NCBI GenBank assembly: GCA_017515595.1
Contig: JAFWFL010000094.1
Span: 1-60,546 of the forward strand
Length of the DNA: 60,546 bases
DNA from: Coriobacteriales bacterium
Lineage (GTDB): Bacteria > Actinomycetota > Coriobacteriia > Coriobacteriales > UMGS124
Reading direction: 5' to 3'
In this document: positions 1-60,546 of the stretch, piece after piece
Numbering within the stretch: position 1 is the first letter of the stretch
How the letters are laid out: each line of letters opens with the position of its first letter
Made by a program: the position numbers and the translations under genes
Notes under the pieces: model-generated
Told to the model about the DNA's origin: nothing
Seen by the model: only the letters and a program-made list of their open reading frames with translations
The model's database searches: none

Positions 1-3
1 GAA

Positions 4-249
4 ATGGAAACCAAGCTGTGTACGAGCTGCGGGAGAGTGCTACCAGTAAGCAGTTTCAACAGGCATATCAAGAATGCTGATGGATTGAGAAACATCTGTA
101 AAAGCTGCATAAGCAGATACAACAAGGCATACAACGAGAAAGAAGCTGATAGACAGATTAAGTTGATGACCGAGAAAAACGAGAAGCTCGATTCTCTAAT
201 CAGAGAGGCAGAGCAGAGAACAATCCAGTACCAAGAAGCCAAAGCATAA
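4..249 (+). CDS. Small phage zinc-finger-like protein
   Basis: An 81-residue protein with two CxxC pairs near residues 7-10 and 32-35 (CTSC and CKSC), which suggests one zinc site. The rest is a lysine/glutamate-rich, probably helical tail. The layout resembles the N-terminal zinc ribbon found in small phage proteins and some phage nucleases, but no catalytic motif follows. The start lies three bases into the window, so the ribosome-binding site cannot be seen and a start further left is possible. It is followed after 16 bases by the next phage gene, so it probably belongs to the same transcript. No specific function can be assigned. Confidence 0.6.
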   Translation: METKLCTSCGRVLPVSSFNRHIKNADGLRNICKSCISRYNKAYNEKEADRQIKLMTEKNEKLDSLIREAEQRTIQYQEAKA

Positions 250-265
250 GAGAGGAATTGAAGGC

Positions 266-973
266 ATGCCAGTATACGAAATAAAGCCGGGTAACATTGT
301 AAGATACCTTGCCAAAACACCGCCTGCAGGGCATACGTGGCCCGTTCGAGGCAACCTGTACAGAGTGCGCAATGTCAAAGAGGCTAAAGTAGCGCTTGAT
401 TCGATAGATGGCAATGAAGGTGCGCTCAGATATGCAGTATGGGTGCCCACGGAGTCGGTGGAGTATGTATCGAACGTTGATCCGTTTTTGAAGAAGAACA
501 AGAAAACCGAGAAGGAGGCTAAGGAGCCTGCCAAGGAAAAGGCTAAGGACTTGAGTACCGACAAGCACGTGCCTGAATGCAGTATTGGTGCACCAAGTGA
601 TACAGAAGCGTGTCAGAAAGCTCATGATTCTGATCCGCACGGTTTTCTCGGTGAGCTTGAAGGTATTCAGTGGCCACTCGATGAAGATGGCAAGCATATC
701 AAGCTCGGAGAGAACGTATTTTTCTCGTTTGGCAAAGATCACATATGCCGAAAAGGTGTGTTCTTTGGTATTGGCATCAGTGATGGCCAGAGCGTCATAT
801 TTGCGAAATACGGGAGATCATTCAAATGCATTCCGTGTAGCTGCCTCATAACCAAGCCAACAAACAATAGCATCAATTCGCGCATAGAGAGGCTATGCGA
901 GCGATTGACGCCCGAGCAGCAAGCAGAGCTCAGGAAGATTCTGGAAGACAAAAGCAGAGTAATGAGATGTTAG
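266..973 (+). CDS. Phage hypothetical protein, 235 aa
   Basis: I do not recognise a family. The N-terminal 75 residues look folded and could be a small beta barrel. A lysine/glutamate-rich linker at about 76-95 follows, then a second globular half with several Cys residues (CxxC near 188-191) and a charged helix at the end. Coding potential is good and it sits tightly between the two zinc-ribbon genes (16 and 9 bases), so it is a genuine gene of the pre-late region. Function is unknown; a DNA-metabolism or host-takeover role would be a guess. Confidence 0.6.
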   Translation: MPVYEIKPGNIVRYLAKTPPAGHTWPVRGNLYRVRNVKEAKVALDSIDGNEGALRYAVWVPTESVEYVSNVDPFLKKNKKTEKEAKEPAKEKAKDLSTDKHVPECSIGAPSDTEACQKAHDSDPHGFLGELEGIQWPLDEDGKHIKLGENVFFSFGKDHICRKGVFFGIGISDGQSVIFAKYGRSFKCIPCSCLITKPTNNSINSRIERLCERLTPEQQAELRKILEDKSRVMRC

Positions 974-982
974 GAACAGCAT

Positions 983-1168
983 ATGTCGAACCCTAGTAAA
1001 TGCCCATTCTGCGGCAGTAAAAATACAGAGCTTGTATCTGCCTATTATGGCAAATACCACTATGTGATGTGTCATTACTGTAAAGCAAGCGGACCGTTAA
1101 AAGATGCAGGCGGCGCAGTCGTTAGCTGGAACGAGGCATCAACAAGAGCTTGGAGCGGTGATAAATGA
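983..1168 (+). CDS. Lar-like zinc-ribbon protein
   Basis: A 61-residue protein with CPFCGS near residues 8-13, a second CxxC around 31-34 and the closing pattern A..WN (residues 51-56). This is the signature of the Lar restriction-alleviation family, small phage and prophage proteins of which the Rac prophage member modulates a type I restriction enzyme. Most family members are untested, so the anti-restriction role is only inferred. Its stop codon overlaps the start of the next small gene (ATGA), implying translational coupling. Confidence 0.7.
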   Translation: MSNPSKCPFCGSKNTELVSAYYGKYHYVMCHYCKASGPLKDAGGAVVSWNEASTRAWSGDK

Positions 1169-1341
1169 CCTACGAAGAATGTGAGCAATTTGTCAACTTG
1201 TACGAAACCCTGACGCTTTCGATCCGTGACCTGGAAGGCATAAGCGATCACGAACAGGTTATAAGCGACCTTAGAGATGCAAAGGAGAGCTTGAAGGATT
1301 TAATCACGAGCCTTATTGGAGAAGCGATGGGAGAGAAATGA
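1165..1341 (+). CDS. Small acidic helical phage protein, 58 aa
   Basis: This short frame starts with an ATGA overlap on the upstream Lar-like gene and ends with another ATGA overlap on the downstream zinc-ribbon gene, so it is translationally coupled on both sides. The product is acidic and almost entirely helix-forming. No motif or family is recognised. The gene organisation, rather than similarity, is the evidence that it is real. Confidence 0.6.
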   Translation: MTYEECEQFVNLYETLTLSIRDLEGISDHEQVISDLRDAKESLKDLITSLIGEAMGEK

Positions 1342-1682
1342 CAGAAGCAGAGAAATTGCGACTTTGCCCATTATGTGATCATGAGCCTGAGGCTGTGCAA
1401 TCGTTGGCACATAGTGGTGTTTGGTATGTCGTATGCAAGTACTGCGAAGAGCATGGAGTTATAGTTCAAGGCCGTCTATGCAGATCAAAAGATGAAGCTG
1501 TATTGTGGTGGAACTCGCATTGTAATTCTGCATTTCCCTGCAGGTATGAGTTTACACGCCAGGGACTCGCAGGAGCTTATGAGCAGTATGCGAAGTGTTC
1601 CCGCTGCGGCATTGAGGTCAATGTCAAATCTGTACACAAGTATTGTGCCTATTGTGGATCGAAGGTGATAAAAGATGTTTGA
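1338..1682 (+). CDS. Double zinc-ribbon phage protein (Lar-like N-terminus)
   Basis: A 114-residue protein with three to four Cys pairs. CPLC near residues 10-13 and CKYC near 33-36 are followed by a WWN tryptophan motif around 57-59, as in Lar-like proteins. The C-terminal part carries CSRC (88-91) and CAYC (104-107), a second zinc ribbon. It probably binds two zinc ions. It overlaps the upstream gene by four bases and the DUF4406 gene by eight. Function is not known; a nucleic-acid or protein interaction role is inferred from the fold only. Confidence 0.65.
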   Translation: MTEAEKLRLCPLCDHEPEAVQSLAHSGVWYVVCKYCEEHGVIVQGRLCRSKDEAVLWWNSHCNSAFPCRYEFTRQGLAGAYEQYAKCSRCGIEVNVKSVHKYCAYCGSKVIKDV

Positions 1683-2034
1683 TTTCAAAGGTAAGAAGGT
1701 ATATCTCAGCGGCAAGATCACAGGCCGAGATCGAGCAGAGGTTGAGCAAGAATTCCGCAAAGCAGAAGAAGAGGCGAAAGCTGCCGGCGCTTATTTTGTG
1801 TTCAATCCGGTTGAGGAGATCGAGCCCACAGTAAGCCATGAACTTGCAATGAGGTTTTGCATCCGCCAGCTTGCGAGAAGTAACGTATTGACCAACGGCG
1901 GAGCGCAGCCATATTTCGATTACTTGATGCTTCTTCCCGGTTGGCAATCATCGCCAGGCGCGACTCTTGAGGTTGCAGCCGCAAAAGCTTTTGGTATCGA
2001 GATCGTGGATGTAAGCGAAGATCAAGACGATTGA
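1675..2034 (+). CDS. DUF4406 family protein (nucleoside deoxyribosyltransferase-like fold)
   Basis: A 119-residue protein with the family features: a beta strand YLSGKITG near residues 10-17, FNPV around 42-45, and the segment MLLPGWQSSPGA (about 85-96), followed by an A...G motif. DUF4406 proteins are common in phages and share a fold with nucleoside 2'-deoxyribosyltransferases, which exchange bases on deoxynucleosides; whether this one is catalytic is unproven. The eight-base overlap with the preceding zinc-ribbon gene places it in the same operon. The start follows a weak GGTGATAAA ribosome-binding site. Confidence 0.75.
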   Translation: MFDFKGKKVYLSGKITGRDRAEVEQEFRKAEEEAKAAGAYFVFNPVEEIEPTVSHELAMRFCIRQLARSNVLTNGGAQPYFDYLMLLPGWQSSPGATLEVAAAKAFGIEIVDVSEDQDD

Positions 2035-2043
2035 GACGGAACG

Positions 2044-2130
2044 ATGGAAGTATGTGCCGGTTGTATGTACGATCGATGCACGATAGAGTCAACAGGTGTT
2101 TGTTATCCTGCTTTAGAGTCAGAGTGGTAG
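2044..2130 (+). CDS. Possible Cys-rich micro-protein, 28 aa
   Basis: A 28-codon frame between the DUF4406 gene and the late regulator encodes four cysteines (C4, C7, C12 and C20), which could form a minimal metal site. The ribosome-binding site is poor. It fits the theme of small zinc proteins in this stretch but could be chance. Confidence 0.3.
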   Translation: MEVCAGCMYDRCTIESTGVCYPALESEW

Positions 2131-2151
2131 CGCTGGATCGGAGGTGCTTGG

Positions 2152-2577
2152 ATGACTGCGAGAGACTACTTCGAGAATGTGCGAGACGCGGTTAAAGAGT
2201 ACAACACAGCTGTCATCATCCGCACCTATGGAAGATCGCATCAAGCAGCCTTTGGGCGATCGAGTGACATATCCGATCCAACGGCCCAGCGCTATGCAGA
2301 ACTTGCCGAGGCCGATGCAGTGATTGAGCAATGCAAGCCGATTGTAGATGAAGCAGAGCTTGTGATTGGCGGCCTTAGGGCGATTATGACCAGTACGTCA
2401 AGAATCGCTGATGTGCTGCAGATGCGGTACTTAGAGCTGATGAGTTCAAAAGATGTTGCAAAGAAGCTGAATATCTCACGCCAACATGAACGGCGCATCC
2501 ATGCAATGGGGCTGCAGTTGTTCGATAGCATGGGCAAAGCGTTTCTCGTAGAAAAAGGCAAGAAAAAGAAATTGTGA
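2152..2577 (+). CDS. ArpU/RinA-like phage late transcription regulator
   Basis: A 141-residue protein with a helical N-terminal half and a sigma-70 region 4-like helix-turn-helix at about 97-125 (the LQMRYLELMSSKDVAKKLNIS stretch), then a basic tail ending in KKGKKKKL. Proteins of this type (ArpU, RinA, late gene regulators) sit just upstream of the packaging genes in many phages of Gram-positive hosts and switch on the late operon. That position is conserved here: the promoter at 2590-2619 and the HNH-terminase block follow immediately. The exact family is a judgement from the sequence pattern and gene order. Confidence 0.75.
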   Translation: MTARDYFENVRDAVKEYNTAVIIRTYGRSHQAAFGRSSDISDPTAQRYAELAEADAVIEQCKPIVDEAELVIGGLRAIMTSTSRIADVLQMRYLELMSSKDVAKKLNISRQHERRIHAMGLQLFDSMGKAFLVEKGKKKKL

Positions 2578-2589
2578 AGAAAAAAGGTA

Positions 2590-2619
2590 TTGACCATGAG
2601 CGCGAAAAAGTGCTAATAT
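2590..2619 (+). promoter_or_regulatory. Candidate phage late promoter
   Basis: TTGACC (2590-2595) and TAATAT (2614-2619) are separated by 18 bp, close to the sigma-70/SigA consensus. It lies 12 bases after the late-regulator gene and points into the packaging operon. The next feature, about 20 bases downstream, is an intrinsic terminator, so transcripts would have to read through it. Confidence 0.65.
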
Positions 2620-2640
2620 GCTAACCGGTCGATTTGTGTG

Positions 2641-2683
2641 AAAACACCCGTTAGGAACTGAACACCTGGCGGGTGTTTTGCGT
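2641..2683 (+). terminator. Leader terminator ahead of the packaging genes
   Basis: A perfect 10-bp stem, AAAACACCCG (2641-2650) with CGGGTGTTTT (2670-2679), has a 19-base loop and a T-rich 3' side. It sits between the candidate promoter at 2590-2619 and the HNH gene at 2721, so it can act as an attenuator of the late transcript. Confidence 0.75.
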
Positions 2684-2720
2684 TTATAACCAATTCCTTC
2701 AAAGAAATATCGAGGTGCTC

Positions 2721-3041
2721 ATGGGTATTGATAGATGGGCAACTGCCGAGGGTGACAAGGTGCGCAGGTTGTGCTTTGAGCGTGACAAGCGCGCGAATGC
2801 GCCGTGCTGGATATGCAACCAGCCAATAGACTACAGCCTGGGTATGTCAACAAATGGCGGCAGTAAGGAAGCCTGGGAGCCGGATCACAGACGGCCACGC
2901 AAGAAATACCCTGAGCTAGCGCTTGACATGGCCAACATTATGCCAAGCCATATGAAGTGTAACCGAGCACGCGGGACAAAAGCCGGACTTAACGAATTAG
3001 GCACTCCTAGCAGGGACTGGGTAGGGTACCTAAAATCTTAA
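2721..3041 (+). CDS. Phage HNH endonuclease
   Basis: The ATG at 2721 is preceded by a GAGGTG ribosome-binding site and gives a 106-residue protein. It has a CxxC pair (CWIC, about 29-32), the first HNH histidine in EPDHRRP (about 54-60), and the closing MPSHMKCNRARG segment (about 74-85). HNH nucleases next to the terminase genes are required, with TerS, TerL and portal, for specific genome cleavage in cos-type phages such as HK97. The position immediately before terS supports a cos-packaging phage. A longer frame starting at 2673 begins inside the terminator and is unlikely. Confidence 0.9.
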   Translation: MGIDRWATAEGDKVRRLCFERDKRANAPCWICNQPIDYSLGMSTNGGSKEAWEPDHRRPRKKYPELALDMANIMPSHMKCNRARGTKAGLNELGTPSRDWVGYLKS

Positions 3042-3113
3042 AAAGTCGAGCTGGCCGAACCTTCATCGCCGCGTGCAATATTTCCCCATCCAGAAATACT
3101 AAGGGGGTCCAGC

Positions 3114-3401
3114 ATGTTGATGGTAGATGCCGTTAACGAATCGATCAACGCCGCCATCGATGCCGGCACGCTCGATCCAAAGAAGCAATCAGCGCCAATT
3201 TGCGCGCTTCTGAAGATGGCGGAGGTTGTTGATGCAGGGGTATCCGAGAAGGACAACGTAACATTTCCGACTATGCTCAAGTACATGGTAGCTCTTGGGA
3301 TGATGCCGCAAGAGGTTAAAGAGGTCAAGATGAGTATTTCAAAGACCGACAGACTCAAAGGCAAGTTCTCAAAGTTCGGTGGCAAGAATGCGGAAGGGTA
3401 A
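3114..3401 (+). CDS. Terminase small subunit (TerS)
   Basis: A 95-residue helical protein directly before the large terminase, preceded by AAGGGGGT at about 3100. Small terminase subunits recognise the packaging site and recruit the large subunit; they vary greatly in sequence, so the call rests mainly on gene order, size and helical character. The end overlaps the terminase large gene by 14 bases. The basic C-terminal tail (about 79-92) could contact DNA or TerL. Confidence 0.7.
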   Translation: MLMVDAVNESINAAIDAGTLDPKKQSAPICALLKMAEVVDAGVSEKDNVTFPTMLKYMVALGMMPQEVKEVKMSISKTDRLKGKFSKFGGKNAEG

Positions 3402-4944
3402 GACAGAACCTCGTATTTTTACGCCGCCGCTCAGAGAACTTACGCCTGAGACAACATTTGGTTATGACGTTATCGAATGGTCCAGAGATGTTCTGGGCAT
3501 CACACTCCTCCCATGGGAAGAGTGGCTTTTTATTCATGCTCTTGAAATCGTTGGATCATTTGATAGTGAATGGAAGCTAAGATTCAGAATAGTTCTTTGC
3601 CTGGTTGCACGTCAAAATGGTAAGAGCATTATGGGTATGGTGCTCAGTCTGTTCTTTATGTACGTGCTTGAAGTCTCGCTTATCCTCGGCACAGCCCAGG
3701 ATTTGAGCCAGGCTGAGGAAGTGTGGCAGGGAGCCGTTCAGTATGCACAAGATTCAGAAGAGTTAAAAGACGCTATTGAGAAGATCATGGAGGGCAAGGG
3801 CTCCAAAGAGCTCAGACTTACCGGATTCAGACGCTACAAGGTCGCTACCGCAAACCGTAAGAATACCCGTGGCAAGACTTCAAACCTCGTACTCATGGAC
3901 GAGCTGCGTGAGCACAGGGACTTCTTGGCATGGAATGCGGCAAGCAAAACCACAAAGGCAGTACGAAGCGCTCTTGTGTGGTGCATGAGCAACGCCGGCG
4001 ACGGGAACAGCGTAGTGTTGCGGCATTTGCGCATGCAGGCGCATATGGTGCTTGGCGATCCGGACGGAATCGTTAAGAATTCGGGCGGAAAGTTCGATGT
4101 AAGCGAAGAAGCCGGAGAGGTCCTAAGCAACGCGATCGGATTGTTTGAATGGAGCGCGGCTCCACATCGTGGCATCTGGGACCGCGAAGGTTGGGCAGAA
4201 GCGAATCCTTCCATGGGGTACGGGTTTCTCGACGAAGAGACAATTGCAGCCGACGCCGCCTCCGATCCGGAAGACGGATTCAGAACAGAGGACCTCTGCC
4301 AGTGGATCGAGGCAACCGTCGATCCTCCGTTTCCTGAGGGCGCATGGGAAGCCGGAAAGGACCCGAACTCTCGGATCGCAGACGATGCGCCGCTACATTT
4401 TGGAATCGATGTAAGCTCTGATCGTGAATACACATCAATTGCCGTGTGCGGGCTGACAAAGAACCAGACCTTGCACATTGAGGTTATTGCGCGAAGCCAT
4501 GGCATGGGGTGGGTTGTTGACTGGTTCAGGAACATCACTGATGCGGGCCGTAAGATTCGCGTGGCTATGCAAGGCAATGGCGCGCCGGTGTCGGCATTGG
4601 TTGATGTACTAAAGGCAATTGAAGGGCTCGAAGTCATTGAATGTGTAGGGCGTGACTTGGCCATATGGTGCGGGCGTTTCTGGGATGGTATCGCAGTCAG
4701 CGCACCGGGCAGTGAGCTTGATGCAGTGCCAATTGTTCACCGGCCACAGCCAATATTGGACTTGGCGGCAAACGTCGCCGTAACAAAACCGTTAGGAGAC
4801 GGAGCCTGGGCGTGGAACCGTGACAAGTCGAGCGAGGACATATCGCCGCTTGTTGCTTGCACCATGGCCCACGGACTGGCAACCAGAGTTGAAGTTCAGG
4901 AAAAGACAAGCGCGTATGAAGAGGGCGGCTTGATATTTTTGTAA
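3388..4944 (+). CDS. Terminase large subunit (TerL)
   Basis: The motor that pumps phage DNA into the prohead. The ATPase domain has a Walker A variant ARQNGKS near residues 74-80 and Walker B LVLMDE near 167-172. The RNase H-like nuclease domain starts at FGIDVSSDRE (catalytic Asp near 341), with conserved acidic residues later. The length of about 518 residues is normal for the HK97-like family. The ATG at 3388 is preferred over the GTG at 3379 because GGTGG lies just upstream of it; it overlaps terS by 14 bases. It acts with the HNH nuclease and portal encoded on either side. Confidence 0.95.
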   Translation: MRKGKTEPRIFTPPLRELTPETTFGYDVIEWSRDVLGITLLPWEEWLFIHALEIVGSFDSEWKLRFRIVLCLVARQNGKSIMGMVLSLFFMYVLEVSLILGTAQDLSQAEEVWQGAVQYAQDSEELKDAIEKIMEGKGSKELRLTGFRRYKVATANRKNTRGKTSNLVLMDELREHRDFLAWNAASKTTKAVRSALVWCMSNAGDGNSVVLRHLRMQAHMVLGDPDGIVKNSGGKFDVSEEAGEVLSNAIGLFEWSAAPHRGIWDREGWAEANPSMGYGFLDEETIAADAASDPEDGFRTEDLCQWIEATVDPPFPEGAWEAGKDPNSRIADDAPLHFGIDVSSDREYTSIAVCGLTKNQTLHIEVIARSHGMGWVVDWFRNITDAGRKIRVAMQGNGAPVSALVDVLKAIEGLEVIECVGRDLAIWCGRFWDGIAVSAPGSELDAVPIVHRPQPILDLAANVAVTKPLGDGAWAWNRDKSSEDISPLVACTMAHGLATRVEVQEKTSAYEEGGLIFL

Positions 4945-4964
4945 ATGAATAGAGGTGGTTCTAA

Positions 4965-7367
4965 ATGAGCATCTTTGATCGTTTTAGACGTAAGGCGGTG
5001 ATTATCCGCAGAGATGCAATAGCAGCTTCTATTCTTAATCAAAGTATCGAAGAAGTGTACAGAACGCAACCGGCACTCAGAGCTTGTGTGTCGTTCCTTG
5101 CGGAGAATGCTGGCAGTCTTCCGCTCAAATGCTATGAGCGTAAAAGCGATACGGACCGGCCCCGGGTATCTGAGGGTGTTGTTCCGGCATTGCTTGCTCG
5201 GCCAAACCGTTGGGAAGCGCTGCAAGATGTTTTGGTTGGTGTATTCAGTGACTATTTACTGTATGGCTGGGCGCTTTTGTACGTGATCCCGAGCAAGGAC
5301 ATGGCAAGCGGCTGGGAGATGGTGCGTATTCCTATCCCATGGATTCAGCAGAAGGACACAGTCGATGGCTTCTCGCTCAGCAAGTACACGGTCAATAACC
5401 CCAATACTACAAGCAGGCCGGTGGATTTGAGCGCGGATGATTGCATCAGGATCGCGTCTTATGATCCACAAGGCCAAGTGCTGGCATGTTCACCGGTTGA
5501 AGCGCTGAAGCAGGTACTGGCTGAGCAAATCTCAGCATGGGACTTCAGGAATGCAACCTGGAAAAACGGCGGCAAGATTGGCGGAGCGTATCTGAAGCGG
5601 CCTCTTGGTGCTGATTGGTCCAAGGAAGCGAAGGAGCGCTTTGTCGAGTCATGGAAGAATAAGTTCAGCGGGGAAGGTGATGATACCGGTGGTACGCCAC
5701 TTCTTGAGGATGGTATGGAACTTGTTTCGATGCAGTTTAACGCGCGTGAAGCTGAGTGGGCTGAAGCTACGAAACTTGCTCGAGGCGATGTTGCAGCTGT
5801 GTACCATGTCAATCCGGCACTCATATGGCATGACCAGTCGATGACCTACGCGAGCGCAAAGGATAATGCTCGCGCTTTGTATGCTGACACTCTCGCGCCG
5901 ATCCTGTCGAAGATTGAGAGTGCGTTCAATACATTCTTGCTGCCAAAAATCGGAGCGCCCGAGAAGGAATATCTCGAGTTTGACCTGAGTGCAAAGCTTC
6001 AGGGCAGCTTTGAGGAGCAGGCACAAGTACTCCAGAGTGCTGTTGGCCGTCCTTACATCCTGCCAAATGAAGCCCGTGCACGTATGAACCTACCGAGTAT
6101 TGACGGCGGAGATGAGCTTGCAATGCCGCTCAATATGACTACGGGATCATCTGAGAACAATATTCAGGAAAATGGCGAGCTTGCCTATGTGATGCCTTTA
6201 AAAGAGGCGAGGCCGACGCTAGAAAGCCGTGGAGTCAAGCAAAATGAAGAAATCCACGTTCTAAGCAAGGCAAGCCCGTCGGCCGAACGCGATATTGCAG
6301 ATGTGCTTGATGCGTTCTATAAGCGTCAAGCTCAAAGCATAGCAAACCAGCTTGCATCTATGCCTCCCGATGAGCTTGTGCTTGATGGATACATGGAATG
6401 GTGGCATAAAGACCGCTGGGTTCGCGAGCTTTCGCACGATATGGAGAGGGTATCTTTACAGCCTGCGCATGATGCAGCGTACCAGGCACTAAGGGCTTTG
6501 GGTGTTAAACCTGATAATCCTGACTTATCTGTACTCGATACAGATATTACCAATCTCTGTGATTTTAGGGCTGACGATATTGTTCAATCAACGCTTGCCC
6601 GTGTTACAAACGATCTTAAAAAGCTCGATAGCTTAACGCCCGAGTCAATTAGGTCATGTGTTCAGGAGTCATACAAAAGCCTACAGGATGGAAGAGTAGA
6701 GCGTAATTCTCAGAGCATGGCCACGGCCATAGCGAATGCCGGTACTCACGGAGGAGCCAAGGCATCCGGTTACAAGTGCACAAAAACCTGGCGCTCTTTC
6801 CCGGGTGCCAGGAAATCTCACGCACGTATGAATGGCGAGACAGTATTTATTGATTCCAGATTCTCAAACGGTGCCCGTTGGCCTGGAGATACGAATTTAT
6901 CAGCAGAGGAATCTTGCAACTGTCGTTGTAGGATTGAGATTAAAAAAGCAAATAAGTTATTCGAAAAGCAAGTAAAAAACGATCTTGAAAAAGAGCTTGG
7001 TGATCTCGAAGGTTGCGATCCAGAAAAATACGGGGCAGCATGGAGCGGTATGCAAGTTTGCACAATACCAAGGAACAAAATTGAAAATTGGTCACTATTA
7101 GACAAAGATAAGGCTCAGGCTTTCAGACAAGCTTTAGGATATGAACAAAAAGATGCTACTCAATTGATATTTGAGCTATATACCAATGCATCACTTTATA
7201 ATCCAGAGTTCGAGTACGAGGACGAATGGGGAAAGAGATGGCAGAATATATTTGTTTTAGATGGAATTAATGATAAACGCGGATCAACTGCATCTGTAAA
7301 GGTCGGTTGGATAAAATCTTCAGATGATGATAAACTACGATTGGTCACTGCATTTGTTGATAAGTAG
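4965..7367 (+). CDS. Portal-MuF fusion with C-terminal DUF6883-like putative toxin domain
   Basis: An 800-residue fusion. Residues 1 to about 400 are an HK97-type portal, the dodecameric DNA gate of the head. Residues about 440-660 form a MuF/SPP1 gp7-like minor head domain, ending in the hallmark SAEESCNCRC (646-655). Residues about 697-800 resemble DUF6883, a small domain often found at the C-terminus of polymorphic toxin-like proteins. MuF proteins enter the head and in several temperate phages carry exchangeable toxin domains. Codons become markedly more AT-rich towards the 3' end, suggesting the last module was swapped in. The next gene resembles DUF4926, a likely cognate immunity protein. 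GAGGTGG precedes the ATG. Portal and MuF calls are firm; toxin activity is inferred. Confidence 0.88.
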   Translation: MSIFDRFRRKAVIIRRDAIAASILNQSIEEVYRTQPALRACVSFLAENAGSLPLKCYERKSDTDRPRVSEGVVPALLARPNRWEALQDVLVGVFSDYLLYGWALLYVIPSKDMASGWEMVRIPIPWIQQKDTVDGFSLSKYTVNNPNTTSRPVDLSADDCIRIASYDPQGQVLACSPVEALKQVLAEQISAWDFRNATWKNGGKIGGAYLKRPLGADWSKEAKERFVESWKNKFSGEGDDTGGTPLLEDGMELVSMQFNAREAEWAEATKLARGDVAAVYHVNPALIWHDQSMTYASAKDNARALYADTLAPILSKIESAFNTFLLPKIGAPEKEYLEFDLSAKLQGSFEEQAQVLQSAVGRPYILPNEARARMNLPSIDGGDELAMPLNMTTGSSENNIQENGELAYVMPLKEARPTLESRGVKQNEEIHVLSKASPSAERDIADVLDAFYKRQAQSIANQLASMPPDELVLDGYMEWWHKDRWVRELSHDMERVSLQPAHDAAYQALRALGVKPDNPDLSVLDTDITNLCDFRADDIVQSTLARVTNDLKKLDSLTPESIRSCVQESYKSLQDGRVERNSQSMATAIANAGTHGGAKASGYKCTKTWRSFPGARKSHARMNGETVFIDSRFSNGARWPGDTNLSAEESCNCRCRIEIKKANKLFEKQVKNDLEKELGDLEGCDPEKYGAAWSGMQVCTIPRNKIENWSLLDKDKAQAFRQALGYEQKDATQLIFELYTNASLYNPEFEYEDEWGKRWQNIFVLDGINDKRGSTASVKVGWIKSSDDDKLRLVTAFVDK

Positions 7368-7375
7368 GGCTGTAT

Positions 7376-7576
7376 ATGTATCACGAATTAGATAGAGTTA
7401 TACTCATTGACGGTACTATTGCTGATATTGCTCTTGTTTTTGGAGATGGAGAAGCATATCAAGTTGAATATGCGACACCAGATGGAGAGCATGCATATGA
7501 AGATAGAACCGTGAAACCAGACGAAATAGAAGGCCTTTATTCGGAATCGATTTCAGGAGAAAGCATTGAAGCGTGA
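7376..7576 (+). CDS. DUF4926-like protein, candidate immunity protein
   Basis: A 66-residue acidic protein whose pattern (D.VILIDG near the start, EAYQVEY near 26-32, then DGE and a closing KPDEIEG) matches the small beta-barrel DUF4926 family. Members are often found directly after DUF6883 domains, consistent with a toxin-immunity pair. It starts nine bases after the portal-MuF-DUF6883 gene. Its codons are as AT-rich as the toxin-like end of that gene, so the two were probably acquired together. Neutralisation of the upstream domain is an inference from position and family. Confidence 0.6.
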   Translation: MYHELDRVILIDGTIADIALVFGDGEAYQVEYATPDGEHAYEDRTVKPDEIEGLYSESISGESIEA

Positions 7577-7940
7577 TATCGACTTAGTGCGCCGGATTTT
7601 GATTGAGACAGAGAAAGCAGACGGCCCTCTTGAGTTGGATCGCTTTGTAACTAATGAGTGGCCGTTATCTTTAGTTGGTTATCATGTTGAGCTGATGATT
7701 GCTCATAATCTTATCGATGCGACAGTAACAAAAGATTGGGACAATACAGTTATTCGTGGCAAAATAAAGGCGCTTACATGGGATGGCTGCGATTATCTCG
7801 ACGCTGTCCGCAATGACAAAATATGGGTTAAGGCAAAAAACGTTGTGAAAGAAGCTGCCGGCAACACAACTCTCGATCTTTTTAAACAAACCGCGATACT
7901 GGTTACACAGCAAGCAATAAAGTCCTGTTTGGGCATGTAA
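7566..7940 (+). CDS. DUF2513 family phage protein
   Basis: A 124-residue protein that begins MKRDIDLVRRIL, contains LTWDGCDYLDAVRND (about 69-83) and continues WVKAKNVV; this is the DUF2513 pattern, a winged-helix-like family found in phages and mobile elements. The start is TTG at 7566, chosen because AGGAGA (7555-7560) sits five bases upstream; the frame overlaps the preceding gene by 11 bases. It is the third gene of an AT-rich insert between portal and protease and is followed by a terminator, so it may be accessory cargo. Function unknown. Confidence 0.7.
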   Translation: MKRDIDLVRRILIETEKADGPLELDRFVTNEWPLSLVGYHVELMIAHNLIDATVTKDWDNTVIRGKIKALTWDGCDYLDAVRNDKIWVKAKNVVKEAAGNTTLDLFKQTAILVTQQAIKSCLGM

Positions 7941-7978
7941 CTGCTATTTAGTTAAGATTTATTATGCTTAAGCATGAG

Positions 7979-7996
7979 CCCCGTCAGGGGTTTTTT
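7979..7996 (+). terminator. Short internal terminator before the protease gene
   Basis: CCCC (7979-7982) and GGGG (7987-7990) form a small stem with a four-base loop followed by six T. The palindrome ATGCTTAAGCAT lies just before it (7964-7975). It separates the putative toxin-immunity-DUF2513 insert from the head genes. Confidence 0.5.
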
Positions 7997-8014
7997 CGTT
8001 TGTGAGGAGGCATT

Positions 8015-8722
8015 ATGCCTAAGTTTAAAAACGCTGTTTTGGCATCAGAGATGACCGATGGTGGAATCGTTAAGGGATACGCTTCTACGTTCGATCGCGA
8101 ACCAGATGCTTATGGTGACATTATCGCTCCGGGTGCGTTTGCTGATTCTCTCAAGCGCTGGGCAGAGTCAGGCAAGCCGATTCCGTTGCTTTACGGTCAC
8201 AATACTGCCGATCCTGAGTACAACATCGGTAAACTGACACTTGCGAAGGAAGATGAGCGCGGTCTTTACGTAGAAGCTGAATTTGATCCTGATAACCCAA
8301 AGGCACAGTACACCCGTAAGCTTGCGCAAGAAGGCAGGCTCTACCAATTCAGTTTTGCATATGACGTACTCGACGCTGCAGAAGTTGAGATTGACGGGCG
8401 TAAGGCATTCGAGCTCAGAAAAATTGATCTGTTCGAAGTGTCGCTGGTGCAGATTCCGGCAAACCAGCATGCAGAAGTGACTGATGTTAAATCACAGAAG
8501 TCAGGGCGCAGGAATTCAAAGGCAGATGAAAAGACACTTAAAGATCTGAGAAAGCACTTAAGTGATGCATTAACGCTGCTTGATTCTTTGGATATCAGCG
8601 GCGATGCAGGCGAGGATGATTCTGAGTCTGAGGGCGGCGAGGACAACGCGAAGTCTGAGGGCCGCGAGGATGAAAAGAAGAAGCTCGCAATGTACAAGGA
8701 AATCATGAAAGATATGCTCTAA
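8015..8722 (+). CDS. HK97-family prohead protease
   Basis: A 235-residue serine protease of the assemblin-like HK97 group that cleaves the scaffold-like part of the capsid protein and itself during head maturation. Candidate catalytic residues are His62 (LYGH), Ser113 (QFSFAY) and an acidic residue near 139-141 in the DLFEVSLVQIPAN segment. The tail after about 165 is low-complexity and acidic (repeated SEGGED-type runs at 200-220), probably a self-processing segment. A GAGGAGG site precedes the ATG at 8015. The capsid gene follows after 10 bases. Confidence 0.93.
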   Translation: MPKFKNAVLASEMTDGGIVKGYASTFDREPDAYGDIIAPGAFADSLKRWAESGKPIPLLYGHNTADPEYNIGKLTLAKEDERGLYVEAEFDPDNPKAQYTRKLAQEGRLYQFSFAYDVLDAAEVEIDGRKAFELRKIDLFEVSLVQIPANQHAEVTDVKSQKSGRRNSKADEKTLKDLRKHLSDALTLLDSLDISGDAGEDDSESEGGEDNAKSEGREDEKKKLAMYKEIMKDML

Positions 8723-8732
8723 GGAGACAACT

Positions 8733-9893
8733 ATGAATTTGAAGGAAATGCTTGCGGCTGCAATCAAGAAGTTTGAAGCAGCTGAGACACTTGAAGAAGC
8801 CGAGACTGTCAAGAAGGAAATCGACGAGATCAAACAGAAGATGGCGCTTGCAGAAGTCAAGCAGAACACTCTCGCTGCTCTCGGATCGCAGAACACCGGC
8901 GGTGACAGTGTGAGCGGCAACGCACCAGCAAAGTCTCTTGGCGCCCATTTTGTGAAGTCGTTCAACGATAGCTCTGTGTATAAGAAGGGCCAGCGCTTTG
9001 ACTATGCCGCACCTGAGTACAAGGCTGCGGCTCCTCATGTAACCCCGTCCTCAATCGCTCCGGCATTGACCGATGTAGACACTAATATGGTGCTCCAATA
9101 TCGCAGGCCGCTTGTGATCGCCGATCTCTTTGGTACTGAGTCAATCAAGGGTACGTCTCTTACGTACTTTGTTGAGTCTTCCACTGTTGAGGGCGGCTTT
9201 GCCCCGGTTGCCGAAGGTGCTAAAAAGCCGATGATCAGCTTTGGAGACCCAACTGCTGTTACCGAATCACTCACCAAGATCGCAGCTTATTACAAGGAGT
9301 CTGACGAGATTATCGAGGATGCTGAGTGGCTCGCTTCCAGCATCGACAACCGAGCGCTTTACCTCTATGATCTCAAGGAAGAGGATCAGCTTCTCAATGG
9401 TTCCGGATCAAGTGGCAACATTTGCGGCATCTTGAACCGTTCTGGTATCCAGACCGCAACCTACACCGATCAGGATGATATCTTTAAGGCAATCATGAGC
9501 GTTAAGAATCAGTCGGGCTTCTCGGCTGATGCAGTTGTGATTAACCCTGCTGATTATCAGACCTTGCGCCTTAAGAAGGATCAGAATAACCAGTACTACG
9601 GTGGCGGCTTCTTCTATGGTGAATATGGAGCAAGCGGCATGGTTGAGCAGGCGCCTATTTGGGGTTTGCGCACTTTGGTAACGCCAGCTATTGCCCAGGG
9701 TACTGTTCTTGTTGGCGCCTTCCACAATGGTGCATCTGTTGTACGCAAACATGGTGTAGTCGTTGAAATGACAAACTCGAATGAAGACGACTTCGCTTAT
9801 AACCGCGTTACTATTCGTGTTGAGAATAGGGTATTGCTTGCTGTCCGTTATCCCATGGCGTTTGTTAAGCTTACCGCTTCAAACCCTCTCTAG
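8733..9893 (+). CDS. Major capsid protein, HK97 fold
   Basis: A 386-residue capsid subunit. Residues 1-50 are a charged coiled coil corresponding to the delta (scaffolding) domain; the mature shell domain starts about 65-105. The position after the prohead protease and the overall pattern are typical of HK97 capsids. AAGGAGA precedes the ATG. The gene ends with A-AAC-CCT (9881-9887), then CTC TAG, then a 10-bp stem-loop. This is a canonical -1 frameshift arrangement, and the -1 frame stays open into the next ORF. Two forms are therefore likely: 386 residues, and 511 residues with a C-terminal domain. Confidence 0.93.
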   Translation: MNLKEMLAAAIKKFEAAETLEEAETVKKEIDEIKQKMALAEVKQNTLAALGSQNTGGDSVSGNAPAKSLGAHFVKSFNDSSVYKKGQRFDYAAPEYKAAAPHVTPSSIAPALTDVDTNMVLQYRRPLVIADLFGTESIKGTSLTYFVESSTVEGGFAPVAEGAKKPMISFGDPTAVTESLTKIAAYYKESDEIIEDAEWLASSIDNRALYLYDLKEEDQLLNGSGSSGNICGILNRSGIQTATYTDQDDIFKAIMSVKNQSGFSADAVVINPADYQTLRLKKDQNNQYYGGGFFYGEYGASGMVEQAPIWGLRTLVTPAIAQGTVLVGAFHNGASVVRKHGVVVEMTNSNEDDFAYNRVTIRVENRVLLAVRYPMAFVKLTASNPL

Positions 9894-9926
9894 GTCCCAC
9901 TGTTGAGGCCGAGAGTAGTGGGACCT
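9881..9926 (+). promoter_or_regulatory. Programmed -1 ribosomal frameshift signal in the capsid gene
   Basis: The heptamer AAACCCT (9881-9887) is read in the capsid frame as tcA AAC CCT, the X XXY YYZ form. After four bases comes a perfect stem: AGGTCCCACT (9892-9901) with AGTGGGACCT (9917-9926), loop of 15 bases. The zero-frame stop TAG (9891-9893) touches the stem. No T-run follows, so a terminator is unlikely. Confidence 0.65.
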
Positions 9927-10267
9927 CATTATTCGGCGTAGCTGTTAGCAGCATGCAGTCAGGCTTGACCATTGGCGAAGGCAAGATCACCGGTACGCTC
10001 TTAAAACAGACATCCGGAGCACTTGCTGATTATTGGGGTGAAGGTTACTTCATGGCGCTCAAGTTCACCGATCCTGGCGATACCGTAACATCAATTAAGG
10101 TTGGTCTTGATCCATCGGTGAGCTCTGGTTTGGTAGAGCTTGATGAAGACATGAACGGCGTCTTTAAGGTCACTAACAAGAGCGTTCAGAAGTTTAAGGT
10201 ATTCGCACAGGATGGCGGCTCATCTTATACTCAGCTCTTTGATTTGTCCGAGTTGACGTTGTCATAA
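9884..10267 (+). CDS. C-terminal capsid extension domain reached by -1 frameshift
   Basis: The frame is open without a stop from the slippery site to TAA at 10265-10267. Its first ATG is at 9953, giving a 104-residue stand-alone ORF, but that ATG has no ribosome-binding site (the 25 bases before it contain no AGGAG-like sequence). Read as a shift product it adds 126 residues to the capsid. The sequence is beta-rich and ends KVFAQDGG...LFDLSELTLS, the style of immunoglobulin-like or decoration domains that phages attach to capsid or tail-tube subunits. Internal re-initiation at 9953 is the alternative. Such domains usually decorate the outside of the head and may bind surface glycans; that role is inferred. 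Confidence 0.65.
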   Translation, partial: PSLGPTVEAESSGTSLFGVAVSSMQSGLTIGEGKITGTLLKQTSGALADYWGEGYFMALKFTDPGDTVTSIKVGLDPSVSSGLVELDEDMNGVFKVTNKSVQKFKVFAQDGGSSYTQLFDLSELTLS

Positions 10268-10279
10268 TAGTTTTAGGCA

Positions 10280-10314
10280 GAAGAACCCCGTCATTTTGGC
10301 GGGGTTCTTGTTTT
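10280..10314 (+). terminator. Intrinsic terminator after the capsid module
   Basis: Perfect 10-bp stem AAGAACCCCG (10280-10289) with CGGGGTTCTT (10299-10308), nine-base loop, followed by GTTTT. It closes the head module; the next gene starts at 10325. Confidence 0.85.
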
Positions 10315-10324
10315 AGGAGGTGTC

Positions 10325-10504
10325 ATGCTTAAAAACTATTTGTATAGAGGTTGTCAATACCAGTTTGAAGAGGGCCAGGAGCCACAAGGTGCCGTACTGG
10401 TAGAAAAGGCATCCGGACCTAAGACGGAACAAAAGGCGAAGGAGCCAAAGAACAAGGCGCGCAAGCCTAGCACAAAGGAGCCGGGCCATGGAGATACGAA
10501 CTAA
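10325..10504 (+). CDS. Small basic phage protein, 59 aa
   Basis: An ATG at 10325 preceded by a full AGGAGG site (10316-10321) opens a 59-codon frame. The first 35 residues look folded (YLYRGCQYQFEEGQ); the remainder is lysine-, proline- and glutamate-rich and probably disordered. Small proteins of this kind between capsid and connector are frequent in siphophages and are often unannotated. It overlaps the connector gene by 17 bases. No function can be assigned. Confidence 0.65.
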   Translation: MLKNYLYRGCQYQFEEGQEPQGAVLVEKASGPKTEQKAKEPKNKARKPSTKEPGHGDTN

Positions 10505-11072
10505 TTGGGGCTATACAGCCATCTGTGAGTGGCCTGAGCTTCCTCCGCTTTTGCGAGTTGATGAGTTCTTGACGATCTCCGGGCTTGAGTATTCCTCATC
10601 AATGGAGCGCATTGCCCAAGTAATCGCTGGTGTGTCTCAAGCTGTGCGTGATTGGTGCGGTTGGCATGTAGCGCCAGCACTTGATTGTGTGTTCGTGGCG
10701 TCACCTGACGGTCATTTTGTCGAGCTGCCTTGTATGGGTGTGGTTGATGTTGAGTCAGTCACAAAAAACGACACCGAGCTTGCTTATGAGTGGCGCGGTG
10801 AGGGCCTTGTGCGTCTTGTGCGTCCTGAGTTTGGATGGCGCAGCGTTACGGTGAGATATCGTGCCGGCTACACAGATTCGAGTGCTTTGGCCATGGCAGT
10901 GGCTCAGATTGTCGAGAACAAGCTTGTTGCGGCTCCGGGAGTCCGAGAAGAACACGCAGGGCAGGTTGGGATCAGCTATAACCAGACTGCAAGCGGCGTG
11001 TCAGGTGGCGTGCGCTTGCTCGAAAGTGATTATGCGCTTCTGCAAGCCTACAGAATACCGAGAGGAGCCTAA
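10488..11072 (+). CDS. Head-tail connector protein (HK97 gp6-like)
   Basis: A 194-residue protein in the adaptor position. The N-terminal LLRVDEFLTISGLE with following helices, and a C-terminal YRAGYTD...A...IVENKL pattern, fit the gp6/gp15 adaptor family that forms the ring under the portal. AAGGAG lies seven bases before the ATG. The next gene starts directly after its stop codon, so the connector genes are translated as a coupled set. Confidence 0.8.
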   Translation: MEIRTNWGYTAICEWPELPPLLRVDEFLTISGLEYSSSMERIAQVIAGVSQAVRDWCGWHVAPALDCVFVASPDGHFVELPCMGVVDVESVTKNDTELAYEWRGEGLVRLVRPEFGWRSVTVRYRAGYTDSSALAMAVAQIVENKLVAAPGVREEHAGQVGISYNQTASGVSGGVRLLESDYALLQAYRIPRGA

Positions 11073-11426
11073 ATGTTGCCTTCTTGGTGTAATGATACGG
11101 TTTATGTATTGCGAGCGTCTCTGATCACAACACAGCGCGGTAGCGAGGTACAGGATTGGTCAAATCCCTTAAAGATTCCGATTGAAGGATGTTCGATACA
11201 GCCTGCAAACTCTGCTGCAAATACAAGAACCGGGTTTGATGACATTCGCCAGAACACGACTATCAGCGCTGTTTTATATGCGCCACCTGCTGCGGATATT
11301 CGGGCCCATGACAGGGTTGTTGCTGATGGAGTTACTTATACGCTTGACGGTGAACCTCTTTTGTTGAGATCACCTACAGGGCGTGTAAACCACAAAGTAT
11401 GTAACCTGATTGAATGGAGCGGCTAA
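11073..11426 (+). CDS. Head closure (stopper) protein
   Basis: A 117-residue beta-rich protein immediately after the adaptor gene (TAA followed at once by ATG). Size, position and the pattern RAHDRVVADGVTYTLDGEP fit the stopper family (SPP1 gp16-like), which plugs the head after packaging and docks the tail. Ribosome-binding site GAGGAG upstream. Confidence 0.7.
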   Translation: MLPSWCNDTVYVLRASLITTQRGSEVQDWSNPLKIPIEGCSIQPANSAANTRTGFDDIRQNTTISAVLYAPPAADIRAHDRVVADGVTYTLDGEPLLLRSPTGRVNHKVCNLIEWSG

Positions 11427-11427
11427 C

Positions 11428-11691
11428 ATGAGAGCAACAGTTACCAAGCTCGAATTGAATCACGATGGCTTCTCGGCTCTTATGTCATCAAGTGCGGCTC
11501 AGGAGATGGTAAAAGATGCGGCGCAACGTGTGGCAAGTAAGGCCGGTAACGGCTTTAAAACAGGGACCGTAAGACAGATGGGTTTTGGCCGGGGGCGTGT
11601 AGGATGCACAGTCTATGCGGCAACAAAAGCAGCGAGAGAGGCCGAGTCTAACAACAAGGCTCTATCGCGCGCTGTTGGAGGTGGTATCTAA
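11428..11691 (+). CDS. Minor tail/neck protein (HK97 gp10-like)
   Basis: The ATG at 11428 is preceded by GGAGC and gives 87 residues. The protein is small, basic and short for the HK97 gp10 family, which usually exceeds 100 residues; its position between the stopper and tail terminator genes supports a neck or tail-joining role. A longer frame starting with TTG at 11410 adds only residues overlapping the upstream gene and is not favoured. The next gene overlaps by one base. Confidence 0.6.
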   Translation: MRATVTKLELNHDGFSALMSSSAAQEMVKDAAQRVASKAGNGFKTGTVRQMGFGRGRVGCTVYAATKAAREAESNNKALSRAVGGGI

Positions 11692-12107
11692 TGCAACTGA
11701 CAAAGCCGATTGATGTAGAAGCTGCTCTTGCGGCAGATATCAAGGAATTTGTGCCGAGCACATGGGACGTGCGACCGCAGCCTGCGCCCGAGAATCTTGT
11801 CGCTGACGCGCCGATCGTGCGCGTGTATGCGCTCGGCGGACACGATGCCAGTGTGGTGAGCGATGAGTACTCAGTGTCTCTTGATGTTTGGGCGGGAGAC
11901 GGAGACGACTATTCGCTTGCAATAGATGCTGCTTGTGATCTTGCAGGCGTTATTGCAAGTTTGCCGTTCAGGACCTGCGCAAGTAAGCGCGATTGGATGA
12001 GCTGTGATGCGGTCAACAAACCACAGCCTAACCCCGACACTCGGCATCCTACTGTGCCGCGTGTCACTCAAAATTGGAATGTAACCATACGTGGAATCTT
12101 AACGTAA
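11691..12107 (+). CDS. Tail terminator / tail completion protein
   Basis: A 138-residue protein with an alpha-beta pattern: an N-terminal helix, strands around 50-75 including a VSLDVWAGD segment, a helix LAIDAACDLAGVIASL and a final strand NWNVTIRGIL. That layout and the place directly before the tail tube gene match the gpU-like tail terminator family, which caps the finished tail tube. It starts with an overlapping TAATG. Confidence 0.75.
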   Translation: MQLTKPIDVEAALAADIKEFVPSTWDVRPQPAPENLVADAPIVRVYALGGHDASVVSDEYSVSLDVWAGDGDDYSLAIDAACDLAGVIASLPFRTCASKRDWMSCDAVNKPQPNPDTRHPTVPRVTQNWNVTIRGILT

Positions 12108-12117
12108 GGAGCTTATT

Positions 12118-12705
12118 ATGGGATTGAATAAAGCTGATGTTTACGCTCCGAGGCCTGCTCAGTCGAGTGTTTCCGGAGCTATTGCCGTGGCGCCCGTTGG
12201 TACCACGATGCCTACTGATGCGAAATCAGCGCTTGCAAACACATTTGATGATGGCGGTTACGTAGGCGATGCAGGTATCACTCTCGGACTTAATAGGAAT
12301 ACAAATGTTATTCGTGACTGGTCTCAGGGTGTAGTTCGCACATTGCTCAACTCTTTTGACGGCACTGTTGTGGTGCCGATAATTCAGATTGACGAGTGGA
12401 GTGCAAAGCGGCTTATTGGCGATGATAACGTTGTTGTTACAGCGGCAACTACTACTGCATCCGGACAGATCAAGATGAAGATCGGTTCTCAGCTTCCTGA
12501 TCCGGAAGAGTGGGTGTTCTCAATGAAAGACGGAGACCGCCGCGTCCGCGTGATCCTGCCGGATGCATGCATCACAGCCATTGATAACGTGGCATTTGTA
12601 CCAAACGCCGTGAATAACTGGAATGCAACGCTTACCTGCTCTGAGGATGCAGATGGTTATTCCATCTACGTCATCTACGACAATGGCGAAGTGCTGAGCG
12701 CTTAG
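12118..12705 (+). CDS. Major tail (tube) protein
   Basis: A 195-residue beta-rich protein after the tail terminator and before the chaperone pair, the invariant place of the tail tube gene. The N-terminus has the tube-like pattern MGLNKADVYAPRP...GAIAVAPVGTTMPTD. The core (about 60-150) alternates strands as in the gpV/tail-tube fold. AAGGAGC precedes the ATG. The tube polymer surrounds the tape measure product. Confidence 0.85.
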   Translation: MGLNKADVYAPRPAQSSVSGAIAVAPVGTTMPTDAKSALANTFDDGGYVGDAGITLGLNRNTNVIRDWSQGVVRTLLNSFDGTVVVPIIQIDEWSAKRLIGDDNVVVTAATTTASGQIKMKIGSQLPDPEEWVFSMKDGDRRVRVILPDACITAIDNVAFVPNAVNNWNATLTCSEDADGYSIYVIYDNGEVLSA

Positions 12706-12713
12706 GAGCTTGA

Positions 12714-13004
12714 ATGTACATTATTGAACAGAGCAATATTGAGCCGTTCGAGTTCGCGAATGGCGACAAGAACTACAGTGTTCCGTCATTGCGCGGGATG
12801 AGTGTTGACGATGTTCTCGCATTTAACGAGGCATCAAAGCACAGCCGTGTTGAGCTTACTGAGTTTATGATTGGATACTTCAAGCGCATGGCTCCCGAAT
12901 CGATCGACGGGCTTAACCTGTCGCAGCTGACGGGACTTTTTAAAGCCTGGCAGGAGACCGCCGGCGATGTTGACGCGGGGGAATCGCAGGCCTCGGAGGC
13001 TTAA
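12714..13004 (+). CDS. Tail assembly chaperone, upstream part (gpG-like)
   Basis: A 96-residue acidic helical protein directly after the tail tube gene. In siphophages this position encodes the G part of the G/GT pair that coats the tape measure protein during tail assembly. The last codons contain GCG GGG GAA (12975-12983), where a -1 shift joins the frame to the next ORF, which is open from 12974 onward. Shifted translation gives about 221 residues. Confidence 0.8.
   Translation: MYIIEQSNIEPFEFANGDKNYSVPSLRGMSVDDVLAFNEASKHSRVELTEFMIGYFKRMAPESIDGLNLSQLTGLFKAWQETAGDVDAGESQASEA
12977..12983 (+). promoter_or_regulatory. Likely -1 frameshift site of the tail chaperone pair
   Basis: GGGGGAA in the frame gcG GGG GAA lies in the 31-base window where both frames are open. 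The relation of the two ORFs (-1) is that conserved in the phage G/GT pair. Confidence 0.6.
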
Positions 13005-13378
13005 TACAAAACTATAGAAGGGCAATCGGGGCTGATTTGATGGCACGTTTGGGATTACGCATCTCAGACGTGCCTTTTTCTATAGGTTGGGACGGACTTG
13101 TATTGTTTGTTGAAGGGCTCGGCGAAGACTCCGCATACTTCAGAGCCCGGAACCAGGAGTATGCTCCATGGACGAGCAAGCTCAAACAAATGCAGGTGCT
13201 AACAGATATTTACGATCTTATAAGCGCAACACGTTACAACATGATAACTCTGATGCATGCGAAGACGCAGCAGCCGCTGCCATACCAGCGCCCATGGGCT
13301 GATGACGGCAAGCAGCATATTGGTTCTGGCGGTATTCCGATCTCAGAGTTTAACGAATGGTACTACGAGGAGGTGTAA
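12980..13378 (+). CDS. Tail assembly chaperone, frameshifted part (gpT-like, DUF5361-like)
   Basis: This frame is open from 12974. In the shift product it adds 132 residues beginning with a Gly/Ile-rich stretch, then NYRRAIGADLMARLGLRISD and VPFSIGWDGLVLFVEGL, the pattern of the DUF5361-like T domain of tail chaperones. A stand-alone start (TTG 13037 or ATG 13040) has no ribosome-binding site, so expression as the GT fusion is much more likely. The T domain binds tail tube subunits and brings them to the tape measure. Confidence 0.75.
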   Translation, partial: GIAGLGGLIQNYRRAIGADLMARLGLRISDVPFSIGWDGLVLFVEGLGEDSAYFRARNQEYAPWTSKLKQMQVLTDIYDLISATRYNMITLMHAKTQQPLPYQRPWADDGKQHIGSGGIPISEFNEWYYEEV

Positions 13379-13380
13379 TT

Positions 13381-15717
13381 ATGGCAAATGGTTATAACTT
13401 AGGTAATGCGTTTGTCCAGATTATGCCGTCTTTTGATGGAGCGTCTGCGTCGATTACGCAGGGGCTTAACAATGCAATGGCCGGCGCCGGAGACGCTGCC
13501 GGTGACGTCTGTGGCAAAACTATGGCGTCACGTATTGGCAGCGCGCTTAGTAGTGCCGGCAAGGTGATTGGCAGCGCACTGGTTGCCGGAACTACAGCGG
13601 CAGCCGGTGGGCTTCTCGCATTTGGCAAGAGCGCGGTAGAAGCCGGTAGCACATTCGATGCGTCTATGTCTCAAGTTGCGGCAACCATGGGCGTTACGGT
13701 TGACGAGATTGGTGATTTGCGCAACTTTGCACAGGAGATGGGCAGTACCACGGCTTTCTCGGCATCGCAAGCAGCAGATGCGCTCAACTACTTAGCGCTT
13801 GCCGGATATAAAGCAGATGAAAGCGTCGAGATGTTGCCGACGGTTTTGAATCTTGCAGCTGCCGGTAATATCGATCTTGCATATGCATCAGATATGGTGA
13901 CAGATGCAAGTTCAGCGCTTGGCCTTGAGATGGATGAAACAGCGCTTTTGGTTGACAAGATGGCGAAGACATCGAGTCAGTCAAACACAAGCGTTGCACA
14001 ACTTGGTGAAGCGATTCTCACGGTTGGCGGCACGGCAAAGAATCTTGCCGGTAGTACAACCGAGCTTTCGACAGCACTCGGCATCCTCGCCGATAACGGC
14101 ATTAAAGGCGCAGAGGGCGGAACGGCACTTCGTAATATCATCCTGTCATTAAGCGCACCAACCGACAAAGCTGCCGACCTCATGGAAGAGCTTGGCCTTG
14201 AGGTATTTGATGCCGAGGGCAACATGAGGCCGCTTAATGAGACGTTCGAAGATTTGAACGGCATTCTTGGCACTATGTCGCAACAAGACCAGATTAATGT
14301 TCTGAACAATATGTTTAATAAGGTCGACCTTAAAAGCGTAAATGCTTTGCTTGCAAATTCCGGCGAAAGGTTCGACGAACTAAGCACTGCGATTGATAAT
14401 TGCACCGGTGCAGCTCAGGCGATGGCTGAGACACAGCTTGATAACCTTCATGGTGATGTGACGATTCTCCAGTCAGCGCTTGAAGGCTTGCAGATCGCCG
14501 TTGCGGACTCGCTTACTCCGTCACTGCGCGAGTTTGTTCAGTTTGGATCAGATGGACTATCACGGCTTACTGAAGCATTTAAGACTGACGGCATACAAGG
14601 CGCCATGGATACACTCGGCGATATTCTTGGCCAGGGCGTTACCATGATAGCCGAGAAGGTCCCTGATTTTATGCAGGCTGCTGTATCGCTGCTTATGAGT
14701 GTGATTGATGCGCTTGTGGATAACACGCCGGTTATTCTCGACGCGGCTATTGATGCATTCATGGCGATAGTCGAAGCGCTGCCGGTTGTGCTGCCTAAGG
14801 TGCTTGAAGGCATTGTGAGCGTCATATCATCGGTTGCCGCAAAGCTTCCTGAGCTTTTGCCTATGATTTTGCAAGCTGCAATTGACACGTTTTTGGGCTT
14901 GGTCGAAGCGTTGCCCAAGATTCTGCCGGAGCTGATTCAGGCGGTTACCGACTGCATAGATGCTGTTATCACGCTTTTGCCGTACTTTGCACCACAGCTC
15001 TTGAATGCGGCGATCTCATTGTTTGTGGCGCTTGTCGAGTCGATCCCGGTCATCTTGCCGCAGCTTCTCGATAGCCTGGGACAGCTGATCGCATCAAGCG
15101 TGAATGCCATTGCCAATGGGTTCAGCATGATGTTCGAAGTTGGTGGTCAGCTTTTGGCTAAACTTCTTGAGGGCATCAGCTCGTATGTCGGTGGTGTTCT
15201 CGACTTCTTTATAAGCTTACCGGGGCGCATTATCGGAGCACTGGGCGATGCCGGATCGATCCTGTGGAATGCCGGCTCGCAGATCATAAATGGTTTTCTT
15301 AATGGACTTATGGCCGCATGGGATGGTGTGTGCTCATTCATTGGCGGCATTGGTGACTGGATTGTATCGCATAAAGGCCCTGAAGAGTACGACAAGAACC
15401 TTCTTGTTAATGCCGGTGAGCTTATTATGGGCGGCTTGAACAAAGGCCTTGAGGAAGGCTTTGGAGACATAAAGTCAACCGTAAGCGATGTGAACGATTT
15501 TCTCGGCAACGGAATCAAGGCAGACGCGAGCTTTGCTTATAACACATCCTGGTCAATGAGTGCGGCAAAACCAAGCGGCATGAGTATACCAAACAACATG
15601 AGCAATATGGGCGGTATCTTGATCACTGGCAATACATTTAATGTGCGCAGCGACCAAGACATTGAGCGCATAAGCGAGAGGTTATACGAAGAAATACAGC
15701 GAGGGAGTGGTTGGTAA
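13381..15717 (+). CDS. Tape measure protein
   Basis: A 778-residue protein with a TP901-type tape measure region near the N-terminus (about 70-290, rich in FDASMSQVAATMG-like and ALNYLALAGY segments), then long stretches of hydrophobic helical repeats (about 390-600) and a glycine-rich end. It sets tail length and is ejected into the host envelope. The size predicts a rather short siphophage tail, of the order of 110-120 nm using the usual 1.5 angstrom per residue rule. AGGAGGTG five bases upstream fixes the ATG at 13381. Confidence 0.93.
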   Translation: MANGYNLGNAFVQIMPSFDGASASITQGLNNAMAGAGDAAGDVCGKTMASRIGSALSSAGKVIGSALVAGTTAAAGGLLAFGKSAVEAGSTFDASMSQVAATMGVTVDEIGDLRNFAQEMGSTTAFSASQAADALNYLALAGYKADESVEMLPTVLNLAAAGNIDLAYASDMVTDASSALGLEMDETALLVDKMAKTSSQSNTSVAQLGEAILTVGGTAKNLAGSTTELSTALGILADNGIKGAEGGTALRNIILSLSAPTDKAADLMEELGLEVFDAEGNMRPLNETFEDLNGILGTMSQQDQINVLNNMFNKVDLKSVNALLANSGERFDELSTAIDNCTGAAQAMAETQLDNLHGDVTILQSALEGLQIAVADSLTPSLREFVQFGSDGLSRLTEAFKTDGIQGAMDTLGDILGQGVTMIAEKVPDFMQAAVSLLMSVIDALVDNTPVILDAAIDAFMAIVEALPVVLPKVLEGIVSVISSVAAKLPELLPMILQAAIDTFLGLVEALPKILPELIQAVTDCIDAVITLLPYFAPQLLNAAISLFVALVESIPVILPQLLDSLGQLIASSVNAIANGFSMMFEVGGQLLAKLLEGISSYVGGVLDFFISLPGRIIGALGDAGSILWNAGSQIINGFLNGLMAAWDGVCSFIGGIGDWIVSHKGPEEYDKNLLVNAGELIMGGLNKGLEEGFGDIKSTVSDVNDFLGNGIKADASFAYNTSWSMSAAKPSGMSIPNNMSNMGGILITGNTFNVRSDQDIERISERLYEEIQRGSGW

Positions 15718-16442
15718 TGTCTAAAACGGTGTATTTCAATGGACATAATCTTTCGACTAACTTTTATGTTCACGACTTGGTACGGCCAGCTGTGCCTCAT
15801 AATGTTACGACGCATGAAGTACCGGGACATGATGGGCTTGTGTATGCGAATACGCAATTGCAAGCCCTGATCATCACAATGACGTTAACCTATATCAATG
15901 CAGATTCGGCAACAAGGCGTGCGACTTTGCGCGAACTTGAGTCATGGCTCAATGTAGATGAGCCTAAGGTTTTGCAGTTCAGCGATGACGGTGATTTGTA
16001 TTACCTAGCAATACCACAGAACGGCGGTAATACCAGAGAGAGGCTTAATGCGTCAAGTGTCATGGTTGAGTTCTTAATACCCGATCCTGCGATGTACAAG
16101 GGTGCAAGCATGGCGACACCGTCAAAGAGTGGTAATAATTACACTTTTACGGGCAACTATCCGTGCCGGCCTGTACTCACAATTACAGGAGCGCAGCCGA
16201 ATTCTTCCGGCTATTACGGAATCAAAATGGATGACAGCAAGATTATTGATGTGCCTCTTACAAGCGGCTCTCATACTGTAGTCATTGACTGTGATGCTCG
16301 CACCGTAACCGTTGATAACGCAAACGTGATTCCGACCATTACAAGCGATTGGTTTGTTTGTACGCCGGGCACTCATAAGATCGTGAAGTATCTGGGGAGC
16401 CAGACCACGCTTGCTATAGCATATTGGCCGAGGTGGTTGTAA
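15717..16442 (+). CDS. Distal tail protein (Dit)
   Basis: A 241-residue protein between the tape measure and the large tail-tip gene. The first half has the Dit-type pattern (FNGHNLSTNFYVHDL, then VPGHDGLVY and a LESWL turn) and the second half forms a jelly-roll-like galectin domain (about 130-240). Dit forms the hexameric hub that joins the tail tube to the receptor-binding apparatus. The ATG overlaps the tape measure stop (TAATG), with GGGAG upstream. Confidence 0.82.
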   Translation: MSKTVYFNGHNLSTNFYVHDLVRPAVPHNVTTHEVPGHDGLVYANTQLQALIITMTLTYINADSATRRATLRELESWLNVDEPKVLQFSDDGDLYYLAIPQNGGNTRERLNASSVMVEFLIPDPAMYKGASMATPSKSGNNYTFTGNYPCRPVLTITGAQPNSSGYYGIKMDDSKIIDVPLTSGSHTVVIDCDARTVTVDNANVIPTITSDWFVCTPGTHKIVKYLGSQTTLAIAYWPRWL

Positions 16443-19400
16443 TGGCAGACGCATCAAGGATCCTGCTTTTTACTCCGCAAGATGAGCTTCTCGAAGAGCT
16501 TCACCCGGATTGCGTATTTGAGCGTATTCGTACCGAGGAGTTAAACGGCGAACATTCGCTCCGCATCACGACAACAAAGGTGCTTACTAAAGAAACCCGC
16601 GTGCTTACCTATGACACACAAGGCATTTGGCGTGAGTATGTTGTCATGGGTGAAGATGCCGACCATGCAGCCGGCAAGCGCGCGTTTGGTACGTACTACA
16701 TGGTATGGTCACTCCAACATGATATGCAAGTTTGTACGGTATCCGGAGAACCGGGCGTGCAAACGCCTGTGACCGCTGGAGTAGCTCTTTCTGCCGCGCT
16801 TTCTGGCACTTCTCGGTGGACTGTAGGAACCGTCACACAAAGCACAACAGGCGGCGCGTCAATGTACCAAAGAAGCGGCTGGGAGGCTCTTGGTGTACTT
16901 GTAGAAGTTTGGGGCGGCGAAATTAGCACTACAATTACGGTTAATTCTGAGGGCATTGTTTCTCGTTCCGTAAACTTACTTTCTCATGAGGGAAGCTCAA
17001 CCGCGGTTCGTCGGTTTGATTATTCGCGAGATATGACAGAAATCAGGCGGCGCGTTTCCGAAGATCCCGTGTATTGCCGCATTATTCCTCTCGGCAAAGG
17101 TGAGGAAACAGATGGCGGCGGTTACGGACGCAAGATTGGTATCGAAACAGCTACCGCGAATACCGGTCATACCGCATACATTGAAAACAGCGAAAGCGCT
17201 GCCATATATAAGCTCCCGGATGGCCAAGGCGGTTATGAATACCCAACCGGCTATGTTGAGAACAGCGACATTGACGATGTTAACGAGCTTTATGCCTGGG
17301 GTTTGTCCATACTCGACGAATGGACAACCCCCAAAGTAACATATGAAGCAAGCGTTGTGCAACTCGCACAAGCCGGTATGAGCGTCCAGGGTATCGGGCT
17401 TGGCGATGAGGTACATTGTGTTGATACAAGCTTTGCAGAAGGCTTACCGCTCCGTATAGCTGGCCGAGTGATTAAACTTGTCACAAATGAGCTTGATCCT
17501 AGTGATATTCAGGTGACACTCGGAAATCTCGGAAAAGGTCTGCCGGATCTTTTCAATCAGTTACAAACCACGGTGAAACGCACCCGTGATGTTGCTCTTG
17601 CTGCTCAAAGCGGAACCATAACAACGGCTGAGTATTTGGATAACCTTATTGCAAATCTCAACTCTGAGATAAATGCAACCGGTGGATATACGTATATAAT
17701 CCCTGGTCAAGGTTTAAGGACATATGATGTAGCTGTTACCATGGGAACCGACCCGGTGACCGGAGAGCCTATTGTTGCTGACGACAGTATGGCAAGCAAG
17801 GTTGTCGAGATTAAAGGTGGATCAATCCGCATTGCCGACAGCAAAACAGCTCAAGGAGCCTGGGAATGGAAGACGCTTATTCAATCTGGGCATATCGCTT
17901 CTGAGCTTGTTACTTCTGCACAAATTACGACCGGATTCATCGGTAACGCTAACGGCGACTTTTTTATAGACCTTGACAATCACGTTTACCGTATGCCGAG
18001 CATGGCCGTAGGTGGTACTCAATTACTCGACGATACTGACGCGCCTATACTTGGCCGGGTGTCATCGAGATATAATCGCTATTTTTCGGACGCAAGCAAC
18101 ACCGATACAACGGCGTCTATCGTTCCATGTCCTGATCCGCCTATTGTTGGTATTCAGAATATGCAAAGATATGTGATAGGCGTTGCCGGTAGTAAGCACA
18201 AAAACCTGGTATTCTATAGCAACACGTCCGTTGACGCATTGCCTTACGAGGACGGCGAGACCTATACCGTGTCATGCTTCGCACGGGTTACAAGCGGTGC
18301 GAAGGCGCGCATTGAAATGCGATGTTCGGCGTTTGGCGTATCAGGTACAGCGGGTGCGATAGAGATTGAAAACACGGAGTGGAAGCAATACTCGTGGACT
18401 AAGGTTGCCAATTCGAGCAGCGGTCTATTCCGCGTGTTTGTTGGCGTCTATTCCACTTATGCAGCTACCGTCGAGATTTGCGGCATTAAGTGCGAGCGTG
18501 GTTCTAACGCCACTGACTGGTGCTTATCGCAGAATGATATCCTTCAAAAGTCGTCGATTGGTGAGAACCTTTTGATTGATGCAGACGCACCGACTCTTAC
18601 CGCTGTCGCAGCTCTTAAAAATCGCTATTGGTCCGATGCTGGACGTGGCACTGATATTGTGGAGCCATATCTCGAAGCTTGTAGCGACCCGCCACAGGTA
18701 GGCATAAGCAATAAACTCCGTTTTGTTGTAAAGCAAGTATCAACTTATAAAGATTTGGTATTTTATAGTAACAGCGCAGGCATTGACCTTATAGACGGCG
18801 AAGATTACACGTTGTCGTTCTGGGCGCGCAAAACAAGCGGCACGCAGGTTACATTCAATTGTCGAGATACGCTAACAGGTACCACAGGCAGTGGCGGTAC
18901 TGGCCGTAATACCACCATAACGAATACATCATGGCAGCGATATCAATTTACATTCAAAGGCGATGCAAGTAAGAACCCGTACCGTCTCTATATTGGTGTT
19001 TATTGTGATAACTTGGGAACCCTTGAGATTTGCGGTATCAAGCTCGAAAAGGGCATATTTGCTACCGATTGGACGAAACCTGTCAATAACCAAATATTCG
19101 CGCTCGATACGCAGCCGATTATATTTAATCAGCTTACTAATTACGGCGCAATACAAGGCCTTTACATGCAGAATGGGCAGCTTTACATTAATTCCGAGTA
19201 CATTAATACACAGGCACTTATTTCGCCAAAGGTTGGAAATAGCGCAACTGATTATGCATCTATTGGTACCTTTACGTACCAAAACAAAACATATAACGGA
19301 ATTAAGTTTTTTACAAGCTCAGGCAATATAGCGACGATGATATTCGGTGTTTGCGACGATGCGCAAGGTACATATATGGTGTGGGGCGTAGGCTTGCCGA

Positions 19401-19585
19401 ACGGTACCTATTGGCCGGTATATTTCGGCGCAAATGGTGGCGGTTTAAGCGGACAACCTACGGCGTTTATTCAGGCTTTACCGACGCAAGTTAACGGAAA
19501 TTACTCTGCGCCTGGTATAGAGATCAATACAAGCGGAGTTTTTGCTTATTACGGTGGCATGACTATTACGCTTGGTAGGTTTTAA
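16442..19585 (+). CDS. Tail-tip protein (Tal-like) with duplicated C-terminal modules
   Basis: A 1,047-residue baseplate/tail-tip protein. Residues 1 to about 370 match the phage minor structural/endopeptidase-tail hub (gp27-like) family. After a linker, two homologous modules of about 180 residues lie in tandem: roughly 525-700 (starting LLDDTDAP, ending ERGSNATDW) and 709-882 (starting LLIDADAP, ending EKGIFATDW). Both resemble carbohydrate-binding beta sandwiches of the CBM4/9 type. The last 160 residues form a further beta-rich domain. The modules probably bind host surface glycans. The start at 16442 overlaps the Dit stop. Confidence 0.85.
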   Translation: MADASRILLFTPQDELLEELHPDCVFERIRTEELNGEHSLRITTTKVLTKETRVLTYDTQGIWREYVVMGEDADHAAGKRAFGTYYMVWSLQHDMQVCTVSGEPGVQTPVTAGVALSAALSGTSRWTVGTVTQSTTGGASMYQRSGWEALGVLVEVWGGEISTTITVNSEGIVSRSVNLLSHEGSSTAVRRFDYSRDMTEIRRRVSEDPVYCRIIPLGKGEETDGGGYGRKIGIETATANTGHTAYIENSESAAIYKLPDGQGGYEYPTGYVENSDIDDVNELYAWGLSILDEWTTPKVTYEASVVQLAQAGMSVQGIGLGDEVHCVDTSFAEGLPLRIAGRVIKLVTNELDPSDIQVTLGNLGKGLPDLFNQLQTTVKRTRDVALAAQSGTITTAEYLDNLIANLNSEINATGGYTYIIPGQGLRTYDVAVTMGTDPVTGEPIVADDSMASKVVEIKGGSIRIADSKTAQGAWEWKTLIQSGHIASELVTSAQITTGFIGNANGDFFIDLDNHVYRMPSMAVGGTQLLDDTDAPILGRVSSRYNRYFSDASNTDTTASIVPCPDPPIVGIQNMQRYVIGVAGSKHKNLVFYSNTSVDALPYEDGETYTVSCFARVTSGAKARIEMRCSAFGVSGTAGAIEIENTEWKQYSWTKVANSSSGLFRVFVGVYSTYAATVEICGIKCERGSNATDWCLSQNDILQKSSIGENLLIDADAPTLTAVAALKNRYWSDAGRGTDIVEPYLEACSDPPQVGISNKLRFVVKQVSTYKDLVFYSNSAGIDLIDGEDYTLSFWARKTSGTQVTFNCRDTLTGTTGSGGTGRNTTITNTSWQRYQFTFKGDASKNPYRLYIGVYCDNLGTLEICGIKLEKGIFATDWTKPVNNQIFALDTQPIIFNQLTNYGAIQGLYMQNGQLYINSEYINTQALISPKVGNSATDYASIGTFTYQNKTYNGIKFFTSSGNIATMIFGVCDDAQGTYMVWGVGLPNGTYWPVYFGANGGGLSGQPTAFIQALPTQVNGNYSAPGIEINTSGVFAYYGGMTITLGRF

Positions 19586-19604
19586 TTAATGGAGGTGATT
19601 TAGA

Positions 19605-20171
19605 TTGCCTAATATTTCAGTGGACGGCGTGCAGGATTGGAACCTAACGCTTTACATCGACAAAACGACGCAATGCGGACGTAGTGACTTTACGCTACCG
19701 ATCAGGCGCGGCGAGGCGTTAGTACATATCTTGCATGCCACGATCAAAGACAAAGATCAGAACGGACTAGTTACATTTAACGACGGTACTACGGCGGTGT
19801 TATGTATACCGGCTAATCCTACGCAGTCTATCGAGCTGGATTGCACTATAGCGGATAGCGTTGTTTCATGCATATTACCGGCGGCGGTGTCACAGATTGC
19901 GAGTAGCACTAATCTTGCGTACTTTAAATTTGTGAATGAAACTAATCACACTATTGCTACCACGGAATCTTTTACTATAAAGATTTTACGCGGAGCCGGT
20001 GAAGTAGACGAGCTAATCGACGTGAATGACTTTAGCCCGTACTTTGAGCTTAATCAAGCGACGATTGCGGCGACTAAGGTGCCTGATGCGCCTACGACTA
20101 ACGGTACTTACATCTTAAAAGCAACCATGGCTAATGGTACTCCAACTTATTTTTGGGAGGTGCAGGCGTAA
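19605..20171 (+). CDS. BppU-like baseplate upper protein
   Basis: A 188-residue protein with the N-terminal domain style of BppU/DUF2479 proteins: a short strand DWNLTLYID, then the RRGEALVHILHATIKD segment, followed by strands and a linker toward the C-terminus. It would attach receptor-binding parts to the tail tip. The start is TTG at 19605, supported by GGAGGTGA (19591-19598) at the right spacing. The protein ends soon after the anchor domain, so the receptor-binding head seems to reside elsewhere, probably in the tail-tip protein. Confidence 0.75.
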   Translation: MPNISVDGVQDWNLTLYIDKTTQCGRSDFTLPIRRGEALVHILHATIKDKDQNGLVTFNDGTTAVLCIPANPTQSIELDCTIADSVVSCILPAAVSQIASSTNLAYFKFVNETNHTIATTESFTIKILRGAGEVDELIDVNDFSPYFELNQATIAATKVPDAPTTNGTYILKATMANGTPTYFWEVQA

Positions 20172-20236
20172 TGGTCAAGCTATTTAATGTTATTGATATT
20201 CGCACTTGGCAGTTTCACTCGGTAGATGAAGAATAG
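20171..20236 (+). CDS. XkdX-position micro-protein, 21 aa
   Basis: An ATG overlapping the BppU-like stop (TAATG), with GGGAGG shortly upstream, opens a 21-codon frame. Tiny XkdX-type proteins occupy this position in many phages, but this one is shorter than usual and no motif confirms the family. Confidence 0.35.
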   Translation: MVKLFNVIDIRTWQFHSVDEE

Positions 20237-20246
20237 GCGGTAAAAG

Positions 20247-20480
20247 ATGGAGCCATCTAATTTCATTAGTATTGTTGCAATGATACTTACCGCCGGTTTA
20301 GCGTACTTCGGCGCACAACGCGGCGTTACGGCGCAGATCGCGAAGCTCGACGCCAAGGTTGAACAGTTAAGCTTACGTGTAGAAAAGCATAACAGCGTGA
20401 TGGAGCGCACGGCGTCTCTGGAAGAGCGCGTGCGTTGGCTAGAAAAAGAAGTGGAGCGAAAAAATGACACAAGAGACTAA
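20247..20480 (+). CDS. XhlA-like membrane protein with coiled coil
   Basis: A 77-residue protein with one N-terminal membrane segment (about 5-24) and a charged coiled coil after it (about 30-72). This is the layout of XhlA/haemolysin-like proteins, which accompany phage holins and assist lysis. It overlaps the holin gene by 17 bases, arguing for coordinated production of the two membrane proteins. Confidence 0.75.
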   Translation: MEPSNFISIVAMILTAGLAYFGAQRGVTAQIAKLDAKVEQLSLRVEKHNSVMERTASLEERVRWLEKEVERKNDTRD

Positions 20481-20706
20481 GTATCACTGGATTCGGTGGT
20501 TTAAGGCAGCGGGTGTTCGCGCACTTAGAACATGGGCACAGGCTTTTGTCGCGGCACTACCAGTTGTAGGATTCACCCTTGGTAGCGTTGATTGGATTAT
20601 GTGTGCATCAAGCGCAACTGGTGCAGCGATTTTAAGCTTACTTATGAGCTTATCTGGATTACCAGAAGTTGACGGAGAAGTAAAGGAGACCACAGATGAG
20701 CAATAA
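20464..20706 (+). CDS. Phage holin, r1t-like
   Basis: An 80-residue protein with two membrane segments (about 20-42 and 47-66). The pattern AAGVRALRTWAQAFVA...LLMSLSGLPEV matches the r1t holin family. It opens the membrane for the endolysin at the end of the cycle. It lies between the XhlA-like gene and the endolysin, the usual lysis cassette order, with a GGAGCG site before the start. Confidence 0.85.
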   Translation: MTQETKYHWIRWFKAAGVRALRTWAQAFVAALPVVGFTLGSVDWIMCASSATGAAILSLLMSLSGLPEVDGEVKETTDEQ

Positions 20707-20830
20707 CATCCCTGAAGGTGTAGAACTCCCAAAAGGCGCAAAGATTGGTGAGCATGAGACTGATCACATCCCACAAGAGTTTACTTACGCTAAGCCAAAG
20801 GAGGAAACTGAGCATGAGCAAAATCGATGA
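20696..20830 (+). CDS. Small acidic protein between holin and endolysin, 44 aa
   Basis: The frame starts inside the end of the holin gene, after AAAGGAGACC, and ends 17 bases inside the endolysin gene. The product is soluble, acidic and of unknown function. Good ribosome-binding site and tight overlaps on both sides suggest it is translated; a role in timing lysis is conceivable but unsupported. Confidence 0.5.
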   Translation: MSNNIPEGVELPKGAKIGEHETDHIPQEFTYAKPKEETEHEQNR

Positions 20831-21734
20831 TGTATTGTATGTTGCAGCTTCCCAGCTCGGCTATTGTGCAGACGACGATCCTGAGCCAGGCTCTAAGTTT
20901 GGCCGGTGGATGGCTGAGCTTCTCGACGAGGATTGGTTAGCAGGACCGTCTTCTGAGATATGGTGGTGCTGTATATTTGTCTCATGGTGTTTGAATCAAG
21001 CTGGTGTTGAGTGCCCCGGATATCCTAGCTATAACACCAATATTGTCATCCGTCATGCAGGCGACGCTATTCTCGACAACATTTATGATGCGCAGCCAGG
21101 TGATGTCATCATATTTGACTGGGACGGTAACGGAGTCACTGACCATGTGGGTATTGTTGAAGCTAATCACGGTAGTTGGCTTCAGACCATCGAGGGCAAT
21201 GTTTCAAATTCGGTTATGCGTGTGACAAGGGATTGGTCATGCGTGGCCTATATTGTAAGGCCTAACTATGAAGACGCAGAATATGAGCCTTCAAAGTGTG
21301 ATCCTGATATCAGATTCATGCAGCTCATGTTGAATACTCAGCTTGCAAATCGCGGATGCCCCGATGATCAGCTCGTTGAAGCTACAGGCATTTACGACTG
21401 GCATACAACCGTGCCTCTTATTAAGATGGCACAAGAGTGGTTCCTTTGCCAGCGCGATAATACCTTGGTATGTGATGGCAACTGGACCATGCAGATGGCA
21501 AGGTTACTTAACAAGTATCCGGTGCAAACCGGGTGCGCAAATGTACTTTCCTGGATTACCAAAGCTGCTCTGATAGGTTGCGGTTACAAAGGTGCCCATC
21601 TCGATTTGCAAAGCTGGAATTTTTCAACGGCCCTTAGTGACAATATAGTTGAGTATCAGAAGGAACACGGTATTCCTGCGACAGGATGCGTTGACAGTGA
21701 TACGCTGTTTGCGCTTACTCACTATGATGAGTAG
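20814..21734 (+). CDS. Endolysin with CHAP-type amidase/peptidase domain
   Basis: A 306-residue cell-wall hydrolase. The N-terminal domain (1 to about 155) is CHAP/NlpC-like: the catalytic Cys in WWCCIFVSW (Cys52 or Cys53) and His111 in DHVGIV. The C-terminal half (about 160-305) contains two regions resembling peptidoglycan-binding helical repeats (around 165-235 and 250-300, the second with QKEHGIPATGCVDSDT). It degrades host peptidoglycan after the holin opens the membrane. The ATG at 20814 follows AAAGGAGG; the longer frame from 20745 is not needed. Confidence 0.92.
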   Translation: MSKIDDVLYVAASQLGYCADDDPEPGSKFGRWMAELLDEDWLAGPSSEIWWCCIFVSWCLNQAGVECPGYPSYNTNIVIRHAGDAILDNIYDAQPGDVIIFDWDGNGVTDHVGIVEANHGSWLQTIEGNVSNSVMRVTRDWSCVAYIVRPNYEDAEYEPSKCDPDIRFMQLMLNTQLANRGCPDDQLVEATGIYDWHTTVPLIKMAQEWFLCQRDNTLVCDGNWTMQMARLLNKYPVQTGCANVLSWITKAALIGCGYKGAHLDLQSWNFSTALSDNIVEYQKEHGIPATGCVDSDTLFALTHYDE

Positions 21735-21742
21735 GAGCTAAT

Positions 21743-21796
21743 ATGCGTAAAGCATTAGTCTTGTATCCAAAAAAGAATACACAATGTGACGAATAA
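21743..21796 (+). CDS. Possible 17-codon leader-like peptide after the endolysin
   Basis: AGGAG at 21733 precedes an ATG with a 17-codon frame that ends just before the prophage terminator. It could be a remnant of a longer gene or have no function. Confidence 0.2.
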   Translation: MRKALVLYPKKNTQCDE

Positions 21797-21827
21797 AACA
21801 GGATTTCAATACGTCTGTAATTTGCTC

Positions 21828-21858
21828 AGAGGGATGTCGTTTTGGCATCCCTCTTTTT
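21828..21858 (+). terminator. Intrinsic terminator closing the prophage late operon
   Basis: Nine-bp stem AGAGGGATG (21828-21836) with CATCCCTCT (21846-21854), nine-base loop, then a run of five T. It ends transcription of the lysis genes. Confidence 0.88.
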
Positions 21859-22088
21859 CTCGTTTTCGTGTCCTAGGCGTGTCCTAAATATTAAAAAGTA
21901 TGTTAAAACACGTTTATGTAATTTTAAAGAAACGCACGTAAATATACTTACATATACGCAGGTAAAAGCAGGACTAACAGATTACCTGTGATGCGCACGC
22001 GGGTTTCTTTGCGTATAGTTCGCAGCGTTGTTGTCCTTGATGTCCGCTCAAAAGGAAAGCGGGCATCTTATAAAGAAGGGGTTCAATT
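21859..22088. other. Prophage right junction region
   Basis: An AT-rich stretch without a gene. It holds two direct copies of CGTGTCCTA (21867-21875 and 21878-21886, 11-bp period) and short, partly inverted repeats around 21935-21975, which could be integrase arm or core sites. A half-hairpin of the host type (GCGGGTTTCTTT near 21999-22010) follows. The promoter of the flavoprotein gene at 22089 should lie in its last 100 bases, but no good -35/-10 pair is obvious. Confidence 0.35.
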
Positions 22089-23564
22089 ATGCAACTTACT
22101 CGTCGCGATATTGTTAAAATGGGTGGCGCAGCTTGCCTCGTAGCCGGAACTGCCGGTGCAGCATTTGCTGATGAGGCCGCAGCAGGTTATGTTGTTGGCG
22201 CTGCTGACATCAACTTTACCAAGGAGACTGACGTTCTTATTATTGGTACCGGTATCTCCGGCCTGGCAGCAGGTATGGAGCCCATCCTTGCCGGCAAGAA
22301 GGTAACTTTTGCCGAGAAGAAGGCAACCTGGGGCGGCGACTCCGCATTCAGCTGCTGGTTCATGTTCGCAACCGGTGCAAAGTTCCAGCTTGACTATGGT
22401 TACACCACCACCATCGAAGAGTCCTGGGAAGCCAGCAAGGAGAGCAACATCAAGACTTTTGATTATGACTGGTGGCCAGCATGGATTGAGGGCAAGACCT
22501 TCGCCAACACCGAGTTTGTTGATGTTTCTGAGGCCGAGTTTGGCTGCAAGTATCAGGAGCCCGCAACCGAGGAAGAGCTTCCCCGCTTGTTCGCCCGTGT
22601 TATTCTCCCTGCTGATGGCGTTGGCACCGGTTATGCAAACATTCTTACCCCGCTTCAGGAGAACCTCGAGGCCAAGGGTGCCGAGTTCCTCTATGAGCTC
22701 ACCGCTAAGTCGCTCATCAAGGACGCTCCTGACGGCGCTGTCATTGGCTGCCGTTTTGAGGACGCCGAGGGCAATTATGTTGACATCAAGGCCAACCATG
22801 TTGTTCTTGCAACCGGCGGCTTTGTTGACAACGGCTGGATGATGAACAAGTACCTCCCCAACTGGGCACATTATGGTTCTCTTGTTGCCGGTTCGAGCAT
22901 GGGCGAAGGCCATGCAATGGCAGCAGCTGCCGGCGCTATGATTGACGGCATGGAGACCTCATACGTATACTGCAACCTTATGGGTGACATCCCCAATGCA
23001 ACTACCTGGGGTTATTGGGCACCAATGGTACTCGTTCTCCCCAACGGCAAGCGTTTTATCCAGGAAGGCCAGAGCCACGACGCCGCTCAGAAGGCACTCG
23101 ACAACGGTTACAACGAGTGGTGGGTCATCTTTGACCAGCAGGCATTTGACGCCCGTTGCGTTGCCAAGAGCGTCGAGAACAACATTGTTGCTCACGAGGA
23201 AGCCTATGTAACCGCCGATACCCTCGAGGATCTCGCAGTTGCCATGGACGTGCCGGTAGACACCCTTGTTGCTACCTTCGCCGAGTATGACGGCTACGTA
23301 GAGGCCGGCGAGGACAAGGCATTTGGCAAGGTCGCTCACCTCAAGAGCCTCAGCGCTCCGTATCATGCACTCCGTCTCAACGTCCGTCGTTACAAGACCT
23401 CCGGTGGCCTTATGGTTGGCGGAGACAACCAGGTTCTCGACGTCAACGGTGAGCAGATCCCCGGCCTGTATGCTTGCGGCGCTATAACCACCCAGGCCTT
23501 CGCCAGCTGCTCAACCTGCTGCGCAACCGGTTACTTTGTAGGCAAGACCATCGCTGCAATGTAA
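22089..23564 (+). CDS. Tat-exported FAD flavoprotein (fumarate/urocanate reductase-like)
   Basis: A 491-residue secreted flavoprotein. The N-terminus has a twin-arginine signal (TRRDIVK, 4-10) ending near residue 28. The FAD-binding GTGISG motif is at 53-58 and the second FAD contact ends at LYACGAITT near 461. The middle is the mobile capping domain seen in FrdA/UrdA-like enzymes. Such proteins reduce a double bond in an organic acceptor on the outside of the membrane; the substrate cannot be predicted. No FMN or haem domain is attached, so a separate electron donor is needed. It is the first host gene after the prophage. Several Cys near the C-terminus (CSTCC, about 477-481) are unusual for the group. 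Confidence 0.88.
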   Translation: MQLTRRDIVKMGGAACLVAGTAGAAFADEAAAGYVVGAADINFTKETDVLIIGTGISGLAAGMEPILAGKKVTFAEKKATWGGDSAFSCWFMFATGAKFQLDYGYTTTIEESWEASKESNIKTFDYDWWPAWIEGKTFANTEFVDVSEAEFGCKYQEPATEEELPRLFARVILPADGVGTGYANILTPLQENLEAKGAEFLYELTAKSLIKDAPDGAVIGCRFEDAEGNYVDIKANHVVLATGGFVDNGWMMNKYLPNWAHYGSLVAGSSMGEGHAMAAAAGAMIDGMETSYVYCNLMGDIPNATTWGYWAPMVLVLPNGKRFIQEGQSHDAAQKALDNGYNEWWVIFDQQAFDARCVAKSVENNIVAHEEAYVTADTLEDLAVAMDVPVDTLVATFAEYDGYVEAGEDKAFGKVAHLKSLSAPYHALRLNVRRYKTSGGLMVGGDNQVLDVNGEQIPGLYACGAITTQAFASCSTCCATGYFVGKTIAAM

Positions 23565-23602
23565 TATGCGCCTCTGTGCAGTTAAGTAAGTGATTAAGTG
23601 AT

Positions 23603-23643
23603 TGAGAAACCCTCGCTGCCTATTGTTGGCGCGGGGGTTTCTG
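23603..23643 (+). terminator. Terminator of the flavoprotein gene
   Basis: GAGAAACCC and GGGGTTTCT pair across an imperfect GC-rich stem, the style of terminator that recurs throughout this chromosome. Its 3' side merges with the left end of the long palindromic element at 23637. Confidence 0.6.
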
Positions 23644-23884
23644 TTTTGGGGAATTTGATTATGGTCCGAGACCTATGTGCTGAGACCCTTGTTTTCTGGA
23701 GGTCGACGAGAAAACCCGCTGTTATAAAAGCGCCTAGTTGCTGCGGAACTCGCGCAAAGGACGCGCTCAAACAGTCCTCGCACCCGCTAAGCGCTTTTAT
23801 AACAGCTTTTCTCGAAGACCTCCTGAAAACAAGGGTCTCAGCACATAGGTCTCGGACCATAATCAAATTCCCCAAAACAGAAAC
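23637..23884. repeat. Long-hairpin repeat element, copy 1
   Basis: Two arms of about 95 bases (23637-23732 and 23791-23884) are inverted copies with only about three mismatches and one 3-base gap. The spacer of about 58 bases contains GGAACTCGCGC and CGCGCTCAAACAG, themselves able to pair partly. No transposase or credible protein is encoded; frames on both strands merely mirror the palindrome. A diverged second copy lies at the right window edge (60417-60546). It could act as a strong bidirectional terminator, a structured RNA or a MITE-like element. Confidence 0.85.
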
Positions 23885-24201
23885 AAATATATCAAAAGGC
23901 TAGGCTGTTTGGCACACTTAGATCATATGTCATAGTTCATTTGGGCCAAAAAGTTATCATTTCGTAAGCATCGTTCTCACGATACCCTGTGGTTGGTTGG
24001 TTGGTCCGAGAAATAGTATCAGCGGGGATTATGTGAATACTCTATTCTCAACTTTAAAGCTGATTAATTAGAATGTATTCTATAATGTTGCAATAAATGC
24101 GTAAGTATTTGGCTTGCGGTTGTGATCGAAGTGCTCAGATACTTCACTGCTCGGCATTGTTGCATGGTTTATGAAGTATTATGAAAGGCAGTTTGGTTTA
24201 C
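23885..24201. other. Intergenic stretch, no gene seen
   Basis: About 315 bases, AT-rich after 24050, without a credible reading frame or RNA gene. It contains a short GGTT repeat (about 23991-24006) and presumably the promoter of the YhbY-like gene. Confidence 0.5.
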
Positions 24202-24702
24202 ATGGCACTTACAAGCAAACAGCGCAAGACTTTGCGCGGTATGGCAAATACTATGGAGCCCACGCTTATAGTGGGTAAAGATAATATCAATGAAGGCCTG
24301 CTTGCACAGCTCAACGAGCTTCTCGATGGCACTGAGCTCGTAAAATGCACCGTGCTCGAGACGAGTGAGCTTACCGCTCGCGAAGCCGCAGACGCCCTGG
24401 TAGAGGCAACCGGCGCCGAGTGTGTACAGGTGATTGGCCGCAGGTTTACGCTCTACCGCCACACTCAGCGCAAGGATGTTCCGCGCATTGATATCAACGA
24501 GGGCGTGTATCTCCCGCCGCTCGAGGATCCCAAAGAGAAGCGTATGATTGGCCGCGCCAAGAATAAGCCCGGCAAGGTTGCGGTTTCTCTCAAGGCCCGC
24601 ACTGCCCAAAAGGCAGCCAAAAACGGTCTTGCTCCCGCCAAGCGCGCTCCCCAGCGCCTCCAGGCCACCGGCGGTACCCTCAAGAAATCCAACAGAGGTT
24701 AA
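24202..24702 (+). CDS. yhbY: YhbY-family CRM-domain RNA-binding protein
   Basis: A 166-residue protein. Residues 1-95 form the CRM (YhbY) fold: MALTSKQRKTLRGMA at the start, EPTLIVGKDNI with the GxxG-like RNA-binding loop, and the closing IGRRFTLYR. Bacterial YhbY associates with pre-50S ribosomal subunits. Residues 96-166 are a basic Lys/Ala/Pro-rich tail, longer than usual and probably disordered. ATG 24202 gives the canonical family start; ATG 24181 in frame adds seven residues and is possible, since neither has a strong ribosome-binding site. Confidence 0.85.
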   Translation: MALTSKQRKTLRGMANTMEPTLIVGKDNINEGLLAQLNELLDGTELVKCTVLETSELTAREAADALVEATGAECVQVIGRRFTLYRHTQRKDVPRIDINEGVYLPPLEDPKEKRMIGRAKNKPGKVAVSLKARTAQKAAKNGLAPAKRAPQRLQATGGTLKKSNRG

Positions 24703-24819
24703 TTGGGCAAACGGCCAGAAACAGCTTTGCCTTCGCCAAGCAAACCTCTGAACCGTCAGTCAATCAGAGGAACCCTCAAGGTAATCGCCTTGGAGACTAT
24801 TCAAGAATACCTCTCATGC

Positions 24820-24999
24820 AGAGAAATTTCCGATTCATGACAACTCAAACGCATTTGAGTTGTCTGTCGAGGAGAACAAAAAGAACCAGCCGAGAAGAAC
24901 CCGCAGGTCAGAAGTGCGGGCTTCTCGGCATTTTAAGTTAAATTAAGAAAATCTGACAACTCAAATGCGTTTGAGTTGTCATGAAAGGGAGATTTCTGT
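24820..24999. repeat. Inverted-repeat element with two 26-bp palindromes around a terminator
   Basis: A 26-bp palindrome at 24839-24864 and its exact reverse complement at 24955-24980 sit in inverted arms of about 44 bp (24823-24866 and 24953-24996). Each palindrome reads GACAACTCAAA...TTTGAGTTGTC. The terminator at 24889-24934 lies centrally. No gene is included. Nested symmetry of this kind suggests a mobile or regulatory element. Confidence 0.8.
24889..24934. terminator. Bidirectional terminator between yhbY and the dipeptidase gene
   Basis: GCCGAGAAG (24889-24897) pairs with CTTCTCGGC (24921-24929), continued by CCCGCA/TGCGGG; ATTTTAAG follows on the + strand. It serves the convergent genes on both sides. 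Confidence 0.75.
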
Positions 25000-25063
25000 A
25001 CGCGAGGGCCGTTTTGGGAAGTCTCCCGTTCTTATGCGTTCCTTAACAACTCGCGGTAAAGGG

Positions 25064-26608
25064 CTAGTTGTCGCTTCTTGAGAAGGCGTTCTTCATGCCG
25101 AGGCTCGCAGTGAAGAGGACCTTGTCGAGAAGGTCGTCGGTTTGGGTGCGCACCATGGCGGCTATGTGCTCGTTGGCTGCTTCCAGGAGGTTGGTAGCTT
25201 TGGCATCAGTGGTCACGGCGCCCTCGGTCTCTTCTATAAGTGTTTCAAGCTGCGCGTCAGTCTCATTCAAGAGCTGTTGAGAGAGGCCTCCTACTTTAAG
25301 CTGATAACGCTCGATATGCTGGGTACAGGGGCCAAAGTGGGCGTCGGCCATGGCGGCTACCAGGCGGTTTGCCCAGTAGAAGCTCTCGGTTGATACCTGG
25401 GCTGTGGTGTTCGAGAAGTAAGTGGGTACCTCATTCACATTGGTATACTGCGGGATGAGCGCATTAAAGACGTTACTGCTAAAGGCGAACCACTGTACGG
25501 CCTGGGCCTGTTTTGGAGCATAGGGGCGGAGCTGTACTACAGAGAGCTGGCCGTTGCGGTTCACACCAATGGGCCTGTAACGGTGCGCGTCAGCCGGAGT
25601 ACTGTGTCCGTACGGGTCATACGGTGTGCCCTGGAAGTGCAGGCTCAGGACGTACTTTACGTCCTCAATGGTGATCAGATGTTCGGGCACGCGTGACCAG
25701 GGGATATTGTTGGCTTCAGGCGTGAAATCCGCCCCGGTTCCTTCCCAGGTGCAGGTATGAGGGTTGAGGCTCCGCTGGATATCCCACGCGCGGGGCGTGT
25801 TGTAAACGCGGTCAGAGTCATCGTTGGAACCAAAGGCTTCGCGGGGGTTAAAGACCCTCGCAGGTGCCGAGACATCCTCGCGCGGCGTGAGGTCAAGATG
25901 CGCCTTTGCCATAAACTCGACAAGGTCTTCGCTGCACATGTGCTCTTTTTGCTCGCCAAAGGCATCGTCAAGGTCAAAGGAGTCGATGCCCAGCTGGTTA
26001 GGCATGGTAACATACGCATTATCAGGCACGCGCTTGGCGATCCAGTGATGCCCGCCCACAGTTTCGAGCCACCAAATCTCATTGACATCGCTAAAAGCTA
26101 TGTCGTTATTCTCGTAAGTTCCGTAGCGTTCGAGAAGCCCGCCCAGAAGCTTCACACCATCACGCGCGGTGCGAATGTAGGGGAGCACGAGTGTGACCAT
26201 GTCTTCTTCGCCAATGCCGCCGGGCTTCTCGGCAGTATAGGGTGAGCTCTCGCTCTTCTTTTGGGCGGGAACCAGCTCTACGAGGGGGTCTGCGCCAAGC
26301 ACGCGAGGATTGGTGGTCAGCGTCTCGGTTGCGCTCATGCTCACGTTGTACTCATTGACGCCGGCTTCTGCCCAAATACCCTCAACGGGGACTGCATCTG
26401 GGAGGCTCGTATAGCGCTGAGGATGGTTGGGAAGGGTGAGCTTCACATGGCTCAGGATGCTCTTATAATGGCGTGGCTGCTCAGAGGGCTGTACCACGCA
26501 AAACTTTTTGGGTGTAAACTTGCCCGAAGGGCTGTCTTCATTGCGGGCAACAATGGTTGACCCATCGTAACTGGCATTTTTGCCCACAAGAATAGTTGTA
26601 CAGGACAT
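25064..26608 (-). CDS. C69-family dipeptidase (PepD-type)
   Basis: A 514-residue Ntn-hydrolase peptidase. The start MSCTTILVGK places the nucleophilic Cys at residue 3, to be exposed by processing as in the C69 family; ARNEDS (22-27 or so) and WAEAGVNEYNVSMSATET are further family blocks. Members cleave a broad range of dipeptides and give the cell amino acids, useful for an asaccharolytic anaerobe. ATG at 26608 is preferred because TAGGAGG lies nine bases before it; a TTG two codons earlier is too close. No export signal is seen, so the enzyme should be cytoplasmic. The gene stands alone. Confidence 0.93.
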   Translation of the reverse strand: MSCTTILVGKNASYDGSTIVARNEDSPSGKFTPKKFCVVQPSEQPRHYKSILSHVKLTLPNHPQRYTSLPDAVPVEGIWAEAGVNEYNVSMSATETLTTNPRVLGADPLVELVPAQKKSESSPYTAEKPGGIGEEDMVTLVLPYIRTARDGVKLLGGLLERYGTYENNDIAFSDVNEIWWLETVGGHHWIAKRVPDNAYVTMPNQLGIDSFDLDDAFGEQKEHMCSEDLVEFMAKAHLDLTPREDVSAPARVFNPREAFGSNDDSDRVYNTPRAWDIQRSLNPHTCTWEGTGADFTPEANNIPWSRVPEHLITIEDVKYVLSLHFQGTPYDPYGHSTPADAHRYRPIGVNRNGQLSVVQLRPYAPKQAQAVQWFAFSSNVFNALIPQYTNVNEVPTYFSNTTAQVSTESFYWANRLVAAMADAHFGPCTQHIERYQLKVGGLSQQLLNETDAQLETLIEETEGAVTTDAKATNLLEAANEHIAAMVRTQTDDLLDKVLFTASLGMKNAFSRSDN

Positions 26609-26694
26609 AACCAAGTACCTCCTACAGAATCTGCCAAAAACCCGAGACGTCTCTCAAGTTGTTTTGAAATAAGTATAACATTCTGACAAAGTGA

Positions 26695-26820
26695 AAAACC
26701 TGACGCTAGCATGATCAATCCTCAAATGAATAATATTACCCGGTCTTTTGCCGAGAAGCCCTTCGAATTTTGCTCCGGCTCATGCTAGCACTCGTCAAAA
26801 CTTGCAAAGCGTCAGGTTTT
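26695..26820. repeat. Palindromic repeat family, copy A
   Basis: A 126-bp element with 13-bp perfect ends (AAAACCTGACGCT and AGCGTCAGGTTTT). It shares with copies B, C and D the inner blocks GCTAGCATGATCAATCCTCAAA, CTTTTGCCGAGAA and CTCATGCTAGCAC. The terminal repeats differ between copies while pairing is kept, which suggests a conserved hairpin. Confidence 0.85.
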
Positions 26821-26837
26821 AACTCTGACATAGAGAT

Positions 26838-26855
26838 GGACCATGAACAAGGGAC
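26838..26855 (+). repeat. 18-bp direct repeat, left copy
   Basis: GGACCATGAACAAGGGAC here and at 28788-28805 frame the AT-rich island with the DUF4143 ATPase gene. Confidence 0.6.
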
Positions 26856-26869
26856 GGAGGATTGCTCAT

Positions 26870-27335
26870 TTTGGAGAGATGTCCTCTTTAAACTCCGAAT
26901 ACACTGTGTTGCACATATTATGGTTTGGTGAACTTCTCGATTTGGCAAGAATGGGTTTTTGGTTTTCTCGTCATAGTTTATGCCTACAAACAACAAGTTA
27001 CCGGTATATTGGTCAAGAGAATCAAAATAGCGCTTTTGGATTATTTGATCAAGGGCACTTTGCGTTGAACCATTACGCTTTAACTCAATAATCAGAGCAG
27101 GGTCTGTTTGCTTGAGCGGTATGTATACAACGTCTGCAAAACCTTTACCAGAGGTCATTTCTTTAATAACCGTATAGCGGTTTAAAGCATGCCATATTGT
27201 TGACAGAGTGCTTTAACTTCCTGACCGGTAAAACCAACATATTCAGCAAAAGGGCCCGCATTTAAAAAAGTATCTAATGTGAACGGACAACATGGACGGG
27301 TGTTATTGTTCGCAAAAGGATACTGTGTCGTATGG
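26870..27335 (-). pseudogene. Decayed AAA-ATPase/PDDEXK_9 family gene
   Basis: Two conserved blocks survive out of a family normally about 500 residues long (AAA_ATPase_like plus PDDEXK_9). On the minus strand, about 27335-27182 encodes FANNNTRP...LDTFLNAGPFAEYVGFTGQEVKAL and then a stop. About 27175-26950 encodes NRYTVIKEMTSGKGFADVVYI and ALIIELKRNG...NLLFVGINYDEKTK, the nuclease-like C-terminal domain with its ELK motif. The ATPase N-terminus, the middle and the last residues are missing. The low GC matches the neighbouring ATPase gene, so both probably arrived by transfer. Confidence 0.75.
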
Positions 27336-27336
27336 A

Positions 27337-27376
27337 TAATTGATAATAATGTAGAATTCTACGGAATTATCAATTA
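27337..27376. promoter_or_regulatory. 40-bp dyad upstream of the ATPase gene
   Basis: Perfect outer arms TAATTGATAAT (27337-27347) and ATTATCAATTA (27366-27376) enclose the palindrome GTAGAATTCTAC (27351-27362) with three-base gaps on both sides. The inner palindrome recurs at 27413-27424. It looks like an operator or hairpin controlling the ATPase gene. Confidence 0.6.
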
Positions 27377-27441
27377 AAAAACAAACTATAATGCCTTTAA
27401 TATTAAACAAATATGTAGAATTCTACGAAACGAGCGATTAC

Positions 27442-28749
27442 ATGATTAAGCGCGATACATATTTACAGCAGCTTATTGATAACAGAGACAATGGTTTTCC
27501 AAAGGTGATTACAGGTATCAGACGGTGCGGAAAGTCATTTCTGCTGAAAGAAATCTTTAGAGAGTTCTTGATTAACAACGGAGTTAAGGCTGAGAACATT
27601 CTTTTGGTTGAATTGGATGATTTTAGGAATGCGAGATACAGAGATCCTCTATTGTTGGGAGACTATGTAAAAGAGTACTGTCAAAGCAATGAGCGATACT
27701 ATGTTATTCTTGATGAGATACAGATGGTCTATACCATAGTTAACCCTGTATTAACCGGTGGTAAACATACTATTGCTCAGAAAAATGACGCTGAGGTTAT
27801 CTCATTTATCGATGTTGTCTTGGGACTTTCCCGGGAAAAGAATATAGACTTATACGTTACGGGTTCAAATTCCAAAATGTTTTCTTCAGATATCATTACA
27901 CAGTTTAGAGATAAAGCAACACATATACACCTGTCTCCTTTGTCATTTGAGGAATACTATAATTTCAAACAGGGATCAAAAACAGAAGCGATATATGAAT
28001 ATATGCAGTATGGAGGAATGCCTCTTGCAGTTTTGAAACCGGAGGAAGAAAAAAGAAGCTACCTAACCGGTTTGTTTGAAACAACTTATTTCAGGGATAT
28101 TCTTGAGCACAATCATTTGAGAAGAAGTGAATCCCTCGATGAGCTCTGTAATATTATCAGCGCCTCAACAGGTTCATTACTTAATGCAGAGAAGATATCA
28201 AATACCTATAAGAGTGTCAAACATGAAAATATAGACAAACAAACCGTTGAGCAGTATTTACGTTACTTCAAAAACGCGTTTCTGCTGAATGAGGCATCTC
28301 GGTATGATCTAAAAGGAAGAGCAGAAATTGGCGCATTGAGAAAGTACTATTTTGTCGATACGGGCTTGAGAAACGCAAGACTGAACTTTGCCTTTCCTGA
28401 TGAAGGCCAGATGCTTGAAAATATAATATATAACGAGCTGAAGTATAACGGTTATACCGTCAATATTGGGACGTTTGACTCTATTGAAAAGAACAGCGAC
28501 GGAAAGTCAATAAGAAAGACTAATGAGGTTGACTTTTATGCAACTAAGGGGAACCGCTCCTATTACATACAAGTATCTCTCGATATTTCAAATAAAGCGA
28601 CAAAAGACCGGGAAATTAGACCATACATTCTTCTCCGTGACCAAGTCACAAAGGTTATTGTTGTCAATAAACCGGTTGGAGAAAGCAGAGATGAATACGG
28701 TTTTACCATCACAGGTGCTGCAGATTTCCTGTTAAGATATATTAAATAG
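27442..28749 (+). CDS. AAA_14/DUF4143-type P-loop ATPase
   Basis: A 435-residue ATPase. MIKRDTYLQQL at the start, Walker A GIRRCGKS (25-32) and Walker B VILDEIQ (about 86-92) define the AAA_14 domain. The C-terminal third is the DUF4143 restriction-endonuclease-like fold (about 230-410), with EVDFYA and the YIQVSLD strand. The family is widespread in anaerobes and on mobile DNA; physiological roles are unknown, with defence or DNA transactions proposed. ATG 27442 gives the family start; a frame from 27391 adds 17 residues without a ribosome-binding site. Codon use is strikingly AT-rich compared with flanking genes, indicating recent acquisition. Confidence 0.85.
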   Translation: MIKRDTYLQQLIDNRDNGFPKVITGIRRCGKSFLLKEIFREFLINNGVKAENILLVELDDFRNARYRDPLLLGDYVKEYCQSNERYYVILDEIQMVYTIVNPVLTGGKHTIAQKNDAEVISFIDVVLGLSREKNIDLYVTGSNSKMFSSDIITQFRDKATHIHLSPLSFEEYYNFKQGSKTEAIYEYMQYGGMPLAVLKPEEEKRSYLTGLFETTYFRDILEHNHLRRSESLDELCNIISASTGSLLNAEKISNTYKSVKHENIDKQTVEQYLRYFKNAFLLNEASRYDLKGRAEIGALRKYYFVDTGLRNARLNFAFPDEGQMLENIIYNELKYNGYTVNIGTFDSIEKNSDGKSIRKTNEVDFYATKGNRSYYIQVSLDISNKATKDREIRPYILLRDQVTKVIVVNKPVGESRDEYGFTITGAADFLLRYIK

Positions 28750-28787
28750 TTGTGGACCAATGTCATACAGTTTAGACGGAGAGGGAC

Positions 28788-28805
28788 GGACCATGAACAA
28801 GGGAC
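28788..28805 (+). repeat. 18-bp direct repeat, right copy
   Basis: GGACCATGAACAAGGGAC, identical to 26838-26855; it overlaps the left end of palindromic copy B. Confidence 0.6.
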
Positions 28806-28907
28806 CGCTAGCATGATCATTTTTCAAATGTTTTAAAATATCTGGGCTTTCGTCGAGAAGCCCTTCAGAGTTGACTTGCCGTCATGCTAGTGCCCGTCAT
28901 AACTTGC
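28803..28907. repeat. Palindromic repeat family, copy B (left end lost)
   Basis: Shares CCGCTAGCATGATCA, CGTCGAGAAGCCCTT and CCCGTCATAACTTGCA with the other copies, but the left terminal repeat is replaced by the 18-bp direct repeat, so this copy was probably cut by the event that brought in the ATPase island. Confidence 0.75.
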
Positions 28908-29095
28908 ATCCTGGTATCTTGTCCTTCCGGTAGCAGGTTCTGCCTCATGCAAAAAGCGGTTTCTGTGCATGGGTGTGTTTTTGGGCTGTCTCACGGAGGG
29001 ACGGTTCTTGTGTTGTGGTATGCTCGTTTGTGGTTCATTTGGGCAGTGTGGCATTTATGCGCCAATGGGTATCAAGCCATTTAAAGGAGGATCAA

Positions 29096-30475
29096 ATGCG
29101 GGGGAGCGCCGGGATTCAAAAGCAACGGTTTGGCAGATTGCCCTCGCGCCTGGAGTTTTGCGCGCTCGCGGTGAGTTCTTTGGCGGCTGCCGGTTTGGCG
29201 CCTGCGATGAGATATTCCCGTGCATTTGGCGATGAAGCTGCTCCCTGGCAGGATAACGGAATCCAAGATTCTTCCGGACTGCAGGATGATGGTAATATTT
29301 CATTGATACTTGCTACTGATATCCATTACCTGTCGCCTGAACTTATTGCTGCAGGTAAGCTTGCAGATGTGGGAGTCATAAGCTCAGGCACCATGCTTAC
29401 TTCTTATACTGACGCAATCGCAGATGCTATGGTTGATGCTGTTATTGGGCAGCATCCTCATGCGTTTATTATGCCGGGTGATCTCACCTATAATGCCGAG
29501 AAGGAAAGCCATCGCGATTTTCTCCCCAAGCTTGAGTGCATTGCTGCTGCGGGGATTCCTGTGCTCGTGATTCCCGGCAATCATGATGCCCTGACGAGGA
29601 CTCATGATGCGGATGCCCAGCACTTTACTCCTGCAGAGTGGTTTACTCATTATGAGGCGTTTGGTCTCGATACTCCGCCAACTCTCTCAACAGATCAAGA
29701 TTCTGCGAGTTATATGTGGGAGGCAAGCCCCCGGTTACGGCTGCTTTTTATGGATGTCAATGCTGTACCGCAGATGGGCGTACTCCCTGCGTCGACGCTT
29801 AAGTGGGCAGAAGACCAGCTCAAGAATGCTACTCAAGCCGGAGCGCGTGTTGTGGGTTTTAGCCATCAGAACCTGCTTGGATCGGGCGGGTACAACGGCC
29901 TTATGATAGACAACGCCCATGAGCTCGAAGCTCTTTACGAGAAGTACCACGTGATAGGAAATTTCTCGGGGCATATGCACGGTCAAAGCATCATGGCTAC
30001 AAATTCCGGCTTGTTTGATGTCATTACTGCTTCTCTTGCCATTTATCCGCACCGGTTTGCAACCATAGACATCGCATTTGACGGCGCCGGCCAAAGCGGC
30101 AGTGTGACCTACATGACCCATAACCTTGATGTTTCTGCCTGGGCCCAAAAAACGGGCAGCGCCAACCCTGATCTGCTTGATTTTGTGCAGTACGGGCGAA
30201 ATTTTACCTACCGTGTACAGTACAACACCATGTATTCTATGCTTTTGGGTCTCGGGGCTTCTCAAACAGATGCCCACGAGCTTTCAGACTATTTTGCCGA
30301 GTTAAGCTGCGCTTATGCCGAGGGGACCCAAGACCAAATCGAGCCTCGGCAAGATCTTCTCGATCGCTTTCTCGCCGTTGTGGGCGACTCAACGGCTGCC
30401 CGCTTTGCGTATGCTTTTGACCCCACTATCATGCGCCATGCTGATGAGATGTACACAACCTTTGGGGAAATATAG
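29096..30475 (+). CDS. Exported calcineurin-like metallophosphoesterase
   Basis: A 459-residue protein with a signal or anchor sequence (hydrophobic stretch about 20-38). Metal ligands are in DIHY (Asp75, His77), GDLTYNAE (about 125-132), GNHD (about 162-165), SHQN (about 259-262) and GHMHG (about 294-298), the full phosphoesterase set. Enzymes of this exported group hydrolyse phosphodiesters or nucleotides outside the cell. The C-terminal 120 residues are helical and not conserved with the core. AAAGGAGG six bases upstream fixes the ATG at 29096; the frame is open upstream to 28973 by chance. No operon partner. Confidence 0.88.
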   Translation: MRGSAGIQKQRFGRLPSRLEFCALAVSSLAAAGLAPAMRYSRAFGDEAAPWQDNGIQDSSGLQDDGNISLILATDIHYLSPELIAAGKLADVGVISSGTMLTSYTDAIADAMVDAVIGQHPHAFIMPGDLTYNAEKESHRDFLPKLECIAAAGIPVLVIPGNHDALTRTHDADAQHFTPAEWFTHYEAFGLDTPPTLSTDQDSASYMWEASPRLRLLFMDVNAVPQMGVLPASTLKWAEDQLKNATQAGARVVGFSHQNLLGSGGYNGLMIDNAHELEALYEKYHVIGNFSGHMHGQSIMATNSGLFDVITASLAIYPHRFATIDIAFDGAGQSGSVTYMTHNLDVSAWAQKTGSANPDLLDFVQYGRNFTYRVQYNTMYSMLLGLGASQTDAHELSDYFAELSCAYAEGTQDQIEPRQDLLDRFLAVVGDSTAARFAYAFDPTIMRHADEMYTTFGEI

Positions 30476-30516
30476 CCCCGCTGATGTACCCATTCACGCC
30501 TTACGCGGACAAAATC

Positions 30517-30545
30517 TTGACATTCTGATGATGCGGTCTTATAAT
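30517..30545 (+). promoter_or_regulatory. Consensus SigA-type promoter of the 30630 flavoprotein gene
   Basis: TTGACA (30517-30522) and TATAAT (30540-30545) are separated by exactly 17 bp. The -10 lies inside a perfect dyad (30534-30569), so the promoter is probably strong but repressed. Confidence 0.85.
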
Positions 30546-30569
30546 GACTGTACGGTCATTATAAGACCG
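30534..30569. promoter_or_regulatory. 36-bp operator-like dyad over the -10 box
   Basis: CGGTCTTATAATGAC (30534-30548) and GTCATTATAAGACCG (30555-30569) are perfect inverted arms with six bases between. The position over the -10 and start site indicates a repressor site. The TetR gene downstream at 32302 is a candidate ligand protein, but its own upstream dyad is different in sequence. Confidence 0.7.
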
Positions 30570-30629
30570 AGGCCGTAGTCGCGACCGGTAAGGTTGCGGC
30601 TCTTTATACAGGTATCCTAGGAGGATTAC

Positions 30630-32222
30630 ATGTTAGCTAACAACAACGTAACACGCAGGAACTTTATTGGTGCCGCCGGTATGGCTGCTGTTGCAGGTGC
30701 CGGGCTTGTGGGCGTGCCCATGGCAGTTGCAGCTGAGGCCGAGTCTGACGCTGAAGTTCCTTACACCCCAGAAGCTGTATTCCAGACACTTGACTGCGAC
30801 ATTTGCGTTGTGGGCCTCGGCATGAGTGGCCTTGCCGCAGCAGTACAGGCTGCCAACAATGGCGACAAGGTTATTGGCATTGAGGTAACCGACGTTACCG
30901 GCGGCAACGGCCTGAACGGCGTCGAGGGTCTCTTTGGTGTTGGTTCCGACATGCAAAAGGCAGCCGGTATTGAGATTGACCCGGTTGAGGTTGTGCGCAC
31001 CGAGCTCAGCGAGTTCCAGATGATCTCAGACGGCGCTCTTTGGCTCAAGCTCATCAATAATTCCGCCGACAACATCTCCTGGCTTATTGAGCAGGGCGTT
31101 GAGTTCTCGGGCGAAGTTGACAACTACCTTGGTTCCTGCATTGTTTCTTGCTTCCACTGGTTCAAGAACGGCCTTGCCGCAGACGGTTACATCCCTCAAA
31201 TGACCGCCCGCGCTGAGGAGCTCGGCGTTGAGATGCTCTTTGAGACCCGCGGCCGCGGCCTTGTGATTGAGGACGGCGTTGTTAAGGGCATTTATGCAAC
31301 CGACGCAAACGGCCATGACATCCAGATCAACGCCAAGGCAGTCATCCTTGCTACCGGCGGTTATGCTCAGAACCCCAAGTTCATGGCCCAGCGCGGCTGG
31401 AACTGGGACAACATTGCCTACTACGGCAGGCCTCATCATGTGGGCGACGGCCTTGAGATGGCCTTCGCAGCAGGCGCCGGCAACTATGTACAGAACTCCT
31501 GCTACAACGCCACCAACGTGCTTGGCCAGGGTTTGACCTTTGCTTGGAAGGCTGATAACTTCACGGCCCTCTTCCTGGGCGGCGGCATGTTTGGTATGGG
31601 CGGCAACGTTCTTTGGGTTAACCAGGACGGCGACCGCTTTATTGACGAGAGCTTCGCAGGCGGCAACTTTGAGATGCAGTCTGTCCCAGCCATGACCCAG
31701 CGCAATATGTACAGCGTCTTTGACCGCGCTATTGCCGAGAATACCCTCGCAGCTTTTGGCGACACCGAGACCATTGGCCGCATTGATGCATGTGTAGAAG
31801 CCGGCGACGAGCCCGACCTCGTATGCGCAGACACCCTTGAAGAAGCTGCCGAGAAGGCCGGCATTGATCCGGCAGAGTTTGTTGCCACCGTTGAGCGTTA
31901 CAATGAGCTCTGCAAGGCCGGCGCCGACGCTGACTTTGGCAAAGACGCCGCTAAGATGCAGCCCATCGAGACTGCTCCGTTCTATGTAGTCAAGATGAAC
32001 CAGTGCTACCTCATGAGTGTAGGCGGCATCCAGTCTGATATCAACTGCCGTGCAATTACCGCCACCAAGGAGCCTATCCCCGGTCTTTACGCTGTTGGTA
32101 CCGACGGCTGCATGCTCTATCGCAACATTTACACCATCAATATTGGCGGCACCTGCAACGCCAACAACATCAACTCCGGCCGCGTAGCCGCCAACCACGC
32201 CCACAAGGTCATAGCCGGCTAA
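30630..32222 (+). CDS. Tat-exported FAD flavoprotein, fumarate reductase-like
   Basis: A 530-residue secreted reductase. Twin-arginine signal TRRNFIG (8-14), cleavage expected near residue 35; FAD motif GLGMSG (62-67); second FAD region near 480-495 (IPGLYAVGTDGC) followed by LYRNIYTINIGGT. A similar LYRDVYPIDV stretch occurs only in the 55733-57718 protein, so these two are the closest relatives in the window. The capping domain carries FHWF around 172-175. The acceptor is unknown. It has its own consensus promoter with an operator dyad, and AGGAGG precedes the ATG. A terminator shared with the convergent TetR gene follows. Confidence 0.88.
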   Translation: MLANNNVTRRNFIGAAGMAAVAGAGLVGVPMAVAAEAESDAEVPYTPEAVFQTLDCDICVVGLGMSGLAAAVQAANNGDKVIGIEVTDVTGGNGLNGVEGLFGVGSDMQKAAGIEIDPVEVVRTELSEFQMISDGALWLKLINNSADNISWLIEQGVEFSGEVDNYLGSCIVSCFHWFKNGLAADGYIPQMTARAEELGVEMLFETRGRGLVIEDGVVKGIYATDANGHDIQINAKAVILATGGYAQNPKFMAQRGWNWDNIAYYGRPHHVGDGLEMAFAAGAGNYVQNSCYNATNVLGQGLTFAWKADNFTALFLGGGMFGMGGNVLWVNQDGDRFIDESFAGGNFEMQSVPAMTQRNMYSVFDRAIAENTLAAFGDTETIGRIDACVEAGDEPDLVCADTLEEAAEKAGIDPAEFVATVERYNELCKAGADADFGKDAAKMQPIETAPFYVVKMNQCYLMSVGGIQSDINCRAITATKEPIPGLYAVGTDGCMLYRNIYTINIGGTCNANNINSGRVAANHAHKVIAG

Positions 32223-32253
32223 GGTTTCTGAGTAAGTAATTTACCCGGTAAAT

Positions 32254-32305
32254 TAACGGGAGGGACTTCCTGCATAAAGCGGCAAGTCCCTCCCGGTTTT
32301 TTTAT
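32254..32305. terminator. Bidirectional terminator
   Basis: GGGAGGGACTT pairs with AAGTCCCTCCC and is followed by seven T on the + strand. It separates the convergent flavoprotein and TetR genes. Confidence 0.9.
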
Positions 32306-32901
32306 ACTGTAAACACCGAGTCGCAGATAGTCTTTGCTATGGTGTTGATCTCTTCTTCAGAGAGCGGGGCAGGGCGGCTTATGAGGTAGCGGCATGCGGT
32401 GTTTACCTGGGCAGATAAGAAGCGCTCGAGCAGGACGGGGTCAATGCCCGGCTTAAGACACTGCTGAGCGATCTCTTTGAGCTGGGTATTGCCCCAAATA
32501 TTAAAGATGAGGCCCTCGGGCTCCTGCTCGTCAAGGGCAAAAAAGCTCGTGGCATCTGTGTAAAGAACCACAAACTGGAATTCAAGCGGGTATGTAAGCG
32601 GCCAATCAAAAGCCCTGCGTACCATTGCGGTAAGGATTTGAGAATTGGATTGTTGCGCATCAGTCTGTACGTTAAGTCCCTGTGCGGCGAGTTCAAACGC
32701 ATGGGCTTTACAGTTGTCGAATATCTCTTTAAACATCGCCTCACGCGTAGGGAAATACCTGAATATGGTTCCTTTTGCGATCCCTGCTTCTTCGCAGATA
32801 CGAGACATAGGCACGTCCCGGCCCACCTCGCAATAAAGCCGCATCGCGACATGTGCAATCTGCTGCTTCTTATGATCCAAATATTCCCGAGAAACCCGCA
32901 T
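32302..32901 (-). CDS. TetR-family transcriptional regulator
   Basis: A 199-residue repressor. The helix-turn-helix lies at about 12-58 (IAHVAMRLYCEVG, then ICEEAGIAKGTIFRYFPTREAMF), the classic TetR DNA-binding pattern; the rest is the helical ligand-binding and dimer domain. It is convergent with the flavoprotein gene 30630-32222 and might control it. A 12-bp inverted repeat at 32943-32981 upstream suggests autoregulation. The ligand is unknown; given the setting, it could be the substrate of a neighbouring flavoprotein. Confidence 0.9.
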   Translation of the reverse strand: MRVSREYLDHKKQQIAHVAMRLYCEVGRDVPMSRICEEAGIAKGTIFRYFPTREAMFKEIFDNCKAHAFELAAQGLNVQTDAQQSNSQILTAMVRRAFDWPLTYPLEFQFVVLYTDATSFFALDEQEPEGLIFNIWGNTQLKEIAQQCLKPGIDPVLLERFLSAQVNTACRYLISRPAPLSEEEINTIAKTICDSVFTV

Positions 32902-32942
32902 AAACTCCTAATTCCTCCACTAACCCTAAGTTTCTGTTCACG

Positions 32943-32981
32943 GGGTGATAAACAGGTACTATGTTCTTTTGTTTATCACCC
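32943..32981. promoter_or_regulatory. Inverted repeat upstream of the TetR gene
   Basis: GGGTGATAAACA (32943-32954) and TGTTTATCACCC (32970-32981) are perfect arms with a 15-base spacer, 40-80 bases before the TetR start: a likely autoregulatory operator. Confidence 0.65.
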
Positions 32982-33118
32982 TGCAATGTTGCAATACCTG
33001 TTCCTAAGTATACCATGACGGAGAGCTTCTGTATTGATATACTATGCAGCAGAAATGATTTATTTAAGACCGGGTGGCTATTGTCTCTTGCCCCGGTTTA
33101 AAAAAGAAGGGGAGCAGT

Positions 33119-33382
33119 ATGGAGGAACGCACATTTGTACCGGGCGATATTGTCGCAAACTTTAAGCGCGAAACCGTGACCGACGGGAGTCAGCGCTACC
33201 TGTATCGCATTATTGGCCGGGCCCGGCATAGCGAAGGCGAAGAAGATCTCATGATTTACGAAGCCCTCTACCCGCCCTTTGGCCTGTGGGCCCGTCCCTA
33301 CAGCATGTTCATGAGCGAAGTCGACCACACCAAGTATCCGGATATCAACCAAAAATGGCGCTTCGAGAAGATTCTTGGGTGA
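33119..33382 (+). CDS. DUF1653 family protein
   Basis: An 87-residue protein with the family pattern: an early RTFVPGDIVANFKRE, then LYRIIGRARHSEGEEDLMIYEALYPP (split here: YRIIGRARHSE and LMIYEALYPP), and a late WARPYSMFMSEVD. DUF1653 proteins are small, widespread and of unknown role; the WxRP segment is the hallmark. AGAAGGGGAGC precedes the ATG at 33119. It stands alone between the TetR gene and the FMN-type flavoprotein. Confidence 0.8.
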   Translation: MEERTFVPGDIVANFKRETVTDGSQRYLYRIIGRARHSEGEEDLMIYEALYPPFGLWARPYSMFMSEVDHTKYPDINQKWRFEKILG

Positions 33383-33534
33383 TTCGCACAACAAGTTTGG
33401 CGCGATTTTGAATGAATATGTTTGTATAACTTAACATATTATTCATATGAAAAATTTAATATTGCAATTGCAGTCTTAACGGATGGTCAAACCGGGGGTT
33501 TCTCGGCTTGGCCTTGGTGAGAAAGGATCCAGTT

Positions 33535-35499
33535 ATGGCAGAAGAAGGCATGACCCGCAGGACATTTGTTGCTGCAACCGCAGCTACTGCCGCAGTCGCT
33601 GCGGCCGGCTCGGCAATTGCATTGGCTGACGTTCCGGCAGCCGGCATGAAGCCCGGCACCTACATTGGCGAGGGCAAGGGCCATCGCGGAACCCTGCGCG
33701 TAAGTGTTACCGTAAGCGAAGACGCTATCGAGGCCATCGACTTCATTGAGAGCGTCCCCGCCACCAACGAGGTAATTCCTGATCTGAGCGTTGACCCCTT
33801 TGCTATTTATGCCGTTGCCATGCTCAATGATGCCCAGCAGATTCTTGACTCGGTGACCTCTCGTATGGGCGACCGTATTGTTGAGTTCCAGTCGCTCAAT
33901 GTTGACGCCATCTGCGGCGCCACCATTACCTCTTTTGGTTATCTGGCCGCTGTTGAGGACGCTCTTACTCAGGCCGGTGCCAACCTCAAGGCTTTTGACC
34001 GCCCAATCCCGGCAAAGAACGAGGCAGAGGTTTACGAGGGCTATGACGTTATTGTAGTAGGCGGCGGCGCAGGCGGAAACACCGCTGCCGCAAGTGCGAC
34101 TGCTGCAGGCGCCAAGGTTCTCCAAATTGAGAAGTCAGGCCGTATTGGTGGCTGCGGTTCGCTCTCAACCGGTGTTCGCTGCACCCACTCCAAGCTCCAG
34201 GAAGCAGCCGGCTTCACTGAGGATGACAATGACGCTCTCTTTGCTGACGCCATGAAGCAGGGTCTTTGGTATCCCAAGGGCAACCTTGTGCGCCAGTTCA
34301 TTGACATGGGCTACGAGGCCATGGACTTCCTTTGCGACGTGGGCCAGTTTGAGTTCAGGCCCGGCGCAACCGGACTGAGCTATGCAAAAGACTCAATCAT
34401 TGAGCCCATGGCTCATGACTGCTGGCAGCGCGTAAGCGACACAGTAGACACCGTTATCATGGAGACCCGTGCGACTGAGCTTATCCAGGACGAGAGTGGC
34501 GCCGTTATAGGCGTTAAGGCCATCAAATGGGACGGAACCCAGGTTATGGCCTATGCTCCCAACGTCATTGTTGCAACCGGCGGTTATATGGGCAACAATG
34601 AGATGCAGGAGAAGTACAACCACGCGTCCTTCTCGACCGCATTTGCCATGGCACAGGACACCGGCGACGGTCTTCAGATGATGTGGGCAGCCGGCGCCAA
34701 CGAGTTCCACATTGGTGGCGAGTCCAACCACATTACCCAGCCCGCAGGCAGCGTTACCGGCTTTAATGACTATGACTCCATGATTCCTCACACCCTCCAT
34801 GCAGCTCCGTGCCTGCTCAACGTCAACCGCTACGGCCAGCGCTGGCGCTCGGAGGACGTTCTCGAGACCAACATGAACCAGATGGGTAACTACGTGGTCT
34901 CAGCCGGCGGTTATTACTATGCGATTCTCAGCCAGTCACAGTGCGAAGTCCTCGCAAAAGAAGGCGTTGCCGGTCTTGGCAAGACCACGCCGGTTTATGC
35001 CGTGAACTTTAATTACTATCCTGTTCCCGTTGATTACAAGATGGAGCGCATCTACGACGTGCTCGAGGCAGGTATTGAGGCCGGATTCATCTTTAAGGGC
35101 GACACGGTTGAGGAACTCGCTGCAGCCGCAGGCCTTGCGCCTGAGCTTTTGGCCAAGTCCATCAAGGACTACGACATCGCTTGCGAAGTGGGCTATGACA
35201 AGCTCTTTAACAAGAATCCCGCATACCTGTACCCGCTCGGCGAAGGTCCCTATTACGCCATCAAGTGCATGGGCTGCCCGTATTCAACGGTAGGCGGCAT
35301 TGAGGTTGACGACTACATGCGAGTGCTGCGTCCCGACGGCACCTACATCCCCGGTCTTTACTGCGCCGGCGCCGAGTCAATTGGCTGTCTTATGGGCGGC
35401 GCAGCCTTTAGTGACCTTGGCGGCTTCAGTTTTGGCTGGCCCTGCTACTCAGGTTACGCCGCAGGCAAAGCCGCAGCCGGCGACCCTGTGGATTACTAA
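33535..35499 (+). CDS. Tat-exported flavoprotein with FMN-binding domain (urocanate reductase-like)
   Basis: A 654-residue two-domain reductase. Twin-arginine signal TRRTFVA (7-13). Residues about 38-150 are an FMN_bind domain with DAICGAT (124-130), the flavinylation motif D-x-x-S/T-G-A-T in which Cys replaces the usual Ser/Thr; Thr130 would carry covalent FMN placed by ApbE. The FAD domain follows with GGGAGG (176-181). This architecture is that of UrdA and related soluble fumarate reductases, where FMN passes electrons to FAD. The second FAD contact is near IPGLYCAGAES. No ApbE gene is in the window. AAAGGATCC precedes ATG 33535. Substrate unknown. Confidence 0.9.
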   Translation: MAEEGMTRRTFVAATAATAAVAAAGSAIALADVPAAGMKPGTYIGEGKGHRGTLRVSVTVSEDAIEAIDFIESVPATNEVIPDLSVDPFAIYAVAMLNDAQQILDSVTSRMGDRIVEFQSLNVDAICGATITSFGYLAAVEDALTQAGANLKAFDRPIPAKNEAEVYEGYDVIVVGGGAGGNTAAASATAAGAKVLQIEKSGRIGGCGSLSTGVRCTHSKLQEAAGFTEDDNDALFADAMKQGLWYPKGNLVRQFIDMGYEAMDFLCDVGQFEFRPGATGLSYAKDSIIEPMAHDCWQRVSDTVDTVIMETRATELIQDESGAVIGVKAIKWDGTQVMAYAPNVIVATGGYMGNNEMQEKYNHASFSTAFAMAQDTGDGLQMMWAAGANEFHIGGESNHITQPAGSVTGFNDYDSMIPHTLHAAPCLLNVNRYGQRWRSEDVLETNMNQMGNYVVSAGGYYYAILSQSQCEVLAKEGVAGLGKTTPVYAVNFNYYPVPVDYKMERIYDVLEAGIEAGFIFKGDTVEELAAAAGLAPELLAKSIKDYDIACEVGYDKLFNKNPAYLYPLGEGPYYAIKCMGCPYSTVGGIEVDDYMRVLRPDGTYIPGLYCAGAESIGCLMGGAAFSDLGGFSFGWPCYSGYAAGKAAAGDPVDY

Positions 35500-35532
35500 G
35501 CGCTACACTCGTTCTGCATAGGTAAGTAGTAA

Positions 35533-35573
35533 GCTGCCGAGAAACCCGCGCGGGCTTCTCGGCAGCCTTTTTA
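35533..35573 (+). terminator. Terminator of the FMN-type flavoprotein gene
   Basis: GCTGCCGAGAAACCCG pairs with CGGGCTTCTCGGCAGC almost perfectly, followed by CTTTTT. Confidence 0.9.
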
Positions 35574-35628
35574 TGGGTCGGTCTGGGATGGATTTGTATT
35601 ATCAGCAATTCGTGAGACTGTGAGCGAT

Positions 35629-36096
35629 ATGTACAGAGTGCTTTTTATTTGCTACGGGAATATTTGCAGGTCGCCAATGGCGGAGTTTTTGATGCGCGAT
35701 ATGGTCATGAAGGCAGGCCGCGCAAATGAGTTCAAAATTGCGTCATGTGCGACATCTGATGAGGAGCTGGGGAATCCTGTGCACCCGGGCACAAAGCGCC
35801 TGCTTGCTGCTCATGGGATTGACTGTGTTGGCAAAACCGCGCGCCAGCTCAAGCGTGATGAATATAAGAACTGGGATTATATCATTGGCATGGATGACCA
35901 GAATATTAGCGCGATCAACCGTATTTTTAAGCGCGATCCGGAGGCTAAAGTTCACAAACTTCTCGCGTTCGCCAACGGCGGAACGGGCGGTACCAACGCC
36001 CGGGATATAGCCGACCCCTGGTATACCGGCGACTTCGAAACAACCTGGAAAGACATCCAGGCAGGCTGTGAAGGCCTGTTAGCAGCGCTCAAATAA
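35629..36096 (+). CDS. Low-molecular-weight protein tyrosine phosphatase
   Basis: A 155-residue phosphatase. The P-loop CYGNICRS is at 8-15 with nucleophile Cys8 and Arg14, and the general acid is the Asp in IADPWYTGDF (about 126). It removes phosphate from tyrosine residues or, in relatives, from arginine. ATG 35629 starts the canonical MYRVLFICYGN; a GTG three codons earlier is also possible. The gene is monocistronic and convergent with the flavoprotein gene at 36234. Confidence 0.93.
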   Translation: MYRVLFICYGNICRSPMAEFLMRDMVMKAGRANEFKIASCATSDEELGNPVHPGTKRLLAAHGIDCVGKTARQLKRDEYKNWDYIIGMDDQNISAINRIFKRDPEAKVHKLLAFANGGTGGTNARDIADPWYTGDFETTWKDIQAGCEGLLAALK

Positions 36097-36141
36097 AAGT
36101 GCATAGGGTGCAAGATTCTGCGATCATTTTGACATGAAACC

Positions 36142-36177
36142 AGAAGTGCACAGGGCTTTTGTTCCCTGTGCACTTCT
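36142..36177. terminator. Strong hairpin between convergent genes
   Basis: AGAAGTGCACAGGG (36142-36155) and CCCTGTGCACTTCT (36164-36177) form a 14-bp perfect stem. No long T-run follows, so termination strength is uncertain. Confidence 0.6.
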
Positions 36178-36233
36178 CAATCAGTTATTGTTTATCCGGC
36201 GGGATTGTCCCTAACCGGCGCTGTCCGGAGGAC

Positions 36234-37760
36234 TTACTTGCCCAGGTAAATTACAGCCTGGTCTGCAGCGATGCGGCCAAAGTTGACGGTAGCGCCAACC
36301 TGAGAACCTGCGCAGATAATAACGTCATAGGAGTCGCCATAAAGGCCGCCTGCGTCTCCGCCTGCTGCATAGAGGCCGGGGATGGGGTTCTTCTCAGCAT
36401 CGAGAACTTCTGCTTTGCCGTTGATCTTAAGACCGCCTACGCTTGTGTAAACGGCGCTCTTGAGGCGGGCTGCATAGTACGGCGGAGTCTCAAGCTTCCA
36501 GAGCCAGTTGGTCTTACCGTAGTCCTTGTCGAGACCCTCATCGCAATAGGTATTGTAAGCTGTAATTGACTCGACGACGGTTGCGGGGTCAAGGCCCATG
36601 AGCTCAGCGAGCTCTTCAAGGGTGTCGGCCTGGAATACATCCGGATGCTCGGGGGTATTGGCGAACTCGGCGAGCTCCTGGCGGGCATTCTCAAACTTGC
36701 CATGGTTAAAGGCGGCGCCATTCTCAATGAAGTACTGAAGCGCTTTGTCGTCCATGAGTGAGTATACCTGGTCCTGAAGGCACATAATGTGGCCCGAGAA
36801 CGTGAAGTTGCCATAAGTGGTCTCATCAGCGAAGCGCTTGCCCTTCTCGTTGAGCCAGAGAATGGGGCTGCGGCCAAAGCCCATACGAATCTGGTCGCTC
36901 ATTGCGACTGACTCAATGGTGCCGCCGGCGAGCATGAGTGCGCTCATACCATGGAGCTGTGCGCCGGCCTTGAGGCCCATGTTGATGCCGTCGCCGTCGC
37001 GGCCAACCGAGCCAAGGTTAAAGAAGTTGTCAAACTTAAACGGTGTGTACTTCTCAACCATCTCACGGCTGCAAATGAAGCCGCCCGAGGCAAGGAGGCA
37101 AACCGGTGCCTCTACCTTGATGTATGCGTCGTCTTCAAGACGGTGGGCAATAACTGCGGCTACCTTGCCGTCTTCCATGATGAGATCAACAGCGGGAGTC
37201 TCGGTAAGGAAGATCGCGCCGTTCTCCTCGGCATAAGCCTCGAGCACGGCAAGCGCGTCGCCCACGCTGCTTACGGGGTTGTGCCAGGTGCGCTCGGAGT
37301 CACCGGAGCGCTCAACGCCGCTGAACGTGACACCCTTGTCAATCATCCAGTCAATAGTCTCGGCTGACTTCTTGAAGAGTGTCATGGTGACGTCGGTGTC
37401 GGCCAGCCAGTGATGGTAGTCCATGCACTTGGTAAAGAGCTCTTCGCGCGTGGTGGTAACGCCGGCCTCTTTCTGGATGCTCGACTCAACCGCAAAAATG
37501 CCATGAGCGCGTGAGCAGGTGCCGCCAATAAAGCCGGTCTTCTCGAGAATGATAACATTGAGTCCGTTCTCAACAGCCTGAGCTGCAGCGCCAATGCCGC
37601 CGCCACCGCCGCCAACAACTACCATGTCGGCCTGGAGGGTCTCGGCGATTTCATACTCCTGAGGAGCTGCTTCCTCGGCTATAGCCACGCTTGCAAGCGC
37701 GGTACCTGCTGCAACGGTAGCCCCTGCTGCCTTAATAAACTGCCTGCGATCCATGTTCAT
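36234..37760 (-). CDS. Tat-exported FAD flavoprotein
   Basis: A 508-residue secreted reductase. Twin-arginine signal DRRQFIK (4-10), cleavage near residue 28; a six-glycine FAD loop GGGGGGIG (50-57); second FAD motif IPGLYAAGGDAGGLYG near 470-485. The mid-domain contains the HHWL stretch (about 113-116). Like its neighbours it lacks an FMN or haem domain and needs an external electron donor. It is downstream of, and in the same direction as, the 37842-39404 flavoprotein gene but a hairpin at 37795-37818 separates them. AAAGGGAGAAGT precedes the ATG. Confidence 0.88.
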   Translation of the reverse strand: MNMDRRQFIKAAGATVAAGTALASVAIAEEAAPQEYEIAETLQADMVVVGGGGGGIGAAAQAVENGLNVIILEKTGFIGGTCSRAHGIFAVESSIQKEAGVTTTREELFTKCMDYHHWLADTDVTMTLFKKSAETIDWMIDKGVTFSGVERSGDSERTWHNPVSSVGDALAVLEAYAEENGAIFLTETPAVDLIMEDGKVAAVIAHRLEDDAYIKVEAPVCLLASGGFICSREMVEKYTPFKFDNFFNLGSVGRDGDGINMGLKAGAQLHGMSALMLAGGTIESVAMSDQIRMGFGRSPILWLNEKGKRFADETTYGNFTFSGHIMCLQDQVYSLMDDKALQYFIENGAAFNHGKFENARQELAEFANTPEHPDVFQADTLEELAELMGLDPATVVESITAYNTYCDEGLDKDYGKTNWLWKLETPPYYAARLKSAVYTSVGGLKINGKAEVLDAEKNPIPGLYAAGGDAGGLYGDSYDVIICAGSQVGATVNFGRIAADQAVIYLGK

Positions 37761-37794
37761 ACTTCTCCCTTTCTGTGGTGAAACTTTTATGTTA

Positions 37795-37818
37795 CGAGAA
37801 ACCCCCGCGGGTTTCTCG
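37795..37818 (-). terminator. Hairpin after the 37842 flavoprotein gene
   Basis: CGAGAAACCC and GGGTTTCTCG form a 10-bp stem with a four-base loop on the minus-strand side downstream of the 37842 stop. The 3' T-run is weak, so partial read-through into the next flavoprotein gene is possible. Confidence 0.6.
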
Positions 37819-37841
37819 GCCGAACATCAATGAATAACGGG

Positions 37842-39404
37842 CTATTCCCAGTTCTCCAAACCTGCGGCATGACGGGCGGCAATTGCTCCGCGGGCGGCAC
37901 AGCCGTTCATGGTAAGCATGATGCAGCGCATGCCTTGTCCAACGTCACCGGCAGCATACAGGCGGGGTACAACTTCATTGTTCCAGGTGAGAACCTGAGA
38001 ATTATTGTTTGAAGGTACGCCCGAATTGGTATAACCAAGGGCGGGTACCAGCTCAACCGCATAGAAGGGGCCCGCATCGATGCCGGTAAGATAAGCCTTA
38101 TCCTTGCCAAGCGGGTCTTCTTCGCCCGATGCGCAGAGTGCATTATACTCCTCAACCGTTGCCAAAAAGCCCTCAACATCCACGGCAACCGGTTCACCGG
38201 TTACAGGATCTGTGCTTGTCATTTTGGCAGCAAGTTCCTCGAGAGTGTCGGCTTTGAGAAGCCAGCCCTTCTCGACCTCGGCCTGGTTGTCTTCACTCCA
38301 TGAACCCCAGCCGTAAACATGAGCAGGCGACCATTCGGGCGACATCCACAAGCAGCCGGCGTCAACAACCTTGGAGTCCATAACCGCCCACATGGGGAGG
38401 TTAATATAGCCATTACCGGCGCCGCCCGCATATGACTTACCGGGAATTCCGGCCCAATCGGTGAAGCGGTAGGTGGTGCGGTCATGGGTGTCGGCGATAT
38501 CCTCGGCCATAAAACGTTTGCCGTTTTTGTTTACATAAATGCGCGCGTGGGTAAAGTCCTGCTGGCGCCAGTTCATGTCTTCCATGAGCATGGCAGTTCC
38601 AACCTCGGCGCTTGCCGGCTCCATTGCCCAACCAAAGAATTCGAGGGCAAGAGAAGTGTCTTTCATAACAGCGCCACCGGCATCGGCAATCATAAACACG
38701 CCGTCACCCTCGTTGTAGGGAGAATTGCAGATCTCATAAGGAAGATATGGGTAATGGCTGCCCCATACGAGTTCCTTGTTGCCTACGTAGCTGCCGGTGC
38801 ACACAATAACAGCCTTACGTGCTTTAACAAAGCGCTCCTTCTCGTCAAAGAATGCCTTTACGCCATGTACCTCGCCATCTGAACCCTTAATAAGCTTGAG
38901 CGCCGGCGCCAGAAAATGTACGGTAATATTCTCGCTCTCGAGCACCTTGGCCGAGGTGCCTTCCCAAAGTGCACGTCCGTACCCGTCAATGAACATGTCA
39001 TTCACGCGGTTAACGCCAACTTCATTGGTAAACCAATTAACGAAGACGGAGTCTTCTGCGGCCATAGCATCATAAAGATCCTGGTCAATGGCACCAAAGG
39101 AGCCGTAGAGAAGTGCCGTGGCGCCCAGAAGGGCTGCGGTTCCGCCGTTAACACGGGTGGCACCGCCTGCGTAGGTCTCGGGAGCTTTCTCGAGTACAAT
39201 AACGCTCATGCCCTCATCAATACCGGCAACTTTTGCGGCATTGATGCCAGCAAGGCCAAAGCCCAGAATAACAATGTCAGCTTCTTCATCCCAAACAATA
39301 TTTTGCGATACTTCATCTGCTACCGCAACAGCTGCTCCTGAAGCTACACTTGCTGCTGCCAAGCCAGCGGTTCCTAAAAAAGTCCTTCTCGAAACATTAG
39401 CCAT
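37842..39404 (-). CDS. Tat-exported FAD flavoprotein
   Basis: A 520-residue secreted reductase. Twin-arginine signal SRRTFLG (5-11), cleavage near residue 30; FAD loop GFGLAG (48-53); second FAD contact VPRLYAAGDVGQGMR near 486-500. It differs clearly from the 36234 product, so the two are not recent duplicates. It is transcribed divergently from the LuxR-type membrane regulator at 39623 with a 218-base gap; in the Eggerthellaceae such divergent pairs are usually regulator and target, so substrate-responsive control is inferred. AAAGAAAGG precedes the ATG. Confidence 0.88.
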   Translation of the reverse strand: MANVSRRTFLGTAGLAAASVASGAAVAVADEVSQNIVWDEEADIVILGFGLAGINAAKVAGIDEGMSVIVLEKAPETYAGGATRVNGGTAALLGATALLYGSFGAIDQDLYDAMAAEDSVFVNWFTNEVGVNRVNDMFIDGYGRALWEGTSAKVLESENITVHFLAPALKLIKGSDGEVHGVKAFFDEKERFVKARKAVIVCTGSYVGNKELVWGSHYPYLPYEICNSPYNEGDGVFMIADAGGAVMKDTSLALEFFGWAMEPASAEVGTAMLMEDMNWRQQDFTHARIYVNKNGKRFMAEDIADTHDRTTYRFTDWAGIPGKSYAGGAGNGYINLPMWAVMDSKVVDAGCLWMSPEWSPAHVYGWGSWSEDNQAEVEKGWLLKADTLEELAAKMTSTDPVTGEPVAVDVEGFLATVEEYNALCASGEEDPLGKDKAYLTGIDAGPFYAVELVPALGYTNSGVPSNNNSQVLTWNNEVVPRLYAAGDVGQGMRCIMLTMNGCAARGAIAARHAAGLENWE

Positions 39405-39622
39405 AGTTAAAACCTTTCTTTAAGTAATACCCCAAATACGCAGTTGCTGTGTAGCAACATGAGGACAATACTATGCAAAAGAGATTGGATTGCAATTCGC
39501 ATTTTTCATGCGAAGCGTCTTTAGCTGGTATTTTAACGTATGATAATAAGATGAGAACACGCGTTGTTGCTCGTTTATCGTGATATACTGATATCCGGGT
39601 TATAAGGAGGTGATGAATCAGA

Positions 39623-41239
39623 ATGAAATACGAGATTTCATCTGTTAAGGTGTATTCTCAACATATCCCTCTGTTAAAGACCATGGCCATCCTGTTTGGT
39701 CTTGCCTGCTATTGGTGCTTGTCGATGACCTTTTATGACTCAGGCGTTACAGCAATTCTCGTAGAATCAATGGTTCCTGCTACAGAGCTGTACCGTGTTG
39801 CTGCGTTTAACAGTTCCTCAAACGCACTGTTTCCAGTGTCAATTCTTGCAATGGTCTTGACGACTTTAATTATTATTATTGCTGATATTAAAACCGGTTT
39901 TCTACTGGTTCAAAAGATCCGGAGTATTCGGTTACTTGCAGTTGTTATTGGCGTGGTTGGGGCATTTGGAACACTTACTGTTATGCTTGCACCCGTTTTT
40001 GTTCTTCCTGTTGTAGTGGCATATATAGGCGCCATTGTCATGGGCTGTTCTGCAGCAGGTATTATGCTTGGATGGGGTTCGGCAATCAGCAAAATTCCGT
40101 CAAAGATTTCATACCTCATAATCCCTGCGGCTTTCTTTGCGGGATGTTTCTTTCAATTTTGCAAAACGTTTTTGATGCCATGGGGCGTAGTGATCTTTAA
40201 CACGGCAATGCCTCTTCTCTCGTGCTTGTTTTGGTATATGGCAAGCAAAGAGTTTTTCTCCAAAGCCAATACTGGTATGAGAGGCTTAGTCTATCAAGAT
40301 GCCAATATATCTCTCTTATCCCAAGAACCGGTTCCGCAAACTGACGGAACCGCTCAAGTACAAAGCGACAATACACCTTTCCCGTATTTATCTATGTTCA
40401 AATCTCTCTTTGCTGATGTTCCCTGGCGGGTAGCTTTTCTCTTCTTTTGCTGTTCGTTGGTGGGGGCCTTTATTGAACGGATGGGAAGCATTGCATACCC
40501 CATCATTAGTGGGCTCGAGGGTACCGGTATTGCGCTTATTGCATCGGCCATTTTGATGCTTGCTGTTGTTTGGGGTATTGTCATAAAAGGTAAAGATTTT
40601 TTACCGGTTTGGTTTGTTTTTGTTCTTATCCTATTAGCAACGCTGGTAATAGTACCCGCGATGGGTTGGATCAGCCCTCAAACCCAAGTACTCGTTATTG
40701 TGGCAGAAAAGCGCTGTCTCATAGTACTTATCTGGGTATTTTTGGTAAGCACGATATTCAGAGGCGAACTGCCGGTCATAACCGCATTTGGTGCCGGCCA
40801 TATCGCCTTGCAATCACTTCCAAATTTTCTTGGACAAGCAGCAGGCGAAACCGTCGTTGGCTTTGCGCCTCAAATACTCGATAATCTAAGCACATTATGT
40901 GCTGTTATGGCTGTTGTACTGGTTATCGCTCTCGCTTTGACCCTCTTTGACAGCCAAAGCCTCTTGCGCGGTTTTCGCGTACCTTCATCTGATCCACCAG
41001 GGGATGAGGTTCCTAAAGAAACCCAGCAGGATAAACTTGCGTTCCTTGCCGATAAGTACGGGCTTTCTCCGCGCGAGCGTGATATCCTGGAACTCCTCAT
41101 ACGAGGTCATACATTTCCCAGTATCAGTGATGAGCTGGGCATATCGCTCAATACCATCCGCACACACTCACGCAATATTTATCGCAAACTCAATATTCAT
41201 ACCAAACAGGAATTGATTGATCTCATAGAAAGTATCTGA
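39623..41239 (+). CDS. Membrane-embedded LuxR-type regulator
   Basis: A 538-residue protein with about 12 hydrophobic segments (from about 15 to 455), followed by a soluble linker and a LuxR/GerE helix-turn-helix at about 473-535 (LSPRERDILELLIRGHT, then NTIRTHSRNIYRKL). This architecture, abundant in Coriobacteriia, is thought to sense a ligand in or across the membrane and act directly on DNA. AAGGAGGTGA lies upstream of the ATG. Its target is probably the divergent flavoprotein gene 37842-39404. Residues AT-rich in codon use in the middle part are normal for membrane genes. Confidence 0.88.
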   Translation: MKYEISSVKVYSQHIPLLKTMAILFGLACYWCLSMTFYDSGVTAILVESMVPATELYRVAAFNSSSNALFPVSILAMVLTTLIIIIADIKTGFLLVQKIRSIRLLAVVIGVVGAFGTLTVMLAPVFVLPVVVAYIGAIVMGCSAAGIMLGWGSAISKIPSKISYLIIPAAFFAGCFFQFCKTFLMPWGVVIFNTAMPLLSCLFWYMASKEFFSKANTGMRGLVYQDANISLLSQEPVPQTDGTAQVQSDNTPFPYLSMFKSLFADVPWRVAFLFFCCSLVGAFIERMGSIAYPIISGLEGTGIALIASAILMLAVVWGIVIKGKDFLPVWFVFVLILLATLVIVPAMGWISPQTQVLVIVAEKRCLIVLIWVFLVSTIFRGELPVITAFGAGHIALQSLPNFLGQAAGETVVGFAPQILDNLSTLCAVMAVVLVIALALTLFDSQSLLRGFRVPSSDPPGDEVPKETQQDKLAFLADKYGLSPRERDILELLIRGHTFPSISDELGISLNTIRTHSRNIYRKLNIHTKQELIDLIESI

Positions 41240-41334
41240 GAAAAGCATTTCATGCAAACAAAATGATATCAGAGTAGTAAATGTCAAACAAACTATTACC
41301 TTAGCGTACCTTTGGCATATTCATTCGATTTGGC

Positions 41335-41544
41335 TGGCAAAAGGTGACGTTTCGTTGTCCGAGAGACCCGTTTGGGCTTCTCAGCAAGAGTCAGTTGGCA
41401 AAAGGTGACGTTTCGTTGTCCGAGAGACCCGTTTGGGCTTCTCAGCAAGAGCCGGTTGGCAAAAAGGTGACGTTTCGTTGTCCGAGAGACCCGTTTGGGC
41501 TTCTCAGCAAGAGCCGGTTGGCAGAAAGGTGACGATTCGTTGTC
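41335..41544 (+). repeat. Tandem array of a 61-bp unit (3.4 copies)
   Basis: Units start at 41335, 41396, 41457 and, partial, 41519 (periods 61, 61, 62). Each reads TGGCAAAAGGTGACGTTTCG...TTGTCC, then a hairpin core GAGAGACCCGTTTGGGCTTCTC of the terminator style used across this chromosome. The first three copies are nearly identical. No spacers occur between units, so it is not a CRISPR array. Confidence 0.9.
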
Positions 41545-41644
41545 AGTGAACGTCTTCAGAAAATATATATTAATCTCGTAAAATCCATTTAACTGGTATT
41601 TTATCTTTGGTAAACCGAGAGGCGCTCTCGTTGTAGGTTGATTG

Positions 41645-41800
41645 AAACAACGAATCGTCACTTTTTTGCCATTTTACAACAGCAAAAGGCTAAAAAGGAG
41701 GTCTTGTGACAACGAATCGTCACCTTTTTGCCATCCTGCTCTTGCTGAGATACGCAAAAGGTGCTTCTCAGACAACGGATCGTCACCTTTTTGTCAACCG
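41645..41800 (-). repeat. Inverted copies of the 61-bp unit
   Basis: Three inverted partial or complete copies: 41647-41671, 41708-41733 and about 41739-41797, recognisable by GACAACGAATCGTCACCTTT and CTCTTGCTGAGA. They are more diverged than the direct copies and face them across about 100 AT-rich bases. Confidence 0.75.
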
Positions 41801-41855
41801 CTCCTTGGCGAGAGGTTTTCGCAATTCTTTTTGGTTACCGGTAGTTTCTTTATAT

Positions 41856-42494
41856 TTAAGCTTTTATGGGCGTTCTCCATTCGCAGGGATCGGGGGCTGC
41901 TATGGAGCGGATTCCTGCGAGGATGATCTCCATGCCTTCGTCAAATGCCTGGTCGCTGTAGGCGTGTTTTGCTGTTTCCATCCAGACGCGTCCGTTGGCT
42001 TCAGGTTTTGAGGGATTCTCGGTGAGCTCGTCTGTTTCTGCCGAGATAAACCCGCCCAAAAAGGCGTCAATGACCTGCCAGGCCCTGCGGAGAATCTCGG
42101 GCGGAATACCCTGTTCTTCATGGAGACGGTAGATGCGCGCGGTGTGCTCCTGCATGCCGGGGGAGTAGCCAAAACCTTCGGCTTTTATTAGATGACAGTT
42201 TAAATGATTATGATACATTGCCCTGATAGACCGCATGGTGCGGCGCATAGTGTCATCCCAGCGCTCACCGGGGATGGGGTCGGCATCAACCTCTTTAAAA
42301 GCGAGTTCCAGCACTGCTTCATGAATGTGCTTGACTGAAGGAAAATAGGTATAGAGCGCCATGGGCGTTTTGCCCAGTTCAGCGGCGAGCTTGCGTACTG
42401 ACACATTCTCTATTCCAATACGGTCGCCCAGAGCGAGTGCTGCTTCTGCAATCTGCTGCGGTGTTAATGATGCGGGCGATCCGGGTTTTGCCAT
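41856..42494 (-). CDS. TetR-family transcriptional regulator
   Basis: A 212-residue repressor. The helix-turn-helix lies at about 9-56 (LTPQQIAEAALAL, then VRKLAAELGKTPMALYTYFPSV); the C-terminal domain is helical. It is divergent from the 42652 flavoprotein gene, and a perfect 10-bp dyad (42548-42570) lies between them over the flavoprotein promoter, so it most likely represses that gene and itself. The inducing ligand would be the flavoprotein substrate or a related compound. Start MAKPGSP at 42494; GAAGAAATT upstream is a weak ribosome-binding site. Confidence 0.9.
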   Translation of the reverse strand: MAKPGSPASLTPQQIAEAALALGDRIGIENVSVRKLAAELGKTPMALYTYFPSVKHIHEAVLELAFKEVDADPIPGERWDDTMRRTMRSIRAMYHNHLNCHLIKAEGFGYSPGMQEHTARIYRLHEEQGIPPEILRRAWQVIDAFLGGFISAETDELTENPSKPEANGRVWMETAKHAYSDQAFDEGMEIILAGIRSIAAPDPCEWRTPIKA

Positions 42495-42514
42495 AAATTT
42501 CTTCCCTCAAACAG

Positions 42515-42543
42515 TGGACAATTCAATACAAACAGTATACAAT
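42515..42543 (+). promoter_or_regulatory. Promoter of the 42652 flavoprotein gene
   Basis: TGGACA (42515-42520) and TACAAT (42538-42543) with a 17-bp spacer. The operator dyad at 42548-42570 sits immediately downstream, over the expected start site. Confidence 0.6.
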
Positions 42544-42547
42544 ACTT

Positions 42548-42570
42548 AATACTGTACACCGTACAGTATT
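42548..42570. promoter_or_regulatory. TetR-type operator
   Basis: AATACTGTAC (42548-42557) and GTACAGTATT (42561-42570) are perfect arms with three bases between, in the divergent TetR/flavoprotein control region. A related looser dyad (CAGTAT...ATACTG, about 42533-42554) overlaps it. Confidence 0.75.
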
Positions 42571-42579
42571 ACAAGTAAA

Positions 42580-42627
42580 GAAGTTTTATCAATAAAACTT
42601 CAGGAATTCGGCTTTTACAGAAAGCCG
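42580..42627 (+). promoter_or_regulatory. Two-hairpin leader of the 42652 gene
   Basis: GAAGTTTTAT/AATAAAACTTC (42580-42601) and CGGCTTT/AAAGCCG (42609-42627) are two consecutive stem-loops in the untranslated leader, ending 25 bases before the ATG. They may stabilise or regulate the mRNA. Confidence 0.45.
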
Positions 42628-42651
42628 CTTTACCACGGAGTGGAGGATGGT

Positions 42652-44592
42652 ATGGCAGTTTCGCGTCGTTCATTTGTAAAGGGTTCGGCAGCAGGTATTG
42701 CTGCAGGCGCACTCGTTGCAGGTAGTGCCGCCAGTGTTATGGCTGGCGAGCAGGCAGCCCCTGTAGCTGCACCTATGGCAGAGGAGGCAGATTATCTCAA
42801 CATTTATGCTGATGGTGTTAACCTTATGCCCGGCCGCAAAGCAACATGCCCCGGTCCCCAGGGTCCCATCGCTTTTGAGGCACGTGAGATTGCCGAGAGC
42901 GAGATTGTTCGCGAAGAAGAGTTTGATCTTGTAGTTGTTGGCGCCGGTATTGGCGGTCTGACCGCTACCCTCAAGGCTGCTGATATGGGCGCTAAGGTTC
43001 TTTTGCTCGAGAAAATGACCAAGGGCCGCGGATGCTTTGAGTGCTTTGGTGCTGTTGGTGCAAAGTGCCAGGAGGGGACCGAGATCGATAAGACCGTTCT
43101 TCTCGACGAGATTCTGCGTTCGGCTTATTACCGCACCCGCCCCGAGCCTGCTCAGACCTATGTAAACCGCTCCGGCGAGGCAACCGACTTTTGGCAGGCA
43201 ATGCTCGACAAGGGCAACAACGGCTTTATTATCACCAAGGTAGAGCAGGCTCCGTCAAGCTGCGGTTTCCCGGCCATGACTCCCATTATTGACTCTGAGC
43301 TCGGTTTTTATGATTCTCCTTGTCTGCCGGTAAGTGCCGGTTGGCGCTCAGGCTTAAGCGGTATTTATGTTTGCCTCGAGATGCAGGATGTTGCCAAGAC
43401 CGCCTATGACACCATTGACATGCGTTTCTCGACGCCCGCTGTTCAGCTTACCACTGATGAATCCGGCGCTGTAACCGGCGTCATTGCCAAGGATGCAGAA
43501 GGCTACTTCCGCGTAAAGGCCGCCAAGGGTGTTATTCTCGCGACCGGCGGTTATGACTGCAACCCGCGTCTTATGGAGGCCTGGACCCGTCCCGAAGATT
43601 ATGTAACTTCGAGCTGGTGGAACCCGGGCTGGGGCACCACCGGTGACGGTCATATGATGGCGCTCGCCATTGGCGCCGGTATGGACCCGGTTCCTCAGCC
43701 GGTTATGAACTTCCGCTGGGGTACGCCAGATTCGTTCTGCGATTACCGTACTTGGAACGCCGTATACTTTGGCATTCTCGTAAACGGCCGTGGCAAGCGC
43801 TTTGTACGCGAGGACCTGCCCTTCCAGTGTGTTTCGAACGCCCAGAACGCTCAGCCGGCATTTGGTAAGAACTGCTGGTACATCTTTGACGAGGGCATGT
43901 ATGACGGTATGCAGGACGCCGTTGAGGAATTCGAGAGCAAGGGCTGGCTCTATGAGGCAGATACCCCTCAGGAGCTTGCCGAGAAGTGCGGCATTGACGG
44001 AGAAGGCCTTGCCGCAACCCTTGAGGCATATGCAGCCGCATTCGAGAAGGGCGTCGACGAGGAACTTGGCCGCGACCTTATGGTAACCATGCCGTTTACC
44101 GGCGGCAAGCTCTTTGCTTTCACGAGCAACTCCAATATTCTTGCCACGGTGGGTGGCCTTACCATTGACGGTAACTGCAGTGTTCTCGACCAGAACGACT
44201 GTCCCATCCCCGGTCTTTTTGCCTGCGGCAATGCGAGCGGTAACTTCTTTGCCGGCAATTATGCACGTCATATCCCCGGTACCTCAATTGGCCGTGCGGT
44301 AACCTTTGGCTATGTTGCTGCCGAGAGCGCTCTCAACGGTACCATCGATCCTGATCCTATTGTAGAAGGCGCTGCTCCGGCGCTTGCAAGCTATGACCCG
44401 GCGCTCGCTGATCCCGAGATGGCAATCAATGAGGAGAGCCTTGGCTGGTGGAACCCCGCTGATCCTATGCACGGCGGCAGCACCGCAAATACACCTCAGC
44501 AGATCGCTGTTGCTGTTCAATCCTGCGACAACTGCCATGTGTATCGTCCCGGCGGTGAGACCGTAGCCGACAATATGAAGTTTGGCGCATAA
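42652..44592 (+). CDS. Tat-exported FAD flavoprotein with C-terminal CxxCH motif
   Basis: A 646-residue secreted reductase, the second largest here. Twin-arginine signal SRRSFVK (4-10); a linker of about 60 residues after the signal with one Cys (66); FAD loop GAGIGG (97-102); second FAD contact IPGLFACGNASG near 520, then GTSIGRAVTFGYVA. The last 60 residues are an extension containing SCDNCHVYRP: CxxCH at 625-629, the covalent haem c attachment pattern. If haem is attached the protein would be a minimal flavocytochrome; if not, the Cys pair could be redox active. GGAGGAT places the start at ATG 42652. Divergent TetR control is likely. Confidence 0.88.
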   Translation: MAVSRRSFVKGSAAGIAAGALVAGSAASVMAGEQAAPVAAPMAEEADYLNIYADGVNLMPGRKATCPGPQGPIAFEAREIAESEIVREEEFDLVVVGAGIGGLTATLKAADMGAKVLLLEKMTKGRGCFECFGAVGAKCQEGTEIDKTVLLDEILRSAYYRTRPEPAQTYVNRSGEATDFWQAMLDKGNNGFIITKVEQAPSSCGFPAMTPIIDSELGFYDSPCLPVSAGWRSGLSGIYVCLEMQDVAKTAYDTIDMRFSTPAVQLTTDESGAVTGVIAKDAEGYFRVKAAKGVILATGGYDCNPRLMEAWTRPEDYVTSSWWNPGWGTTGDGHMMALAIGAGMDPVPQPVMNFRWGTPDSFCDYRTWNAVYFGILVNGRGKRFVREDLPFQCVSNAQNAQPAFGKNCWYIFDEGMYDGMQDAVEEFESKGWLYEADTPQELAEKCGIDGEGLAATLEAYAAAFEKGVDEELGRDLMVTMPFTGGKLFAFTSNSNILATVGGLTIDGNCSVLDQNDCPIPGLFACGNASGNFFAGNYARHIPGTSIGRAVTFGYVAAESALNGTIDPDPIVEGAAPALASYDPALADPEMAINEESLGWWNPADPMHGGSTANTPQQIAVAVQSCDNCHVYRPGGETVADNMKFGA

Positions 44593-44690
44593 ATTCCGAA
44601 AGTTCCGGGGCAGGTATCAGAAATGTGATCAAACCGCCTCCCTTGTCAATCATGACAGAAAGCACGACCCTGTGTCACAGAGGATAGAAC

Positions 44691-44728
44691 AAAAGGGCTG
44701 TATCTTTTTGATACAGCCCTTTTTAGGT
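44691..44728 (+). terminator. Terminator after the CxxCH flavoprotein gene
   Basis: AAAAGGGCTGTATC and GATACAGCCCTTTT form a 14-bp perfect stem with a five-T loop and a T-run. A second hairpin, GAGAAAC/GTTTCTC near 44739-44756, faces the convergent gene. Confidence 0.9.
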
Positions 44729-44803
44729 GGTCTTATGTGAGAAACGCGGGTTTCTCGGCTTAATGAGTGTCCAGCGGTTTAGCCTTCTGCACACTCACAA
44801 CCG

Positions 44804-46147
44804 TTATTCGTTGGTATAGAAATGGAGAATCACGTTGCTTCCGTAGGGGACTTCAGTATATGCCATTGGCTCTTGCCAGGCTACGGTATTCAACAGGCTG
44901 GTATCTGTTGTAGGAGCACCGCCACCTATGATAGGTACAAGATGATCTTCGGTAAGAATGGCGTTGGCGTCAGCAGGAGTTTTCCCCAGAAGATTGGGAA
45001 CCGTTACATTACCCGGCCCCAAGCTGATATTAATAAGAAAATCTTCGCCCGCTGCAATATCTGCGCCATCAGGCCTGCTCTGATAGATAATGGTTCCGTA
45101 GGGCATATAAAAAGCGTCGTCATAGATCCAGTTTTCGATAACATTGAGGCCCATTGCGTTCAGTATTGCCATAGCGTCGTCGTAATCCATGAAGTAGAGA
45201 TAAGGAACTTTGTATACAGCAGGACCGCCGGCATCAGGAAGCACGGGGTAGGAGGGCGTTGGAGCTACGGATGTTGTCTCGAGATATTCACCGGTAGTTT
45301 CGTCAAAATGATGTATTAAATCGCCATCTTCTACCATGCCCTTTTGCATTTCTCCGCCAAGGAAGAGGTAAGTTTTGCCGGCATATTCATACCAGCCGTC
45401 ATAAATAACCGGCTCGACCGAGATTACCGCAAAGCCCCATTCTGTGTTGGAAGAATCGGCCACAAGACGTACCCATGCGCTGTCGCCCAGAACCTCAACC
45501 TGGTCTGATGCGAGCTGAGTGCCGGTAAAGCGGCCGTAGATCTTGCCTTCGTCATCAGTTACTTCAATAAAATCAAAGCCTTCCTCAACGTTGGTCTTGC
45601 TGTCAAAGGTAAGGATAATTGAGGCAGCAAAGGGATTATAGTATGTCCAGAGATCGCGCGAATCTGCATCATAGGGGTGCGTGCTTTGGAATGCGAGAAT
45701 GTCGGTAACAGGCGTGATATTTGCGGTAACGGTTACTTTGCAGCTCGCACTGACATTTTTGTCTTTGGCAAGCGTGCAGGTAATGGTTGCTGTCCCGCGC
45801 GAGTTGGCAGTTACAACACCGCTCGATAAAACAGTTGCGACCTTGGGATCAGAAGAAGTCCAAATAACATCGCTGTAACCGAGAGGAGCTGCATCTGTGC
45901 TGTCTGCAGAAGTTGCTGTCAGCAAACGGGCTTCTCCGCTTTCAAATGAGAATGCCTCTTTGTTAAGCTTAATGCTTGTGGGAGTGCTGGACGTATCGCT
46001 TACCGACCCGCCGGTAAACGTAAAAGCGCCTTCTGTTGCATATGCAAATGAAGCAAATACCAGGCAAAATGCAACCATGCATGTTGCCAGGAGAGCAAAC
46101 AGACATTTGCTCCGGCGCAGGGGAGATGTGCGGCCTTGGGTATTCAT
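44804..46147 (-). CDS. Exported Big2/CUB-like/PASTA protein
   Basis: A 447-residue secreted surface protein. The signal sequence is at about 14-38 (cluster of Leu, Ala and Phe ending FAYAT). A Big2 immunoglobulin-like domain lies at about 55-140 (KLNKEAFSFESG, then WTSSDPKVATV), followed by a CUB-like beta-sandwich (about 150-245), a short GWYEYAGKTYLF repeat resembling a wall-binding motif, and two PASTA-like domains (about 310-380 and 382-446, with VPYLYFMDYDDAMAIL and VPNLLGKTPADANAIL). PASTA modules bind peptidoglycan. AAAGGAGG points to ATG 46147 rather than the longer frame from 46246. A wall-associated adhesion or sensing role is inferred. Confidence 0.8.
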   Translation of the reverse strand: MNTQGRTSPLRRSKCLFALLATCMVAFCLVFASFAYATEGAFTFTGGSVSDTSSTPTSIKLNKEAFSFESGEARLLTATSADSTDAAPLGYSDVIWTSSDPKVATVLSSGVVTANSRGTATITCTLAKDKNVSASCKVTVTANITPVTDILAFQSTHPYDADSRDLWTYYNPFAASIILTFDSKTNVEEGFDFIEVTDDEGKIYGRFTGTQLASDQVEVLGDSAWVRLVADSSNTEWGFAVISVEPVIYDGWYEYAGKTYLFLGGEMQKGMVEDGDLIHHFDETTGEYLETTSVAPTPSYPVLPDAGGPAVYKVPYLYFMDYDDAMAILNAMGLNVIENWIYDDAFYMPYGTIIYQSRPDGADIAAGEDFLINISLGPGNVTVPNLLGKTPADANAILTEDHLVPIIGGGAPTTDTSLLNTVAWQEPMAYTEVPYGSNVILHFYTNE

Positions 46148-46370
46148 GATCATTCCTCCTTTGATCGGCATTCCAAGACAAACACCAATGTACCGCTTTA
46201 TGAGGATAGTACGCTTGCCTCCGTACGGGGACAATATGCTATCCAAATAAAAGTATATCGCATCTCTGCATACTGTGATGATCTTTTTTCACAATTTGGC
46301 AGTTTTGGCTGTGCTAAACTATATTGGGATTTGTTGATAAAAGCCGCAACCGGAAACCAAAGGGATGTGC

Positions 46371-47627
46371 ATGTCTACCATTGTCGATTATGCCAAATCT
46401 ATGCTCAATACGTTTGATGAGCTTCCGTTTTCCCGGGTAGACAGTCTTGTTTTGTCCTGGCTTTCATATACAAAAATTCCGGATTGTGACCGCTTCGCTA
46501 TGACGCGAACCTGGGATGGCATGCGGCTGGCAGATCTGTTTTGTGCAGAGTATTTTGATGATCTTATGGGCGGCATGTGGGATATTAGCTCAAGTATGGA
46601 ACTTCTCACTGCAATGGTAGCAAGCCCCAGGTATCGTGATATACAGGTTTGTGCGTACCGTGAGCAGTATGACGCGAAGAAAGAAAAGCAATTCTCGGCA
46701 ATGACGCTGCGATTAACTCCCGATCTTTCGTACATTGCCTTTAGAGGAACAGATGCTTCGCTTGTGGGCTGGAAAGAAGACCTGAATCTCGCGTTTACCT
46801 GTCCCGTCCCTGCGCAGAAGTCGGCAGCGCGGTATGTGAACGAAGCATCCAAGTATATACCCGGTGAATTTATGACCGGCGGGCATTCCAAAGGCGGTAA
46901 TCTCGCAATTTACGCGGCAGCTTCGTGCAAACCAGCGGTGCGCAAGCGTTTGGCAAAAGCCTTTTCGCATGACGGCCCCGGGTTTATGGAGCAGTTTTTT
47001 GCGAGCGCTGCTTTTAAGGCCATTGAGGACAGGGTTGACAAAACCATTCCGCAGTCATCGCTTGTGGGTCTTTTGCTTGAGAATCACGAGGATTTCTCGA
47101 TTATTAAAAGCCAAGGTCAGGGTGTTATGCAACATAACCCGTTTACCTGGCTTGTAGAAGACGGAGCTTTTTTACCTGTCGAGAAACTCTCGGCAAGCGC
47201 GGCTTTTACTGATCACGCGCTCCATACCTGGCTGGCAAAAACCGACATTGCAAAGCGTAGAGAACTCATTGACACGCTTTACGATGTACTTGTGGAAAGC
47301 GTTATGAAGCGCAAGAGCGAGATTATCACAACAGAGGAGTGGGTTGGCGGACTCGTAAAAAACTTCCGGACAATATCGCAGGCAGTAAAGTCCATGGACC
47401 CTGATACCTCAAAGTTTGTGATGAAGACAGTGCGCTCTCTCATTGCAACGGTCGTATCATCAATTCCCGAGGTATTTAAAGAGGGGCTTGACGATGTCCT
47501 CGACGAGGCGCGCGAGGACATCGAGCAATGCGGTGAAACCATAAAACAAGATATCGAAGAATTTACAGAAGAGCTGGCAGAGAAGATAGAACCGGAACCC
47601 GGCCCCGTGTCATTGGATCCCGTGTAA
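46371..47627 (+). CDS. DUF2974 family alpha/beta hydrolase (Mbeg1-like)
   Basis: A 418-residue predicted lipase-like protein. The nucleophile elbow GHSKGG is at 171-176 (Ser173) and the oxyanion-side segment YIAFRGTDAS at about 121-130 is typical of DUF2974. The catalytic His is probably in the C-terminal part of the core (DHALHTW, about 279-285). After about 320 the protein becomes a long charged helix with acidic tail (EEFTEELAEKIEPEPG). No signal sequence is present. AAGGG seven bases upstream favours ATG 46371. The gene converges with the exported protein gene at 47629, with one base between the stop codons. Confidence 0.82.
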   Translation: MSTIVDYAKSMLNTFDELPFSRVDSLVLSWLSYTKIPDCDRFAMTRTWDGMRLADLFCAEYFDDLMGGMWDISSSMELLTAMVASPRYRDIQVCAYREQYDAKKEKQFSAMTLRLTPDLSYIAFRGTDASLVGWKEDLNLAFTCPVPAQKSAARYVNEASKYIPGEFMTGGHSKGGNLAIYAAASCKPAVRKRLAKAFSHDGPGFMEQFFASAAFKAIEDRVDKTIPQSSLVGLLLENHEDFSIIKSQGQGVMQHNPFTWLVEDGAFLPVEKLSASAAFTDHALHTWLAKTDIAKRRELIDTLYDVLVESVMKRKSEIITTEEWVGGLVKNFRTISQAVKSMDPDTSKFVMKTVRSLIATVVSSIPEVFKEGLDDVLDEAREDIEQCGETIKQDIEEFTEELAEKIEPEPGPVSLDPV

Positions 47628-47628
47628 C

Positions 47629-48636
47629 CTATTTGCTGTTTTTAATGCTCAGCATCGTGCTGTAGATTTCTTGCATAAGGCTGGTTGGCGGAGTGTATTC
47701 GCTCAGGAAGTACATACCGTCATTGGTTACCAAAAGACCTCTGTACAGCTCGATTGATGCAAGATGATTGCCGTCTTTATCATAGAATGAGTACACGGTA
47801 GTGCCGCCGGTTAAGCTCATGGCATTGGATTTGCCGTAAACCTTGCCTTGTGTGGCGAGCTTTTTTATACCGGCGATATCGCTGCCGGTGATCTCGATCT
47901 CACGAGGACCTGCTTCGCAGTCGATTTCATATGCAATGACGGTGGCGTCTTCGAGTCCGAGTGTGCTGTATCCCAAAAAGGTCGAAAGGTTTTGCGGGAT
48001 ATACCCTGCCGGCCCAATTCCGCCGGCATAGCGGGTCACAAACGGGAAGATAACCCGCATATACAAATAGAGCGCCTGGGCATCAGGGTCAAAATTCTCG
48101 AATACGCTGTCTCCCGATGCTCCCAAAAGAATACGGGTTGCGGTCCCGTCTTTGCTGTAAGTTACCGCCCAGCTCTTCTCGACTCCGGCATCGTTTGCAC
48201 CGCCTGCAGGTTTTGTACCCTGGTCTTCAACACCGGAAACAAGGCCCTTGAGTACAAAAAGTGACTCTGAGTCAAGCTTGCCGAGCCTTTCGAGATTACC
48301 GGGCGTCGTCATGTACTCAAGCTGCTTGTCAAGGGCGTATTCCCACCCTTGCTTATAGCCGCTGTCATACATTTGCCCCCAAATAACACCGTCTTCATCG
48401 AGAGCGCCAACCTGTACCCGGTCGCCCCAGCCCATTTGCTCATAAACGGTATAAAGAATGATGTTAGAAGGCGCTTGAGCCCTCTGTGTATCAGTCTTAG
48501 AACTTGCGGCAAACGCTGGCCCGGCGCCAATACAAAGAGCAGCCATGACTATACAAGCAGCCAAACAAAGCATGTGCTGCAGCCTATCATAACCATGCCG
48601 AGAAACTCTTGCGAATCCTCTAACCTGGGCAATCAT
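47629..48636 (-). CDS. Exported protein of unknown family, 335 aa
   Basis: I do not recognise a family. Residues 1-20 are basic and residues about 21-44 are a hydrophobic signal (MLCLAACIVMAALCIGAG then FAASS), so the protein is exported; no lipobox is seen at the predicted site. The mature part is mixed alpha/beta, with aromatic-rich segments (YTVYEQMGWGDRVQVG, IWGQMYDSGYKQGW). The gene is convergent with the DUF2974 gene and divergent from the lipoprotein gene at 48981. AAAGGCGG precedes the ATG. Confidence 0.6.
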   Translation of the reverse strand: MIAQVRGFARVSRHGYDRLQHMLCLAACIVMAALCIGAGPAFAASSKTDTQRAQAPSNIILYTVYEQMGWGDRVQVGALDEDGVIWGQMYDSGYKQGWEYALDKQLEYMTTPGNLERLGKLDSESLFVLKGLVSGVEDQGTKPAGGANDAGVEKSWAVTYSKDGTATRILLGASGDSVFENFDPDAQALYLYMRVIFPFVTRYAGGIGPAGYIPQNLSTFLGYSTLGLEDATVIAYEIDCEAGPREIEITGSDIAGIKKLATQGKVYGKSNAMSLTGGTTVYSFYDKDGNHLASIELYRGLLVTNDGMYFLSEYTPPTSLMQEIYSTMLSIKNSK

Positions 48637-48980
48637 GCTTCTACCGCCTTTCTGTGAGCAACAATCTCATTGCCAATACTATACCACGCATACAAGACCT
48701 GCCGGTCATTACTCAAAAAACCTTGATTCGCGTAAATGATATGCACAGAAAGTACCCATTTTGCACGGTATTAATCCAATTAATCCAAGCTATGCAGTTG
48801 GAGATAAAGAGGGGACGAAGTGATGGGTTGTGCTCTTTCCTGAAAGCATTTAGGTTTTTTGTGCGTTTGGTAGGAACAAAATACTTTTCACTCGTTCAGG
48901 AATCATTCAGCTGTGCTTCGTATGATAGCCTCAATATAAAAGCGAAGGCGCTAAGGTCTTCTCTTGAAAGGAGCACTGTC
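48637..48980. other. Divergent control region
   Basis: A 344-base gap between two divergent exported-protein genes. A frame stays open through it into the lipoprotein gene but encodes nothing protein-like and ends without its own good start. No hairpin or promoter of note was found. Confidence 0.4.
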
Positions 48981-50300
48981 ATGAAAACCAACCTGATCTC
49001 CCGCGGAACCGCTGCTCTGGCTGTTGTTGCATTTGCGGTTGCGGCTGCCGGATGCGGAACCGCTGCAGCTTCTCAGAATACCGCGAACACCGCGCCGGTC
49101 TATGATCTTTCGTCCCAGATGGCTGCAATTACGAGCGAGTCATCTTCTGCAAACCTTTATCTTTCTTCTGAAAGCGGAGAAACTCAGACCGTAGTTACCT
49201 CAATAGACACCGTTGTTGAGGGCGGGCTTCTCGACACGAGCGATATCTTTAGCAAGCGTGACTTGCGCCAGGAAGCTGATCTTACCGATGCCAAGTATCT
49301 CACGGTTGCAGACAACACCACACTTGACATTACCGAGGAAGGTGTGTATGTGATCAGCGGCTCGGCCGCCAATGCGACCATCAAGGTAAACACAACCAAA
49401 GATGCAAAAGTTCAGCTCGTGCTTAACGGTGTGACTATTGAGAATGACGACTTCCCGGCGATCTATGTTGTCTCGGCAGACAAGGTATTTATTACCACAG
49501 CAAAGGACACCGCAAATACGTTAACCGTTATGGGAACCTTTGTAGCTGACGGTGAGACCAATACCGACGCGGTTATTTTCTCAAAGGATGACCTGGTGCT
49601 GAATGGTCTGGGTACGCTCACTATTGGTTCTTCCGACAATGGAATTTCCTGCAAGGATGATCTAAAGATCACCGGCGGTACCTATGAAATCGCTGCAACA
49701 GCTGATGCCATAGAAGCCAATGATTCAGTCTCAATTGCAGACGGTTCAATTTCAATCTGGTCGCTCAAAGACGGTATTCATTGCGAGAATGATGATGATT
49801 CAACCAAGGGTACTATCTACATCTGCGGCGGTACCATGAACATTATTGCTTCGAGTGACGGTATTCAGGGAACTCCGGCCGTTCAAATTGACAGCGGCAC
49901 CATAAGCATTTCTTCTTCTGAAGGCATTGAAGCTACGTATGTCCAGATAAATGGTGGTACTGTTTCTATCGAGGCTTCTGACGACGGCATTAATGCCTCA
50001 AATAAATCTGTCTCATATGAACCGACCATAGAGATCAACGGCGGTGACATTACGATTGTCATGGGTGCCGGAGATACAGATGCGCTCGATGCTAATGGTT
50101 ACCTTTATATTCACGGCGGTACCATCAACATTACTGCGAATTTCGCCTTTGACTTTGATCGTGGTTCAGAGTTTACCGGCGGTACCGTGATTGTCAACGG
50201 GCAGCAGGTGACCTCTATCCAGAACTCCATGATGGGTCCCGGAGGTATGGGCGGCGGCATGATGGGCCCCGGTGGCGCTACTCGTGGTCCTCGCGGTTAA
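48981..50300 (+). CDS. Lipoprotein with Cthe_2159-like beta-helix (DUF4353-like)
   Basis: A 439-residue lipoprotein. Signal 1-24 with lipobox AAGC (Cys25). A right-handed beta-helix spans about 110-415, built from repeating solenoid turns such as GVYVISGSAANATIKV, DAVIFSKDDLVLNG and GGTYEIAATADAIEAN, the pattern of the carbohydrate-binding Cthe_2159 family. The last 25 residues are Met/Gly-rich (MMGPGGMGGGMMGPGG), unusual and possibly metal-binding. GAAAGGAGC precedes ATG 48981. A role in binding acidic polysaccharide at the cell surface follows from the family; ligand unknown. Confidence 0.82.
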   Translation: MKTNLISRGTAALAVVAFAVAAAGCGTAAASQNTANTAPVYDLSSQMAAITSESSSANLYLSSESGETQTVVTSIDTVVEGGLLDTSDIFSKRDLRQEADLTDAKYLTVADNTTLDITEEGVYVISGSAANATIKVNTTKDAKVQLVLNGVTIENDDFPAIYVVSADKVFITTAKDTANTLTVMGTFVADGETNTDAVIFSKDDLVLNGLGTLTIGSSDNGISCKDDLKITGGTYEIAATADAIEANDSVSIADGSISIWSLKDGIHCENDDDSTKGTIYICGGTMNIIASSDGIQGTPAVQIDSGTISISSSEGIEATYVQINGGTVSIEASDDGINASNKSVSYEPTIEINGGDITIVMGAGDTDALDANGYLYIHGGTINITANFAFDFDRGSEFTGGTVIVNGQQVTSIQNSMMGPGGMGGGMMGPGGATRGPRG

Positions 50301-50384
50301 AAACTGTCCCCTTGGAACAGTTACCCTGTCATACGCAGAAGGGCCTTGTTGAGAAAAAGTGTAGATTTCTTTACAAACGTGCAC

Positions 50385-50390
50385 TATAAT
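50385..50390 (+). promoter_or_regulatory. -10 box of the 50443 flavoprotein gene
   Basis: A perfect TATAAT 53 bases before the ATG. No convincing -35 lies at 16-18 bp, so activation by a regulator or a weak -35 is likely. Confidence 0.45.
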
Positions 50391-50442
50391 AGTTTCGCCA
50401 TTTTACATGATGGCATGGCTACTCAATTGAAAGGGGAGTATC

Positions 50443-52047
50443 ATGAGTGTTTCGCGTAGGGATTTCTTAAAAGGCGCTGCTTGCGCAGGTGCTGCTGTTG
50501 CTGCATCAAGCGCTATTGCTGTAGCTGATGAAGCTGAGGCAAAAGCCCCGGTTTTTGATAACTATGACTTCTTTGCGCAATCGCGTGTTGTATGGCAGGA
50601 CATCCCCGAGGATCAGATTGCCGAGACTTACGACTATGATTACGTGGTAATTGGTGGCGGCAACTCCGGTGTTATCTCGGCCATGGCAGCTTCTTGCAAC
50701 GGCGTTGGCAAGGTAGCCCTTCTCCAGAACGCTTATGCCTGCATCTCGGGCGGCTGGGGCGCATCAGGCCTTGTTCCTGAAGAGTCTGACCCGGCAGGTC
50801 TCGGCCGTTATAAGTGGCAGTGGAATGACCAGAACCTTTACCGCACTGACCAGCACATTCTTCAGAACGTTCTTGACTACTCCGGCGCTGCTATTGACTT
50901 TGTCTATCAGGTTGCAACCGTCGAGTCTGGTATTGAGCCCAACACCAACAAGATCGCTCCAAGGGAGTTTGGCGGCTACAACGTTGCCATCCATACCCTT
51001 GAGTACGGTCCCAAGCCTCGTGGTTATGTCGACGCGCTGAATGCCATTTCTGAGGCCGCTGCTCCTGCTCATGGTGTTGACTTCTACTTTGGCATGCCCG
51101 GCGTTAAGCTCATCCAGGACGAGTCGGGCCGCGTTATTGCCGCTATTGGTAAGAGCCTCGATGACGACAAGTATTATCGCTTCAATGCCTCCAAGGGTGT
51201 TCTCCTTGCCTGCGGTTCATTCCAGTGCAACGAGGCCATGCTCGAGCGCTATTGCTCCGACGCTGTGGGCTTTGAGTCCAAGGTTGACGGCTACTTTGGC
51301 GACGGCCACATTATGGGCCTTCTCGCCGGCGGCGTTATGCGCAACGGTGCATACTCCAAGATGATTCACGACTCAGATAACCCCATGTCATCGGTGCCGT
51401 TCTTTGCCGTAAACGACGACGGTGTACGCTTTATGGACGAGGAAGTCGACATGAAGTGGGTTAACAACTACCTCAAGGACCAGCCCAACACCGGTTGGTG
51501 GTCCAGCGTATTCGATTCTGACTACATGGAGCAGGTCGCATCCTGGGGTTACAAGACTGTTGACGAGGCCGGTATGCAAAAGTACATGCCCGGCACGCCC
51601 GAGAACCTCGAGCTTGGCGTATTCGCACAGCATTGCCACACCTACAAGGCCGATACCCTTGAGGATCTTGCTGCACAGCTCGGCATTCCGGCTGATGCAC
51701 TTATCGCAAGTGTTGAGCGCTACAACGAGCTTGTTGAGCTTGGCGTAGACCTTGACTTTGGCAAGAACCCCAAGTTCCTTGCCCCCATCAAGAATCCGCC
51801 GTTCTGGGGCGTACATCGTCATCAGCGCCTCTCGGCCATTCTCTCCGGCCTTAATGTTGACAAGTACATGCGCGTTCTCGACAAGAACAAGCAGCCCATT
51901 CCCGGCCTTTATGCCTCCGGCAACTGCGCAGGCGTCCCGAGTGGCAACTGCGACTGGTACCAGATTCAGGGCGGCGGCTCCAACGGTAACGCCATTACCG
52001 GCGGCTATGTAGCAGCCCTCCATGTAAGCGGCGTAATTGGCGAGTAA
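50443..52047 (+). CDS. Tat-exported FAD flavoprotein
   Basis: A 534-residue secreted reductase. Twin-arginine signal SRRDFLK (4-10), cleavage near residue 28; FAD loop GGGNSG (71-76), later in the chain than in its neighbours because of a 40-residue aromatic linker (YDFFAQSRVVWQDIP); second FAD region IPGLYASGNCAGVPSG near 485-500, then GGGSNGNAITGGYVA. The loop sequences differ from all other flavoproteins here. No regulator gene is adjacent. GAAAGGGGAG precedes the ATG. A terminator follows at 52090. Confidence 0.88.
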   Translation: MSVSRRDFLKGAACAGAAVAASSAIAVADEAEAKAPVFDNYDFFAQSRVVWQDIPEDQIAETYDYDYVVIGGGNSGVISAMAASCNGVGKVALLQNAYACISGGWGASGLVPEESDPAGLGRYKWQWNDQNLYRTDQHILQNVLDYSGAAIDFVYQVATVESGIEPNTNKIAPREFGGYNVAIHTLEYGPKPRGYVDALNAISEAAAPAHGVDFYFGMPGVKLIQDESGRVIAAIGKSLDDDKYYRFNASKGVLLACGSFQCNEAMLERYCSDAVGFESKVDGYFGDGHIMGLLAGGVMRNGAYSKMIHDSDNPMSSVPFFAVNDDGVRFMDEEVDMKWVNNYLKDQPNTGWWSSVFDSDYMEQVASWGYKTVDEAGMQKYMPGTPENLELGVFAQHCHTYKADTLEDLAAQLGIPADALIASVERYNELVELGVDLDFGKNPKFLAPIKNPPFWGVHRHQRLSAILSGLNVDKYMRVLDKNKQPIPGLYASGNCAGVPSGNCDWYQIQGGGSNGNAITGGYVAALHVSGVIGE

Positions 52048-52089
52048 GAGCTAGGCTCCCGGCCTTTATGTGCCGTTAAATAAGCTATT

Positions 52090-52128
52090 GACGAGAAACC
52101 CACGCTACCAAGGCGTGGGTTTCTTGCT
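52090..52128 (+). terminator. Terminator after the 50443 flavoprotein gene
   Basis: GAGAAACCCACGC pairs with GCGTGGGTTTCTTG across a short loop. It also faces the convergent radical SAM gene. Confidence 0.8.
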
Positions 52129-52174
52129 GTCAAAGGATAGTTTTAGCCTACCCCTTTTGGGGAAGCCAAGGCGC

Positions 52175-53365
52175 TTAGTTTGCCATGATTTGTTCAAAAG
52201 TGGGGATGTCTACAACGCCTCGGGCGGTTTTTACGAGGCGGTTATCTTTTTGTTCGAGAAGACCGGCTTCTATGAGGGCGTCTGTCTGGGGAAGAGCATC
52301 GCGCAGCGGCATGCCAAAGCGGGTCTCAAAGTCACTAAGTATCACACCATCAGGTCCGTCGAGTGCACAAAGGGCAGCGCGGCGTGCCGCGGGTTTCTCG
52401 GCAAGCTCATATATATTTTGGCATATTTGTTCCGGCTCATTAGCATGAGCGATGTAGAGATCAATATCAGAAGTATTGGTGTACTCATAGCCGTCGCAGC
52501 AGGTTGTAGCGCCGGCCCCCAGACCCAGAACCTGACCGGCGGCAACATGGTGGAGCTCATTTATGCTTTGATGTCCGGGAAACGCGTATGAGACAAGGCT
52601 CGTTGCCCGGTATCCGTCGCGCCAGAGGATATTTGTTGCCTCCTCAAAAAGCGCCTCGCGCGTTTGCGGGCCCGGCATGCCCAGGTGTTCACCAGCTTGG
52701 TACGCATCGCCAAGCGGCGTGCCGGTACGCAGCACAAACGGGATATATGCAACCCCTACAGGCCCCATACCGGTTGCTTCAAAAACTGTTGAACGCAGGC
52801 TTTCTTTAGTTTGGAACGGAAGCCCCACAGGAATGCGAATCTCAAAGGCCCTGAACCCTTCTGTACGCATGAGCCAGGCGCTTGACTGGAAGTCGCCCAC
52901 GTCAAACGGCGGGTTAATTTGCCTGAACTCCTTGTAATTAGTTGAAACCAGGCTCAACGAGATGCGGTTTATGCCTGCCTCGACACAATCTGCAAGACGG
53001 TCCTTTTTCAACAAACCGGGGTGTGTGTCAAGGAGGATCTCAGCGTTTTCGCATAATGCAAAAGACTGCTTGATTGAGGTTAGTATATCTTTGAGCTCAC
53101 CTTGCGGCAGCATAAGCGGCATACCGCCGGTAATATGGACGCAGCTCACGCGGTGGTCTGCCATATCAGGTGCAAGCGAAACGATTTCGCGCAAAAGCGC
53201 CCGGACATATGCCTTCATGAGGTCATCGCCGGGAGCATATGTCATGGTTTTATCGCAATGGCGGCAGGCCCGCTTGCAAAACGGCAGGTTTACTACAATC
53301 TGCACATCAGTGGGATCTATAGAGTAATCAGCTTCTACCGCTTGATCTTTGCACTCGTCAGACAT
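52175..53365 (-). CDS. HemW/HemN-like radical SAM protein
   Basis: A 396-residue radical SAM enzyme. The iron-sulfur motif is C30-x3-C34-x2-C37 (CKRACRHC), followed by DKT rather than the C-rich continuation of true HemN. The SAM-binding HITGGMPL stretch (about 82-89) and LVKTARGVVDIPTF end fit the HemW-like family. HemW inserts or chaperones haem; if true here it may serve the haem proteins used in anaerobic respiration, but the family also contains other enzymes. GAGAGGGAGCC supports ATG 53365 rather than the longer frame from 53425. Confidence 0.8.
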   Translation of the reverse strand: MSDECKDQAVEADYSIDPTDVQIVVNLPFCKRACRHCDKTMTYAPGDDLMKAYVRALLREIVSLAPDMADHRVSCVHITGGMPLMLPQGELKDILTSIKQSFALCENAEILLDTHPGLLKKDRLADCVEAGINRISLSLVSTNYKEFRQINPPFDVGDFQSSAWLMRTEGFRAFEIRIPVGLPFQTKESLRSTVFEATGMGPVGVAYIPFVLRTGTPLGDAYQAGEHLGMPGPQTREALFEEATNILWRDGYRATSLVSYAFPGHQSINELHHVAAGQVLGLGAGATTCCDGYEYTNTSDIDLYIAHANEPEQICQNIYELAEKPAARRAALCALDGPDGVILSDFETRFGMPLRDALPQTDALIEAGLLEQKDNRLVKTARGVVDIPTFEQIMAN

Positions 53366-53571
53366 GGCTCCCTCTCCAACAACATAACGAATAAAACGAT
53401 GTAAGTAGTTGCATGGTCTGTTCAAGTATAACCATATTCGTACAGATGATGGTCTAAGAATGCGTAAGTACTACGATCCCTCTGCATATTTCTTATAAAG
53501 GCAAAAATGTTTGTTATCTTGATAAACAACACCTTATAATACCTTCTCAGCTACACTAGGAAGGAGTGAGA

Positions 53572-54249
53572 ATGCCGGATGAGCTATCAAGATGCGATAT
53601 AGCGTCACGTACCTGCATACTGTTTGATTTTGACGGGACGTTGGCCAACACGGTCCCGGCAATTCTTGCGACTGGCAAAAAGGTACTCACCGAGTACGGT
53701 ATGACCGAGGAAGAGATGGGCGACATGCGGCGGCTTATTGGTCCGCCGTTTCCGTACGGATATTGCGAAATTTATGGCATGTCGCTCGAAGACGCTCAAA
53801 AGGTCACTGCCCGTTACCGGGAGCTATACAACCAGCTTGGCCCCGAGACCCATCCTTTGTATGACGGCATGCTCGAGGTGCTCAATGCTCTGCGAGCTGC
53901 CGGCAAACGCCTGGCGATTGCAAGCTCAAAGCAGCGCTATATGGTAGAGAACATGCTCAAAGACAATGGTGTTCTCGGCTACTTTGAGGTGATCAGTGCC
54001 CAGGTAAGTGCAGATCACTCGACCAAGTATGAGCTTATTACCCAGGCGCTCGATCTTTTGCATACAGACGCTTCAGACGCAGTTATGGTAGGCGACCGCT
54101 TTTATGATGTCGAAGGCGCACTCCAGGCAGGCGTCCCCTGTGTAGGTGTGGTATACAACACTGCCCCGCGCGAAGAACTGGAATCAGCCGGTGCCGCCGC
54201 CATAGCCCTCACCCCCCAGGAGCTAAAACGCATCCTTTTAGGAGCCTAA
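53572..54249 (+). CDS. HAD-family phosphatase (phosphoglycolate phosphatase-like)
   Basis: A 225-residue HAD hydrolase. Motif I DFDGT at 19-23 (nucleophile Asp19, Asp21), motif II AIASSKQ (Ser near 119), motif III Lys in STKYEL (about 146) and motif IV VGDRFYDVEGA (about 170-180). The helical cap (about 30-95) is of the C1 type seen in phosphoglycolate or 5'-nucleotidase-like members. AAGGAGTGAG gives ATG 53572. The last codons (GGAGCCTAA) are duplicated at about 55466, together with the palindromic element that follows, on the far side of the toxin-antitoxin genes. Confidence 0.9.
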   Translation: MPDELSRCDIASRTCILFDFDGTLANTVPAILATGKKVLTEYGMTEEEMGDMRRLIGPPFPYGYCEIYGMSLEDAQKVTARYRELYNQLGPETHPLYDGMLEVLNALRAAGKRLAIASSKQRYMVENMLKDNGVLGYFEVISAQVSADHSTKYELITQALDLLHTDASDAVMVGDRFYDVEGALQAGVPCVGVVYNTAPREELESAGAAAIALTPQELKRILLGA

Positions 54250-54280
54250 CCCCTCAGAGCCAAATCTATGAGAAAACAAC

Positions 54281-54409
54281 AAGCCTGCAAGTTATGACGA
54301 CCGCTAGCATGATCAATCCTCAAAAGATTGAAATTACCAGGCCTTTTGCCGAGAAACCCTTAGTTTCTCACGCTGTCTCATGCTAGCACCCGTCATAACT
54401 TGCAGGCTT
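54281..54409. repeat. Palindromic repeat family, copy C (left flank of the TA pair)
   Basis: 129 bp with perfect 19-bp ends, AAGCCTGCAAGTTATGACG and CGTCATAACTTGCAGGCTT. The interior is nearly identical to copy D at 55509. Homology extends leftward to about 54241, into the last codons of the HAD gene. Confidence 0.9.
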
Positions 54410-54544
54410 ACATTACAAACCAGAGGTGTTGTCATGCTGTTCAGGCCAAAGTGGGTTTGACTCTAACATCATCTTATAGATTATTTAAATGGCTGGTCTG
54501 AATTATAGCTTGTATGCTATACTGTAAAGCATAGGAGGTACATC

Positions 54545-54943
54545 ATGTCAACATCTTGCTCTACAGAAGTATCTAATGTACAGTTAAACGTACGTATGAG
54601 CCGGGAACTCCGTGACCGGGGGAACGCAGTCCTTCTCGGCTGCGGGATTAATCCTTCGGAATTTGTAAGAGCCATCTGGCAAAAGATTACAAAGCGCGGC
54701 GAGGATCTCGACAGGATTATTGATGCAGTTTATTCACAGGAGCCTGCTTCTAAGGAAGTCTTGGAGATTGATGAATCAGACAGTTTGGTGCCCGGAGCCC
54801 GTTTATTCGAGACGTACCTGCAGGCTGTGGGCATTCATACTGACGCTACCGGGATCATTCATAGAGATAATCGCTCATATGATGAGCTGTTAGAAGAGGC
54901 TCGGGCTGACCACTATAGCGAAAAGGGGTTTTTGCATGAATAA
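54545..54943 (+). CDS. RelB/DinJ-like antitoxin
   Basis: A 132-residue protein. Residues about 8-52 match the RelB/DinJ ribbon-helix-helix pattern (NVQLNVRMSRELRDRGNAVL, then GINPSEFVRAIWQ). The remaining 80 residues are acidic and probably wrap the toxin. It would neutralise the PIN toxin encoded next and repress the operon. AGGAGGTACATC precedes the ATG, and a TATACT/TGTAAA-like region lies just before it. The stop overlaps the toxin gene by eight bases, the tight coupling usual in toxin-antitoxin operons. RelB-type antitoxins usually pair with RelE folds, so the PIN partner is notable. Confidence 0.82.
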   Translation: MSTSCSTEVSNVQLNVRMSRELRDRGNAVLLGCGINPSEFVRAIWQKITKRGEDLDRIIDAVYSQEPASKEVLEIDESDSLVPGARLFETYLQAVGIHTDATGIIHRDNRSYDELLEEARADHYSEKGFLHE

Positions 54944-55421
54944 CCCGTTGCGCTTGCTTATTGATACAAACGTTTGGCTTGACTCCTATCTTCCCGAGCG
55001 GGTAAACCATGAGAAATCTCTTGAAATGCTGCGTCTTGCAACTGCAAAAGAGGCAGCGCTTCTCTTTGGCGTAACAAAGCTCGAAACACTTTTTTACCTA
55101 CTGGCTCATGAGTTCAAGTCTGTTATAAAACGAGAAAAGGGCAGTGTGTCTGCTCATGATGCCGCTATAGCCCAAACGTTTGCATGGGGCTGTATAGATA
55201 ATGTCCGGGAAATTGCAACTGCAGTTGGGGCAGACGAGGCAGACATATGGCTTGCATGTAAATACCGCACCATTAACAATGACCTCGAAGACAATATGGT
55301 ATTTGCAGCAGCAGAGCGTGCTCAGGCAGATTATGTTGTTACCTGGGATGAAGACATGCTCAAATCTCCATTAGCAAAAGTTGCCACACCAAGCCAAATA
55401 GTTGAGATCCTCAAGCTGTAA
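54936..55421 (+). CDS. PIN-domain toxin
   Basis: A 161-residue PIN nuclease. The acidic set is Asp10 (LLIDTNVWLD), Glu50 (TKLETLF), Asp119 (DLEDNM) and Asp138/Asp140 (TWDEDML), the metal-binding residues of PIN domains such as VapC. These enzymes cut tRNA or rRNA and stop translation. It overlaps the antitoxin gene by eight bases. The two genes form a 0.88-kb module between two copies of a palindromic element. Target RNA unknown. Confidence 0.85.
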   Translation: MNNPLRLLIDTNVWLDSYLPERVNHEKSLEMLRLATAKEAALLFGVTKLETLFYLLAHEFKSVIKREKGSVSAHDAAIAQTFAWGCIDNVREIATAVGADEADIWLACKYRTINNDLEDNMVFAAAERAQADYVVTWDEDMLKSPLAKVATPSQIVEILKL

Positions 55422-55465
55422 ACCATCTCAATGGTGTATGAAAGAAACTAAAACTCATCTCTTTG

Positions 55466-55508
55466 GGAGCCTAACCCTGGAGCCCGGCATATGGGAAGAC
55501 AACGGGCT
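55466..55508 (+). repeat. Duplicated end of the HAD gene and its flank
   Basis: GGAGCCTAACCC here repeats the stop-codon region of the HAD gene (54241-54252); the following bases keep a weaker match up to the start of copy D. It shows that the toxin-antitoxin genes lie inside a direct duplication with an offset of about 1,225 bp. Confidence 0.7.
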
Positions 55509-55627
55509 TGCAAGTTATGACGGCCGCTAGCATGATCAATCCTCAAAAGAATGAAATTACCAGGCCTTTTGCCGAGAAACCCTTAGTTTCTCACGCTGTC
55601 TCATGCTAGCACCCGTCATAACTTGCA
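55509..55627. repeat. Palindromic repeat family, copy D (right flank of the TA pair)
   Basis: 119 bp with 14-bp perfect ends TGCAAGTTATGACG and CGTCATAACTTGCA; the interior differs from copy C at only a few positions. Confidence 0.9.
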
Positions 55628-55663
55628 GTACTTTAAACATTGATCCCTATTACAAACAGAATA

Positions 55664-55703
55664 AGGGTCCTGAGTAACCTTTTGTTTGATTACTCAGGAC
55701 CCT
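55664..55703 (-). terminator. Terminator of the 55733 flavoprotein gene
   Basis: AGGGTCCTGAGTAA (55664-55677) and TTACTCAGGACCCT (55690-55703) form a 14-bp perfect stem. On the minus strand TTATTCTG follows. Confidence 0.85.
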
Positions 55704-55732
55704 CTGTTAAAACGGGCTATTTAATGCTGAGA

Positions 55733-57718
55733 TTATGCAGCTACCAAACCGCCGTCCTTGGTGTATGTTACATGTGCGCCGTCTACTACAACGTCGGCAG
55801 ACTGGAGGCTGTAGCGGTAGTTGGCTTGCTGGCTGTCGGCACGAGCGGTTGCAACGTTGACCTTGGTGATCTTCGCCTCGAGCGTGCAGGACTCGACGGA
55901 GAGGCCGGCGACCTTCTTGTAGCCCTTGAGCGCCTCGAAGAACTCTGCGAAACGGGGGTCGTCCATGCTGATGGTCGCAGGGCTGTCCTCGTTGGTCAGG
56001 CCGAGATCCATCGTGGTGAAGAGATCGATGGCGGCCATGACAACCTGCTTCGCCTTGCCCTTGTCGTCGAGCTCCATGTCGCTTACCTTAACACCCTCAA
56101 CAGCGGCGATGGCTGCAGCCTGCTTAGCTGCTACGCGGCCACCGTTAATGCACTCTGCGGAGGCTGAACCGGGAACGTCGATGGGATATACGTCGCGGTA
56201 AAGCATGATGCCGTCAAGACCGGTGCAGAAGACGTTGTCCATGTATCCGCCGGCGTCGAGCTGCGGACGGAACTGACGGTTGGTAACAATGCCGCCAAGC
56301 GGGCCCTCCATGGCCTCGTGAATCTTGCCCATGGTGAAGGGCGGGGTTGCGATGGGCTGGAGGTACATAGCATCCTTGCCAAACCAGGTGTCCTTGCCGT
56401 TGGCGCAGCACTCGTTGTACTCGTCAACGCAAGCCTTCAGAGCTTCAGGATCATGGCCGGCCTTCTCGGCAAGCTCTTCGATGGTGTCAGCACGCCATGC
56501 GTCGGTGCCTTCCTTAATGATCATATCCCACTGCTCAAGGAGGTCGGTATCCCACTCGGCAGCCTGATCAGCGAATTGCTCGGTGAGGCTTGCGAGAATG
56601 TTAGCGTCAAAGATGGCGTAAGCATGAGCGTTCTGGTTGTGGATGGGGTGAGAAAGCGTGATGTTGTTGCCGGTGCGCAGAGCGCAGGACTCGTCAACAA
56701 AGCGTACGCAGTCCTCGTTTACCCAGATGCCGGGGCCGCCCGAGCAGTAAGCGCCGTAGAAGGGACCAAAGGTAGCGATTTCATAGTTGTAGCTGATGCG
56801 GTTGTACTTGAGGTAGCAAACACCGTTGAACTCAGAAGCGCCGGCAGCGAGGAGCATGTTAATACCGTCGCCATAGTGGCCGGGGGTACCAATGCGCTCG
56901 AGGTAGTTCAGGTTAAAGCCATGCTTAATAAGACGGGCGTCGTCGTTGGCAAAGCCGCCGGTGCAGATGATGATAGCAGGAGCACGGAAGACTACGAGGT
57001 CACCAAAAGCGTCCATAGCGTAGACACCGTTGATCTTCTCGTCCTCATAGTAGAACTCAAGAGCGCGGGTGCTAAGACGAATGTCAACACCAAGCTCGCG
57101 GGCCTTGGCCTCCATGTGAGGCAGGTAGCCCACTGCACAAGCGCCGCCCTCAAACCAGTGGAAGGAGTCAACTACGCCACCCACGGCACCAAAGGGATAG
57201 TTGTCGATTTCGCCCGAGAAGGTAACGCCGCACTCATTAACCATCCACTCGATGTTGCCGGCAACGTTCTCCATAAGGTCCTTGTAAAGAAGGCCGTCAA
57301 CGCACCACTGGGTCTTGCTGAGCTCTTCCTGCATAACAATGGCCGGGTCGCATACAATGCCCTGCTCGATCTGCATGAAGGAGTTAACACCAAAGGTGCC
57401 CTCAACGCCCATGCCGTTGCCGCCGAGAACCTCCTGGCCCTCAAGGGTAATGACCTGTGCGCCGTCCTGAGCAGCCTGTACGGAAGCTGCAAGACCAGAA
57501 ACACCGCAGCCAACTACGAGAACGCCGCAGTCAATGATCTCGGTTACGGCATTGTGGTCAACAACAATACCTGAGGAATTAATGGTCTTAACCGGGGCGG
57601 CCTCATCTGCAACAGCTGTCTGAGGGGTGGTGCCTACATAAGAAGTAACACCTGCGAATGCTGCGGTAGCGGCGGCGCCTGCAACAAAACTACGACGGGA
57701 AATGTTGATGCTTGACAT
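55733..57718 (-). CDS. Large Tat-exported FAD flavoprotein with C-terminal extension
   Basis: A 661-residue secreted reductase, the largest here. Twin-arginine signal SRRSFVA (8-14), cleavage near residue 38; FAD loop GCGVSG (70-75); FHWFEGG (about 198-204) and LYRDVYPIDV (near 520-530) match the 30630 protein, so the two are paralogues. After the FAD domain an extension of about 110 residues (from about 550) is found in no other flavoprotein of the window; it has a helix rich in Met and Lys and ends in a small beta-rich part. AAAGGAAG precedes the ATG at 57718. The LuxR-type gene at 57985 is divergent and likely its regulator. Confidence 0.88.
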   Translation of the reverse strand: MSSINISRRSFVAGAAATAAFAGVTSYVGTTPQTAVADEAAPVKTINSSGIVVDHNAVTEIIDCGVLVVGCGVSGLAASVQAAQDGAQVITLEGQEVLGGNGMGVEGTFGVNSFMQIEQGIVCDPAIVMQEELSKTQWCVDGLLYKDLMENVAGNIEWMVNECGVTFSGEIDNYPFGAVGGVVDSFHWFEGGACAVGYLPHMEAKARELGVDIRLSTRALEFYYEDEKINGVYAMDAFGDLVVFRAPAIIICTGGFANDDARLIKHGFNLNYLERIGTPGHYGDGINMLLAAGASEFNGVCYLKYNRISYNYEIATFGPFYGAYCSGGPGIWVNEDCVRFVDESCALRTGNNITLSHPIHNQNAHAYAIFDANILASLTEQFADQAAEWDTDLLEQWDMIIKEGTDAWRADTIEELAEKAGHDPEALKACVDEYNECCANGKDTWFGKDAMYLQPIATPPFTMGKIHEAMEGPLGGIVTNRQFRPQLDAGGYMDNVFCTGLDGIMLYRDVYPIDVPGSASAECINGGRVAAKQAAAIAAVEGVKVSDMELDDKGKAKQVVMAAIDLFTTMDLGLTNEDSPATISMDDPRFAEFFEALKGYKKVAGLSVESCTLEAKITKVNVATARADSQQANYRYSLQSADVVVDGAHVTYTKDGGLVAA

Positions 57719-57984
57719 AAGATGCTTCCTTTCATGGTGGACGTGCCTGAATTTGTTTACTTGCATGTGACTTACGTGTGGTGCATCGCTTGCGACTGAG
57801 GCATACCATACGCCGTTCAATCGCGGCGCGAAACGCCCAAAACTAGTGACTCTGGCAAAAGAATCCAATGTCACCCAAAAGTAATTACATGATCTATCAG
57901 GGGTGATATATAGAGTGTTTTGAGAGTGTCTTTGGGTAGGCTAGGTCCCTTTATATCTCCGGCTCCGCGTGCCTTCGCTGTTAT

Positions 57985-59172
57985 TTGGTATTCTCGCAGA
58001 CTGTACTTCTCGTGATAGGCTCATTATTGAATGCGATTTGCTTTGTGTTCTTCAATGTATTATGGGGCACTGTTTGTGTTAGCCAAGGGCATACCAAGGC
58101 GATCATTCATATTTCTGCTGCATGGGCAATAAGCTTGCCGTTTAATATTCTGTTTGCATTGCTCCCGCCTCTGGTGTCAGGGATAATTGTTGCGCTGCTT
58201 CCCGCTCTCTGGGTGGTGGTATATCAGGTTCTCTGTGCGCTCCAAGATAAACCGCTTTATAAAATTGAACCGCTTCAACGCGAAATAACCGACATTTTTA
58301 AGGGCAAAGGTCTGTTTATGGGTGTTGATATGCGCCTCATAGCTCTTATTCTTGTGTTCTGCACAATATTTGGACTTATGTATTTTATGCAAACCGGCAG
58401 TGTGATTACCAATGATCCGCTGGGTCAAAACTCAAGTGTGGGAGTTGTCAGCGTGCGCGGAATCACAGCGGCAGTCTTCCTTATAGCTGCATTGACGGTA
58501 TTCCGTGATAAGATGAAGCTTCTGTTTACCTGCTGTTTCTATATTCTGATTGCAGGCGTTGCGGTCATGATTGTAGGAATCTTTGTTCCCGAGTTTCGTG
58601 CCATGAGTCCTCTCATGGTGGCAATTGGTTACTGCGGATTCGATATTCTGGTGTGGACCATGATCGCGTTTCATGGGTATGTCTCGCCAAATTTCCCGGC
58701 CAAAACGGTTTGTGTAACCATGCTGGCCGAGCAAGCTGGTATTGGGCTTGGGATACTTTTAGGCTTGGTAATACAAGCACTCGACTTTACCGTTACTGTC
58801 GAGACGGGCGTGATGATGGCGTTGAACATCCTTGCAGTTGCCGTATTGGTTGCCTACACAGAGTACGGCTCGCGCTTATGGACACTGCTTATCAAAACAT
58901 CGTTAGGGTCAGAACAAGCCGTTCAGAAAGCCACCAATGAAGATGCTCCCGGCCTGGATGCTCTTGCCTCGCGCTATGGTTTAACAGAACGCGAAGTAGA
59001 AATCCTTACCATTTTTGCCCAAGGCCGCAGTATGGCTTATATTGCCGAGAAACTCTATGTGAGCGAGAACACCGTCAAAACCCACATCCGCCATATCTAC
59101 ACCAAGTGCGAAGTCCACAACAAACAAGAAATGATAGACCTCGTCCACGAAACGCAAGGCAAGACCGAATAA
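57985..59172 (+). pseudogene. LuxR-type membrane regulator lacking its N-terminal part
   Basis: A frame of 395 codons from the first possible TTG, with about eight membrane segments and a LuxR helix-turn-helix at about 330-392 (LTEREVEILTIFAQGRS, then ENTVKTHIRHIY). The full-length relative at 39623 has about 12 membrane segments; roughly the first four are missing here. The frame is open upstream only to 57940, with no ATG and no ribosome-binding site, so the 5' end seems deleted. It may still be made as a short form. It is divergent from the 55733-57718 flavoprotein gene, its presumed target. Confidence 0.65.
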
Positions 59173-59179
59173 AACAACA

Positions 59180-59212
59180 GGGGCGAACAAAAGAACAGTT
59201 CGCCCCATCATT
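59180..59212. terminator. Terminator after the truncated LuxR-type gene
   Basis: GGGGCGAAC (59180-59188) pairs with GTTCGCCCC (59198-59206); ATCATTTTTG follows. It lies between convergent genes. Confidence 0.85.
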
Positions 59213-59235
59213 TTTGTTGCACGTACCCCTTTGGA

Positions 59236-60234
59236 TTAATGCTTTTTGTCTTGGACCATGCTAGCGATGATCATTACTACGGCAAAGAGGACGCCTGCTA
59301 CCGGCCAGATGATCCAGCTGCGATCCCAGTCATTGGTCCAGAAGCTGTAAGCCAGGAAGATGACAACTGCTGTTAGCCAGAAAATACCTGCTACTTGCAT
59401 GAGGCCCTTGCTCTTTGCTTTTGTGTCGCGTGTATAGTCGTCATCCTCAAGCAGCATGTTATAGGTATCCCAAACCATGCTCGAGCGTACGAGAAAATAT
59501 GTTCCTATGGCTACAAGTACGAGCAGCACTCCAACCGAGACACCTGCGAGCGGTGAGTCTTGGAGGATAATCATAGAAATGAACAGCGGCGCAGCAGAAA
59601 GAATGCAGCAAATAATACCGGCAATTTTCCAAGCGGTATACGTATCGCGGTATTGTTCGCGGCGCTCTTTGGCCATGCCGCTTACACCATACGCTGTGTC
59701 AATTGCCTGGTTCTCGAGGTACTCGTACTGCTTGAGCTTTGAGCTTGACATAACAATGAGAGCAACGCCAATACTGACCAGAATAAGGAGCGCCAAAAGG
59801 CCTATTCCCACTGCGACCGGAGACGGCAGAGGAAGCACGTTTGCGCCTTCTTCGCTCAAGGTCGCCAGAACTATAAGCGTTACGGGAGACAGGATGCATA
59901 AGGCGATTCCGAGGGCGATTTTTGGTGCTTGTGAGAGTCTTTGTGCGATAAAAGATGTAGCTTCTTCCATTGAGACATGGCGAAGTGGCTCTACATCATC
60001 CATGGCGACAGGGGCCTCGGGTGTCTCGGCAACTTCGAGCTCGTCTTTTAAGAGGTAATCAGTACTGACGCCAAACACCTCTGACAGTTTGAGGATCTTG
60101 TTCATATCAGGAATTGACTGAGCGCTTTCCCACTTGGATATCGACTGCCTGCTGACTCCCAGAATCTCGGCGAGCTCCTCCTGAGACCAACCGTTCTTCT
60201 TACGCAATGCAATAATCTTGTCTGCCATAATCAT
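59236..60234 (-). CDS. XRE-family regulator with membrane domain
   Basis: A 332-residue protein. Residues 3-60 are a Cro/CI-type helix-turn-helix (IIALRKKNGWSQEELAEILG, then SRQSISKWES), followed by a linker (about 66-105) and about six membrane segments (from about 108 to 325). Such membrane-anchored XRE regulators occur next to transport or stress genes and may sense envelope state. No target is obvious. AAAGG eight bases before ATG 60234 supports that start; the frame continues upstream to 60327 without a site. It is convergent with the truncated LuxR-type gene. Confidence 0.85.
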   Translation of the reverse strand: MIMADKIIALRKKNGWSQEELAEILGVSRQSISKWESAQSIPDMNKILKLSEVFGVSTDYLLKDELEVAETPEAPVAMDDVEPLRHVSMEEATSFIAQRLSQAPKIALGIALCILSPVTLIVLATLSEEGANVLPLPSPVAVGIGLLALLILVSIGVALIVMSSSKLKQYEYLENQAIDTAYGVSGMAKERREQYRDTYTAWKIAGIICCILSAAPLFISMIILQDSPLAGVSVGVLLVLVAIGTYFLVRSSMVWDTYNMLLEDDDYTRDTKAKSKGLMQVAGIFWLTAVVIFLAYSFWTNDWDRSWIIWPVAGVLFAVVMIIASMVQDKKH

Positions 60235-60416
60235 GATACAAACCTTTCTCCTGACGGAATGAATACGCTTCACAGCGTAAGAAAAGTTCTGGTTGCATAC
60301 CATAAAGCAGACTTGGAACTTTTGCAACCAACAGTTGCAACACCTGGTGAAGCCTCATTTTACGAACAATTCTGAGCAAAAATATTTTTGTAGGTTTGAA
60401 GTATGGGTGGGGAGGG
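60235..60416. other. Upstream region of the XRE gene
   Basis: No gene recognised. It contains short GTTGCAA repeats (about 60326-60340), perhaps a binding site, and an AT-rich stretch near 60357-60395 likely to hold the XRE promoter. Confidence 0.4.
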
Positions 60417-60546
60417 TTTCTGTTTGGGAGTCTTTGATATTGGTCTTACAGGAAGTGGGTGAAGGCCTTGGTTTTCATGAGGTCGACGAGAAAACCCGCT
60501 CTCTTAAAAGCGCTTAGCTGCTGCGGAACTCGCGCAAAGGGCGCGC
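60417..60546. repeat. Long-hairpin repeat element, copy 2 (cut by the window edge)
   Basis: The left arm and part of the spacer of the element seen at 23637-23884. The outer 55 bases are diverged (TTCTGTTTGGGAGTCTTTGA against TCTGTTTTGGGGAATTTGAT), while the inner part from about 60480 (GAGGTCGACGAGAAAACCCG and CTGCGGAACTCGCGCAAAGG) is nearly identical. The right arm lies beyond the window. Confidence 0.8.

Follow-up and report, generated by a model that had tools for sequence, protein, structure and literature searches.

A capsid gene with an open frame behind it

Can a prophage place an extra domain on only some copies of its major capsid protein by programming ribosomes to slip near the end of the capsid gene? 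The question is raised by a contig of a Coriobacteriales bacterium, here called the window (60,546 nt; contig 126 in a 3.3-Mb genome), the left third of which is a tailed prophage. Its genes for the portal (4965-7367), protease (8015-8722), major capsid protein (8733-9893, forward strand), head-tail adaptor (10488-11072) and tail tube (12118-12705) precede bacterial genes that begin at about 22 kb and include flavin reductases and a C69 peptidase; several FAD_binding_2 reductases are encoded on this host side (22083-60546), and one or more of them have a twin-arginine signal. The 386-residue capsid protein matches PF05065 in Pfam (E 4.2e-27) and the phrog_10 major head protein in PHROGs (E 9e-52), and the Phage_capsid match and the portal-protease-capsid gene order mark it as an HK97-fold major capsid protein. 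We propose that the end of its gene very probably programs a -1 ribosomal frameshift, and that a minority long form would add a C-terminal β-sandwich to a fraction of the shell. The reading rests on the slip site, the stem, its covariation, the conserved open -1 frame and the lack of any other start for that frame.

In its own frame, which starts at 8733, the gene ends A AAC CCT CTC TAG. The slippery heptamer AAACCCT (9881-9887, forward strand) is followed, one sense codon later, by the zero-frame stop (9891-9893) and, after a 4-nt spacer (9888-9891), by a perfect 10-bp stem, stem 1, with AGGTCCCACT as its 5' arm (9892-9901) and AGTGGGACCT as its 3' arm (9917-9926), also on the forward strand; the stem can be extended to 9904 with G-U pairs, and the minimum free energy (MFE) fold, which recovers the 3' arm, lengthens it in this way to 13 bp. 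The preliminary description had placed a heptamer at the end of the capsid gene and a perfect stem four bases behind it, and direct reading finds both there. It had also cautioned that the spacer is short: this is true of the window, but the caution weakens because the outermost A-U pair is found only there, and pairing in the conserved core of the stem begins 5-6 nt past the heptamer.

On the same strand, the open -1 frame extends from 9884 to 10267: it begins with a CCC codon, whose proline is shared with the short form, and encodes 126 new residues, passing through 22 codons between 9887 and an ATG at 9953 and then, as had been described, through a 104-residue ORF that ends at 10267. Recomputing the extended capsid predicted earlier again gives 511 residues (385 + 126; 54.9 kDa, and 41.8 kDa for the short form, before any maturation cleavage); the predicted junction joins SNP to SLGPTVEAE, and the predicted tryptic peptide across it is LTASNPSLGPTVEAESSGTSLFGVAVSSMQSGLTIGEGK. 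Between its upstream stop and the domain, the -1 frame of the window has no start codon. Directly 3' of the extension lies a strong terminator-like hairpin (10281-10315; AAGAACCCCG/CGGGGTTCTT, then GTTTT), which is missing from the pattern-scan list, perhaps owing to its 9-nt loop.

How would these elements work together? Ribosomes would arrive at A AAC CCT just as the stem, possibly part of a pseudoknot, meets the mRNA entry channel. Most would read one more codon and stop at UAG, releasing the 386-residue capsid protein; a minority would slip, both tRNAs pairing again one base back (AAC to AAA, CCT to CCC), and translate the -1 frame, making the 511-residue protein with its C-terminal β-sandwich domain. 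The long and short forms would then co-assemble, displaying the domain on a fraction of the shell subunits. We infer the shifting in the host, its efficiency, the incorporation into particles, the outward display and any binding role from this arrangement.

The window likely holds a second -1 frameshift. G GGG GAA (12977-12983) lies near the 3' end of an ORF (12714-13004) between the tail tube and the tape measure, and another ORF (13037-13378) occupies the -1 frame of the first; the pair matches the G/GT arrangement for tail assembly, which is conserved in tailed phages.

The arrangement in other phages

Searches with the 127-residue extension and with its alignments draw relatives from IMG/VR and from 29 bacterial contigs, which are mostly of ruminant-gut Clostridia, a few being Akkermansia and Bacteroidales records; the domain family is common in ruminant-gut phages. 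In the nearest capsid-bearing relatives (L002 and L003), the capsid is 64% and the extension 61% identical to those of the window, AAACCCT is followed by TAG one codon later, the -1 frame is open, and the stem differs in sequence but is complementary (GGCCGA/TCGGCC). The preliminary description had asked whether heptamer, stem and open frame are conserved together in related phages; they are, in these two loci and in about 90 further ones, with compensatory changes.

After removal of duplicates, 171 distinct junctions from viral and bacterial contigs can be sorted by reading frame: relative to a long upstream ORF, the domain is in the -1 frame in 114; it is fused in frame in 39, is encoded by a separate gene with its own start in 17, and would need a +1 shift in one (L075, excluded from the -1 set). 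Of the 114 out-of-frame junctions, 90 have an X XXY YYZ heptamer, compared with only two of the 56 copies that are in frame or separate; the junction sequences are related, so these counts are not of independent events. The heptamers are mostly A AAC CCY (44 AAACCCT and 26 AAACCCC, with 11 AAATTTA and others), six more junctions have G GGG GAA, and the zero-frame stop follows the heptamer immediately in 87 of the 114. About 18 junctions are without a clear tandem-slip heptamer, and some of these resemble single-tRNA slips beside a stop; L005, which has no clear slip site, is left out of some counts (such as the 72-locus start-codon count below) and kept among the 114 as heptamer-less. More than 100 gut phages carry the same frameshift arrangement.

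Where is the domain sparse? A viral scan with the capsid protein alone returns one locus, L006, and its capsid ends without the extension. The domain is rare in the window's class and phylum, because about 790 genomes of these yielded only the window and one weak match. Four representative domain sequences have no match in 50,697 deposited phage records although the family is common in the ruminant gut, which probably means that gene callers overlook the extension or cut it short.

The stand-alone copies begin with an N-terminal segment of their own, and most have a strong AAGGAGG-type site; as a group they have neither slip site nor stem, and they serve as natural negative controls. Examples, with a short N-terminal segment (e.g., MTVVKSLSKIAKLYNV), are L013 (2869-3360), L009, L043 and L103; the L013 domain, encoded just after the capsid gene, is a candidate for a separately made decoration protein.

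Selection on the junction RNA

The window taken by itself gives a mixed picture. Its junction folds more stably than synonymous recodings (MFE, p = 0.007), stem 1 is not exceptional against dinucleotide shuffles (z only -1.06), and an Rfam scan of 9600-10300 returns no match. The decisive evidence for a structure beyond chance is comparative and does not come from the window alone. When the encoded protein is held fixed and the junction is recoded synonymously, the mean z of the folding energies is -2.42 for 98 frameshift copies vs 0.07 for 33 in-frame copies and -0.06 for 16 separate genes (Mann-Whitney p 2.7e-15; the first pass used 55, 20 and 10 sequences). Selection on the RNA beyond the protein sequence is found only in the out-of-frame group. 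In an ungapped alignment of 56 junctions, 76% of the stem 1 cells are paired and 104 changes are two-sided; the whole structure scores 0.401 for covariation vs 0.218 for shuffled alignments (0 of 500 reach it) and at most 0.173 with slid partners. The core of stem 1 that covaries in these 56 sequences has 11 pairs, and the window satisfies 11 of 11. Slip site, downstream stem with covariation and open frame are thus all present, and the frameshift signal that the preliminary description had proposed gains support across homologous junctions from the heptamers, the synonymous codons and the covariation.

Is the stimulator a simple hairpin? We give about even odds to a refinement of the frameshift reading in which the 11-bp stem 1 is part of an H-type pseudoknot: bases in its loop (GCCGAG, 9908-9913, forward strand) would pair with TTCGGC downstream (9932-9937) to form a candidate stem 2. 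All 6 pairs form in the window (p = 0.033 against synonymous recodings with the register fixed); the 5-pair core is fully Watson-Crick in 23 of 98 frameshift copies vs none of 49 controls, and an outer pair (alignment positions 28-57) flips from G-C to C-G in seven sequences. However, stem 2 is absent from the closest relative (L002) and from several subfamilies, the window's p rises to 0.15 when the register is left free, and the encoded Ala-Glu and Phe-Gly account for part of the conservation. Because a search for a second helix in any register across the junctions gave no general signal, the pseudoknot is proposed for a subset only. In L075 and L076, stems 1 and 2 are intact (around 2986) and the upstream 361-residue ORF (phrog_4088) is in the frame that requires a +1 shift, which may mean that recoding runs in another direction there or that the sequence contains an error.

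Could the same sequence be read otherwise?

A ribosome that terminates at the TAG could in principle restart at the ATG at 9953, making a separate 104-residue protein, with the stem serving to keep the site open to ribosomes or to shield the mRNA. The ATG and its ORF exist, and other phages do have stand-alone versions of the domain, one of them just after the capsid gene (L013). Yet no Shine-Dalgarno sequence precedes this ATG, as had been reported; it lies at codon 24 of the domain, so that a restart would remove the first strand of the predicted fold, and the stretch ahead of it is conserved protein that the in-frame fusions share. With a start codon that is internal to the conserved domain and lacks a ribosome-binding site, the 104-residue ORF is probably not a separate gene. 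The true stand-alone relatives differ in their ribosome-binding sites, in their N-terminal segments and, as a group, in lacking slip site and stem. Most out-of-frame relatives have no start codon before the domain: 41 of 72 first-pass loci have no ATG, GTG or TTG in its frame, and only 2 of the 72 have a start with a Shine-Dalgarno-like sequence. Termination and reinitiation is therefore very improbable. We give still less probability to the view that the structure serves transcription termination or, as a hairpin, mRNA processing, or is a by-product of coding, and that the open -1 frame is the decaying remnant of a former in-frame fusion. Hairpins do often follow capsid genes, and here a terminator-like one follows the extension. 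But the stem itself (9892-9926) has no U-tract behind it, it is selected beyond the protein sequence only in out-of-frame copies and not in in-frame or separate ones, and the -1 frame product, at 61% identity beside a capsid at 64%, is conserved. Programmed -1 frameshifting remains the preferred reading.

A predicted β-sandwich without a Pfam family

What would the frameshift add? The extension is assigned from the open frame, the homologous junctions, a PHROGs match and structure prediction. It matches phrog_31690 (E 3e-8), a family without an assigned function, from residue 28 onward; this is the same sequence family, but the N-terminal part, where the RNA signal lies, is outside the match. 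Neither Pfam (E up to 1) nor NCBIfam contains a matching family, and a PDB sequence search with the domain profile returns nothing credible. AlphaFold2, run on a 17-row alignment, confidently predicts a β-sandwich (pLDDT 89.5, pTM 0.81) of nine strands and one short helix. Matches to PDB structures by VIA-align and Foldseek are largely FN3, PKD and Ig-like sandwiches, with Z up to 7 (below the safe level) and Foldseek E above 0.01, and the best viral structural models are uncharacterized phage proteins. The extension is thus a predicted β-sandwich, its Ig/FN3 likeness being only weakly supported by structure comparison.

Heads and tails

Which proteins carry the domain? When the upstream proteins are clustered and then named with PHROGs, the carriers of frameshift copies fall into the major head clusters phrog_10, 544, 422, 29 and 1328 and into protease-capsid fusions of phrog_3270; others are a small protein encoded directly after a protease-capsid gene (L004) and a phrog_2729 virion protein. 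The head-protein clusters do not align with one another at the cut-off used, and about ten distinct ones carry the domain with the purpose-built signal. Among head proteins, 107 copies are frameshifted and 17 in frame; among tail proteins, one is frameshifted and 17 are in frame (Fisher p 9e-12, computed without correction for relatedness, the set of independent pairs numbering only four). The sole tail-protein copy in the -1 frame (phrog_158, L191, around 1823) has the shift site GGG GTAG, which suggests a single-tRNA slip beside the stop. Single phages, at least L110, contain two copies of the domain (L110 at 4986 and 7398; L040 and L046 at 786 and 2986): one copy is frameshifted onto a head protein and the other is fused in frame to a major tail protein.

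The domain is too short for a well-resolved tree. The large head families do not form single clades in it, from which we conclude that the domain has moved between head-protein families. One and the same domain, with the signal in its own first 20 codons, is attached to many different head proteins, its tail versions being nearly always in-frame fusions. We favor, with some reserve, the view that it is a mobile recoding cassette: its first 20 codons would encode the stimulator of the slip site, a new and unrelated head protein would gain dosage control and partial-shell display along with it, and selection would hold the domain out of frame on heads and in frame on tails, making the choice between frameshift and fusion functional and not accidental.

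Relation to known systems

That phages add immunoglobulin-like domains to head and tail proteins by frameshifting, on which the preliminary description relied, is well established (PMC5009743; PMC3185693; PMC8718954). A close parallel is Lactobacillus phage A2, in which a -1 shift in the major head gene adds an Ig-like C-terminal domain to some subunits (Garcia et al. 2004, as described in PMC5009743). The window shares with A2 the -1 shift in the major head gene and the C-terminal domain on some capsid subunits, both predicted here; unlike A2, compared through that description and not letter by letter, it has a domain without a Pfam family and a signal inside a domain common to many head-protein families. 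In T7 and T3, capsid gene 10A/10B also yields a minor frameshifted form, about 10% in T7 and Ig-like in T3 (PMC3185693; PMC5009743), that co-assembles with the major one, as is proposed here from sequence; theirs is a podovirus capsid with another extension, which in T7 is about 52 residues long and not Ig-like. Listeria phages PSA, A118 and A500 have frameshifted structural proteins with a proline CCC codon at the shift, as in the window, and a pseudoknot in the PSA capsid gene (PMC5009743), but the shifts there are +1 (PSA capsid, tail genes), whereas the window has its domain in the -1 frame, with tandem slippage implied. In SPP1, a frameshift likewise appends a domain, in this case FN3, to a quarter of the tail tube subunits (gp17.1/gp17.1*; PMC8718954); SPP1 gp17.1 is a tail protein, whereas 17 of 18 tail versions of the present family are in-frame fusions. 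The kind of event is thus known from A2, T3 and SPP1, while the domain, the self-carried signal and the head/tail split appear to be new; we found none of the three described in the searchable literature, which is weak evidence as subscription papers lie largely outside it.

Why, then, are some domains attached in frame and others out of frame? The recoding review reports the suggestion that, for phage Ig-like domains, this is a matter of chance landing (PMC5009743). A purpose-built signal found almost only on the head-protein copies of one domain family now makes that question testable. A further use of the cassette could be as a natural tool to display a protein on a fixed fraction of capsid subunits. 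For the phages themselves, the domain seems to be required on heads at a low dose, and tail tubes seem to tolerate it on every subunit.
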